From assembly GCA_947588355.1 (NCBI GenBank), contig CANPYI010000009.1, positions 1-41,387 of the forward strand: 41,387 bases of DNA, read 5' to 3'. Within the stretch, counting starts at the first letter, position 1; each line of letters opens with the position of its first letter. This document shows, piece after piece, positions 1-41,387 of this stretch. Source of the stretch: an uncultured Clostridia bacterium. Lineage in GTDB: Bacteria; Bacillota; Clostridia; Christensenellales; UBA1242. The notes below the pieces were generated by a model. The model was not told the DNA's origin. It saw only the letters and a program-made list of their open reading frames with translations, and made no database searches. A program made the position numbers and the translations under genes.

Positions 1-107
1 GCAACAATTACGAGGTCAAAATTTTCACTTGAATCAATGCCATAAACATCTTTTAAGATATCTACGGAGTGCGAATGCGTTTCTAAACTTTTAATTATTT
101 GATTCAT
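1..107 (-). CDS. N-terminal fragment of an unrecognised protein, cut by the window edge
   Basis: Only the first 35 codons are in the window, read leftward from an ATG at 107. A GGAG Shine-Dalgarno site lies 8 nt upstream of that ATG, which makes the start convincing. The visible peptide begins MNQIIKSLETHSHSVD and continues into a hydrophobic FDLVIV stretch that could be a beta strand. I do not recognise the family. It lies about 40 bp downstream of tRNA-Thr on the same strand, with no terminator seen between them, so the two may share a transcript. Confidence 0.6.
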   Translation of the reverse strand, partial: MNQIIKSLETHSHSVDILKDVYGIDSSENFDLVIV

Positions 108-145
108 TGTTGTTTCTCCAATTAAGACAAATTACTCGTTTTATA

Positions 146-220
146 TGGAGCTGGTGGTGGGAATCGGACCCACGGCCTGCGCATTACGAGTGCGCTGCTC
201 TACCCCTGAGCCACACCAGC
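146..220 (-). tRNA. tRNA-Thr (anticodon CGU)
   Basis: On the minus strand the sequence folds as a cloverleaf. The acceptor arm is GCTGGTG paired with CACCAGC, the anticodon stem is GCGCA/TGCGC around the loop CTCGTAA, and the T-arm is GTGGG/CCCAC. The anticodon CGT reads the Thr codon ACG. The discriminator base is T (149), and the 3' CCA is encoded in the DNA (146-148). A good promoter lies about 30 bp upstream. Confidence 0.93.
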
Positions 221-256
221 AAACAAATGCCTCCGCAAAAATGCTTGGCACTTGAA

Positions 257-285
257 ATTTTACTATAATATCTTTTTTCTGTCAA
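257..285 (-). promoter_or_regulatory. Promoter of tRNA-Thr
   Basis: On the minus strand there is a consensus TTGACA (280-285), a 17-bp spacer and TAAAAT (257-262). Transcription should start near 250, about 30 nt before the mature tRNA 5' end. Confidence 0.8.
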
Positions 286-288
286 GTG

Positions 289-1320
289 CTATTCGGTTTT
301 AAGTGCAAAACTCACTTTTATCTGTTGTTCATCTTTTGAAAGCACCTCAACTTTCACTTTGTCGCCAACCTTGACAATTTCGTAAATCTTTTTTGTCTTG
401 TCATCGGTTGCGTTTGAAATATGGAGCAGTCCGGTCGCACCGTTTTCAACCTTTACAATTGCACCAAACTGCAAAAGTTTTATCACTTCGCCGTTGTAAA
501 TCTGACCAACATTAAGTTCACTGACAAGTGCCTGCTTTGGATCTTGCAAAAGTGCTTTACGCGACAGTTCAACTTTTTTGTTTTCTCGGTCAACAGAAAT
601 CACTTTAAATTGCAACTGCTCGCCAACGGAAAGTGCATCTTCAACTTTTTCCAAGCGCTGATACGCGATTTGTGAAATATGCAAAAAGCAATCAACACCA
701 TCAACATTGACAAATGCGCCATATGGCATAATTCTTTCAACCGTTCCGCGAACAATTTTGTTGATAAAAATACTGTTCCAAAAGTTGTTTTCTGTTGCCA
801 CCCTTATTTGCTCCTGCAAAAGTTTGACACTGCCAACAATTTGTTTGTTTTCCTTGTCAATTTCTGTGACAACCGCTTCAAGTTGTTTGCCAACATATTT
901 GTGGAAGTTTTTTGTAGGAACTTCTGACACTTCCTCAAGCGGAATTACAATCGAAAAATCGCCCATTTTGGAAACAAGTCCGTCCTGCAACCCTGTGACA
1001 ACAAACGAAAACTTGCTTCCAAGTCGCAAACTGTTGGCATTTTGGTTGGCCATTTTCAAGGCATCTGCAAGACTTTTTGATGCCTCAATCAATCCTTCGT
1101 CATTTTTTGACTTTGTAATCACAACCGAAAATCTGTCGCCAATTTTAAGTCCAGCAAAGTCCGAAAAGTCGTCAGCAGGAATAAAGGCATCATTTTTGCC
1201 ACCTATGTTGAAAATGCAACCATCTTCACGTTTCAAAACCACAACGCCATCAAAAGATTGCCCTTTTTTGTAGGACGTGAAAGTTTTGTCTATCATTTCC
1301 AAATTAAAATTTTCGCTCAT
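289..1320 (-). CDS. S1 RNA-binding domain protein (ribosomal protein S1-like)
   Basis: The 343-residue protein is built from four S1-type OB-fold segments. Counting from the alternative GTG start (1329), they lie at about 20-85, 100-170, 190-258 and 275-345. The third is the most canonical (GTVERIMPYGAFVNVDGV followed by FLHISQI), and the fourth has FGAIVKVENG and LLHISN. Firmicutes proteins of this kind bind mRNA or the ribosome; a role in translation initiation is inferred by analogy with S1. I prefer the ATG at 1320 because a GGTGA site lies 5 nt upstream. A GTG at 1329 with AGG upstream is the alternative. It is a single-gene unit with its own promoter. Confidence 0.85.
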   Translation of the reverse strand: MSENFNLEMIDKTFTSYKKGQSFDGVVVLKREDGCIFNIGGKNDAFIPADDFSDFAGLKIGDRFSVVITKSKNDEGLIEASKSLADALKMANQNANSLRLGSKFSFVVTGLQDGLVSKMGDFSIVIPLEEVSEVPTKNFHKYVGKQLEAVVTEIDKENKQIVGSVKLLQEQIRVATENNFWNSIFINKIVRGTVERIMPYGAFVNVDGVDCFLHISQIAYQRLEKVEDALSVGEQLQFKVISVDRENKKVELSRKALLQDPKQALVSELNVGQIYNGEVIKLLQFGAIVKVENGATGLLHISNATDDKTKKIYEIVKVGDKVKVEVLSKDEQQIKVSFALKTE

Positions 1321-1350
1321 ATAATTCACCCAATCAACCTATTTGATAGA

Positions 1351-1380
1351 ATAATAACAAAAACAAAATAAAAAAGTCAA
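1351..1380 (-). promoter_or_regulatory. Promoter of the S1-domain gene
   Basis: The minus strand has TTGACT (1375-1380), an 18-bp spacer and TATTAT (1351-1356), about 30 bp before the start codon. Confidence 0.6.
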
Positions 1381-1408
1381 ACATTACAAAAAAGTTTCAG
1401 AATTGGTA

Positions 1409-1437
1409 TTGACAAAAAAAGGTAAATGTGATAAACT
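1409..1437 (+). promoter_or_regulatory. Promoter of the 99-residue hypothetical gene
   Basis: TTGACA (1409-1414), a 17-bp spacer and TAAACT (1432-1437), preceded by an extended -10 TG (1429-1430). Confidence 0.75.
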
Positions 1438-1461
1438 TTTTGAAAGCTTTGGAGGAATCCA

Positions 1462-1761
1462 ATGAGTAAAAAATATACATTGAACGAATACGTTGATGCA
1501 TTAACTTACAGAAACAAAGATGTGACTAATGGAAAACTTGGAAAAGGGATTGTGCAAGTTGTCAAAGAAAACAGAAAAAAAAGGTCAAGTAAAAGTTTAG
1601 GCTTGATAAAGAGTATAATTTCAGAATTTGTTCAATTTGAAGAAGAGAATGTAGACGGAGAGATCAAACTTGCTGTTACAAAAATAAACATTCCCAACGA
1701 TTTAAAACCTGCATTTTTGCCAAAAAACAGCCAATTTTTAAATTCCACTAAAGAAAAATAA
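1462..1761 (+). CDS. Hypothetical 99-residue protein
   Basis: This is a real small gene: it has a strong extended -10 promoter, a GGAGGA SD site 6-7 nt before the ATG, and a good intrinsic terminator that begins at the stop codon. The product is basic in the middle (KENRKKRSSKSLG) and otherwise mixed. No membrane segment, signal peptide or known motif is visible. It stands alone, divergent from the S1-domain gene and convergent with plsC. I do not recognise the family and assign no function. Confidence 0.7.
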   Translation: MSKKYTLNEYVDALTYRNKDVTNGKLGKGIVQVVKENRKKRSSKSLGLIKSIISEFVQFEEENVDGEIKLAVTKINIPNDLKPAFLPKNSQFLNSTKEK

Positions 1762-1787
1762 AGAAGTCATTTTGACTTCTTTTTTTG
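1761..1787. terminator. Bidirectional intrinsic terminator
   Basis: A perfect 9-bp stem (AAGAAGTCA/TGACTTCTT) with a TTT loop. It is followed by a T-run on the plus strand and a T-rich tail (TATTTTTCTTT) on the minus strand. It separates the convergent hypothetical gene and plsC. The plsC stop codon lies inside the stem. Confidence 0.9.
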
Positions 1788-2393
1788 TTTTTCTTTCTTT
1801 TTCTTCAAATTTTCCTCTCTCACTTCCAGCATTTTTTCGCGGACAATCTGATTTGCTTGCTCCAAAAGTTCTTCGTCAAGTTTCTTGTCGTAAAAATCAG
1901 AAAGTTCAAACGGTTTGCCGATGATATATCTGCTTAATCTGAAAGTTTTCGGCTTTCTTTCAACCCAGATCGGCACGATAGGTGTTTTGGTCTTTATGGC
2001 AATCATGGCAAGTCCGCTTTTTATTTCGCCCAAAATATCCTCTTCATTTTTAAGTCTTGTTCCCTCAGGAAAAATCAGCAGTTGTTTGTCTTCTTTGAGT
2101 GCTTTTATGCAGTTTTTAACGGCATTTATGTCATTGCCAGAACGGTCGATTTCAATTCCCCCAAGCCAGCGCAAAAAAGCGCCATTAAATTTGTTTTTAA
2201 ACAATTCTTTCTTTGCCAAGATTTTTATCTTTTTTCCGGTGTTTGAAAGCCACAAAACAATATCCCAATTGGAACGGTGATTTAAGCACAAAATCGCCTT
2301 TCCTTTTGGCAAATTCTTCTTTCCGACTATTTTTGTTGGATGCACCATGGCAATAGGCAGCCAAGAGACAATTCTTGCAAGGTGATAAAACAT
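1767..2393 (-). CDS. plsC: 1-acyl-sn-glycerol-3-phosphate acyltransferase
   Basis: PlsC transfers an acyl chain to lysophosphatidic acid to make phosphatidic acid at the cytoplasmic face of the membrane. The acyltransferase motifs are clear: NHRSNWD (HX4D, residues 38-44) and FPEGTR (108-113). The hydrophobic N-terminus contains WLPIAMV, and the C-terminus is a lysine-rich tail of about 20 residues. The length of 208 residues is normal for the family. A GGAG SD site sits 7 nt before the ATG. It is the last gene of the conserved ytfJ-dac-rluB-HI0933 operon, about 20 bp after the flavoprotein gene. Confidence 0.93.
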   Translation of the reverse strand: MFYHLARIVSWLPIAMVHPTKIVGKKNLPKGKAILCLNHRSNWDIVLWLSNTGKKIKILAKKELFKNKFNGAFLRWLGGIEIDRSGNDINAVKNCIKALKEDKQLLIFPEGTRLKNEEDILGEIKSGLAMIAIKTKTPIVPIWVERKPKTFRLSRYIIGKPFELSDFYDKKLDEELLEQANQIVREKMLEVREENLKKKKEKQKKKSK

Positions 2394-2412
2394 TTTTCAC
2401 TCCTTTTTTATA

Positions 2413-3615
2413 TTATTCCATACTTTTTGCACACATGAACGCAGTTGCCCACGCAATTTGCAAATTAAATCCGCCCGTCAAAGCATCGACGTCCAAAACT
2501 TCGCCCACAAAATAAAGTCCTTTTTGCAATTTGCTTTCAAATGTTTTTGGATTGATTTGACTTATGTCCACTCCGCCACTTGTGACAATGCCCGCATCTA
2601 TATCATACAGCCTGTCATAAGCAAGCGGAAAATGTTTCAGATTTTCTATTATCCTAAGCCTATCCGCTTTTGTTATGCTGTTCACTTTGCGGTCAGCAAG
2701 GTTTAATTTTCTTTCAAAAACCTCTGCGACGGACTTAGGCAAAAGTCCACGCAAAACAAACAAAACATCTTTGTTTTTTGCCACTTCGAAATCGCGTAAC
2801 AATCTTGCATCAAGTTGTTTTTCGGTGAGAGCAGGCTTGAAATCCAGCCAAAGTTCAACCTTTTTGCAGCGGTTGACAAAACTTGAAAGCGTCAAAACAA
2901 TCGGCCCCGAAATCCCATCTTGTGTGAAAAGCATTTCTCCAAAAAATGAATACTTTTTGCCGTCAGCAGTGGCAGAAAGTTGAACATTTTTAAGCGAAAC
3001 GCCTTGCAAATCTTTAACAAATTTGTCTTTCAGTTTTATAGGACAAAGGGCAGGCACAAGCGGAACAATTTCGTGACCAAAGTTTTTGGCAATTGTGTAG
3101 CCATCTCCGTCACTTCCTGTCGAGCAGTAACTTTTGCCTCCCGTTGCCACGACAATGCGGTCAAAATATTGTTTTTTGTTCTCAGTTTTCACACAAAATT
3201 GTTCATCTTCTTTTGTGACGCTCAAAACTTTCGTTTCAAAGCAAAATTTCACATTTTTGCAATGAACTTTTTGCAAAATCTTTATCACATCGCTTGATTT
3301 GTCACTTTCTGGAAACACACGATTGCCACGCTCCAACTTTGTTTTCAGCCCCAAAGATTGAAAATAGTTGACTGTGTCTTGGCTTGTGAAATTGTAGATT
3401 GCACTTCGCAAAAATTTTTCGCCACGCAGGACATTTTTCAAAAATTCATCTGGTGGACAAAGATTGGTCAAATTGCATCTGCCTTTGCCTGTGATATACA
3501 ATTTTTTGCCCGCTTTTTCATTTTTGTCAAAAATGACAACCTCGTTGCCCTTTTCCGCCAAAAAACCAGCGACAAAAAGTCCGGCAGCACCCGCTCCAAC
3601 AACGGCAATTTTCAT
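2413..3615 (-). CDS. HI0933/YhiN-family FAD-dependent oxidoreductase
   Basis: The 400-residue flavoprotein has the N-terminal dinucleotide-binding motif GAGAAG (7-12) and the family signature GKGRCNLTN (43-51). Further conserved segments are RVFPESDKSSDV, VVATGGKSY and, near the C-terminus, LTGGFNLQIAWATG-like FAD contacts. Members are often annotated as aminoacetone oxidase or simply as NAD(P)/FAD-dependent oxidoreductase; the physiological substrate is unsettled. Its ATG overlaps the rluB stop codon by 4 bp (ATGA), so the two are translationally coupled. This gene order is conserved in Clostridia. Confidence 0.9.
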   Translation of the reverse strand: MKIAVVGAGAAGLFVAGFLAEKGNEVVIFDKNEKAGKKLYITGKGRCNLTNLCPPDEFLKNVLRGEKFLRSAIYNFTSQDTVNYFQSLGLKTKLERGNRVFPESDKSSDVIKILQKVHCKNVKFCFETKVLSVTKEDEQFCVKTENKKQYFDRIVVATGGKSYCSTGSDGDGYTIAKNFGHEIVPLVPALCPIKLKDKFVKDLQGVSLKNVQLSATADGKKYSFFGEMLFTQDGISGPIVLTLSSFVNRCKKVELWLDFKPALTEKQLDARLLRDFEVAKNKDVLFVLRGLLPKSVAEVFERKLNLADRKVNSITKADRLRIIENLKHFPLAYDRLYDIDAGIVTSGGVDISQINPKTFESKLQKGLYFVGEVLDVDALTGGFNLQIAWATAFMCAKSME

Positions 3616-4319
3616 TTCCCCTCCAAAAAGTAGGCAATTTCCTGTTGCGTCAGTGGTTTTGTTTTTCCGCGTGAAAGTCCGCCAAGCCTAACCTCGCCAA
3701 TTCGCACCCTCTTAAGCAAAACAATGTCCTTTCCGATAGCGGCAAACATTCTGCGCACCTGATGGTTTTGTCCTTCCTCAATAATCACCGAAAGTTTGCT
3801 CAATTTGCCGTCAAAACTTATAGGCATAACTTTTGCTTTTGGCATTCTGACACCATTTTCAACAACCCCCGCCCGAAGCACCGCCAGTTCGCTTTCCTTC
3901 ATTTCGCCTTCAACGGTCACATGATATTCTTTTTCAAAATGAAATCTTGGATGTGTGACAAGATTGGCAAAATTGCCGTCATTTGTCAAAAAAATCAACC
4001 CCTCAGTGTTGTAGTCAAGCCTGCCAACATTGACAAGTCTGGTTGTGCTGTTTACAAGTTGAAAGATTGTTTTTCTGCCTTTTTCGTCTTTTGCAGAGCA
4101 AACATATCCTTTTGGCTTGTTGAGTTTCAAATACACAAATTGCTCTGGAATTTTCACTCTCACGCCGTCCAAAGTGACAACATCTTTCTTTTCGTTTATC
4201 TCTGTACCCAAAACATTGCAAACCTTTCCGCCAACACAAACTCTGCCAGAAAGAATAATCTCATCACATTTGCGCCGGGAAGCAACGCCACAAGTACTCA
4301 AAAATTTGTTCAATCTCAT
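3612..4319 (-). CDS. rluB: 23S rRNA pseudouridine synthase, RsuA/RluB family
   Basis: The N-terminal S4 RNA-binding domain spans about residues 1-48 (MRLNKFLSTCGVASRRKCDE). The pseudouridine synthase domain follows, with the catalytic motif GRLDYNTEG (D102) and the later segment EGQNHQVRRMFAAIG. RluB modifies helix 89 of 23S rRNA; RluE/RluF/RsuA relatives are possible from sequence alone, but the operon context fits RluB. The length of 235 residues is normal. The start codon follows immediately after a terminator-like hairpin whose 3' arm contains the SD sequence AGAGGA. Confidence 0.9.
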   Translation of the reverse strand: MRLNKFLSTCGVASRRKCDEIILSGRVCVGGKVCNVLGTEINEKKDVVTLDGVRVKIPEQFVYLKLNKPKGYVCSAKDEKGRKTIFQLVNSTTRLVNVGRLDYNTEGLIFLTNDGNFANLVTHPRFHFEKEYHVTVEGEMKESELAVLRAGVVENGVRMPKAKVMPISFDGKLSKLSVIIEEGQNHQVRRMFAAIGKDIVLLKRVRIGEVRLGGLSRGKTKPLTQQEIAYFLEGK

Positions 4320-4321
4320 AC

Positions 4322-4353
4322 AAAAAATCCTCTCAAAATTGCAAGAGGATTTT
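4322..4353 (-). terminator. Intercistronic hairpin between dac and rluB
   Basis: On the minus strand AAAATCCTCT (4353-4344) pairs perfectly with AGAGGATTTT (4333-4324) around a 10-nt loop, and two further T residues follow. It looks like an intrinsic terminator, but it ends 2-3 nt before the rluB ATG and its 3' arm contains the rluB SD. It could attenuate transcription, mask translation, or both. Confidence 0.6.
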
Positions 4354-4358
4354 GTTTT

Positions 4359-5540
4359 TCACCAATTACCGAAAAAATCTTTCATCCTCTGCAACACAGA
4401 TTTTGGTTTTACATCTTCTATTGTAAAGATTTTTTCAGAGAAAAGCAAGTTATTATCCAAAAATATTTCCACTTGACCAACTTGCTGACCTTTTTTCATA
4501 GGTGCGGTCAAACTGTCTGGCAAAGTGTATTCAAACTTAAGTTTTTTCACCTCGTCCTCTGTAAGCGGATACAAAAATTTTTCTGATGTGCCAATTTTCA
4601 CACTGTTTGTCTTTCCTTCAACAACAGGCAAGTGGTCTTTAAAGTGATAAAACTCTGTCAAGTCATAAAGCCTAAATTTTTCTGCACATTCGCAAAGCAT
4701 TTGTGCACTTTCCGGAAACATTGGCCCACAGTTTAAGACCACACAAACAAATCTGATGCCATCTTTCTCGAGTGCCGAAACAAGACACCTGCCTGCATCG
4801 TCAGTATAGCCTGTTTTGACCCCTATGCAGCCGTCAAGCGTGTGCAACAATTTGTTTTTATTCCGCAAGTATTTTATTTCTCCGCTGCCGTTGCCGTTGA
4901 TGATTTTTGTATTTTTTGTGCCAACGATTTCACGAAAAGTATCATTTTGCAAGGCATATGAAGTTATGCACGCCAGGTCATATGCAGTTGTGTAATGCCC
5001 ATCAGCATCAAGCCCATGTGTGTTTGCAAAATGACTGTTTTTGACACCTATTTTTTTTGCTGTGTCATTCATAAGAGTCACAAACTCACTTACCGAGCCG
5101 GCAACATGTTCAGCAATTGCCACAGATGCATCATTACCGGAAATAAGCATAAGAGCGTACAAAAGGTCTCGTGTAGAAAAGATGTCGCCTTTTCTTAAAT
5201 AAAGTGAAGTTCCTGGCACGCCAACAGCCTTTGGAGAAATTTCAAATTTTTCGTCAAGGTCGGCACAGTTTTCAATTGCTGTGATGGCGGTCATAATTTT
5301 TGTCGTGCTTGCCATAGGAAGTTTTACATTTTGATTGTGAGCATAAAGCAATCGACCGCTGGTTGTTTCAATAACAGCAGACGCCTTTGCCGAACAGGAA
5401 AGATTTATGGCATTTGCATTTGCTGTCAAATTTGTGCAAACAGCAAAAAATATAGTGCATATGCAAAGCAAAAGGACAAAACTTGAAAGCAAAAGTTTTT
5501 TTGCGGAAAAGTTCCATCGGGACAAAACACTACTCTTCAT
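4359..5540 (-). CDS. dacF: D-alanyl-D-alanine carboxypeptidase (DacF/PBP5 type)
   Basis: This is a serine-type DD-carboxypeptidase that trims peptidoglycan pentapeptides. Numbered from the chosen start, the penicillin-binding motifs are STTK (S78-K81), SGN (134-136) and KTG (242-244). A membrane/signal segment at about 15-42 (KKLLLSSFVLLLCICTIFF) directs it outside, and a PBP5_C-like beta domain fills the C-terminus. The frame stays open to 5696, but I chose the ATG at 5540 because AGAGG lies 6 nt upstream. The longer start would add 52 very basic residues encoded inside ytfJ. It overlaps the end of ytfJ by 11 bp, and the dac-ytfJ pairing is typical of spore formers. Confidence 0.9.
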   Translation of the reverse strand: MKSSVLSRWNFSAKKLLLSSFVLLLCICTIFFAVCTNLTANANAINLSCSAKASAVIETTSGRLLYAHNQNVKLPMASTTKIMTAITAIENCADLDEKFEISPKAVGVPGTSLYLRKGDIFSTRDLLYALMLISGNDASVAIAEHVAGSVSEFVTLMNDTAKKIGVKNSHFANTHGLDADGHYTTAYDLACITSYALQNDTFREIVGTKNTKIINGNGSGEIKYLRNKNKLLHTLDGCIGVKTGYTDDAGRCLVSALEKDGIRFVCVVLNCGPMFPESAQMLCECAEKFRLYDLTEFYHFKDHLPVVEGKTNSVKIGTSEKFLYPLTEDEVKKLKFEYTLPDSLTAPMKKGQQVGQVEIFLDNNLLFSEKIFTIEDVKPKSVLQRMKDFFGNW

Positions 5541-6054
5541 CTTCTTCCTCTGCAAACTTGAGATCTTTTTTATTTTTTTTCTTTGTCCTTTTCTTTGCCA
5601 ATTCTTCCTCTGCTTGTCCTTGCAAATCCTCTTCGTCAACTTCCTGATTTTCACATTCGCATTCATCTTCCTTTGCTTTTTTCTCCTTTTTTGCAAGAAT
5701 GGAATTAAACATATTCAGCACTGTTTGATAAAGTGTTTTGTTTTCAACATTGACAAAATCAACATCGCCATCTTCATGCAAAATCAAAAAGCCAACAGGG
5801 GAAACACTCATTCCGCCGCTTGAACCACCACTCATCGGAAAATGGTTGGCAACACGTCGCGAGGAAAGGTCCGCATACTCTCCACCTCCAACAACAAATC
5901 CAACAGTAACTTTTGAAATTGGAATGATGGTGTCACCGCCAGGCGTCACAATGTTGTCACCAATAATGGTGCTGCTGTCCACAATGGTTTTAAGTTTGTC
6001 CATCGCATTTGCAATCAATTCGTTGATTGAAGTTGAATCTCCGTAAATTCTCAT
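5530..6054 (-). CDS. ytfJ: Spore protein YtfJ / GerW family
   Basis: The 174-residue protein has the YtfJ core: DKLKTIVDSSTIIGDNIV, then TIIPISKVTVGFVVGGGEY, then GGSSGGMSVSPVGFLI. The last 45 residues are a charged tail rich in Glu and Lys. In Bacillus, YtfJ (GerW) is a forespore protein needed for normal spore germination; the same role here is inferred. An AGGAGG SD site is 6 nt before the ATG. It sits between the DUF2953 gene and dacF, the usual order. The 5' flank has unusual direct repeats and a palindrome, annotated separately. Confidence 0.92.
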   Translation of the reverse strand: MRIYGDSTSINELIANAMDKLKTIVDSSTIIGDNIVTPGGDTIIPISKVTVGFVVGGGEYADLSSRRVANHFPMSGGSSGGMSVSPVGFLILHEDGDVDFVNVENKTLYQTVLNMFNSILAKKEKKAKEDECECENQEVDEEDLQGQAEEELAKKRTKKKNKKDLKFAEEEDEE

Positions 6055-6071
6055 ATAACCTCCTAAATTAT

Positions 6072-6126
6072 TTTCATACTACACCTTGCGTTGTGTATTA
6101 TGTTTCATACTACACAATATATTGTG
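6072..6126 (-). promoter_or_regulatory. Direct repeats and palindrome upstream of ytfJ
   Basis: The 13-mer TTTCATACTACAC occurs twice (6072-6084 and 6103-6115), 31 bp apart. A perfect 14-bp palindrome CACAATATATTGTG lies at 6113-6126. On the coding strand, CATAATA (6102-6096) preceded by CAATA (6124-6120) at a 17-bp distance resembles a forespore sigma-G promoter. The promoter reading is inference; the repeats are directly visible. Confidence 0.45.
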
Positions 6127-6684
6127 CTATGTTTGATTTTTTGTTTTTCTTCTTGTTAGAATAACCGCAATTAGAAAAGAATATGCAACATCAAAAAAAG
6201 AAATTGAAGCCCCCACTCTGCCAGCCACTTCACATTGAGTTTTGTTGTAAGATACGGTGTCGTAAACACAAAAAGATGTTGTTGGTCTTTTGCTTTTCAA
6301 GACCAAAAAAAATTGTGTCAAGATTGTGTTTATATATCCGCATAGGATTGCACTCGAAAAAGCATCGCCCGTGCCAATGTTGTAAAAAACATACATTTTT
6401 TTTAGCCTTGTTTTTTGTTTGACTTGTTTGACAAACTCCTCCACCAAAACAAATTGTTGACTTGAGAATTCCAATTCTTGTCTTTTTGTCTCTTTTTCAT
6501 TTTGAAGTTCTATGTACTTTCCGTGGAAAGAAAAAATATAGTACATCACCTTAAAGCGAAAAACAAACAAAGCCACAACCCCGCGATTGAAAAGCGGGTT
6601 GAAAGACACTCGCACTTCGGCAAAGATAGGAAACACCAAAAGCAAAATCAACACGGTTGGAATCAAATAAAAAAGAAAGTTCAT
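6127..6684 (-). CDS. DUF2953 membrane protein (YtfI-like)
   Basis: The product has an N-terminal membrane segment (MNFLFYLIPTVLILLLVFPIF). A central soluble part follows with a charged stretch (ELQNEKETKRQELEF), then further hydrophobic segments ending in FFDVAYSFLIAVILTRRK. Its position directly upstream of ytfJ matches Bacillus ytfI, which carries DUF2953; that synteny is the main support. The ATG at 6684 places the membrane helix at the N-terminus. An ATG 36 bp further upstream (6720) is possible, but neither has a strong SD. The function is unknown; a spore or envelope role is inferred from context. Confidence 0.7.
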   Translation of the reverse strand: MNFLFYLIPTVLILLLVFPIFAEVRVSFNPLFNRGVVALFVFRFKVMYYIFSFHGKYIELQNEKETKRQELEFSSQQFVLVEEFVKQVKQKTRLKKMYVFYNIGTGDAFSSAILCGYINTILTQFFLVLKSKRPTTSFCVYDTVSYNKTQCEVAGRVGASISFFDVAYSFLIAVILTRRKTKNQT

Positions 6685-6725
6685 AAGCCTAGTATGTTGA
6701 AAGAAATAAATAAAATTCATTCAGC

Positions 6726-6760
6726 AAAACAAAAAAAAGTGACTTTTTACTTGTCACTTT
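6726..6760 (-). terminator. Intrinsic terminator after the GT28 glycosyltransferase
   Basis: On the minus strand AAAGTGAC (6760-6753) pairs with GTCACTTT (6743-6736), followed by TTTTTGTTTT. The TGA stop codon of the upstream gene is inside the 5' arm of the stem. Confidence 0.85.
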
Positions 6761-7998
6761 CTTGTATGCTTGGATATCTTGTATGTTTTCTTTCGTGCTT
6801 TTCTTACAAGTTTGTCAACTTTGTAAAATTCAATATTTGTTTCAATATCAGAGTAGTCTGCTTTTGGCTGAGAAATAATAAGTTCAGCAATCTCTTCAAT
6901 TCCGTTGTGTTTAAGTTTTTCAAGACCGTTGTGCATGTCATCGACAACTTTTGGATTGTCCATCAAATATTTCAACTTTGCAATCATTTGTCTTTTTGTT
7001 TTAAAACTTTGTGCCAAGTCCTTTTCAGTCAAAAATCGTATATTGTAAACCTCTTGACTTGGCAATTTTTCTGTTGCAAGAAGTGGTATTGCTTTGTTTA
7101 TGCTTTCAGTTGTACACAAGCCGCCTCCCTTTCCAATCATAATGTCGCAGGCACTCATATAAAGGTCAACTTCTTTCGAAAATCCTACATTTTGTATTGA
7201 AAAGTTTTTTGGATATTTTTTGATATTTTTGTCTATCTTGGCTTTAGTTTTCTCGTCACGGCCGTTTATTATCACTATTTGTATTTTTGTTTGTATATTT
7301 TTCAAAATGTTTTTCAAAATCTCATATCCGCCATGCCATGCACCACCGCCATACAAAATCAAAACAGTAAACAGATCTTTTTGCAAGCCAAGTCTTTCTC
7401 TGGCAACAGTTTTGCCAAGTTTTTCAACAAATTTTTGGTCAACCGGAATTCCCGTCACCACAAGTTGTGAAGGCTTGAAGCCCTTTTCAATCAAAGTTTG
7501 TTTGAATTGCTCGTTGGACACTGTCATGTAATCCAGTCCGCCAACAGACGCCTCCCAGAAAGGAGAAACAACGTAGTCAAGCATGCAGCCTATGTTGACC
7601 GACGGTATTTTGTACATTCGTCTAAGGTTGGCAAGTGCCATTCCGCAGTAGTAAGATGTTGCGTATATCACGTCTGGTTTAAAATCATAAATCAACTGCA
7701 AAAGTTTTCCGCTGATGTCGTTCACTGAGAACTGCACGGGACAAATTGGCGCTTTTTTTGTCGGCCATTTCATGTAAGTATCATAAAACATGTTGTAAAT
7801 TGGCCTAAGATGGCCTACAGAAAAGGCATAGCCTCCATCAACAAGCCAAGAATTTAATTTGTTTGAAAATTCTTTGATTATATCAACAACTTTCACTTCA
7901 AAGTTGTCTTTTTCATTTTGTAATCTGTTTTTCATTGCATTTGCTGCCGCATTGTGTCCATTTCCCGCTGTGACAGTCAAAATCAAGACCTTTTTCAT
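6754..7998 (-). CDS. GT28-family glycolipid glycosyltransferase (MGDG synthase/UgtP-like)
   Basis: The enzyme is predicted to move a hexose from UDP-sugar to diacylglycerol at the inner membrane face, making the glycolipid used as a membrane lipid or lipoteichoic acid anchor. The N-terminal MGDG-synthase signature is clear (VLILTVTAGNGHNAAA, residues 4-19). The GT-B C-terminal domain carries VLILYGGGAWHGG and the donor-site segment MIGKGGGLCTTES. At 414 residues it is full length. There is no SD site; a TGCTATAAT extended -10 ends 6 nt before the ATG, so the mRNA is probably leaderless. Confidence 0.88.
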   Translation of the reverse strand: MKKVLILTVTAGNGHNAAANAMKNRLQNEKDNFEVKVVDIIKEFSNKLNSWLVDGGYAFSVGHLRPIYNMFYDTYMKWPTKKAPICPVQFSVNDISGKLLQLIYDFKPDVIYATSYYCGMALANLRRMYKIPSVNIGCMLDYVVSPFWEASVGGLDYMTVSNEQFKQTLIEKGFKPSQLVVTGIPVDQKFVEKLGKTVARERLGLQKDLFTVLILYGGGAWHGGYEILKNILKNIQTKIQIVIINGRDEKTKAKIDKNIKKYPKNFSIQNVGFSKEVDLYMSACDIMIGKGGGLCTTESINKAIPLLATEKLPSQEVYNIRFLTEKDLAQSFKTKRQMIAKLKYLMDNPKVVDDMHNGLEKLKHNGIEEIAELIISQPKADYSDIETNIEFYKVDKLVRKARKKTYKISKHTRK

Positions 7999-8004
7999 GT
8001 CTTT

Positions 8005-8013
8005 ATTATAGCA
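8005..8013 (-). promoter_or_regulatory. Extended -10 promoter giving a leaderless mRNA
   Basis: The minus strand reads TGCTATAAT (8013-8005), a perfect extended -10. Exactly 6 nt separate it from the ATG at 7998, so the expected +1 is the A of the ATG. No convincing -35 is seen at 17 bp, which is acceptable for an extended -10 promoter. Confidence 0.65.
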
Positions 8014-8103
8014 AAAATTTTAAATTAAAAAAACAAATAGTCAAAAATGTTATGAAAATTTGCAAAAAAGAGTTAAAATAATGTCGTTTAAGAGGAGAAC
8101 ATA

Positions 8104-9624
8104 ATGAAAGCAGATAAAACGAAAAAAAGCGTAAAATCAACTTCAAAAACTTGCTTTGACAACGATTTGTACTTAAAACTTCAAAGTGAAAACATAAACA
8201 AACGCATAAAAAAATTTCACAACAAACTGTATTTGGAGTTTGGTGGAAAAATATTTGACGATTTGCATGCCGCCCGCGTTCTTCCGGGCTATGACCCAAA
8301 CATCAAAACAAAGCTTTTGCAAAAACTGAAAGATAAAGCAGAAATCATATTTTGCATCAGTTCAAATGACATAGAAAAAAACAAAATTCGCGCCGACCTT
8401 GGACTTTCGTATGCTGACGAAGTTTTGAGGCTTGTTGACAATATGCGAGCACTTGGCCTTTACATATCCGCTTTTGTAATCACATTGTTTAAGGGTCAGC
8501 CAAGCGCACAAAAATTTGGCAAAAAATTGGAACAACGTGGCGAGCGAGTTTATTTTCATCGCTACACAAAAGGCTATCCAAACGATGTTGAAACAATTGT
8601 CTCGGACGAAGGCTACGGAGCAAATCCTTTCATTGAAACCACACGCCCGCTTGTCATTGTCACCGCACCAGGCCCTTCAAGTGGCAAACTTGCAACTTGC
8701 CTAAGTCAACTTTATCACGAATACAAACGCGGAGTCAAAGCGGGATATGCCAAGTTTGAAACTTTTCCTGTTTGGAATTTGCCCCTAAAACACCCGGTTA
8801 ATATCGCCTACGAGGCTGCAACAGCGGACCTTTATGATGTCAACCAAATTGACCCTTTCCACTTTAATGCTTATGGCGTTTTGACGATAAATTACAATCG
8901 CGACATTGCTGTTTTTCCTGTTTTGCACAACATCTTGACCAAAATCACCGGAAAAGAAATTTACAAATCTCCAACGGACATGGGCGTGAACATGGTGGCA
9001 TCTGCAATAACAGACGACAAACTTGCTTGTCTTTCTGCTCGCAAGGAAATTTTGCGTAGATATTATCGCGCAGAATGTGAATACAAACTTGGTCAATGCA
9101 CCTTTGAAACTTTGGAACGCAACAAATCTCTTGTCACTGAAGCCGAAGCAAAGGACACTTTGGCAAACATCATCAACACCGCAAAGACAACTTCAAAAAC
9201 AAGCGGTTTTCCGTGCGTTGCACTTGAACTTCCAGACGGAAAAATAGTGACCGGAAAAACAAAACAGATTGTTTCCGCATCTGCAGCGGTTGTTTTGAAT
9301 GCTTTGCGCACACTCGCCGGCCTTGGAGACGATTTTGATATCATCACAGACGATATCTTGCTTCCAATTGTGGAATATCGCACAAAAGTTTTAGGCTCTC
9401 GCACAAGTGTTTTGACACTTGATGATGTGCTTGTGGCACTTTCAATATGCACAGGCAAAAATAAAAAAGCCAAACTTGCAATGCAGCAAATCCAAAACTT
9501 AAAAAATTGCAACGCACACTGCACCTACATACTGTCGCATGCAGAAGAACAAACTTTGAAAAAACTTGGCATAAACATCACATGCGAGCCAGTGTTTTTA
9601 AACTCAAATTTGTTTGAAGAATAA
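8104..9624 (+). CDS. DUF1846 domain-containing protein
   Basis: The 506-residue cytosolic protein matches the DUF1846 family over its full length. Recognisable segments are FGGKIFDDLHAARVLPGYDP, VTAPGPSSGKLATCLSQLYHEY and FPVWNLPLKHPVNIAYEAATADL. The family is widespread in Firmicutes and structurally characterised, but its reaction is not established; the GPSSGKL segment suggests nucleotide or phosphate binding. An AGAGGAGA SD site lies 5-6 nt before the ATG. The gene is monocistronic and ends in a strong terminator shared with the convergent neighbour. Confidence 0.9.
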   Translation: MKADKTKKSVKSTSKTCFDNDLYLKLQSENINKRIKKFHNKLYLEFGGKIFDDLHAARVLPGYDPNIKTKLLQKLKDKAEIIFCISSNDIEKNKIRADLGLSYADEVLRLVDNMRALGLYISAFVITLFKGQPSAQKFGKKLEQRGERVYFHRYTKGYPNDVETIVSDEGYGANPFIETTRPLVIVTAPGPSSGKLATCLSQLYHEYKRGVKAGYAKFETFPVWNLPLKHPVNIAYEAATADLYDVNQIDPFHFNAYGVLTINYNRDIAVFPVLHNILTKITGKEIYKSPTDMGVNMVASAITDDKLACLSARKEILRRYYRAECEYKLGQCTFETLERNKSLVTEAEAKDTLANIINTAKTTSKTSGFPCVALELPDGKIVTGKTKQIVSASAAVVLNALRTLAGLGDDFDIITDDILLPIVEYRTKVLGSRTSVLTLDDVLVALSICTGKNKKAKLAMQQIQNLKNCNAHCTYILSHAEEQTLKKLGINITCEPVFLNSNLFEE

Positions 9625-9630
9625 TTGCTT

Positions 9631-9661
9631 AAAAAAACTTGCTTTCAAGCAAGTTTTTTAT
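9631..9661. terminator. Bidirectional intrinsic terminator
   Basis: A near-perfect hairpin: ACTTGCTT (9637-9644) pairs with AAGCAAGT (9647-9654) around TC, flanked by an A-run on the left and a T-run on the right. It serves DUF1846 and the convergent 242-residue gene. Confidence 0.92.
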
Positions 9662-9663
9662 TA

Positions 9664-10392
9664 TCAATGTTTTTTTGTTTTCAGATTTATATTTTCCAAT
9701 TTTTCGCTAACTTGAGAAGCCATCATCATCGCTTCACCTTTGCTTTTTGCACTATTTTCTTCTGTCAAAGGTGAATAAAACTCATGTCCTTTAGCAATCA
9801 ATCTTGCCACTGCACCTTTGTCGATTCCATTCTCGTTTACAAGATTTTTTTCATTGAAAAACTTTGTCACTCTTTTGTTGTACTCTTGTTCTAATTTTTG
9901 TTCATCAACTTTAATCCCCATAGCATCCAAAATTGGTTCAACAAAAAGCAAATCTGCTTTTGCTTCTTTCCAGCCAATCATTTCAATTGGCAAGTGTTGA
10001 TATTTTTTGTTTTCGCGGCCTTCTCTGTTGAATTTCTTTGCATTATCTTTCACCCAGCCGTCATGAACGTTCGCCAAAATATCTATCACAGAAAAGCCAA
10101 CTTTATTCAAAGAATCTCCTATCAGTTCATAAGAATTTTCACAAAAAAGATAAATGTCGTCTTGTTTATCTCCCAAAGCAGCATCCTTCATCAATCCAAT
10201 CAATTCAGAAGAATTTCCAAAATAGTTTGCAATCGCCTCAACTGCATAGACAACTGAATTTTTTGCATAAACTTGTGATTCAAGTTCGTCAAAAGTTGAT
10301 GTTTCTATAATTTTTTGTGCCTCATCTTCGGAAAGTCCATTCCAACTCATCAGAGCATTTTTTGCTACAACACGATACGGTGTCAATTTCAT
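9664..10392 (-). CDS. Conserved-looking hypothetical protein, 242 residues
   Basis: The gene has an excellent promoter (TTGACA, 17 bp, TATAAT) and an AGGAGG SD 8 nt before the ATG, so it is certainly expressed. The protein is acidic and predicted largely helical. It begins MKLTPYRVVAKNALMSWNG and ends with a lysine-rich tail. No transmembrane segment, signal peptide or catalytic motif is visible. I do not recognise the family. It is a monocistronic unit between convergent DUF1846 and the murI-gpr pair. The strength of the expression signals suggests an abundant protein. Confidence 0.75.
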   Translation of the reverse strand: MKLTPYRVVAKNALMSWNGLSEDEAQKIIETSTFDELESQVYAKNSVVYAVEAIANYFGNSSELIGLMKDAALGDKQDDIYLFCENSYELIGDSLNKVGFSVIDILANVHDGWVKDNAKKFNREGRENKKYQHLPIEMIGWKEAKADLLFVEPILDAMGIKVDEQKLEQEYNKRVTKFFNEKNLVNENGIDKGAVARLIAKGHEFYSPLTEENSAKSKGEAMMMASQVSEKLENINLKTKKH

Positions 10393-10418
10393 AATACATA
10401 CCTCCTATTTACGCTAAG

Positions 10419-10447
10419 ATTATATCACATAATTGTCAGTTTGTCAA
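10419..10447 (-). promoter_or_regulatory. Consensus sigma-A promoter of the 242-residue gene
   Basis: Perfect TTGACA (10442-10447), a 17-bp spacer and perfect TATAAT (10419-10424) on the minus strand. The predicted leader is about 20 nt and contains AGGAGG. Confidence 0.93.
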
Positions 10448-10465
10448 TAAGTATTTTATTTATTT

Positions 10466-11206
10466 TCAGTTTTGAAACCACCACCAAAATGATTGAAGTT
10501 TGCCACTATCCAAACTTGTCATGATTTGCACCTGAAATGATTGTGAAGTTTGTGTGCTCTGTTCAACAAAATGTTTCAATCTTCGTGCAACACCGTTTGC
10601 ACTGTCAAAAATTTCCACTTCATTTCCAAAAATTTCTTGCAAAATGTTTTTTACTGCCAAATAATGCGTGCAGCCAAGTACAATCGCTTTTGTTTTTTTG
10701 TCTTTTTGCAAAAAATCGTTCAGTTTTTCCACCAAATAAGGTCTTAAAACCTCCAAATTGTCAAGATTGTTGTCAATAAAACCTGCAAGTTCGGGCAAAG
10801 ATTGTTTTTTTAGATTTATATGTTTTTTTAGCAGTCTATTTTGCCTTAGTGTCACATCTGTGGAGAGTACCAAGATTTCTTGCTCGTCATATCGTTCAAG
10901 TGCCGGCTTTATTGCGGGTTCGGTGCCAATAAAAATGATGTCTTGCTGGTTTTTGCGCAAAGCACTCAGGCAGGTACAAGTCAAAGTGTTACACGCCAAA
11001 ACAACAATGTCAAAATTGAAAAAATTTTTTATATTTTCAAGGTTTCTGGCAGTACATTCTTGCAGTGCCTTTGCAGATTTGTTGCCATAAGGCAAGTTTT
11101 TGTCATCACAAAACAGCAAGAAATTACACTCAGGACAAACCTTCACGCATTCTTTCAAAATATTGACTCCACCGCTTCCGCTGTCAATCAAAAGCACATT
11201 TTTCAT
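10466..11206 (-). CDS. murI: Glutamate racemase
   Basis: MurI makes D-glutamate for peptidoglycan. Counting from the ATG at 11206, the motif IDSGSGG (7-13) carries the conserved Asp. The two catalytic cysteines lie in VLACNTLT (C72) and VLGCTHY (C179). The length of 246 residues is normal. The frame is open from a TTG at 11248, but MKNVLLIDSGSGG is where family members begin, so I use the internal ATG. There is no clear SD. It lies 38 bp after gpr on the same strand and is probably cotranscribed with it. Confidence 0.88.
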   Translation of the reverse strand: MKNVLLIDSGSGGVNILKECVKVCPECNFLLFCDDKNLPYGNKSAKALQECTARNLENIKNFFNFDIVVLACNTLTCTCLSALRKNQQDIIFIGTEPAIKPALERYDEQEILVLSTDVTLRQNRLLKKHINLKKQSLPELAGFIDNNLDNLEVLRPYLVEKLNDFLQKDKKTKAIVLGCTHYLAVKNILQEIFGNEVEIFDSANGVARRLKHFVEQSTQTSQSFQVQIMTSLDSGKLQSFWWWFQN

Positions 11207-11244
11207 ACAAAGTATATATGAAAATTCAAGCATAAGATTGCATA

Positions 11245-12039
11245 TCAAAACAATTCATCAACAACATCTGCCAAAAGTTGTGACAAAAACGAAAGTTGCT
11301 CTTCAACGTCTTTGTCGGTCAAAACTATATCTCTTTCTTGCCCCAAACATTTTGATGAAATCATCATCGGCACGCCAACAGAAATGCACGGCACATTGAG
11401 GGAATGTCTGTTTATGGCCATGCCAAAGTTGTTTAAGGCACTGCCGGGTGTAAGACCCGCATCATTAAACTGTATCGAGCACCCCAGCCGAGAAAGGCTT
11501 GTTGTTGCAAGACTGTCAAAAAGCACAACAAGACCGATATCAAATGCCTCCACGACAAGCCTAATCACCTCGTAGGCATTAAGGCCGGTGTTTAGAAACA
11601 CGTTTGGCATAATCTTGAAGCGTCTGTTGTTTTTCTTGAATGGCTGAATAGAAATTTTTTCCACAGCCCTAACCCCAAAACTGTCAGCAACGATTTGAGG
11701 ATTGCCGATGCCAACAAAAAGCACTTTTCCACTCTTTTTAATCTTATTCTGTTTGCAAAGAAAAAACATTCGGTCAAAAATTTCCTTTTTCAAAATGTCA
11801 TAATGTTTTTCCATAAGATCAGGCAAAAGCGGAGCATTCAAAATAAAATAATGGCCTTTGTCAAAGCCCAATTTTCGTGATTGCGAGGAATTTTCAATAA
11901 AAAGTTTGTTGCAAGTGATGTTATACTTGCTCAATTTTTGCACCTCAAAGCCAAAAGTGGACAAATCTTCGCCACACTCATCAATCAAATCAATCATGCA
12001 TGAATTTTTGCCAAAAACAAAAAATCTTTTCAATTTCAC
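11245..12039 (-). CDS. gpr: Spore germination protease GPR
   Basis: GPR degrades small acid-soluble spore proteins at germination. The family blocks are present: VLFVGIGNPQIVADSFG (106-122), VFLNTGLNAYEVIR (147-160) and LFDSLATTSLSRLGCSIQ (173-190), followed by DAGLTPGSALNN. D119 and D175 correspond to the conserved aspartates proposed for the active site. At 264 residues it is shorter than Bacillus GPR and lacks much of the N-terminal propeptide region. The GTG start at 12039 has no good SD, so the start is uncertain. Its divergent position next to rpsT is the usual Firmicutes arrangement and supports the call. Confidence 0.85.
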   Translation of the reverse strand: MKLKRFFVFGKNSCMIDLIDECGEDLSTFGFEVQKLSKYNITCNKLFIENSSQSRKLGFDKGHYFILNAPLLPDLMEKHYDILKKEIFDRMFFLCKQNKIKKSGKVLFVGIGNPQIVADSFGVRAVEKISIQPFKKNNRRFKIMPNVFLNTGLNAYEVIRLVVEAFDIGLVVLFDSLATTSLSRLGCSIQFNDAGLTPGSALNNFGMAINRHSLNVPCISVGVPMMISSKCLGQERDIVLTDKDVEEQLSFLSQLLADVVDELF

Positions 12040-12068
12040 TTGATTTTTTCAAAAAGTTATGATAAACT
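12040..12068 (+). promoter_or_regulatory. Promoter of rpsT
   Basis: TTGATT (12040-12045), a 17-bp spacer and TAAACT (12063-12068). The -35 box abuts the gpr start codon on the other strand. Confidence 0.65.
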
Positions 12069-12071
12069 ATG

Positions 12072-12104
12072 TTAGTTAAATTTCAACTAAGCGTAAAAAA
12101 ACGC
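12072..12104 (+). promoter_or_regulatory. Two short hairpins in the rpsT leader
   Basis: TTAGTT (12072-12077) pairs with AACTAA (12085-12090). Directly after it GCGT (12091-12094) pairs with ACGC (12101-12104) around six A residues. They occupy the start of the roughly 55-nt S20 leader and might be an autoregulatory or stabilising structure; this is inference. Confidence 0.35.
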
Positions 12105-12129
12105 AAAATATTCAACAAGGAGAAGACTT

Positions 12130-12399
12130 ATGGCAAACATTAAATCAGCAAAAAAAAGAGTGTTGATTGAAAGAGAGCGTCGCGTTGCAAACAACTCTGT
12201 AAAGTCTGAAATCAAAACTTATATCAAAAAGTTTAAAGCAGACCTTGCACAAGACGTTGCAAAAGCAGAAGAAACATACAAAGTTCTTGTTTCAAAACTT
12301 GACGCCGCAGGGAGAGAAAACATCATTCATCAAAACTCTGCCAACAGAAAGAAAGCACACTTTGCAAAATTGCTTGACAACGCAAAGAAGACAAAATAA
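12130..12399 (+). CDS. rpsT: 30S ribosomal protein S20
   Basis: The 89-residue basic helical protein begins MANIKSAKKRVLIERERR and contains NSVKSEIKTYIKKF and NIIHQNSANRKKAHFAKLL, diagnostic of S20, a 16S rRNA-binding primary assembly protein. An AAGGAG SD lies 7 nt before the ATG. It has its own promoter, a structured leader and a strong terminator, so it is a monocistronic unit. Confidence 0.97.
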   Translation: MANIKSAKKRVLIERERRVANNSVKSEIKTYIKKFKADLAQDVAKAEETYKVLVSKLDAAGRENIIHQNSANRKKAHFAKLLDNAKKTK

Positions 12400-12410
12400 A
12401 TGAAAAAACA

Positions 12411-12437
12411 AACACGCCTTTTGGCGTGTTTTTTTTT
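12411..12437. terminator. Bidirectional intrinsic terminator after rpsT
   Basis: AACACGCC (12411-12418) and GGCGTGTT (12423-12430) form a perfect 8-bp GC-rich stem with a TTTT loop, followed by at least seven T. On the other strand a TGTTTTTTC tail follows, so it also serves the convergent gene. Confidence 0.93.
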
Positions 12438-13284
12438 ATTCTTGTTCAGTTTCAGTTTGTTGAACATCTTCAGCATCATCTTCTTCCAAAGAAGAAAGAT
12501 AATCATAATAGCCATAAATATTTTTGTTTATTTCTTCCACAAGATGACGGACATTCCTAAATTTTTTGGAAACATAATTAAGGCCAATCACAAGGCCATT
12601 AAGCACCATAAGGTCTGTCGCCTGTGTGCAAGCGTGGATTATGCTGTTTGTCACAAATTCAAGGTCGTCAAGATTGTCATTATGTTTTTTCTCAAATTGC
12701 AAAACTGCCAAAATTTGATTGCTTGTTTTGGCGATTTCTTCCAAAAGTTCAGCCAAATGAGGAAGTTGTGATTCCTCTTCTTTTTGCTCGGCTTCGTCTT
12801 CAACTTCCGCCGGTTTGATTTCTTCAAGGCGTTTTTTCAATTCGATAGCCGAAACATTTGGCGAAATCTCAAAAAATTTGCACAAAATGTCACGATAAGG
12901 CCTTACAACCTTTTCCAAAAAATTTTGAACAGGCGTCAACTTGCCGTCTTGAAAATAAGTCTCCAAAAATCTGTTGGAATTGATTTTGCCGTTTGTCAAA
13001 TCATTAAACACGGTCATAAACAAAGCCAACTTCTTTTTGTCGTCATTTGGCAAAGTCACTCTTGCAGCACCCGTTTTTCTGTCAAAAGAAAATGCTTTTT
13101 CAAACTCATCGTCAGCATCAAAGTTGTCCAAACACTCAGCAAGAAAATCCAAAATATCCTCACTTTCTGCCATTGTGGACAGAAATTTGTTCAATCGTTT
13201 GTCTATATCAAAAAATTTGCCCGAAAGCATGTCATTGCATTCCACAACAAATTTTTCTACATCAAAAAGGTTTTTTGCTTCCAT
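12436..13284 (-). CDS. Hypothetical acidic helical protein, 282 residues
   Basis: I chose the ATG at 13284 because GGAGG lies 4 nt upstream; the frame is open 27 bp further. The protein is acidic and predicted almost entirely helical. Charged linkers (AEVEDEAEQKEEESQ) and an acidic tail (LEEDDAEDVQQTETEQE) surround a more hydrophobic C-terminal half (ATDLMVLNGLVIGLNYVSKKF). No membrane helix, catalytic motif or known fold signature is apparent. It is monocistronic and ends at the rpsT terminator. The function is unknown. Confidence 0.72.
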   Translation of the reverse strand: MEAKNLFDVEKFVVECNDMLSGKFFDIDKRLNKFLSTMAESEDILDFLAECLDNFDADDEFEKAFSFDRKTGAARVTLPNDDKKKLALFMTVFNDLTNGKINSNRFLETYFQDGKLTPVQNFLEKVVRPYRDILCKFFEISPNVSAIELKKRLEEIKPAEVEDEAEQKEEESQLPHLAELLEEIAKTSNQILAVLQFEKKHNDNLDDLEFVTNSIIHACTQATDLMVLNGLVIGLNYVSKKFRNVRHLVEEINKNIYGYYDYLSSLEEDDAEDVQQTETEQE

Positions 13285-13386
13285 TTTTCCTCCAAAAATC
13301 ACACAAAACAACTTTATGTAATGATATCACATTGACGTAAAAAAGCAAAATAATTTGTCGGGCTTTTCGAAACAAATTCATTTTGC

Positions 13387-13415
13387 TTGCAATTTGTGGC
13401 AAAATTTGATATCCT
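13387..13415 (+). promoter_or_regulatory. Promoter giving a leaderless mRNA for DUF4364
   Basis: TTGCAA (13387-13392), a 17-bp spacer and TATCCT (13410-13415). Six nucleotides follow, so the expected +1 is the A of the ATG at 13422. No SD precedes the gene. Confidence 0.55.
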
Positions 13416-13421
13416 TTTGAC

Positions 13422-13955
13422 ATGAACTACGATGCAGTCACAAACAAACTTATCATACTTTTTTGCATGGAACAAATGGAAATGCCCCTGACAGAAAGTT
13501 CAATCACCGAAATTTGCTCAGTGAGAAACAATTGGATAAACTATATGGACTGTCTGGATTTGTTGTATCAACTGTCAGAGTCAAAACTTATCTACAAAAC
13601 AGAGTGCAAAGAGGGTGAAATGCGCTACACCTTGACTTTTGAAGGTCATGAGTGCCTTTCTTATTTTTATCGCCGAATTCCAAACGCACTGCGAGAAGAA
13701 ATTGCTGCATACAGCAAAGCCAATCGCCTGCTGGTCAAACAGTCGCAGGAATATTATGCCAACTATGTTGATGCGGAAGATGGCTCATATCTTGTGACCA
13801 TGCGAATATATGAAAGCCTTGTCAACACTCCACTTTTTGAAATACAAATCAAAGCACCAACCCGACAATCTGCGGAAGAAGCCTGCAAAAAATGGAAAAA
13901 GATTGCACCAAATGTGTACGAATACATATTTGAAAATCTAATAAACACTGATTAA
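13422..13955 (+). CDS. DUF4364 family protein
   Basis: The 177-residue protein has an N-terminal winged-helix-like part (NKLIILFCMEQMEMPLTESSITEIC, then LLYQLSESKLIYKTECKEGEMRYTLTFEG) and a C-terminal alpha/beta part. This matches the Firmicutes family DUF4364, thought to be a DNA-binding regulator but not characterised in detail. There is no SD. The -10 box ends 6 nt before the ATG, so leaderless translation is predicted. It converges with the small XRE gene, 1 bp away. Confidence 0.85.
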   Translation: MNYDAVTNKLIILFCMEQMEMPLTESSITEICSVRNNWINYMDCLDLLYQLSESKLIYKTECKEGEMRYTLTFEGHECLSYFYRRIPNALREEIAAYSKANRLLVKQSQEYYANYVDAEDGSYLVTMRIYESLVNTPLFEIQIKAPTRQSAEEACKKWKKIAPNVYEYIFENLINTD

Positions 13956-13956
13956 A

Positions 13957-14172
13957 TTATTTAATGTTTTTAATATTTGAGCGTCCTAACAAATAATCAA
14001 GTCTACAATTAAAGTAACGTGCTATTTTTATTGCCGAGTCTACTCTTGGCATTGTATTTTTTGTATATTTGCAAAATTGAGAATATGTAATTCCAATTTC
14101 AGCAGCAATTTGTTTCCTAGTTTTTTTACTTTCAATAATTAAATCATGTAAAACCTGAGCAAAATTTTTCAT
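13957..14172 (-). CDS. Small XRE-family HTH regulator
   Basis: The 71-residue protein consists of one helix-turn-helix domain: RKQIAAEIGITYSQFCKYTKN is the recognition region, followed by PRVDSAIKIARYFNCRLDYLLG, the usual C-terminal helices of Cro/CI-like regulators. A GAGGTGAT SD lies about 5 nt before the ATG. It is divergent from ung, with 128 bp between the start codons. The target is unknown; autoregulation of the shared intergenic region is likely by analogy. Confidence 0.85.
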   Translation of the reverse strand: MKNFAQVLHDLIIESKKTRKQIAAEIGITYSQFCKYTKNTMPRVDSAIKIARYFNCRLDYLLGRSNIKNIK

Positions 14173-14265
14173 AAATCATCACCTCTTCTCTTGCAATATA
14201 ACATTTAACGCAGATAAAAAGTCACATCCGTCTAAATTCGCTAGTGATTTTTTTAAATACTTTAA

Positions 14266-14294
14266 TTGACAAAAATATGCTCAAATGATATTAT
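14266..14294 (+). promoter_or_regulatory. Promoter giving a leaderless ung mRNA
   Basis: Consensus TTGACA (14266-14271), a 17-bp spacer and TATTAT (14289-14294). Six nucleotides later comes the ung ATG (14301), so +1 should coincide with the start codon. No SD is present. Confidence 0.7.
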
Positions 14295-14300
14295 AATTTT

Positions 14301-14960
14301 ATGATAAAAATTACAAAAAATTGGGCTAATTTGCTCGCTGACGAGTTTGAAAAACCTTATTTCAAAAATCTGCAAAGTTTTTTGGAGGACGAATATTCGC
14401 ACGCAACAATTTATCCTGCCATGGAAAACATTTTTGCGGCCCTCAATGCAGTGAAATATGAAGATGTGAAAGTTGTGATTATTGGTCAAGACCCTTATCA
14501 CGAGCCAAATCAGGCTCACGGACTTGCTTTTTCGGTGCAAGATAATGTGGAAATCCCACCCTCGCTTGTCAATATTTTCAAAGAAATAGAGGACGACTTA
14601 CATATCAAATGTTTGCAAAGCGGCAATCTCACGCGCTGGGCAAAACAAGGCGTGTTGCTTTTAAACACTTCTTTGACGGTCAGACGTGCACAAGCAAACT
14701 CACACCGCGGCAAAGGTTGGGAAGTTTTCACACAAAAGATCATCGAACTTCTTTCCAAGCGCCCTGAACCTATGGTGTTTATGCTTTGGGGTTCCAACGC
14801 ACAAGCATTTGCTTCTCAAATTGGCTCGCAACATCTTGTGCTAAAAGCACCTCACCCGAGTCCACTTTCTGCCTATCGCGGATTTTTTGGCTGCAAACAC
14901 TTTTCAAAAGCAAATCAGTTTTTGATGCAACACGGCAAAACTCCGATTGATTGGCAATAA
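14301..14960 (+). CDS. ung: Uracil-DNA glycosylase
   Basis: Family 1 UDG excises uracil from DNA. The water-activating motif GQDPYHE (62-68, D64) and the DNA-intercalation motif HPSPLSAYRGFFG are intact, and LLLNTSLTVRRAQANSH is the family's central block. The length of 219 residues is standard. The ATG at 14301 is the only suitable start. It has no SD and lies 6 nt downstream of a -10 box. The next gene starts 57 bp after the stop and may be cotranscribed. Confidence 0.96.
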   Translation: MIKITKNWANLLADEFEKPYFKNLQSFLEDEYSHATIYPAMENIFAALNAVKYEDVKVVIIGQDPYHEPNQAHGLAFSVQDNVEIPPSLVNIFKEIEDDLHIKCLQSGNLTRWAKQGVLLLNTSLTVRRAQANSHRGKGWEVFTQKIIELLSKRPEPMVFMLWGSNAQAFASQIGSQHLVLKAPHPSPLSAYRGFFGCKHFSKANQFLMQHGKTPIDWQ

Positions 14961-15017
14961 AACACAACAATTTTTCTTTTTGCATATAAATTTGTGAAAA
15001 ACAAAATTGGAGGAAAT

Positions 15018-15332
15018 ATGCAAAAAGATCTTAGCGAAAACGCAAATGCTCAACATTTTGACAACGACGGAATGGACTCAAGGAATGATTTTATCACAAT
15101 ACAAAACGCACGTGCCGACATAATTGGCGAACTTGACGCGATAATCCAGTACGAAAACCACTTATATGCCACCAACGACCCTTCCGCCCGTGCCACGATT
15201 CGTGATATTGTTGACGAGGAAAAACTTCATGTCGGACAACTTTTTGGCTTGCTGTTTAAACTTGATCCAACATCTCAAACGCAATTTGAAAAGGGCTACA
15301 ACGAATTTTGTGACGATGACGAAAAATATTAA
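15018..15332 (+). CDS. Small ferritin-like protein (EncFtn-like)
   Basis: The ATG at 15018 follows GGAGG by 4 nt; the frame is open 24 bp earlier without an SD. The 104-residue product has a disordered N-terminus and then a two-helix ferritin half. GELDAIIQYENHLYATND supplies one Glu, and RDIVDEEKLHVGQLFGLL supplies the ExxH pair and ends in KLDP. That pattern resembles encapsulated-ferritin-like subunits, which dimerise to build a di-iron site. No encapsulin shell gene is adjacent. Iron storage or peroxide handling is inferred, not shown. Confidence 0.75.
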   Translation: MQKDLSENANAQHFDNDGMDSRNDFITIQNARADIIGELDAIIQYENHLYATNDPSARATIRDIVDEEKLHVGQLFGLLFKLDPTSQTQFEKGYNEFCDDDEKY

Positions 15333-15361
15333 AAAAAATCTCTACACAAGAGATTTTTTTA
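15333..15361 (+). terminator. Intrinsic terminator after the ferritin-like gene
   Basis: AAAAATCTCT pairs with AGAGATTTTT around the loop ACACA (15344-15348), and a T-run follows. Confidence 0.9.
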
Positions 15362-15434
15362 TTTTGTCTAAAAAAGTTTCATTTTTTTGCCACAATTCAC
15401 AACAAAAGTTTTGTAATATCTTTTTTTATTTATT

Positions 15435-15462
15435 TTGAAATCGGCAGGCAAAATGATATAAT
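15435..15462 (+). promoter_or_regulatory. Promoter of the epimerase-EFR1 operon
   Basis: TTGAAA (15435-15440), a 16-bp spacer and TATAAT (15457-15462). A leader of about 18 nt contains AAGGAG. Confidence 0.7.
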
Positions 15463-15486
15463 TTTTCTGTTTGAAAGGAGAAAAAT

Positions 15487-17025
15487 ATGAAAATAGCACT
15501 CACAGGTGCCACTGGCAATATGGGACAAGCAACTTTGGAGCAAGTTTTGAAAATAAAAGAAGTTGAAAAAATCAAACTTCTTGTTTTGCCAGATGACAAA
15601 CGAATAAAAAAATTATTGAAAAAACACAAAACTCAGCGTCAAAAAATTGAGGTCATTTTTGGCAATATTGCCGAAAAACAAATTTGTGAAAAACTTGTGC
15701 AAGACGTTGACTATGTGATAAATTTGGCAGCAGTCATTCCGCCGCATTCGGACAAGTTTCCACAAAAAGCAATCGAATGCAACGAAATAGGTGTTGACGT
15801 GCTTGTAAGTGCAATTGAAAAACTTGCAAAGCAGCCAAAATTTATACATATTTCCACCGTGGCACTTTATGGCAACAGAAATTCAAAACATATTTGGGGA
15901 CGAGTTGGCGACCCGTTGCTTGTCAGCCCTTTTGACATTTATTCGGCAACAAAATTGCGCGGAGAATTTCGTGTTTTGGAGGGTAACTTGCAAAATTTTG
16001 TTGTGCTTCGTCAAACTGCAATGCTTCACCACAATATGATGTCCGACAACATCAGCGATGGACTGATGTTTCACACTTGTTTTAATGCCCCTTTGGAATG
16101 GGTTTCCGCTCATGACAGTGGTGTTTTGATTGCCAACATTCTGCGTGCAGACATATCCAAAAAGATTGGTGACAATTTTTGGAAACACGTTTTCAACATT
16201 GGCGGCGGACTTGAAAACTGCATAACCGGTTATGACACCCTTGACCAAGGTTTCAAATTGATTGGCGGCAGCACAAAAAACTTTTTCGAGCCAAATTTCA
16301 ATGCCACACGCAACTTTCACGGAGTTTGGTTTTATGACAGCCAAAAATTGAATGATATGTTTGATTATCAATCACAAAGCACAACACAAGTTTGGCAAGA
16401 AATAAAGCAGAAAAACTCATATATGAATCTTGGCAAAATTGTGCCAAAAAAATTGATAAAAAGCATGGTAATAAAACGCCTTTTCAAAAGTCCAAACGCA
16501 CCAAAATATTGGCTAAAACACAAAGATGATGCCAAAATGTTTGCCTATTTTGGTGGTCAAGAAAAATACAACAACATTCCAAAAGATTGGAAAGATTTTC
16601 CTCTTTTAATCGAAAACCGTGACGAAAACAGCAAGAAAATTGATTACAAACAACTTAAAGACAGACAAAAAGCCAATCTTGTTGATTTTGGTATCGATAT
16701 AGAAAAAGACAAATTCAGCGTGAAAGAACTTGAAACCTATGCAAAAATGCACGGAGGAAGATTGCTTTCCAAAAAAGTTGACAGTTTGTATGAAAAACTG
16801 ACCTGGCAGACTGCAGACGGCGAAACTTTTGAGGCATCTGCAAACACTGTTGTAAAAGCAGGACATTGGTACAACCGCACCTACAAAGAAAATGTTTGGG
16901 ATTTTGACAGGCTTTCCAAAAATGACAAAATCTTCGCTCAAATTTGGTATGATAGCCATGCAAAAAACGAGGACAAGTTGTACAGTCTTGACAAAAACTT
17001 TAAAGCAAGGATAAAAAACATATGA
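15487..17025 (+). CDS. NAD-dependent epimerase/dehydratase with C-terminal zinc-ribbon-like extension
   Basis: Residues 1 to about 330 form an extended SDR: the Rossmann motif GATGNMGQ (7-14), NLAAVIPPHSD, HISTVALYG and the catalytic YSATK. The remaining 180 residues are not SDR. Within them GGRLLSKKVDSLYEKLTW, DGETFEAS and VVKAGHWYNR follow the spacing of zinc-ribbon modules that read GHxW-x(n)-GxWC, but the cysteines are replaced. A last motif is DKIFAQIWYDSHAKNEDKLY. AAGGAG lies 6 nt before the ATG. The stop overlaps the next gene by 4 bp. The substrate is unknown. Confidence 0.85.
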   Translation: MKIALTGATGNMGQATLEQVLKIKEVEKIKLLVLPDDKRIKKLLKKHKTQRQKIEVIFGNIAEKQICEKLVQDVDYVINLAAVIPPHSDKFPQKAIECNEIGVDVLVSAIEKLAKQPKFIHISTVALYGNRNSKHIWGRVGDPLLVSPFDIYSATKLRGEFRVLEGNLQNFVVLRQTAMLHHNMMSDNISDGLMFHTCFNAPLEWVSAHDSGVLIANILRADISKKIGDNFWKHVFNIGGGLENCITGYDTLDQGFKLIGGSTKNFFEPNFNATRNFHGVWFYDSQKLNDMFDYQSQSTTQVWQEIKQKNSYMNLGKIVPKKLIKSMVIKRLFKSPNAPKYWLKHKDDAKMFAYFGGQEKYNNIPKDWKDFPLLIENRDENSKKIDYKQLKDRQKANLVDFGIDIEKDKFSVKELETYAKMHGGRLLSKKVDSLYEKLTWQTADGETFEASANTVVKAGHWYNRTYKENVWDFDRLSKNDKIFAQIWYDSHAKNEDKLYSLDKNFKARIKNI

Positions 17026-17897
17026 GCAACATTTTGATATGCTATTTTTCAGGAACAGGCAACACAAAAAAAGTGGTGAAGGAATTTGCAAAAAATATGC
17101 AAAATTTTGGTGCAACCGTCACCCTGCATAACATTGAAGACGGAGAAATCAAACAAGATTTAAACAATTTTGACCACATTGGAATTGCGTATCCTATTCA
17201 CGCCTTCAATGCTCCAGAGATTGTTCTTGATTTTGCAAAAACCTTAAAAAAGTGTAAATTTAAGTCCAAAAAACCGCTTTTTATTATAAAAACATCTGGC
17301 GAACCTTTGGTGCTCAACAATATTTCATCTACAAAATTAAGATCCATTCTCAAAAAAAATTTTGTGTTGACAAACGAGTATCACTATTGCATGCCTTACA
17401 ACATCATTTTTCGCCACACAAACAACATGGCCTACAAGATGTGGAACACCGCGCAAAATGTCATTCCTATTGATTGCCAAGAAATATTGCAGGACAAAAT
17501 TGACAAACTTTCCTATTTCCCGTGTCGTCACTTTCTGTCATGGGCATTTCGAATCGAGCATTGGGGCGGAAAATTTAACGGCAAACACTACAAAGTGAAT
17601 GAAAGTTGTGTAAAATGCACCGCCTGTGCAAAAAGATGTCCGACTCACAACATAACTATTGAAAACGGCGAATTTAAATTTGGCAAAAATTGTATAATGT
17701 GTATGCGCTGCTCATTTTGTTGTCCTACAAACGCCATAAAAATTGGATTTTTCAACAAATGGAAAGTGAACGGGCAATACAACTTTGATGCATTCAATGA
17801 AAGCGAAACACAGACACACAAAAAATATTGCAAAAAAGCATATAAAAAATATTTCAAAAAAATGGAAACAAAAATAAGTCAAAATATGCAAAAATAA
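17022..17897 (+). CDS. EFR1-family ferredoxin (flavodoxin-2x[4Fe-4S])
   Basis: The N-terminal flavodoxin-like domain has the FMN phosphate loop YFSGTGNTKK (8-17). The C-terminal part carries two complete CxxCxxCxxxCP clusters: C196/199/202/206 and C224/227/230/234. The 291-residue architecture is that of EFR1 ferredoxins, electron carriers in anaerobes. The ATG overlaps the epimerase stop (ATGA), so the pair is translationally coupled. This suggests the ferredoxin supplies electrons to, or works in the same pathway as, the epimerase protein. Confidence 0.9.
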   Translation: MSNILICYFSGTGNTKKVVKEFAKNMQNFGATVTLHNIEDGEIKQDLNNFDHIGIAYPIHAFNAPEIVLDFAKTLKKCKFKSKKPLFIIKTSGEPLVLNNISSTKLRSILKKNFVLTNEYHYCMPYNIIFRHTNNMAYKMWNTAQNVIPIDCQEILQDKIDKLSYFPCRHFLSWAFRIEHWGGKFNGKHYKVNESCVKCTACAKRCPTHNITIENGEFKFGKNCIMCMRCSFCCPTNAIKIGFFNKWKVNGQYNFDAFNESETQTHKKYCKKAYKKYFKKMETKISQNMQK

Positions 17898-17915
17898 CTT
17901 TTTTTTGCATTTTTT

Positions 17916-17944
17916 TTGATTTTTGCAAAAGGAAATGATAAAAT
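17916..17944 (+). promoter_or_regulatory. Promoter giving a leaderless lipid-kinase mRNA
   Basis: TTGATT (17916-17921), a 17-bp spacer and TAAAAT (17939-17944). The ATG is at 17951, exactly 6 nt beyond the -10 box. The nearest AGGA is 16 nt or more upstream and overlaps the promoter spacer, so it cannot be part of the mRNA. Confidence 0.65.
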
Positions 17945-17950
17945 CATAAC

Positions 17951-18841
17951 ATGATATGCACATACATCTACAATCCAACAAGCGGAAAACAAAAAAATAT
18001 TTTTTGCTTTGTAGAAAATCAATTAAAAAAGATGTTTGAAACAGTCATCAGCCGACCAACCAGCAAAATCGGTGATGCAGAATTTTTTGCTAAAGAAGCA
18101 TGCAAAACAAGTGATGTTTTGGTCGTTTCTGGTGGTGACGGCACCATGAATGAGGTCATAAACGGCGTTGCAAATCAGCCTAAGCGACCTAAAATCGGGT
18201 ATATACCAACAGGAACAACAAATGATTTGGCGCACTCTTTAAAAATTTCAAAAAATGTCAAAAAAGCATTGAAAATAATTCGCGAAGGTGTGACAACTTC
18301 ACATGATATTTTTCGCGTGAATGAAAGATATGGAATTTATGTGTGTGCTTTTGGACTTTTCACCGGCTCAAGTTATGAAGCGCCTCAGAAGGAGAAAAAA
18401 CTTTTTGGACGTCTTGCATATTTCAAAAGTGGTGCCAAAGAATTGTTTGCTTCAAAGCCATTTGATTTGTCTTTAAAATATCAAAACAGAACACTCAACG
18501 GCAATTTTGTGCTTGGTGTTTTGGCAAACAGTAAATATGTCGCCGGCTACAAAATAAACAAAATGGCAAGTTGCAATGACGGTTTTGTGAATGTGATTTT
18601 GGTCAAAACAAGTGCAAAAAAGCATCTTACACTAACATCTGTTTTTCGAGTGTTTAGAATATTTTTGTTTGGAATAAAAAATCTTACAAAAAACAAAAAA
18701 TGCATAATATTGAAATTAAATAAATTTGAAATAACCGTGCCTCAAAACATAACAATCAATTTGGACGGCGAAAAAGGTTTCAAAGGCCCGTTTAAGTTTG
18801 AAGTTTTGCCGCAGCATGTGCGAATCTTTGTCAAAAAATAA
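17951..18841 (+). CDS. Diacylglycerol kinase-family lipid kinase (DagK/YegS)
   Basis: The catalytic-domain motifs GGDGTMNE (61-68) and IPTGTTND (85-92) identify the family. The later GFVNVILVKTS and the C-terminal beta domain ending VRIFVKK are also typical. The length of 296 residues is normal. DagK returns diacylglycerol to phosphatidic acid; other lipid substrates cannot be excluded. No SD is present and leaderless expression is predicted. It converges with ligD with only 3 bp between the stops and no obvious terminator. Confidence 0.9.
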   Translation: MICTYIYNPTSGKQKNIFCFVENQLKKMFETVISRPTSKIGDAEFFAKEACKTSDVLVVSGGDGTMNEVINGVANQPKRPKIGYIPTGTTNDLAHSLKISKNVKKALKIIREGVTTSHDIFRVNERYGIYVCAFGLFTGSSYEAPQKEKKLFGRLAYFKSGAKELFASKPFDLSLKYQNRTLNGNFVLGVLANSKYVAGYKINKMASCNDGFVNVILVKTSAKKHLTLTSVFRVFRIFLFGIKNLTKNKKCIILKLNKFEITVPQNITINLDGEKGFKGPFKFEVLPQHVRIFVKK

Positions 18842-18844
18842 GTT

Positions 18845-21313
18845 TTATTTGAGGCTTTGCTCAACTTTTTCAAAATCTTTCCAAGGGTCAGACTTTTTAA
18901 GTCTCAAAAGTGCCGAGTTGATGTCGATATCGTCAGGTGCAATTTTGTCAAGTTCACTCCAAAAAATCGGGCATGACACTTTTGCCCCTGCCCTTGCACG
19001 CAATGAATATGGTGCAACGCTTGTTGCACTGCGTGTGTTTCGCATAAAATCAATAAAAATTTTGCCGTGTCTGTTTTCTTTTCGAATATTTGTGGTGTAA
19101 CGTTCAGGATACTTATCCTCCAAAATATGCGCCACTTTTTCGGAAAAGTCATGAAAAACTTGCCAATCCGCATTCGCAGTAAATGGCACGCAAATATGAT
19201 AGCCTTTTCCCCCGCTTGTTTTTAAAAAACTTTTCAAGCCAAGTTTGTCCAAAACCTTTTTCAAATCCTTTACGCCTTGTCTTATTTGTCGCAAATTGAG
19301 GCTTTTGTCGGGATCAAGGTCAAAAACCATAAAATCAGGTTTTTCAAGGCTTGAGACCTTGCTTCCCCACATGTGAAATTCCAGTGTGCCAAGTTGAACT
19401 TGTTGCAAAAGGCCTCGCTCATTTTCCACAGAAAAATATTCCTGCTTTTTGCCTTCATCATTTTGGACAAAAACTCTTTTCACGCCTTCCTTTTCAACAG
19501 TTGGATGTTTTTTATAGAATCCTGTCAAAGCACCATTATGGCACCTTACAACACTCAAAAGCCTGCCCTTCATCACGGAAAGCATTCTCTCCGAAACTTG
19601 TGCATAGTAATTTGCAACATCTTTTTTTGTCACTTTTTTGTCCTTATAAATCACTTTGTCTGGATGTGTAAATTTGACGTCAAAAATGCAAAAATCTTCT
19701 GTTTTGCTTTTTTTCTTGCTTTGCTCAATCACCTTTGGTGTTTCAAAAACAACATCACATGCCTTTTTGTCCTGCCTAAGTCCTTTAAAACTTGCTTGCC
19801 TCAAAACTCCATCTTTTGTCAATTCTGCAAATTGTATTTCTGCAACAAACTTTGGTTTAAGCCAAAATATTTTCACTTTTTTCTCGGCACTGCCACTTCT
19901 TTCCTTTATGACAGTGAAAACTGATTTTTTTGTGACAAGTTTTAGGATATCTTTCTCAGTAAAAGGACTTTTTTTAGATAAATTTTTTTCAAATTTTGAA
20001 AGCAAATCTTCTGACTCTTTTTCATCAAAACCTGTTCCACATTTGCCAACAAACTTAAGTTTGTCTTTCTCGTAAACGCCAAGTAGCAAAGCACTCAATT
20101 TTTTCTTTTCAGAACTCAAATAACCGCCCACAACAAATTCTTGTCGGCGATAACATTTTATTTTAAGCCAATCTTCATTGCGAGTGCCAACATATTTTGA
20201 AAATTTGTTTTTTGCCACCACACCCTCAAGCCCCATCTTTTCAACTGCTTTAAAAAATTTTTGTCCATCACCCTCAAAGTGTTCGGCAAATTTGATGTTT
20301 TGATAATTATTTTTGGATAACAAAGACTGCAGTTTTTCTTTTCGCTGCCATAGAGGAATATCCCTCAAATCTTTTCCATTTAATGCCAAAAGGTCAAAAA
20401 TCATATACACAACATCATCACTTCCGCTCTTCATGTGATTTTGTAATGCTTGAAAGTCTGGTCTGCCAAGTTGGTCAGGCAAGATTACTTCGCCGTCAAA
20501 AACCATTGCCTTTTTTCCTGCCAGCAACTTTAATTGTTCAACTATTTTTGGGAATTTTTGCGAAAAGTCTGTGTGATTTCGTGTAAACAATTTGACATCG
20601 TTATTTTCAATAAAAGCAACAATACGATAGCCATCATATTTTACTTCAAAAATATAGTCATCATCTTGCGGAACATTTTTGGCAAGCGTGCAAAGTTGCA
20701 AGTCAACGCTTTTGAACGGATTCTTTTCTGTTTTTTTTGTTATATCTTTCAAATCATTTTCTTCGGTTATTTGCTTTATTGTTTTTCCAGACAAAACACT
20801 GGCCTTGTATTTTGAAATTCCTTCACAATTTTGCGCAAATTGGTCCTTTTCCTTTATCAAAAGCCAGTTTTTTTCATCATTCTTAAGCCTTACAAGTGTC
20901 CAACCTCCCTTAAGCCTTTTGCCAAACAGCTCAAACTTCAAAGAACCTTTTTTGAGACCTTTATCAAAATTTTGTTTAGGCAAAAAATAGCCTGTATCCC
21001 AAAGCAAAACTGTTCCGCCGCCATATTCTCCCTTTGGAATTGTCCCCTCAAAAGTGGCATAATCCAACGGGTGATCTTCAACATGCACCGCAAGTCTTTT
21101 GTCATTAGGATTGAAAGATGGTCCTTTTGGCACTGCAAAGGAAACAAGCACATCACCCCATTGCAAACGAAAATCAAAATGGTCGTGGCTGGCAACATGA
21201 TGTTGCACCGAAAAAATAAGTTTGCTTTCCGATTTTGTCAATTTTTCTCCGCTTGGCTCTGGAGTTTTCAAAAAATTTCGTTTTTCTATATATCTTTTTA
21301 ATTTTTTAATCAT
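18845..21313 (-). CDS. ligD: Bacterial NHEJ ATP-dependent DNA ligase LigD (PE-Lig-Pol)
   Basis: The 822-residue protein has three domains. The 3'-phosphoesterase domain (about 1-155) has H39, H45, D47, R49, H81 and Y85, which match the Pseudomonas LigD catalytic residues at identical spacing. The ATP ligase (about 205-520) has the nucleophile K225 in EVKYDGYR. The primase-polymerase (about 540-822) has MVFDLDPDKS and SGGKGYHICVPF. The order PE-Lig-Pol is that of Pseudomonas, not Mycobacterium. NHEJ repairs breaks in dormant cells and spores, which fits a spore former. No Ku gene is in the window. A GAGGG SD precedes the ATG. Confidence 0.95.
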   Translation of the reverse strand: MIKKLKRYIEKRNFLKTPEPSGEKLTKSESKLIFSVQHHVASHDHFDFRLQWGDVLVSFAVPKGPSFNPNDKRLAVHVEDHPLDYATFEGTIPKGEYGGGTVLLWDTGYFLPKQNFDKGLKKGSLKFELFGKRLKGGWTLVRLKNDEKNWLLIKEKDQFAQNCEGISKYKASVLSGKTIKQITEENDLKDITKKTEKNPFKSVDLQLCTLAKNVPQDDDYIFEVKYDGYRIVAFIENNDVKLFTRNHTDFSQKFPKIVEQLKLLAGKKAMVFDGEVILPDQLGRPDFQALQNHMKSGSDDVVYMIFDLLALNGKDLRDIPLWQRKEKLQSLLSKNNYQNIKFAEHFEGDGQKFFKAVEKMGLEGVVAKNKFSKYVGTRNEDWLKIKCYRRQEFVVGGYLSSEKKKLSALLLGVYEKDKLKFVGKCGTGFDEKESEDLLSKFEKNLSKKSPFTEKDILKLVTKKSVFTVIKERSGSAEKKVKIFWLKPKFVAEIQFAELTKDGVLRQASFKGLRQDKKACDVVFETPKVIEQSKKKSKTEDFCIFDVKFTHPDKVIYKDKKVTKKDVANYYAQVSERMLSVMKGRLLSVVRCHNGALTGFYKKHPTVEKEGVKRVFVQNDEGKKQEYFSVENERGLLQQVQLGTLEFHMWGSKVSSLEKPDFMVFDLDPDKSLNLRQIRQGVKDLKKVLDKLGLKSFLKTSGGKGYHICVPFTANADWQVFHDFSEKVAHILEDKYPERYTTNIRKENRHGKIFIDFMRNTRSATSVAPYSLRARAGAKVSCPIFWSELDKIAPDDIDINSALLRLKKSDPWKDFEKVEQSLK

Positions 21314-21332
21314 AAACCCTCTTTGTTAGATT

Positions 21333-21352
21333 TTTGCCAAAAGGTTGGCAAA
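21333..21352. repeat. Perfect inverted repeat in the ligD leader
   Basis: TTTGCCAA (21333-21340) and TTGGCAAA (21345-21352) with a 4-nt centre AAGG, about 20 bp before the ligD ATG. A second shorter pair TTGCA/TGCAA follows at about 21362-21378. They may form a leader hairpin or an operator; which is unknown. Confidence 0.5.
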
Positions 21353-21424
21353 CAAACAGTTTTGCACCAAAAATGCAAGATTTTTATATAATGATATTGA
21401 ATTTTTACATATTTAGGAGGAAAA

Positions 21425-22756
21425 ATGAAAAATAAGATTTGTGGTTGCGTGCCTGAAGACCCTTGCAAAGTTGTTTTAAATTCTTATGTCGGGCAAACGC
21501 CAATAGTTGGACCTCCCGGCAGAACAGGTGCAACCGGTGCAACTGGACCAACGGGTCCAACCGGACCGATAGGCAGAATTGGACCACAAGGTGCAACTGG
21601 GCCAACTGGACCACAAGGGCAAACAGTTGTTGGGCCGACAGGTGCAACAGGGCCAACAGGTCCAACAGGAATTCAAGGGATTGTTGGTCCAACAGGACCG
21701 ACAGGTGCAACAGGGCCACAAGGTGAAATTGGTCCAACTGGTGCTCCCGGAGGTGGAGAATTTGAGATAGGTCAAGTGACAACAATTCCGGCAAATGAAG
21801 ATGCAAGCGTCAATGTCACTTATGACGGCAACAAATCAATCTTCAATTTCAATTTGCCACGTGGTGAAACAGGCCCTATGGAGCCTTCCGAGTCCATCGT
21901 AGTGCAAAATACATATACAATCGACTCTGACCAAGATGCTTTTGTGCAAGACAGTTTTGTCGGAAATGTGCATTATTTGGAATTTTATATTCCAAAAGGC
22001 TCGCAAGGTGAAAGAGGTGCTCAAGGTCAGCCGGGCATAGAGGGTCCTCAAGGAATTCAAGGTCTTCAAGGTCCGCCAGGTGCTCAAGGACCAAAAGGCG
22101 CTCAAGGAGACCGAGGCCCCGCCGGTCAAAACGGCGAAGTAGGTCCACAAGGACCACAAGGACAACAAGGCCCCGCCGGTGAGCGAGGTCCTCAAGGGCC
22201 TCAAGGTCAGCAAGGACCTCGAGGGCCACAAGGTGCAACAGGACCTTATCAAATAAAATCGTCCTTTATTCTGTCATATTCCGAGGCTGGCTATGACTAT
22301 CCTAACGATGGCGTGCAAATAAATTCCGGTGCACGTCTGCCGCTTATGAGAGTGGAAACAAACTATGGAAATCTTGTTTCAATAAACAACAATGCCATAA
22401 CTTTTCGAGAAACCGGAGTATATTCAATAACTTTCACCACAAGCGGTCGAGTGCAAATGACACATTCTGCATTTGATTCCGGCACAGATTTTGTTGCAAT
22501 TGGCTTTCGCGTGACAAATTCCAAACAAATTCTTGCAGCGGCAAATTCGTGGTCAATCGAGCAAGCACCAAAAACGCTTTTTGGCCAAGGAGTGTTTGTT
22601 GTTGCTGATGTAAATCAAACTTATGAAATTGTGAATTTGGCAAAAAAACCAATCTATATATATGGCTGTGACATAACACAAACAATCACTGATTCGTACT
22701 TTGCCAGCACGCTTTTGACAGTCATAATCACAAAACTGTCACCTTCCGAAACGTAA
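21425..22756 (+). CDS. Collagen-like surface/exosporium protein
   Basis: The 443-residue protein has two Gly-X-Y blocks (about 30-113, rich in GATGPTGPT; about 193-273, rich in GPQGPQGQQ). They flank two related beta modules (about 117-150 and 157-190), each with an [21 protein letters not shown]-like or [10 protein letters not shown]-like core. The C-terminal domain (about 278-443) looks like a C1q/TNF jelly-roll, as in BclA. The N-terminus is short and Cys-containing, with no signal peptide or LPXTG. AGGAGG lies 5 nt before the ATG, and TATAAT lies at 21387-21392 with a poor -35. Assembly on the spore surface is inferred. Confidence 0.85.
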
Positions 22757-22784
22757 AAAGATAGGCAAATAGCCTATCTTTTTT
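22755..22784. terminator. Intrinsic terminator between convergent collagen-like genes
   Basis: AAAAAGATAGGC pairs with GCCTATCTTTTTT around the loop AAATA (22767-22771). It is A-rich on one side and T-rich on the other, so it can act in both directions. Confidence 0.92.
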
Positions 22785-22803
22785 ATTGTCACGATCAAAT
22801 CGT

Positions 22804-23673
22804 TCACAAAATTCTTACAAAAGTGATACGGTTGACAGCCACTGTTCCAGAAATCGGTGTAAATTCATTTCCAGAATTGTTGATCAGTTGGAAAGAATCT
22901 CCAGCCTGTGCAGTAATCACTGTGGAGCCATTGAGATATGCTGTTCCGGTGCTTGCGTCAATGTTATCGGCAGATGCACTTTGACCAAGTGGATTGCCTG
23001 TTGCTGTGGTGTTGACCAAACTGATAACAATTTGTTGTGCACTTGCACCATTTGTCACGCCAACACTCCAAGTGACCAAATAGGTTCCACTTTCTTGAAC
23101 CGTGATAGTTCCACTTGCAGTTTCAAGTGTAACTCCCGATGATTCGTCCTGTGAATTGAAAACAATCGGATCGTTGTCTTGAGTGGCAGAAGTTGACGAA
23201 GTTGAAGCCGTAAGATATGCTGGTGTCAAAACAGGGGTGTCGCCCGTTGGACCTTGTGGAATATTGAATGTCAATTCCACATTGTCGCCCACTGTTTGAG
23301 CAGTGACTGAAGCGTCTTCACCAGGACCAAGTGTGTTTGTTTCGGCAACAGTTATCGTTGGCGTCACGCCGGTTGGACCTGTCGGACCAGTAGGACCTTG
23401 AGGGCCTGTTGCACCTGTCGGACCAGTAGGACCTTGAGGGCCTGTTGCACCTGTTGGACCTTGTGGACCAATAATTCCAAAGCCTGTTGCACCTGTTGCG
23501 CCTGTTGCACCTGTCGGGCCTGTTGCACCGGTTGGGCCAATAGGACCTTGAGGGCCTGTTGCACCTGTTGCGCCTGTTCTACCAACTGGGCCAACTGGAC
23601 CTTGTGGACCTGGTGTTGTCACAATAATTCCACCTTGAAAAGGACGTCTGCAACCACAAAATAAATCGTTCAA
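22804..23673 (-). CDS. Second collagen-like protein (TTG start)
   Basis: The product has a short Cys-containing N-terminus ([11 protein letters not shown]), one Gly-X-Y block of about 80 residues ([16 protein letters not shown] type), and one [21 protein letters not shown] module like those in the neighbouring gene. The C-terminal beta-rich domain of about 130 residues ([24 protein letters not shown]) resembles the BclA C-terminal fold. The frame is open to 23712 without any ATG. I chose the TTG at 23673 because AAAGGAGG lies 8 nt upstream. The two collagen-like genes converge; heterotrimers or a common spore-surface layer are inferred. Confidence 0.8.
23380..23451 (-). repeat. Perfect 36-bp tandem duplication in the collagen region
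   Basis: Two identical 36-bp units (23380-23415 and 23416-23451) encode 12 residues each, so the reading frame is kept. The match at DNA level points to a recent expansion inside an otherwise degenerate 9-bp periodic region. Confidence 0.85.
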
Positions 23674-23727
23674 TCCTTTATCCTCCTTTGAAAGTATGCC
23701 TCTCCCCTTCAAAGCAGGCTCAATAAC

Positions 23728-23756
23728 ATTTTATGGAAAATAAATGATTTTGTTAA
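23728..23756 (-). promoter_or_regulatory. Promoter of the second collagen-like gene
   Basis: On the minus strand TTAACA (23751-23756), a 17-bp spacer and TAAAAT (23728-23733). It is divergent from, and 10 bp away from, the GNAT-gene promoter. Confidence 0.6.
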
Positions 23757-23766
23757 GAAAAGGGTC

Positions 23767-23795
23767 TTGAAAAAGCAAATTATATCTGATATAAT
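23767..23795 (+). promoter_or_regulatory. Promoter of the GNAT-like gene
   Basis: TTGAAA (23767-23772), a 17-bp spacer and TATAAT (23790-23795). The promoter lies inside the longest open frame and so rules out the upstream TTG start. Confidence 0.8.
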
Positions 23796-23814
23796 GTTTT
23801 CGGGGAAGGAACAA

Positions 23815-24405
23815 ATGAATTTAATAAAAAAGCAGTATTATTTGAAAGACGGAAAACATGCCAACATATTATTTGCAGAATTTCCAGAACAGTGTTCCGT
23901 TTTTGCTGAGGACGATTCAAAAAAAATAGTAGGAAAATTAAGTTTTGAAATTGTCAAAGTGTTTTCGCGCAAGTTGTCATCTGCAGATAAAACTGAAACA
24001 TCTGCCGCACAAGAAAATTCTGAAATAGAAAATGACAATCTGACAATAACCGTCACGCAAGAAAATCAAGAAAAATATGATATAAAAGACAACATTCTCA
24101 ATTATCAAAACACAAAATATTATCTTGAAAAAACTTTTGCTATGTTGCATTTGATAGAAATTCTTGACAAAAACTACTTTCAAGTTGGTCTTGGCAGTGT
24201 GATGCACGATGTCATGGAAAAATTTGCAAAATCAGAAGGCTGCAGCCAAATAAGATTGCAAAAATATCAACCTTTCGGGCAGTTTGGTCACGGCACAAAA
24301 TCTTTTTACGAAAACAAAAATTACAAATTAGAAACTCTGGACGGTCAAAAAGTGTTTTGCAAAGATTTATCTCAAAAAAACAAATCAATTGCAAAATGCA
24401 AATAG
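23815..24405 (+). CDS. GNAT-like acetyltransferase domain protein
   Basis: The 196-residue product has a C-terminal GNAT-like half: VGLGSVMHDVMEKFAKSEGC is the acetyl-CoA loop and helix, and GTKSFYENKNYKLE is the final strand-helix pair. The N-terminal half is divergent and contains a charged insert (SSADKTETSAAQENSE). The ATG at 23815 follows a GGAAGGA SD; the upstream in-frame TTG is the -35 box itself. The substrate is unknown. It ends in a strong terminator shared with pnp. Confidence 0.65.
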   Translation: MNLIKKQYYLKDGKHANILFAEFPEQCSVFAEDDSKKIVGKLSFEIVKVFSRKLSSADKTETSAAQENSEIENDNLTITVTQENQEKYDIKDNILNYQNTKYYLEKTFAMLHLIEILDKNYFQVGLGSVMHDVMEKFAKSEGCSQIRLQKYQPFGQFGHGTKSFYENKNYKLETLDGQKVFCKDLSQKNKSIAKCK

Positions 24406-24408
24406 CAA

Positions 24409-24436
24409 AAAAAGACATCAATTTTGATGTCTTTTT
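24409..24436. terminator. Bidirectional terminator between the GNAT gene and pnp
   Basis: GACATCA (24414-24420) and TGATGTC (24425-24431) form a perfect stem flanked by an A-run and a T-run, with the loop ATTT. Confidence 0.92.
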
Positions 24437-24438
24437 CT

Positions 24439-26577
24439 TTATTCCTCGGTCTTTTTTGGCTTTTTTGATTGCTTTTCGTTTGCTTCTTTTTCTTCCTTTG
24501 GAACAATGCGTTTAAGGTCAACTCTGCCTTTGTCGTCAACTTTTATTACTTCAACTTCAACACTGTCGCCCACTTTGACAACATCTTCTACCTTGTCAAC
24601 GCGCTTGTTGGAAAGTTTGGAAATATGAATCATTCCTTCTTTTCCACCGCCAAGGTCAACAAAGGCGCCAAAATTCATTATTCTTACTACTTTTCCGTCA
24701 TAAACGTCGCCAACTTCAACATCTTCAACAATAGACAAAATGATTTTCTTGGCTTTTTCATTCATTTCGCTGTCAACACCTGCGATATAAACTGTTCCGT
24801 CGTCATCAATATCAATCTTGACACCTGTTTCGTCAATAATTTTGTTGATTGTTTTTCCGCCCGATCCGATAACGTCCTTAATTTTTTCAGGGTTGATAGT
24901 AAATGTGATAATCTTTGGAGCGTACTTGGAAATTTCTGGACGAGGCTGGCTGATGCAAGCAAGCAATTTGTCCATAATATACATTCTGCCAATCTTTGCG
25001 CGACCAAGCGCCTCAGTCAAAATCGCACGATCAATGCCTTTGATTTTGATATCCATCTGAATTGCTGTCACACCTTTGGCAGTTCCTGTAACTTTAAAGT
25101 CCATATCACCCAAAAAGTCTTCAAGGCCTTGGATGTCCGAAAGCACTGCCACTTTGCCAGATTTTTCATCTTTAATAAGCCCCATCGCAATGCCAGAAAC
25201 AGGTGCAGAAATTTTTACACCGCCGTCCATAAGTGCAAGTGTTGAACCGCAAACACTTGCCATAGAAGAAGAGCCGTTTGAAGAAAGCACTTCACTGACA
25301 ATGCGGAGTGCATAAGGAAATTCTGCTTCGCTTGGAATAACAGGTTCCAACGCACGTTCTGCCAAAGCGCCATGGCCAATTTCGCGACGACCGGTACTTT
25401 TGATCATCTTTGCCTCGCCGGTGGCATATGGTGGCATGTTGTAGTGATGAACATATCTGTTGACTTCTTCGTCATCAAGACCTTCAAGTTTTTGAATATC
25501 ACTCACAGTGCCCAAAGTCAAGCAAGAAAGCACTTGAGTTTCCCCACGTGTGAACACAGCAGAGCCATGAACACGAGGCAAAAGACCAACTTCACACCAA
25601 ATAGGGCGAATTTCGTCAAGTTTACGCCCATCTGGACGCACGCCGTTTTCAATAATATGAGCACGCACTTTTTCCTTTTTGACTTTGTAAAGCACGTCAC
25701 CTATTTCTCTTTCTTTTTCTGGATAGATTTCTGCAAAATGTGCAAGAATGTCCGCTTTTACTTCTTCCTCGCGCGCTTCACGTTCATGACGGTCAAATGT
25801 GTCAAGAACATGGTCATAAAGTTTGTCAGAATATTCTCTTACTGCCATTTCCAAATCTTCTGGAATGGTGTAATATTGAATTTTTGGACTTACAGGTTTG
25901 CCAATTTCTGCCTTGATTTTTTTAAGTTCTGCAACAATCTTTTTGATTTCTTCAAAAGCACACATAATGGCATCAAGGAAGATATCTTCTGGCACTTCCT
26001 TTGCGCCGCCTTCAATCATAAGCACAGCCTCATCAGTTCCGCTGACTGTCAGGGCAAGTTCACTTCTTTCACGCTCATCTTGATTTGGATTGATGACAAA
26101 CTTTCCGTCAACAAGTCCAACAGAAACTGAGCCTGTTGGTCCAAGGAAAGGAATGTCCGAAATCATAAGTGCGAAAGACGAGCCAAGCATTGCAAGTGGC
26201 TCTGGTGCAACATCTGGATCGATTGAAAGTGCTGTTGCCACCACAACAACGTCATGGAAAAATCCTTTTGGAAACAAAGGGCGAAGTGGTCTATCAATCA
26301 AACGTGAAACAAGGATAGCCTTGTCACTTGGCTTGCCCTCGCGTTTTTTGAAGCCACCCGGAATTTTTCCGACAGAATACATTTTCTCTTGATATTCAAC
26401 AGAAAGAGGAAAGAAGTCTTGCCCCGGTTTTGGCTCTTCACTCATTGTCACGTTCACCATCACAACAGTGTCGCCACTGCGAACAAGACAAGATCCGTTG
26501 CTTTGTCCACACAATTTGCCGGTTTCAAAAATAATATCTTTTCCGGCAACATTTATTACATACTTTTTGTAATCCAT
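24439..26577 (-). CDS. pnp: Polyribonucleotide nucleotidyltransferase (PNPase)
   Basis: PNPase degrades RNA 3'-5' by phosphorolysis. The 712-residue protein has the full architecture: two RNase PH domains (about 10-210 and 310-540; RPDGRKLDEIRPI opens the second, and GDMDFKVTGTAKGVTAIQMD is near its active site). A KH domain follows (about 550-615, IKDVIGSGGKTINKI), then an S1 domain (about 622-695, GKVVRIMNFGAFVDLGGG) and a charged tail. An AGGAG SD lies 6 nt before the ATG. It has its own promoter after the rpsO terminator, so expression need not depend on read-through. Confidence 0.97.
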   Translation of the reverse strand: MDYKKYVINVAGKDIIFETGKLCGQSNGSCLVRSGDTVVMVNVTMSEEPKPGQDFFPLSVEYQEKMYSVGKIPGGFKKREGKPSDKAILVSRLIDRPLRPLFPKGFFHDVVVVATALSIDPDVAPEPLAMLGSSFALMISDIPFLGPTGSVSVGLVDGKFVINPNQDERERSELALTVSGTDEAVLMIEGGAKEVPEDIFLDAIMCAFEEIKKIVAELKKIKAEIGKPVSPKIQYYTIPEDLEMAVREYSDKLYDHVLDTFDRHEREAREEEVKADILAHFAEIYPEKEREIGDVLYKVKKEKVRAHIIENGVRPDGRKLDEIRPIWCEVGLLPRVHGSAVFTRGETQVLSCLTLGTVSDIQKLEGLDDEEVNRYVHHYNMPPYATGEAKMIKSTGRREIGHGALAERALEPVIPSEAEFPYALRIVSEVLSSNGSSSMASVCGSTLALMDGGVKISAPVSGIAMGLIKDEKSGKVAVLSDIQGLEDFLGDMDFKVTGTAKGVTAIQMDIKIKGIDRAILTEALGRAKIGRMYIMDKLLACISQPRPEISKYAPKIITFTINPEKIKDVIGSGGKTINKIIDETGVKIDIDDDGTVYIAGVDSEMNEKAKKIILSIVEDVEVGDVYDGKVVRIMNFGAFVDLGGGKEGMIHISKLSNKRVDKVEDVVKVGDSVEVEVIKVDDKGRVDLKRIVPKEEKEANEKQSKKPKKTEE

Positions 26578-26612
26578 AAAATCTCCTGTAAAGTTTTAAT
26601 AAAATCTCTTTA

Positions 26613-26640
26613 ATTTTAACATGTTTTTGCTGTATTTCAA
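26613..26640 (-). promoter_or_regulatory. Promoter of pnp
   Basis: The minus strand has TTGAAA (26640-26635), a 16-bp spacer and TAAAAT (26618-26613) with an extended -10 TGT directly before it. Confidence 0.7.
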
Positions 26641-26650
26641 AATAATTTAA

Positions 26651-26677
26651 CAAAAAAAGAGGAGAAAAAAACTCCTC
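26651..26677 (-). terminator. Intrinsic terminator of rpsO
   Basis: On the minus strand GAGGAG (26677-26672) pairs with CTCCTC (26664-26659), followed by seven T and a G. Confidence 0.85.
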
Positions 26678-26683
26678 CCCTCT

Positions 26684-26953
26684 TTATTTAATTTCACGAA
26701 TGTTCAAATCTTTAACCAATTTTCTGTAGGCTTCAATATCGCGATCTTTAAGATATTGCAAAAAGCCTTTACGTTTTCCGACCATCATCAAAAGTCCACG
26801 ACGGGAATGATTGTCTTTTTGGTTGGTTTTAAGGTGCTCTGTCAAGTGATTGATGCGCTCTGTAAGAAGTGCAACCTGAACTTGAACGGAGCCTGTGTCA
26901 TTTTCGCTTTGCTTGAACTTTGCAATAATATCCTGCTTTTTTTGCTTGTCCAT
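26684..26953 (-). CDS. rpsO: 30S ribosomal protein S15
   Basis: The 89-residue protein shows the S15 signatures [34 protein letters not shown] and [11 protein letters not shown]15 binds the 16S rRNA three-way junction. I chose the ATG at 26953 because TGGAGGG lies 5 nt upstream and family members start there; the frame is open 30 bp earlier. It is followed by pnp, as in most bacteria. Its leader has pairing potential suited to S15 autoregulation. Confidence 0.97.
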
Positions 26954-26962
26954 AATCCCTCC

Positions 26963-27037
26963 ATTTAATTTGCTATTCCACAAGACGAAGCAATAGGTCA
27001 GAAGGTGTCCATAAAACTGCGTCTTTGGTCAATCGAC
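26963..27037 (-). promoter_or_regulatory. Structured leader of rpsO (candidate S15 autoregulatory element)
   Basis: Between the promoter and the rpsO SD there is a leader of about 80 nt. Near its 5' end CACAAG can pair with CTTGTG near its 3' end. Alternatively CTATT pairs with AATAG just before the SD region. Competing pairings next to an SD are what S15 leaders use in other bacteria, although their sequences differ between phyla. This is inference from pairing only. Confidence 0.5.
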
Positions 27038-27043
27038 TTGTGC

Positions 27044-27072
27044 ATTATAACACACCGACAAAAAAATTGCAA
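27044..27072 (-). promoter_or_regulatory. Promoter of rpsO
   Basis: The minus strand has TTGCAA (27072-27067), a 17-bp spacer and TATAAT (27049-27044). The -35 box is also the 3' arm of the upstream gene's terminator. Confidence 0.8.
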
Positions 27073-27086
27073 GTTTTTTTTGCAAT
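27060..27086 (-). terminator. Intrinsic terminator of the XRE pair
   Basis: On the minus strand ATTGCAA (27086-27080) pairs with TTGCAAT (27072-27066) across an A-rich loop, followed by seven T. It overlaps the rpsO -35 box. Confidence 0.75.
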
Positions 27087-27104
27087 CTTTTTTATTTTTT
27101 TCAC

Positions 27105-27308
27105 TCAGTCTTCCAACCCACAAAGATAGTCAGTGGAAACTTTAAAAAACTTTGCAAGGTCAACAATGTTTTGAATGTTTGGCAACCTCTCTTGCCTTTC
27201 CCATCGACTGACCGTATTTATACTGACATTTACCGCTTTTGAGACATCTTGCAAAGTTAACCCTTGTTCAGCACGCAATTCTTTCAACCTTTCTGCAAAA
27301 ATTTTCAT
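27105..27308 (-). CDS. XRE-family HTH regulator, tandem copy 2
   Basis: The 67-residue one-domain regulator begins MKIFAERLKELRAEQGLTLQD, with the helix-turn-helix VSKAVNVSINTVSRWERQE and the end FFKVSTDYLCGLED. I chose the ATG at 27308, with AAGG 4 nt upstream; the open frame extends 36 bp further into the other copy. It is a diverged duplicate of the gene just upstream. The last 12 residues and much of the DNA for the C-terminal helices are the same, but the recognition helix differs, so the target site probably differs. Confidence 0.85.
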   Translation of the reverse strand: MKIFAERLKELRAEQGLTLQDVSKAVNVSINTVSRWERQERLPNIQNIVDLAKFFKVSTDYLCGLED

Positions 27309-27325
27309 AAAACCTTCTTTTTCAC

Positions 27326-27547
27326 TCAGTCTTCCAACCCACAAAGATAGTCAGTGGAAACCTTGAAAAACTTTGCCAATTCAACAAGATAAAGCATGGT
27401 TGGAACTTTTATTGCTCTTTCCCAATTGCTAATCGCCATTTTGCTGACACCAATCGCCTTTGCAACTTGTTCACCGGTCAAACCTTGCTCGGTGCGAAGT
27501 TCTTTAAGCCTTTCGGCAAAAATATTAAGATAGTTTTTCTCACTCAT
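27326..27547 (-). CDS. XRE-family HTH regulator, tandem copy 1
   Basis: The 73-residue regulator begins MSEKNYLNIFAERLKEL. Its helix-turn-helix is GEQVAKAIGVSKMAISNWERA, and it ends FFKVSTDYLCGLED. No SD precedes the ATG, but TATTAT ends 6 nt upstream, so this too could be leaderless (weak -35). The start lies next to a 22-bp operator-like repeat facing the divergent 66-residue regulator. Mutual or autorepression through those sites is the natural reading, but it is inferred. Confidence 0.88.
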   Translation of the reverse strand: MSEKNYLNIFAERLKELRTEQGLTGEQVAKAIGVSKMAISNWERAIKVPTMLYLVELAKFFKVSTDYLCGLED

Positions 27548-27554
27548 ATAAATA

Positions 27555-27635
27555 TAATAAACAATTGTTTACGAAAATGTTTGACAATAAACTATAGTAT
27601 ACTGTAAAATATGTTTCGTAAACAATTGTTTATTA
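27555..27635. promoter_or_regulatory. Divergent promoter with paired palindromic operators
   Basis: A perfect 22-bp inverted repeat (27555-27576 and 27614-27635) is separated by 37 bp. Each arm contains the 14-bp palindrome TAAACAATTGTTTA and the outer half ACGAAA/TTTCGT. Between the arms lies a rightward promoter: TTGACA (27581-27586), 18 bp, TAAAAT (27605-27610). A leftward TATACT lies on the opposite strand. The right arm sits over the rightward +1, and the left arm sits at the start of the leftward gene. Confidence 0.85.
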
Positions 27636-27646
27636 GGAGTATTATT

Positions 27647-27847
27647 ATGAAAAAATTAGTTAATACAGAAAAAATCTTAACTTTTATGAAAGAAAACAAA
27701 CTCACAAAAAGCGAGTTTGCGAAAAAATGCCACATAAATTTATGGAATTTGCAAGCAGTTTTGTCTGAGAGGACAAACTACAACATTGTTTATCTTTTCA
27801 AAATTGCAAAAGTTATGCAAATTCCTGTCAGTCAAATGTTTAACTAA
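27647..27847 (+). CDS. Small HTH (XRE/Cro-like) protein
   Basis: The ATG at 27647 follows AGGAG by 8 nt. The 66-residue product (MKKLVNTEKILTFMKENKLT) has a Cro-like helix-turn-helix, KSEFAKKCHINLWNLQAVLSE, followed by YLFKIAKVMQIPVSQMF. It is divergent from the XRE tandem pair and shares the palindromic operator region. Together the three genes look like a small genetic switch. No toxin or phage genes are adjacent, so the regulated partner is not identified. Confidence 0.82.
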   Translation: MKKLVNTEKILTFMKENKLTKSEFAKKCHINLWNLQAVLSERTNYNIVYLFKIAKVMQIPVSQMFN

Positions 27848-29257
27848 TCACGAGAAAAACTTGATTTTCTTTTCAATCATTTCGTCAATGCGGGCAATGT
27901 AATCTTCGATAAATTTGCAGTTTGGTTGGCGTTCTATACGGTTTTCAAGGTTGAAAACACGTTTTGAAATTGCACCTGCGCCAAGTGCAATAACGGAAGA
28001 AGTGTCCTCCATGCTGTCTATATTGAATTTGCACACAAAGTCGTCTCGGAAAAAGCCGACATTTTCAAGTCCACCGACTTGATGTTTTTGGCGATAGAGA
28101 TAATATGGTTTGTAGCCTTTTTCCATGAGTGTTTTTTCGGCATAGTCCACCATTTTTGTGATGTCGTCTTTAAATTTTATCTCCTCACCACGAATTTGTG
28201 AGGCATTTTTGACGGACAATGTGTGCACTGTTATGTTGTGCGGATAAAGTTCCAAAAGTGTGGAGATTGTGCGCTTGAATATGCCAAACCTTTCGCCAGA
28301 AAGCCCGGCAATTATGTCCATATTCACAACAAAGTCATATTGCATGGCAAGCATGTAAGCATCAAAAACCTCTTGATTGGACGATTTTCTGCCAATGCGT
28401 TTTAAAGTTGCCTCACAAAATGTTTGAGGGTTTATACAAATCCTCGTCACGCCATTTTTCTTTAAAACATCAAATTTTTCTTTTGTTATTGTGTCCGCTC
28501 TGCCGCATTCAACTGTAAATTCGCTGACCGGATATGTGATTTGTGAAAGAAGTCTGTCAAGTTGCTGAGCAGTCAAAACTGTTGGCGTTCCGCCTCCGAT
28601 ATAGATATTTCTGACGATATATGATTTTTCAGTTATCACTTTTTTGACCGCTTCCAACTCTTTCAAAAGGCAGTCCAAGTACTCGTCAACTTTGCCTGCC
28701 ACCGCCTTCAACTCGCTTGAAATAAACGAACAGTAATTGCATCTTGTCGGACAGATTGGAATGTTCAAAAAAAGGTCAACAAGATTGTCGTTTTTGATGA
28801 TGCTTTTTTGATTGTGCAAAATCTGCGTCACAAGGCCTGCTTTTTCTGCACATACATGATAGTCTCTCACAAGTGTTTCCGACACAAGATGCGGTTTTAT
28901 TTCGCCGCGTTCAACAAGGTCTCGTGCAAACTTTGTCGGTCTGACACCCGTCAGTGAGCCCCAAGGCAAACTTTTGTTTGAAAGCACCGTCAAAATCTCA
29001 TACAAATGATTTTTAAAGTGCCGTTTCATGAAACTTTTTTCCAACAACTTGTCCAAATTTTCCTTTAAAATAAAGGTTTTTTGATATTCTTTTTGTTCCT
29101 TTCCTGTTTCAACGACAAACACACTTGTCAAAAGGTTGTTTTCTTTTTTGAAATTGTGCTGAATAGAAAAAGGACATTCTTCTTCATCAAAGAACAAGTT
29201 GACAAGATCTTGCAAATCTTTTTCAAAATCGACATTTTGACAAGAAATTTTCATCAT
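27848..29257 (-). CDS. hemZ: Radical SAM coproporphyrinogen III dehydrogenase-type protein HemZ
   Basis: The radical SAM cluster motif CPTRCNYC (C169, C173, C176) and IYIGGGTPTVL (the SAM-contact GGE/GGT block) are intact. The N-terminal 160 residues match the HemZ extension (LPWGSLTGVRPTKFA). HemZ acts in anaerobic porphyrin synthesis or related radical chemistry; the true substrate in heme-poor Clostridia is uncertain. Two adjacent ATGs (29257 and 29254) follow AGGAG at 3 and 6 nt; the second has better spacing. It overlaps the relA stop, making recJ-relA-hemZ a coupled operon. Confidence 0.88.
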   Translation of the reverse strand: MMKISCQNVDFEKDLQDLVNLFFDEEECPFSIQHNFKKENNLLTSVFVVETGKEQKEYQKTFILKENLDKLLEKSFMKRHFKNHLYEILTVLSNKSLPWGSLTGVRPTKFARDLVERGEIKPHLVSETLVRDYHVCAEKAGLVTQILHNQKSIIKNDNLVDLFLNIPICPTRCNYCSFISSELKAVAGKVDEYLDCLLKELEAVKKVITEKSYIVRNIYIGGGTPTVLTAQQLDRLLSQITYPVSEFTVECGRADTITKEKFDVLKKNGVTRICINPQTFCEATLKRIGRKSSNQEVFDAYMLAMQYDFVVNMDIIAGLSGERFGIFKRTISTLLELYPHNITVHTLSVKNASQIRGEEIKFKDDITKMVDYAEKTLMEKGYKPYYLYRQKHQVGGLENVGFFRDDFVCKFNIDSMEDTSSVIALGAGAISKRVFNLENRIERQPNCKFIEDYIARIDEMIEKKIKFFS

Positions 29258-31362
29258 TCGCTCCTATAAACTTTTCTGACGTGTTTCATGTTTTCAAACA
29301 GGCGCATAATATTGTCAAGTTCTTGTTTGTTTGAAATTTCAACAGCAACTTCAAAAACAAGTTCTCCTTTTTGCTCCTTGAAGCCAAAGCCCTTAAGTTT
29401 GCTTTTTTGTTCTCTCGCCTCAAGCGTCAATGCGTTGATTACGGAATTTGTGTTGTCGGCATGAATTTTTATCACGGCGATAAACTTGCTGACCGTGCCT
29501 TGCCATTCCGCTTTTATAAGTCGCTCGTTTTCAAGATATTCCAAATTTGGACAATTTGAACGGTGAATTGTCACTCCTCTGCCGCGCGAGATGTAGCCAA
29601 TTATGTCGTCCCCGGTCACAGGAGAGCAACAGCCCGCATAACGCACCAACAATCCACTGTCGCCGTCAACCAGCACGCCATCTTTATTCCTTTTTACAGT
29701 AATCACCTGCGGAATTTCATGATTTGTGGAGTCTTTGTTGTAAAGATTGATAAGTCTGCCAACAACTTGCGCCACATTAAGACTTCCAGCGCCGATACTT
29801 GCATACAAGTTGTCAAGGTCGTCAATCATAAGGCTTTGCGCTATTTCAAGAAGATATTCTTCTTTCAAAACTTTGTTTATGTTTAAATTTTTGGAATGAA
29901 CAGCCTGCTCCAAAATCGATTTTCCCGTCTTGATATTTTCTTCTTTCAACTCACTGCGAAAGAAAGTTCTTATCTTTGAGCGGGCAACCGAAGTTTTGAC
30001 ATATGAAAGCCAATCTCGAGAAGGTCCTTTGCTGTTTTGGTTTGTCAAAATTTCAACAACATCGCCATTTGAAAGTTGTGTCATTATCGGCATAAGTTTT
30101 CCGTTTATTTTGCCTCCAACACAAGTGTTTCCTATATCGCTGTGAATGGCATATGCAAAATCAATTATCGTGGCGCCAAGTGGAAATTCCAAAACCTTTC
30201 CTTTTGGCGTTTGAACAAAAATGCTCTCGCCATAAAGGTCTGTTTTCAAGGTTTCCAAAAATTCCTCTGGCGAAACTTCGTTTGAAGTCTCCAAAATTTG
30301 CCTAAACCAAGTCATTTTTTGGTCAAATTTGTTGCGTGTACGCCCCTTTTCTTTGTAAATCCAATGCGCCGCAACACCATACTCGCTGTTTTTGTGCATG
30401 TCAAAAGTGCGTATCTGAATTTCCAAAGGTCTGTTGTTGTCGGCAACAATCGTGGTGTGCAAACTTTGATAGCCGTTTGGCTTTGGATTGGCGATATAGT
30501 CTTTCACTCTGCCTGCAATTGGCTTGTAAATGGCATGGATTTTGCCAAACACAGCATAACAATCCTCCACTGTTGGCACCAAAACACGCATTGCAAGAAG
30601 GTCATACACTTTGCCGAGCGTGATGTTTTTTTGCTTCAATTTTTTGTAAACGCTTGAAAAGTGTTTTTGACGCGATTGAATTTCACCTTCGATGGAAAGT
30701 TCGGATAATATTTGCTCAAGCTTTTTGGTTGTAATTTCAAACTGCTTTTGATTTTGTTCTGTTTGCATAAAGGCGTCATTTTTCAGTTGAAAAAAGGCAT
30801 CTGGCTCCAAAAGTTCAAAACATTTGTCCTCAAAGTCATTTTTAAAATAAGAAAGTCCAAGTCTTTCCGCAAGCGGTGCAAAGATGTCACTGACCATTTT
30901 GACAAAACTCTGCTCCTCATCTGTCATCGGATTTTCAATAAGTTTCAAATCGTACAAAATTGTGGCAAATTTGATTATCACCACCCGCATATCTTGACAA
31001 ATCGCAACAAACATGCGGCGGATATCCTCTGCCTCGCCACTTTTTGTCAGACTGCTGACATCTCGCAAAGTTTTGAAGATATCAAAAAGTTTTTGCTGGC
31101 TTTTTGTCAAACTTGATTTTAATGTTTCAGCCTCGTTTTCATTCACTTTTGAAAATTGAAATAAAAGATACGAAATCAAAACTTCGTCTTGAATATGATA
31201 TTTTATTAAAGTGTCCAAAACTGTGGAAAAACGAGCAAGATTTATGTCCTCAACAACAGTTGTGCTTACAAGTTTTTTTTCGTTTTCATTCAATTTGAAA
31301 TTTTGGAAGATTTTATCCAAAATTTGCTGTCTGTCAATTGTAAGTTTGCTTTCAGATTTCAT
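29254..31362 (-). CDS. relA: RelA/SpoT-family (p)ppGpp synthetase with degenerate hydrolase domain
   Basis: The 702-residue long RSH protein keeps an intact synthetase (RQKHFSSVYKKLKQ; YDLLAMRVLVPTVEDC; PKPNGYQSLHTTIV; EIQIRTFDMH). It also has the TGS domain (VFVQTPKGKVLEFPLGA-type), a zinc-finger-like middle and the C-terminal ACT domain. In the HD hydrolase region, however, LLHDVVED is replaced by LLFQFSKV (66-73) and the later KLADRLHNMR by KFATILYDLK (131-140). The N-terminal His region is missing. It should therefore make (p)ppGpp but not degrade it. It overlaps recJ and hemZ by 4 bp each. Confidence 0.92.
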   Translation of the reverse strand: MKSESKLTIDRQQILDKIFQNFKLNENEKKLVSTTVVEDINLARFSTVLDTLIKYHIQDEVLISYLLFQFSKVNENEAETLKSSLTKSQQKLFDIFKTLRDVSSLTKSGEAEDIRRMFVAICQDMRVVIIKFATILYDLKLIENPMTDEEQSFVKMVSDIFAPLAERLGLSYFKNDFEDKCFELLEPDAFFQLKNDAFMQTEQNQKQFEITTKKLEQILSELSIEGEIQSRQKHFSSVYKKLKQKNITLGKVYDLLAMRVLVPTVEDCYAVFGKIHAIYKPIAGRVKDYIANPKPNGYQSLHTTIVADNNRPLEIQIRTFDMHKNSEYGVAAHWIYKEKGRTRNKFDQKMTWFRQILETSNEVSPEEFLETLKTDLYGESIFVQTPKGKVLEFPLGATIIDFAYAIHSDIGNTCVGGKINGKLMPIMTQLSNGDVVEILTNQNSKGPSRDWLSYVKTSVARSKIRTFFRSELKEENIKTGKSILEQAVHSKNLNINKVLKEEYLLEIAQSLMIDDLDNLYASIGAGSLNVAQVVGRLINLYNKDSTNHEIPQVITVKRNKDGVLVDGDSGLLVRYAGCCSPVTGDDIIGYISRGRGVTIHRSNCPNLEYLENERLIKAEWQGTVSKFIAVIKIHADNTNSVINALTLEAREQKSKLKGFGFKEQKGELVFEVAVEISNKQELDNIMRLFENMKHVRKVYRSE

Positions 31363-33707
31363 TTTTTCTCCAAAGATGCTTTCAAAAGCGATAATTTGTT
31401 GTAAAGTTTTGATTCTGTAAGTTCTCTCTTTTTGCCTTCAACTTGAAAAACTTCAAAAAGCAGGTCATTCTTCACTTCAATAAGTCCAAGTTCCTGGAAA
31501 ACAAGAAATGCCACATAAAAAGTGTCAAAATTCATTTTTCCACGAAATTTGTTGTTGTAAAAATCAAAAACATTGTAATATTTTCCAAGATTTTTAGCAG
31601 TCAACGCCCTGAAAACTCTGCCAAAAGTTTCTCGTGACAAATCGACATACAAAAATCGGTCGTTGTCCGCCGGTCTGTCCATCGGCAAGCAAATTTCTGC
31701 GCCCGAAACTGCGTTCAGTTCGCTGATAAATCCTTCGTCCAAACATGGTGAAAGAAAGACGATTTTTGAAAAGTTTTTTGCCCAATTCACCCCAATAGGT
31801 GAAAGCAAAAGACTGTTGTAGCCGATCGCATTTTCATCAAAAATCCCAACATGGAAAAGGTTGTCCTTTGAATATGAGCGCAAAAAGTTGACAAAATCAT
31901 ATGCCGAATATGTGACAAAAGCGGTGCCAAACACACTTTGTGAAGTACCTGCAACATAATCTATCAGTTTGTCTTTAACATAATATGAAAATTTGGCTGT
32001 ACGATTGTCATCAAAATCAAGTTGTCCAAGTTGAACGGGATATGTGAGTGCATGTGCATCTGGCACAATGAACGTGCCCATATCAAAATCGCCAACAACA
32101 CCGTTGTAGTCCGCTTGGAATTCAAAAATAAAGGATTTATACCTGGCAAATTTCAATTCATTAAATTTTTTCGCGAAATTGAAATAAGCCAATTTGAGAT
32201 TGCCAATTTGCACGTCACAGTGTTGAGGAGAATATTTCCTTGGTGAAATTTGCACTTCTTCTGCCGAAATCTTAAATTTTGGACGAGGATTGTCGCAGCC
32301 CACAGGTTCCAAAAGTTCCAATTCTTTCAAAAATTGTGGTGTAAGATTTTCATTTTTTATTTCAAGGTCATAATATTTGATCGGAATAAACACTTCGTCA
32401 TTCACATGCTCAAAAACAAAAGCATTCACACGAGAACAAAACTCTTCGTACTTTTCACGCTTAAGTGTCAATCCCGCAGCCATAGTATGTCCGCCAAAAG
32501 TTTCCAAAATGTCTTGCAACGAGGAAAGTAGTTCGTGAATATTTATGTCTGCAATACTCCTGCCCGAGCCATGCAAGGTGTCGCCAACCTGAGAAAACAA
32601 AAACACCGGTCTGTTGAACTGCTCAACCAATTTTGCGCACGCAATTCCAAGTATGCCCTGATCCCAAACCTTTGATGCCAAACAGATCACTCTTGTTTTT
32701 GAAAGGTCCATCTTTTTTATGGCCTTTTCGCAGTCCTCAAGCACTTTTGCTGAAAGTTCTTGACGTTTTTGATTGTGAAGTTTTATTTTTTCCAAATATT
32801 TTTTCACTTCAACAGGATCTTCGGACATATACAGCGCCAAACTATCCTTGGCATCTCCCATTCGCCCAGAAGAATTTATTTTTGGTGCAATCTTAAAGGC
32901 AATGTCGGTGGCATTTGGCTTGGAAACAGAAACATTGTTCTCTTTGAAAAGTTGTTTAAGTCCAAATGGCAATTTTTCAAAACATTTAAAGCCGCGTTTC
33001 ACAATATTTCGGTTTTCTCCCGTCAGCGAAACAATGTCCGCAATGGTGGCAATGGCGGCAATCGGCAAAAATTCTTCCGCTTTCTTCTGCCCCAAAAGCG
33101 CCTCACTGATTTTGTACGCCATTCCCGTGCCGCAAAGTTCGTGAAATGGATAATCTTGTCCTTCAATTTTGGCGTTAAGCACAATCGTGTTTGGCAAAAC
33201 TTCTGGAATCTCGTGATGGTCGGTCACAATAACTTCAATGCCAAGCGATTTTGCATATTCCACCTCTTTGGCACACGAAATGCCGCAGTCGACGGTTATT
33301 ATAAGGTCAGGCGAAAATTTTTTGGCAATTTTGTCCAAAACTTCGCAAGTCAAGCCGTAGCCGTCAACATAGCGATTTGGAAGATAGAAATCAGCATTTA
33401 TGCCAAGTTTTTTAAGCGTTTTAAGCATGATCGCAGTGGCAGAAATGCCATCAACGTCATAGTCGCCAAAAATAAGCACACGATCAGAAAGTTTTTGTGC
33501 AAGTTTAATCCTTTCCACAAGTTCTTTCATTCCACGGATAAGAAACGGGTCCAAAAGAGGGCCCACAGAAAGATAATCCCTCACTTCTTCCTTTGTGGAA
33601 AACCCGCGAGAAGTGATAAGGTACATAACCTCCGAGCAAATGCCAAACTCTTTTGCCAAGTCGTCAACAAGAGTGGCATTTTTGTTAAAAAATTTCTTAA
33701 AAATCAT
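31359..33707 (-). CDS. recJ: Single-stranded-DNA-specific exonuclease RecJ
   Basis: RecJ degrades single-stranded DNA 5'-3' in recombination and repair. The DHH-family motifs are DYDVDG (82-87), VDCG (139-142) and DHH (163-165), followed by SSGRMGDA and the DHHA1 signature FGGHTMAAG. At 782 residues it has the long C-terminal extension common in Firmicutes RecJ. A weak AGGA SD is 10 nt before the ATG. It is the first gene of the recJ-relA-hemZ operon; the apt gene often found between recJ and relA is absent. Confidence 0.95.
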   Translation of the reverse strand: MIFKKFFNKNATLVDDLAKEFGICSEVMYLITSRGFSTKEEVRDYLSVGPLLDPFLIRGMKELVERIKLAQKLSDRVLIFGDYDVDGISATAIMLKTLKKLGINADFYLPNRYVDGYGLTCEVLDKIAKKFSPDLIITVDCGISCAKEVEYAKSLGIEVIVTDHHEIPEVLPNTIVLNAKIEGQDYPFHELCGTGMAYKISEALLGQKKAEEFLPIAAIATIADIVSLTGENRNIVKRGFKCFEKLPFGLKQLFKENNVSVSKPNATDIAFKIAPKINSSGRMGDAKDSLALYMSEDPVEVKKYLEKIKLHNQKRQELSAKVLEDCEKAIKKMDLSKTRVICLASKVWDQGILGIACAKLVEQFNRPVFLFSQVGDTLHGSGRSIADINIHELLSSLQDILETFGGHTMAAGLTLKREKYEEFCSRVNAFVFEHVNDEVFIPIKYYDLEIKNENLTPQFLKELELLEPVGCDNPRPKFKISAEEVQISPRKYSPQHCDVQIGNLKLAYFNFAKKFNELKFARYKSFIFEFQADYNGVVGDFDMGTFIVPDAHALTYPVQLGQLDFDDNRTAKFSYYVKDKLIDYVAGTSQSVFGTAFVTYSAYDFVNFLRSYSKDNLFHVGIFDENAIGYNSLLLSPIGVNWAKNFSKIVFLSPCLDEGFISELNAVSGAEICLPMDRPADNDRFLYVDLSRETFGRVFRALTAKNLGKYYNVFDFYNNKFRGKMNFDTFYVAFLVFQELGLIEVKNDLLFEVFQVEGKKRELTESKLYNKLSLLKASLEKK

Positions 33708-33744
33708 GGTCTAAAATCCTAAATAAAAACAATCTTTCGCGATT

Positions 33745-33774
33745 ATTATATCACAAGCCATTCAAAAATCGCAA
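33745..33774 (-). promoter_or_regulatory. Promoter of the recJ-relA-hemZ operon
   Basis: The minus strand has TTGCGA (33774-33769), an 18-bp spacer and TATAAT (33750-33745) preceded by TGA, an extended -10. Confidence 0.7.
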
Positions 33775-33805
33775 CTGTTTTTTAAGGATACACAAAATCA
33801 TGTAA

Positions 33806-34693
33806 TCAGAAAGTTTTTTCAATCATATTCAAAAATTGAGATTCTTTCTGCTTATCATAAATTTCAAATTCTTTTATATTCGAATTAAATTGTTCAACTG
33901 AATGATATTTAAAGGCATTCTTTTTCATATAAATTATCAACTTTTGACATTTTGTCGCCAAAACAAAATCAAGTACACCTGAACGGACTGTAATAAATGC
34001 TTTGGCTTTCTGACAAACAAAATAAAGTTCTTCAATGGGACAACGCAAGGCAATTGTGTTTTCAACAGGTTTTTGATCTCCAACAACATTGCTGTAAATC
34101 AAATATCCTTTTGAATTTAAAATTTCTGCAATTTTTTTGAAAAATGAACTGCATTCTTTTACATATGAGTCAGAAAAACTGTTTAAAACGACTATTCGAT
34201 TTTTGTTTTCTTCAAAGTTTTCAATGGACTTTATTTTTATATCAGTTTTTATATTCAGTAATTCACAATTTTTGTTTTTTAATTTAAAAATATCTTCTGT
34301 GTAAATATCAACAACATTTTTGTTTTTAAAAAAATATGGAGGTGGAGCAGCGTAAATTATTTTTCCATTTCCAAAATGGCTTCTTTTAAAAAAATAACCA
34401 ATTCCGACAGCATGAAAATAAGCATACTTTTCGCCGGAAGTTCCTTTATAGGTCACTATTCTGTCGACACAACTGTAATTTTCAACATACTTTTTATATC
34501 TTTCACTACAAAAGACAGCAATTTTTTTGCCTGTTTCAACTTTATATTGCTTGGCAAACATCATTCCATAAACCATGTCACCAAATTTTGGTGGAATCGC
34601 AATAAGAACTTCATCTTTCCGCCTAATTCTTATGATTTTCAGTAGAAAAAATGGTGCTTTAAAAAATGCTAAAACATTTTGAAATATTTTCAC
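33806..34693 (-). CDS. GT9/heptosyltransferase-like glycosyltransferase
   Basis: The 295-residue protein starts at a GTG with AGGAG 6 nt upstream. IAIPPKFGDMVYGMMFA (about 32-48) resembles the first motif of GT9 heptosyltransferases, and the C-terminal AKAFITVRSGVLDFVLAT resembles their donor-site region. A basic hydrophobic N-terminus (FFKAPFFLLKIIRIRRK) could sit at the membrane. The fold-level assignment is moderate and the sugar is unknown. It is the last gene of the four-gene sugar operon, 9 bp after the HAD gene. Its AT-richness exceeds that of neighbouring genes. Confidence 0.6.
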   Translation of the reverse strand: MKIFQNVLAFFKAPFFLLKIIRIRRKDEVLIAIPPKFGDMVYGMMFAKQYKVETGKKIAVFCSERYKKYVENYSCVDRIVTYKGTSGEKYAYFHAVGIGYFFKRSHFGNGKIIYAAPPPYFFKNKNVVDIYTEDIFKLKNKNCELLNIKTDIKIKSIENFEENKNRIVVLNSFSDSYVKECSSFFKKIAEILNSKGYLIYSNVVGDQKPVENTIALRCPIEELYFVCQKAKAFITVRSGVLDFVLATKCQKLIIYMKKNAFKYHSVEQFNSNIKEFEIYDKQKESQFLNMIEKTF

Positions 34694-34702
34694 AGCACTC
34701 TC

Positions 34703-35068
34703 CTAAATATCTGTTTCCAAAAATTTTTCGGTCATAAAAACGTCTCTCTTGGTGTTTATTGCAACAGAGGTTTTCAAACCTTTTGGTTTTTGGTCATTCA
34801 CCAAAATGCGTTCACCTATTGGCATCTCAAAAAGAATTTTTGTGAAAAAAACGCCATTTTTACGCAAAAAAGCAAGTGTTTTTCGTTTGTATTTTCTTTT
34901 CCTTGCTGTGATTATCAAAACTTTGTCACTTTTTGGCAGACTTTCAAAAAATTCTTTCACACCGCCAAGCAGAGTGTCGTGACCATCTATCAAATATCCG
35001 TTATGTTTCACCAAAGTGCCGTCCAAATCAAAGATCCAAAGTTTCGGCAATTTTGAAACTTCAACCAT
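34703..35068 (-). CDS. HAD-family sugar-phosphate phosphatase
   Basis: The ATG at 35068 follows GGAGG by 6 nt; the longer frame lies within the SIS gene. The 121-residue product has HAD motif I, IFDLDGTLV (D14, D16), motif II LIITARK, and a late acidic motif LVNDQKPKG. This is the compact HAD type found in capsule and sugar-nucleotide clusters. It overlaps the SIS gene by 8 bp. By analogy with GmhB or KdsC it would remove a phosphate in NDP-sugar synthesis; the exact substrate is unknown. Confidence 0.78.
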   Translation of the reverse strand: MVEVSKLPKLWIFDLDGTLVKHNGYLIDGHDTLLGGVKEFFESLPKSDKVLIITARKRKYKRKTLAFLRKNGVFFTKILFEMPIGERILVNDQKPKGLKTSVAINTKRDVFMTEKFLETDI

Positions 35069-35651
35069 TGAGTGCCTCCAACTTTTTGCCAATCCCACCA
35101 CCCGGATGATTTTGGCCAAAATCTTGCAAAGTTACGCCCATTCTTTTTGAAAGTTCAACTGCAAGTGCTTGCAAAACAATCAAAAACACTGTTGTGGAAT
35201 TATTTGGTGCAATGTTCCATAAATCACCTTCTTCAATAAGGTTCATGCAAAAGTTGTTTGTTGCCATTTGACACATTTTGCTGTTTTTATTGAAAGTAAA
35301 AATCCACAAGCAAGGCTCTTTGCAATCCAAGTGGTCAATAAGTTCTATACTTTCGCGAGTGTTGCCGCTTTTTGAAAGCACAATAACCACATCTCCCTTT
35401 TTGACAATACCCAAATCACCATGAACGGCGGTGTTTGAGTGTAAAAAACTTGCATTAAGTCCAAAAGAATTCATTGTGCCAACAAACTTTTCGCAAATTG
35501 GCACATTTTTTCCAAGACCACTGGCAATAATTTTTCCGCCTTTTTTTAATACATTTTCGCAATCACAAACAAGCTTTTCATAAACTTTTTCGTCTATTGA
35601 CTGTAAGGAATTCTCTATGATACGTAATGTATTTTCAAAATATTCGTTCAT
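35061..35651 (-). CDS. SIS-domain sugar phosphate isomerase (KdsD/GmhA-like)
   Basis: The 196-residue protein is one SIS domain: GGKIIASGLGKNVPICEKF, LHSNTAVHGDLGIVKKGDVV, VLSKSGNTRESIEL and the C-terminal HPGGGIGKKL. These blocks are close to arabinose-5-phosphate isomerase (KdsD), but it lacks the CBS domains of many KdsD proteins. GAGGAG is 7 nt before the ATG. It overlaps the upstream gene by 17 bp and the HAD gene by 8 bp. It probably converts a ketose phosphate to an aldose phosphate for the fused kinase-nucleotidyltransferase. Confidence 0.85.
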   Translation of the reverse strand: MNEYFENTLRIIENSLQSIDEKVYEKLVCDCENVLKKGGKIIASGLGKNVPICEKFVGTMNSFGLNASFLHSNTAVHGDLGIVKKGDVVIVLSKSGNTRESIELIDHLDCKEPCLWIFTFNKNSKMCQMATNNFCMNLIEEGDLWNIAPNNSTTVFLIVLQALAVELSKRMGVTLQDFGQNHPGGGIGKKLEALNG

Positions 35652-37191
35652 TGTTTATCTCCTCAAAAAAACTTTCCAATTCCAAGCACCCTTTGTAAAA
35701 TGCCCCGCAAATGCTGTCATAGTCATTCCATGCATACGTCGTCAAGGAATACCAAATTATTGAGTGATAAAGTTTCATTTGTGCCTTTGTCACTTTGCCT
35801 TCAAGCAGTTTGAAAAACACGGGCTCCAAATCCTCAAATCCAGAGGAAGTTATGTCAAAAGTCACATCATTTTCATTTATTTCAAGCGTAAATTTTCCCA
35901 AATTGAATTGGTCGTAGTTTCCGACAACTGAATAATAAAGTTTTGCCCAATCGTACGCCTCGTCGCCATACAATTCTGTTTGGCCAAAATATCCACGTGG
36001 GTCGATTAAGACCGGCTTTGTGCCATCAAAAAGGATATTAGAAAAAGTAGCGTCACCATGAATAACGCAGAAATTTTTTGGATAATACTTGAAAACGTGT
36101 GCAGAAATTTCTGGCAAACAGAAAAAAATATTTCTGCATTCTTTTCCATTAATGCAAATTTTTGGCTGGTCACTGAAAGGTATGAGTGTTTTTACAGTGT
36201 TCAGTCGTTTTACAGTTTTTGTAAGGTACGCATCAACAAAACTTTCGTAATCAGTGTCAACATTCTCAATCTCGTGAATCTTTTTCAAACAATCCACGAT
36301 ACTTGTCAATATTTTTTCTTTTTGCTGTTTTTCAAGACCGCCCATACTGTAAAGATGACAATCGCTATTTTCTTTTCCAACAACTTTTTCAATTGTCAAA
36401 GGCTCAAAAGAAAAAACGTGTGGCAGATTTTTACTGTCGCATTTATTTTGTATGTACTGATACCATCTTTTTTCTCTTATTGCAAGTTGTTCGCCTTGCT
36501 TGTCAACGGGCTCTTTTATCACCCTGTCCTCAAGAAAGGTTAACTTGTTAAATGGTCTGCAAATTGGTCTTTTCAGACCTTCCACAACTCCCAAAAGTCC
36601 AAATTCCTTGGTTTTTGGAAGAAAAATTTCCTTAAAATCTATGTTTTGTTCACTCAAATAACGGACAAATTCGCCGTCGCTAGGCAAATTCTTTAAGCAA
36701 CTCTTGTCCTTGAAAATGAAAAGTCCGGCAACTCCGTTTGTGTTTGAAGGCGATTCTTGAAACTTTTTCTTTTCATAACGCCATCTGCATGTAAATGTTT
36801 TCGAAAGGGCAACGAAGTTCCCCCCCCCCGCAATTTTAAGTTGATCGGATTCTTCAAGCACCAGATCTGACCAAATCAACATAAAACTTTTGTCAGATGG
36901 GATTTTGCTTAAGGCTTCTTTGATTCCCGACAGCGTTCCACAGTGACCACTTGCACAAACCAATTGATAATCAACTTTTGCAAAAGTGCCAAGATATTTT
37001 TCAAGCACATCAAATTTGTAGTCGCCAATAATAATAAACTTTTTGTCTGGAAACAACTTGAAAAGGTGAAAAAGCATTGGCAAATTGTCAATAGAAACCA
37101 AACATTTAGGTTTGTTTTTTGTAAGATGTTTCAATCTTGTTCCTTTACCGCCGGCCTGCACAACAATATATTCAAACATATTTCCTCTCAT
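35635..37191 (-). CDS. Bifunctional sugar nucleotidyltransferase-kinase, phase-variable candidate
   Basis: The N-terminal half (about 6-235) is a GT-A-type nucleotidyltransferase (VVQAGGKGTRLKHLT, NKPKCLVSID, WSDLVLEE). The C-terminal half (about 260-518) is an APH/choline-kinase-like domain with HGDATFSN and the metal-binding VLIDPRG. It would phosphorylate and activate a sugar or alcohol as an NDP derivative. Codons 121-124 contain ten consecutive G (36829-36820). The frame is intact here, while a one-base gain or loss gives early stops (about 20 and 44 codons downstream). AAGGA precedes the ATG at 37191; the ATG at 37179 is also possible. Confidence 0.88.
   Translation of the reverse strand: MRGNMFEYIVVQAGGKGTRLKHLTKNKPKCLVSIDNLPMLFHLFKLFPDKKFIIIGDYKFDVLEKYLGTFAKVDYQLVCASGHCGTLSGIKEALSKIPSDKSFMLIWSDLVLEESDQLKIAGGGNFVALSKTFTCRWRYEKKKFQESPSNTNGVAGLFIFKDKSCLKNLPSDGEFVRYLSEQNIDFKEIFLPKTKEFGLLGVVEGLKRPICRPFNKLTFLEDRVIKEPVDKQGEQLAIREKRWYQYIQNKCDSKNLPHVFSFEPLTIEKVVGKENSDCHLYSMGGLEKQQKEKILTSIVDCLKKIHEIENVDTDYESFVDAYLTKTVKRLNTVKTLIPFSDQPKICINGKECRNIFFCLPEISAHVFKYYPKNFCVIHGDATFSNILFDGTKPVLIDPRGYFGQTELYGDEAYDWAKLYYSVVGNYDQFNLGKFTLEINENDVTFDITSSGFEDLEPVFFKLLEGKVTKAQMKLYHSIIWYSLTTYAWNDYDSICGAFYKGCLELESFFEEINNERIF
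36820..36829 (-). repeat. G10 homopolymer in the coding strand
   Basis: Ten C on the plus strand read as ten G in the sense strand, encoding Gly-Gly-Gly after Ala. It stands out strongly in this AT-rich genome and is inside a surface-sugar gene, the classic setting for slipped-strand phase variation. Confidence 0.9.
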
Positions 37192-37202
37192 AAATTTCCT
37201 TC

Positions 37203-37231
37203 AGTATATCATTCTTGAAAAAAAATGTCCA
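37203..37231 (-). promoter_or_regulatory. Promoter of the sugar operon
   Basis: The minus strand has TGGACA (37231-37226), a 17-bp spacer and TATACT (37208-37203), 11 bp before the first ATG. Confidence 0.65.
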
Positions 37232-37350
37232 ACAAAAAAAGAATTAAATTGACAAAATATTGCTTGTTGCAAAAAAAATTTGAAAAAACACTTGTCAAAA
37301 CTTTTTTCATATGATAGAATAGTGTAGCAACTGAGCAATCAAACGATAAG

Positions 37351-37445
37351 GCGATACTTTTTGACGAAGTCAAAAATGAGCCAAAGCGCAGTAGTTCAAG
37401 GGCTCCCGAAAACGCGTGCCGTTTTTGGGAAAAAGGAGCAAACAA
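37351..37445 (+). repeat. Structured intergenic repeat, copy 1
   Basis: This 95-bp unit starts GCGATACTTTTTGACG and ends GGAGCAAACAA. It contains two hairpins: TTTTTGAC/GTCAAAAA (37358-37376) and a 10-bp stem CCCGAAAACG/CGTTTTTGGG with the loop CGTGC (37405-37429). It is noncoding as far as I can judge. The region 37192-37700 holds no credible gene, only these repeats, the sugar-operon promoter and a further hairpin. Confidence 0.8.
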
Positions 37446-37453
37446 GCGTCAAA

Positions 37454-37551
37454 GCGATACTTTTTGACACTTGTGGCAAAAATGAGCAAAAGCGCAGCAG
37501 TCCAAGGGCTCCCGAGAACGCGTGCCGTTTTTGGAAATAAGGAGCAAACAA
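37454..37551 (+). repeat. Structured intergenic repeat, copy 2
   Basis: This 98-bp unit is closely similar to copy 1. Where it differs, pairing is kept: the first stem becomes TTTTTGACAC/GTGGCAAAAA, longer with one mismatch, and the second CCGAGAACG/CGTTTTTGG with G-U pairs. Structure-preserving change suggests the folded RNA or DNA matters. Confidence 0.8.
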
Positions 37552-37581
37552 ACAAAACAATCTGAACAAAAACAAAAAAAG

Positions 37582-37621
37582 CGATTGCGCAAAACCGCCA
37601 ACAAAGTGCGGTTTTCAATCG
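37582..37621 (+). repeat. Long hairpin between repeat copies
   Basis: CGATTG (37582-37587) and AAAACCGC (37591-37598) pair with GCGGTTTT (37608-37615) and CAATCG (37616-37621). The CGC at 37588-37590 is bulged and the loop is 9 nt. No T-run follows, so it is not a simple terminator. Confidence 0.65.
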
Positions 37622-37631
37622 GCGCAAAGTT

Positions 37632-37682
37632 GAGCAATCAAACGAAAAGGCGATACTTTTTGACGAAGTCAAAAATGAGCAA
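37632..37682 (+). repeat. Partial third repeat copy running into the tRNA-Leu fragment
   Basis: GAGCAATCAAACGAAAAGGCG and the following first hairpin (TTTTTGAC/GTCAAAAA) repeat 37333-37380 almost exactly. The unit then diverges and leads into the tRNA-Leu half copy. Confidence 0.75.
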
Positions 37683-37700
37683 GAGTGAAGATTGCGAGAC

Positions 37701-37740
37701 GCCGGAGTGGCGGAATGGCAGACGCACGGGACTCAAAATC
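37701..37740 (+). pseudogene. 5'-half copy of tRNA-Leu
   Basis: These 40 nt match the first 40 nt of the intact tRNA-Leu 70 bp downstream with a single difference (C for T at position 3). The match stops in the anticodon stem, after ACTCAAAATC, and no 3' half follows. It is a remnant of recombination or a former attachment junction. Confidence 0.85.
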
Positions 37741-37770
37741 GTGTGAGCCAAAACAAATCAATCTTTATAT

Positions 37771-37856
37771 GCTGGAGTGGCGGAATGGCAGACGCACGGG
37801 ACTCAAAATCCCGCGAGGGCAACTTCATGAGGGTTCGACCCCCTCCTCCAGCACCA
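37771..37856 (+). tRNA. tRNA-Leu (anticodon CAA)
   Basis: This is a class II tRNA with the acceptor GCTGGAG/CTCCAGC, the anticodon stem CGGGA/TCCCG around CTCAAAA (anticodon CAA, reading UUG), a long variable arm (CGAGGGCAACTTCATG region) and the T-loop GTTCGAC. The discriminator A is at 37853, and CCA is encoded at 37854-37856. A terminator follows. It is a plausible target for the nearby tyrosine integrase. Confidence 0.95.
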
Positions 37857-37872
37857 ATAAAAGCAAGAAAAC

Positions 37873-37894
37873 ACCGACAGTTCGGTATTTTTTT
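37873..37894 (+). terminator. Terminator of tRNA-Leu
   Basis: ACCGA (37873-37877) pairs with TCGGT (37882-37886), followed by A and seven T. Confidence 0.75.
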
Positions 37895-37917
37895 ATAACA
37901 ATTTTACTTTCAAATTT

Positions 37918-38033
37918 TTTCTAACGATTTTCTAACGGAAAAGTCTTGTGAGCCAAAGTTTGACTGATAACTTGTCCATCAAATTTGTTCGTTTCCAAAA
38001 ATTTCTAACGAATTTCTAACGGATTTCTAACGA
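37918..38033. repeat. Five TTTCTAACG repeats, probable integrase arm sites
   Basis: TTTCTAACGR occurs at 37918, 37929, 38002, 38013 and 38024 (start positions). The spacing is exactly 11 bp within the first pair and within the last triplet. Short direct repeats at helical spacing beside a tRNA and a tyrosine integrase are typical arm-binding sites. The stretch 37895-38084 otherwise holds no gene. Confidence 0.7.
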
Positions 38034-38084
38034 AAATTTTAATGTTGCTTTGTATCGTTTTGTGTTCATATGTGCCGTTATGTA

Positions 38085-38120
38085 TTAAAAAATGCCGAAG
38101 GCAACTAAATCCTTTCGGCA
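38085..38120 (-). terminator. Terminator of the PRTase-DprA-HAD cassette
   Basis: On the minus strand TGCCGAA (38120-38114) pairs with TTCGGCA (38099-38093), extended by CC/GG past a one-base bulge, then TTTTTTAATAC. Confidence 0.8.
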
Positions 38121-38123
38121 CTT

Positions 38124-38657
38124 TTATATCTTTATTAAATAGCCTTTTACGTCAAAAAGGCTATTTTTTATTTCATCTATAATCTTGTAATTAACTGAAG
38201 ATATGTTTTTGCTTTCATTTTCGTAAATAACCATAGTGTCATCTACAAAAGTTTCCTGGAATTTGATGACAGAATTTAAAAAGTGTGCTTTATCATCGTG
38301 AATAACCGCTTTAAAGTATTTTGTTAGATTGAAATATCCCAAAATATCTTGAACTCTTTTCTGGTTTGCTTTTGTCCATAAAAAAGTTTTGTCCGTGCCA
38401 TTTTGTTTTACTTTATCCAACAGTTGCGTGTTTAAAATTGTCCTATATGGCAGCCATTTCAAAGAGAAATAATCTTGTTTTGTCTTTATTATTTTTTGCA
38501 AATCTTCATATTTCACATTGAAAAGATTTTTTCTTGTTATGCGACCTCTGCAATCCAATCTAGGATACCCACATTTTTCAAGCGCAAAATTATAGGCGTC
38601 ATTGTTAAGAAATGTTGTGTAAACCAAAGTGTCATCTAAGTCTACAATCAAATTCAT
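38124..38657 (-). CDS. HAD-family hydrolase of the DprA-PRTase cassette
   Basis: The 177-residue protein has HAD motif I IVDLDDTLV (D6, D8) at the extreme N-terminus, a cap-like region, motif II FLWTKANQKR (Thr in place of the usual Ser/Thr), and the acidic motif FVDDTMVIYENE. It is expected to be a phosphatase acting on a small phosphorylated molecule. Its ATG overlaps the DprA-like stop by 4 bp (ATGA), so it is translationally coupled and the third gene of the cassette. The substrate is unknown; a nucleotide or sugar phosphate is inferred from the partners. Confidence 0.85.
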   Translation of the reverse strand: MNLIVDLDDTLVYTTFLNNDAYNFALEKCGYPRLDCRGRITRKNLFNVKYEDLQKIIKTKQDYFSLKWLPYRTILNTQLLDKVKQNGTDKTFLWTKANQKRVQDILGYFNLTKYFKAVIHDDKAHFLNSVIKFQETFVDDTMVIYENESKNISSVNYKIIDEIKNSLFDVKGYLIKI

Positions 38658-39493
38658 CTTAAAACCAAATCCTTTATTGATTTTTCAGTCAATATTGTGA
38701 CATTTTCTTTCAACAAATCTTGATTTAGACCGAAACCTGCTTTGCCAAAATCTTTTTGTTTGTCGAACATCATAAACCTTTGCTTGCCGTAAATTTTGGC
38801 CTTGTGCATGGCATGACGAGAGCCGCTGTCGCCCTCGCCATAGCGGAAACTTGCAATCAAAACAACCGCTTTTGAAAACATGGCTTGCAGGCGGTCACGT
38901 TCAACAAAACGCGAAATCCCATCGCCACGACTTTTCGGCTCGGTCACATATTCACTCACAAGAAGTCCGCCGTTTTCAACGATTTTTTGCGACAATTCCA
39001 AATTCCTAGGCGGATAAATTTTGTACAGTGTCGAAGGCAAAAATGCGACTGTTTTACGAGAGTTTTTCACACATTCAGTATGTGCTATGGTGTCGCAGCC
39101 GTCCGCCAAACCGCTGACAACACAAAATCCGCTTTCAATAATTTTTGAAACAATCTTTTTCTCGCGCTTTGCAATGCCTTCATTTGGCTCTTTCACGCCA
39201 ATCACTGCAATGTTGTTGTCAATTTCATTCAAAAGTGATAAATCTCCACGATAAGCAAACAAAAATGGCCTGTCTTTTCCCGGCACCGACTCTGGAATCT
39301 TTGGAAAATTCTCGTCAAAGCAGCACACAATGTCAAAATCGGCGGTTTTAAGTTTTTGTTCGTATTTTTCCGTGTCAAAGTCTAACGCATTTATCTTTTC
39401 TTCAGTCGAGAAATTCTTCCAAAACAAACTTCTGGAAGTGATAAGCCCTTCGCATATGGCGCTATAAATTTTTAATGCAATTTGTGAAAACAT
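38654..39493 (-). CDS. DprA/Smf-like SLOG-domain protein
   Basis: I chose the ATG at 39493 (AAGGA 5 nt upstream, 1 bp after the PRTase stop); the frame is open to 39550. The 279-residue product has the DprA Rossmann core: IAVIGVKEPNEG, VVSGLADGCDTIAH, FLPSTLYKIYPPRN and VSEYV. Two canonical motifs are altered: FPxRNR is FVERDRLQAMFS, and the SGS block is EGDSGSRHAMHKA. The C-terminal winged helix of housekeeping DprA is absent. It therefore looks like a specialised nucleotide- or DNA-sensing paralogue, not the transformation protein. Confidence 0.85.
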   Translation of the reverse strand: MFSQIALKIYSAICEGLITSRSLFWKNFSTEEKINALDFDTEKYEQKLKTADFDIVCCFDENFPKIPESVPGKDRPFLFAYRGDLSLLNEIDNNIAVIGVKEPNEGIAKREKKIVSKIIESGFCVVSGLADGCDTIAHTECVKNSRKTVAFLPSTLYKIYPPRNLELSQKIVENGGLLVSEYVTEPKSRGDGISRFVERDRLQAMFSKAVVLIASFRYGEGDSGSRHAMHKAKIYGKQRFMMFDKQKDFGKAGFGLNQDLLKENVTILTEKSIKDLVLR

Positions 39494-39494
39494 C

Positions 39495-40100
39495 TCAATC
39501 CTTAGTCTTTGCAACTGTGTATAGTATAACATCTTTTGCACCAAAATCAAACAGAGTTTGGATACAATCTTCGGCTACATTTACATCTTTTGTATAAATA
39601 TCGTCCACCAAGATAACATTTTTGCCTTCAACAAAATTTTTATCTATAACACAAGTATCCTTTGTGATGCCTTTATATGGATCATCTCCAAAATTATTCT
39701 CAAGACGCCAATTGTGCGTGGTTTTGGTATTTCTTACTCTTTTTATTGCATTTGTACCGTTTTTTAAGCCAATATTATCTACACTGCTTGATACTGCTTT
39801 TCTAAACATGAGTTGACTTTGTAAATAATTAGAGTCCGGTTTTGCTCTAGGAATGGTGCAAACAGTCATATTTGACATCTCTTTGTCTTTTGCAAGAGTT
39901 TTCAAATCGTTTGTCAATTTGTCGGCAGCAACAACAAAATCTTCTACCAAATCGGTCTCGCTTTTTTGTCTGCTCATATTCTTCAAATGATTTATGAAGT
40001 CTGGATTGCCCGGTTTTTGATATCCTATATAGTCGCAATTGTAATAACCTTTTACATCTCTGTCTAAATATTTGTTTTGTTTAATAGTGTAAGTTTTCAT
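39495..40100 (-). CDS. Phosphoribosyltransferase-fold protein
   Basis: The ATG at 40100 follows AAGGAG by 5 nt; the frame is open 48 bp earlier into the leader hairpin. The 201-residue product carries the type I PRTase PRPP-loop region NVILVDDIYTKDVNVAEDC near the C-terminus and VCTIPRAKPDSN at mid-protein. In the loop, the usual Thr-Gly after the acidic pair is replaced (TKDVN), so PRPP chemistry may be altered. It is the first gene of the cassette, with its own promoter and a long leader hairpin. The product it makes or consumes is unknown. Confidence 0.78.
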   Translation of the reverse strand: MKTYTIKQNKYLDRDVKGYYNCDYIGYQKPGNPDFINHLKNMSRQKSETDLVEDFVVAADKLTNDLKTLAKDKEMSNMTVCTIPRAKPDSNYLQSQLMFRKAVSSSVDNIGLKNGTNAIKRVRNTKTTHNWRLENNFGDDPYKGITKDTCVIDKNFVEGKNVILVDDIYTKDVNVAEDCIQTLFDFGAKDVILYTVAKTKD

Positions 40101-40112
40101 TTTATCTCCTTT

Positions 40113-40151
40113 CAATTGAAAAGAAGCCGATAATACTCGACTTCTCAACTG
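40113..40151 (-). promoter_or_regulatory. Long hairpin in the cassette leader
   Basis: In the minus-strand transcript CAGTTGA-GAAGTCGA (40151-40137) can pair with TCGGCTTC (40130-40123) and TCAATTG (40119-40113), with a 3-nt bulge and a 6-nt loop. The stem of about 15 bp includes two G-U pairs and ends 3 nt before the SD. It may control translation. Confidence 0.6.
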
Positions 40152-40156
40152 AAAGA

Positions 40157-40185
40157 ATTATAAATAATAAAATTTTTATATTCAA
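40157..40185 (-). promoter_or_regulatory. Promoter of the PRTase-DprA-HAD cassette
   Basis: The minus strand has TTGAAT (40185-40180), a 17-bp spacer and TATAAT (40162-40157). +1 should fall near 40150, at the foot of the leader hairpin. Confidence 0.75.
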
Positions 40186-40202
40186 TATTTAGTGTCAGTT
40201 TT

Positions 40203-41387
40203 TTACATCTCAAAATCTTTTTTCTTTTTCAAATTCCTTTTTTCTTCGAGCATACGTTCAAGTTCGGCAATTTCTTTGTCTATTTCTTGTTGGTCAGCCT
40301 TTGAAATTTCTTGTTCTTCAAAAGATAGTGCGTTTGAAATGGTGTTTGCGCTTGAAAGTTTGCTTGAATAGTCTAGGTGTGCGTAGGTGTCCGCAGTTGT
40401 ATTGAAAGTGCTATGCCCAAGCCACTCTTGAATTTGTTTCATTTGCACGCCGTTTGCAAGCATTAGGCTTGCACATGAATGTCGCAAATCGTGAAAGCGA
40501 ATTTCTTTCAGTCCATGTTTTCTTTGGATTAACTTAAAGTGGTGGGATAGAAATTCAGGCTTAATCAACTCTCCAAGAGAATTTACACAAACATAGTCCA
40601 AATAATTGTTGTTATAACTGTTTCCGTAAAGTATTCGATTTTGTTCTTGTTTGGATTTTTCATCATGCAGCATTTGTTCAATTTGTGGTATTAAAGGCAA
40701 AGTTCGATTGCTTGATTTGTTCTTCATTTTGTTTTTGGCAATAAGCTTGCCCTTGATTGGCACAACTTTGTGATTGATTTTGATTATTTTATTTTCAAAG
40801 TCTATTGCACTCCATTTCAGTCCAACAACTTCACTTCGGCGCAATCCATAATAGGCGGTGATATAAATAATCAACTCCAACGGGTCGCCTTTGACAACTT
40901 CAAAAAGTTTTTGCAACTCATCTTTGTTATAAAAATTCGTTTCATATTTTACTTTTTTAGGTCGGTCAACAAGATCGGCAACATTCTTGTCAACAAGATT
41001 AAGCCTGACAGCCTCTTTCAAAGCTTCTCGAATTATCACATGATAGTGAACAGCGGTGTTTCCGCTTTTGCCTTCGCTATACAGTAAGTTGTAAAAACTT
41101 TGCAAATCATAAGGTTTTAGGTCTTGCAAATAAATTTTCTTCTTATCAAAAAACTCCGACAGCCTTTTTATGCTAAACTGATATCCTTGATAGGTGTCTT
41201 CCTCAACATCATTTTTTCTCGTTAAAAGCCATTGTTTAAGATAGTCGCCAAATAGCATGTCATTTGTTCTGTTGGTCTTAACTTCAAGCAAATTTCCGCT
41301 ATTATATTCCTGCAAAATTTCATTCAACTTGGCTTCTGCTTTTCGTTTGTTGCCTTTCTCTTCCAAGCCTGTTGAAATCCATTTGCG
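40203..41387 (-). CDS. Tyrosine recombinase/integrase, 5' end beyond the window
   Basis: The reading frame is open to the window edge, so the N-terminus is missing. The visible start RKWISTGLEEKGNKRKAEAK is the end of the AP2-like arm-binding domain. A core-binding SAM-like domain follows (about 40-120), then the catalytic domain with GLRRSEVVGLKW (Arg), FHDLRHSCASLML (HxxR), WLGHSTFNTTADTYAH (His and Tyr nucleophile) and a charged coiled-coil tail. It belongs to the phage/ICE family. The gene points toward tRNA-Leu, and the cassette lies between it and the tRNA. Confidence 0.93.
   Translation of the reverse strand, partial: RKWISTGLEEKGNKRKAEAKLNEILQEYNSGNLLEVKTNRTNDMLFGDYLKQWLLTRKNDVEEDTYQGYQFSIKRLSEFFDKKKIYLQDLKPYDLQSFYNLLYSEGKSGNTAVHYHVIIREALKEAVRLNLVDKNVADLVDRPKKVKYETNFYNKDELQKLFEVVKGDPLELIIYITAYYGLRRSEVVGLKWSAIDFENKIIKINHKVVPIKGKLIAKNKMKNKSSNRTLPLIPQIEQMLHDEKSKQEQNRILYGNSYNNNYLDYVCVNSLGELIKPEFLSHHFKLIQRKHGLKEIRFHDLRHSCASLMLANGVQMKQIQEWLGHSTFNTTADTYAHLDYSSKLSSANTISNALSFEEQEISKADQQEIDKEIAELERMLEEKRNLKKKKDFEM

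Follow-up and report, generated by a model that had tools for sequence, protein, structure and literature searches.

A three-gene cassette of PRTase, DprA-like and HAD proteins from an uncultured Clostridia bacterium is a probable relative of DprA-PRTase toxin-antitoxin systems

A small operon of three genes in the genome of an uncultured Clostridia bacterium is probably related to the DprA-PRTase toxin-antitoxin systems of the ShosTA and RqlHI/PsyrTA kind. The PRTase would be the toxin, the DprA-like protein would counter it and the HAD hydrolase would work with the toxin; the cassette falls into a separate, deep clade and appears to be borne by an element at a tRNA-Leu gene. It was found on a stretch of 41,387 nucleotides (the window) from a genome of 0.93 Mb in 15 contigs, and the closest named relatives of its PRTase come from Clostridia MAGs, several of them titled as animal gut. 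The cassette occupies positions 40100-38124 of the minus strand, in the order PRTase, DprA-like, HAD. A gap of 1 bp separates the first two genes, and the stop of the DprA-like gene overlaps the start of the HAD gene in an ATGA. An earlier note on this DNA had described three tightly coupled genes with a leader hairpin and a terminator between an integrase and a tRNA-Leu, and this observation is confirmed. From the 5' side of the operon to its 3' side, the features are:

40203..41387, minus strand: tyrosine integrase upstream of the cassette, cut by the contig end
40157..40185, minus strand: promoter-like site on the 5' side of the operon, weak by itself
40107..40157, minus strand: strong leader hairpin (RNA folding) extending to the PRTase ribosome-binding site
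39495..40100, minus strand: PRTase of ComF/ShosT-like fold, putative toxin, 201 aa
38654..39493, minus strand: DprA-like Rossmann protein without winged helix, putative antitoxin/sensor, 279 aa
38124..38657, minus strand: HAD-IA hydrolase with conserved catalytic residues, 177 aa
38088..38123, minus strand: terminator-like hairpin and T run (folding), 3' of the operon
37771..37856, plus strand: tRNA-Leu(CAA) downstream of the cassette, probable integration anchor
37701..37740, plus strand: tRNA-Leu 5'-half copy, possible integration scar or tandem duplication

DprA and a PRTase encoded by a P2-like phage were reported to protect against T7 and lambda (PMC9122126). According to a review, ShosT is a PRTase and pyrophosphatase with an effect on the nucleotide pool, and its partner ShosA, which binds DNA, counteracts it (PMC12593503); the system is described as two genes (PMC11878078). 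The PRTase domain of RqlH is reported to be required for genotoxicity and insufficient alone, and RqlI likely binds that domain (PMC4670107). The earlier note had called the system undescribed, which does not hold, since both ShosTA (PMC9122126, PMC12593503) and RqlHI (PMC4670107) are reported to pair a PRTase toxin with a DprA-like antitoxin. A HAD phosphatase is reported in another defence system, DS-9 (PMC13092281). The HAD component alone goes beyond the published DprA-PRTase plan found, and no HAD partner of DprA-PRTase systems appeared in the titles and abstract openings searched. The Ter system combines PRTases with a HAD, and the literature search found nothing that links the cassette to it.

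ShosTA of E. coli P2-like phages (PDB 8zvb-8zvd, 9w2p, 9w2q, 9vzo) has the plan of a DprA-like protein plus PRTase in common with the cassette, including a PRTase of the ShosT fold and an adjacent DprA-like protein without the winged helix. However, ShosTA consists of two genes, with a HAD-like region fused before the PRTase, whereas the HAD of the window is a separate gene and of another HAD type. By alignment, the ShosT region is without the catalytic aspartates that the window HAD keeps, and the DprA-like protein, P2 ShosA, belongs to a different clade. RqlHI/PsyrTA resemble the cassette in having a PRTase domain with a countering, likely binding DprA-like partner (PMC4670107), but their PRTase forms the C-terminal part of a RecQ-like helicase, whereas the 201 aa cassette protein has no helicase. 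Pseudomonas phage PfAC02a, whose GenBank record names a HAD/PRTase ShosT, and a Psychrobacter plasmid carry a HAD-PRTase fusion plus DprA, and thus the three activities of the cassette in two genes, although with another HAD type (local profile match only) and C-terminal zinc ribbons. The competence proteins ComFC and DprA differ in being housekeeping proteins, with a longer DprA (356-397 aa in the five measured) of another clade. The HAD-IA phosphatases (phosphoglycolate phosphatase, beta-phosphoglucomutase and TM_1254) share the fold of the window HAD.

By analogy with these systems, the PRTase is likely the toxin and the DprA-like protein the antitoxin or sensor. In VIA-align, the whole length of the PRTase model is covered by ShosT residues 168-364 and likewise by ComF, and its fold is closer to that of the competence protein ComF than to ShosT. 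The active-site residues of the PRTase are conserved, and its profile matched no solved structure by sequence. Neither the PRTase nor the HAD was matched by tblastn of phage records at E 1e-3 and 1e-2; one viral contig (L070) matched the PRTase.

The DprA-like protein, whose gene adjoins that of the PRTase, lacks the winged helix. In a tree of 43 DprA-like rows (L019, L020, L041, L042, L068 and L069 left out), it falls into a clade of 17 rows from Clostridia, Bacteroidota and Synechocystis, which has a support of 100/100 and a long branch. The five housekeeping DprAs of the genus form a separate clade (100/99) with the window protein outside it, and P2 ShosA groups with Bermanella (100/99), not joined by the window clade; the deeper order of the tree is supported at 72/79 only, with several long branches flagged. 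A further DprA-like frame, 324 aa long, is present in two genomes of the genus (G006:C2:3296-3793 and G028:C8:16990-17487); it resembles the window protein weakly (33%) and by score lies outside its clade.

PADLOC matches were considered as proof of ShosTA and rejected because housekeeping proteins outscore those of the window: the ShosA model gives 5.5e-49 for the window DprA-like protein and 4.2e-72 for the genome's own housekeeping DprA, and the ShosT model 1.6e-6 for the window PRTase and 1.1e-11 for a ComF of the same family. The ShosT model matches 153 of 398 and 226 of 395 genomes, mostly in ComF-size frames among the matches listed, and these were not counted as systems. This suggests that the PADLOC ShosT and ShosA models fail to separate such systems from ComF and DprA.

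Over 396 genomes of the order, window included, strong matches to a PRTase profile (E 5.7e-48 or better) occur in seven, and all three genes are adjacent in 7/7. These seven include the window and the profile rows G385, G420 and G300 (loci L010, L003 and L012), and one of the 7/7, G260, is not intact, with a broken PRTase frame and a stop in the HAD. The other 94 genomes with a PRTase match (E 9e-8 to 1e-3, ComF-like length) were set aside. Among 395 Bacteroidota genomes, three match at E 1e-15 or better, the seed G072 included; the three genes lie side by side in 3/3, with the HAD upstream each time. Searched from the other end, a HAD profile at E 1e-9 matches 5 of 277 genomes, within 1 kb of the pair in 5/5. 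The G254, G193 and G260 sequences are not among the rows of the HAD profile, and G260 is the same place as L015, so that one of the five sets is not intact. Among the 277 genomes sampled, the HAD is seen only with the DprA-PRTase pair, and chance acquisition of a generic HAD is rejected on the 5/5 count. Rare co-occurrence, which the earlier note had named as the outcome that would speak against a system, was looked for and did not appear: the three genes are a recurrent set (7/7, 3/3, 5/5).

A single scan of genome contigs yielded 15 loci, of which L016 is cut inside the PRTase; the HAD lies beside the pair in 13 of the 14 others. The exception, L005, has an open PRTase gene and a DprA-like gene and no HAD, and the HAD is therefore not always needed. 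Within the window clade, the gene orders are PRT-DprA-HAD and HAD-PRT-DprA, the latter also on a Synechocystis plasmid. The distribution of the DprA-like form across 37 genomes of the genus is patchy, with five carriers. The locus sets overlap (L003=L038, L004=L018, L010=L037, L012=L040, L014=L067, L015=L043).

The HAD has the core, helical cap and DxDxT motif of HAD superfamily subfamily IA, with conserved active-site residues. Its sequence profile matches TM_1254 at 2.9e-10, and its model has the fold of HAD-IA phosphatases, with at most 20% identity among the 50 matches listed (VIA-align).

Related gene sets occur in other lineages. The DprA-like protein matched 26 plasmid and 22 phage records by tblastn, of which 17 and 6 were opened, and 22 opened regions outside the window clade were classified by HAD state (by Pfam for ten proteins, otherwise by annotation, alignment and eye). 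A separate HAD with DxD is found in three (Segatella, Sinorhizobium, Rhizobium), a HAD-PRTase fusion in three (PfAC02a, Psychrobacter, Priestia) and a HAD/DprA-like fusion in one (Deinococcus, no PRTase seen nearby). Five have a HAD-like region without the aspartates (Escherichia phage 10W, which is P2-type ShosT, Secundilactobacillus, Tunicatimonas, S. saprophyticus and Bermanella, where it is a separate gene). No HAD was seen in six (Hymenobacter, Chryseobacterium, Halopiger, Bosnia, Mana, SopEPhi), no PRTase pair was found in three (Persicobacter, P. syringae, Roseivivax), and phiOH2 was placed in none of the HAD classes. Judging from profile comparisons, HAD seems to have joined such systems in at least two forms. 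The degenerate set agrees with the intact one across 117 columns (95%, E 2e-8). For the window HAD, the match to the intact set is only local (75%, 40 columns), and there is none to the degenerate, P2-type set (0.4%). From the alignment and a Pfam HAD match of 2.9e-4, the HAD-like region of P2-type ShosT can be read as a dead HAD. Some of these regions have other notable features: in Deinococcus pDrdI (L072 3311-4729), the HAD/DprA-like fusion follows genes for a helicase and a coiled-coil protein, possibly a further variant; a Halopiger archaeal plasmid (L145 769-3247) has an integrase, a ComF-like PRTase and a DprA-like gene in a row, with no annotated HAD; and Gordonia phage Bosnia (L151) and Burkholderia phage Mana (L150) carry DprA-PRTase pairs near their integrases.

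In three loci, the DprA-like gene is kept without a full PRTase, and the HAD or its core is lost in all three: L019 retains a 22-residue PRTase stub and no HAD, L020 neither PRTase nor HAD, and L021 a HAD without its core and no PRTase within the 176 bases that precede its DprA-like gene, with a whole DprA-like frame in each. The PRTase frame is also broken beside a whole DprA-like gene in L004 and in L015, which has a stop in HAD motif I as well; these broken frames may be assembly errors. Because the DprA-like gene outlives the PRTase and the HAD, the pattern of decay fits a toxin (PRTase), an antitoxin (DprA-like) and a toxin helper (HAD). All three genes are under purifying selection, with dN/dS (NG86) of 0.04-0.11 for the PRTase, 0.11-0.15 for the DprA-like protein and 0.15-0.18 for the HAD, where dS against L003 is 1.8-3.2 and thus near saturation. 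The first 140 PRTase codons have zero amino-acid changes relative to L004.

An integrative element at tRNA-Leu probably delivered the cassette. Judging from RqlH and ShosT, the PRTase toxin would disturb the purine/PRPP pool or DNA-linked bases, and the DprA-like protein would bind the PRTase and hold it off. It might sense unusual single-stranded or recombining DNA during invasion. The HAD would then work with the toxin, taking phosphate off the PRTase product or, alternatively, hydrolyzing pyrophosphate and so making the PRTase reaction one-way. The conflict system that the earlier note proposed is likely. Its mechanism, in which the DprA-like (SLOG fold) protein senses a phosphoribosyl compound that the PRTase and the HAD produce and remove, is not the best supported and seems quite unlikely: the active-site residues of both enzymes are conserved and ADP-ribose isomers are reported to activate SLOG-containing Thoeris effectors, but the known relatives are described as a toxic PRTase with a countering DprA-like partner (PMC4670107, PMC12593503), and the cassette is without a separate effector gene.

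The HAD could also be an antidote that destroys a toxic PRTase product and so adds another layer of immunity to that of the DprA-like protein, as the ATGA overlap between the two genes and their fusion in Deinococcus pDrdI might suggest. This is unlikely, given that the HAD is lost or gutted in 3/3 loci where the PRTase is gone but the DprA-like gene stays, that L005 retains an open PRTase without it, and that in the other lineages opened it is fused to the PRTase in three regions and to the DprA-like protein in one. That the cassette serves DNA uptake or recombination, as a relative of ComFC-DprA with no defence role, is very improbable: the host genome holds another DprA and a ComF-like frame elsewhere, the distribution in the genus is patchy, and the protein sits in a separate DprA clade.

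Beyond the toxin-helper role preferred here, it is conceivable, at somewhat less than even confidence, that DprA-PRTase conflict systems regularly include a HAD phosphohydrolase as third component, which was recruited more than once, is free-standing and active here and persists as a dead domain in the studied ShosT. PRTase and HAD would then jointly process a nucleotide-like product or drain PRPP in one direction. If true, this would be chemistry not yet described for such systems. The lineage with a separate, conserved HAD also suggests that the two-gene definition of ShosTA misses a component. ShosTA-type chemistry is only partly known, and a separate, conserved HAD lets each activity be removed alone; as this HAD is found only with the pair, the PRTase product and the role of the HAD are directly testable.

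The leader hairpin of the window (-27.8 kcal/mol, z -5.3) has strong counterparts in L004 (similar), L003 (different sequence) and L014. A conserved leader RNA was rejected, since folding gave no strong hairpin in L005, L007, L010 and L012 (its duplicate L040 was folded too), the L003 sequence differs, and an Rfam search matched two tRNAs only.

The window and L004 share a block of 2864 bases at 92.8% identity, which extends from the tRNA-Leu across the cassette and into the integrase. Among 30 tRNA-Leu loci in the genus, recJ adjoins the tRNA in ten (L156, which is L004's place, and nine more), and the side opposite recJ differs among those examined. A 5'-half copy adjoins the tRNA-Leu in 2 of the 30 (window, L155). 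Integration at tRNA-Leu is likely because of the block shared with L004, recJ beside the tRNA, the variable other side and the half copies. As proof, the half copies are weakened by their presence in 2/30 loci, and weaker partial matches in other genomes may be other tRNA-Leu genes. Partial 3'-half matches occur in G003, twice near a full tRNA-Leu on C2, and in G023, 6.4 kb from a full tRNA-Leu on C4; these are possible scars or other tRNA-Leu genes.

The window cassette lies beside an integrase and a tRNA. General integrase linkage was rejected, as an integrase lies directly upstream of the cassette only in the window, L004 and L003, and PF00589 is found in one of 52 hand-picked neighbour proteins from 12 loci. 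Defence-model matches among the same 52 include methyltransferase and AbiLi-like ones (first 25 of 79 families listed), too few to claim a defence island.

Between recJ and the tRNA-Leu, the window has a small sugar-modification island (33806-37191), which may be another insertion at this site, with ORFs that by eye are nucleotidyltransferase-like, SIS isomerase-like and HAD-like; in L004, recJ follows the tRNA-Leu directly, without the island. A ten-C run at 36820-36829 lies within the 518-aa ORF 35635-37191 (minus strand), sugar nucleotidyltransferase-like by eye, and is a possible slippage or phase-variation site. Degenerate repeats of ~30 bases are seen by eye at 37340-37690, before the tRNA-Leu.
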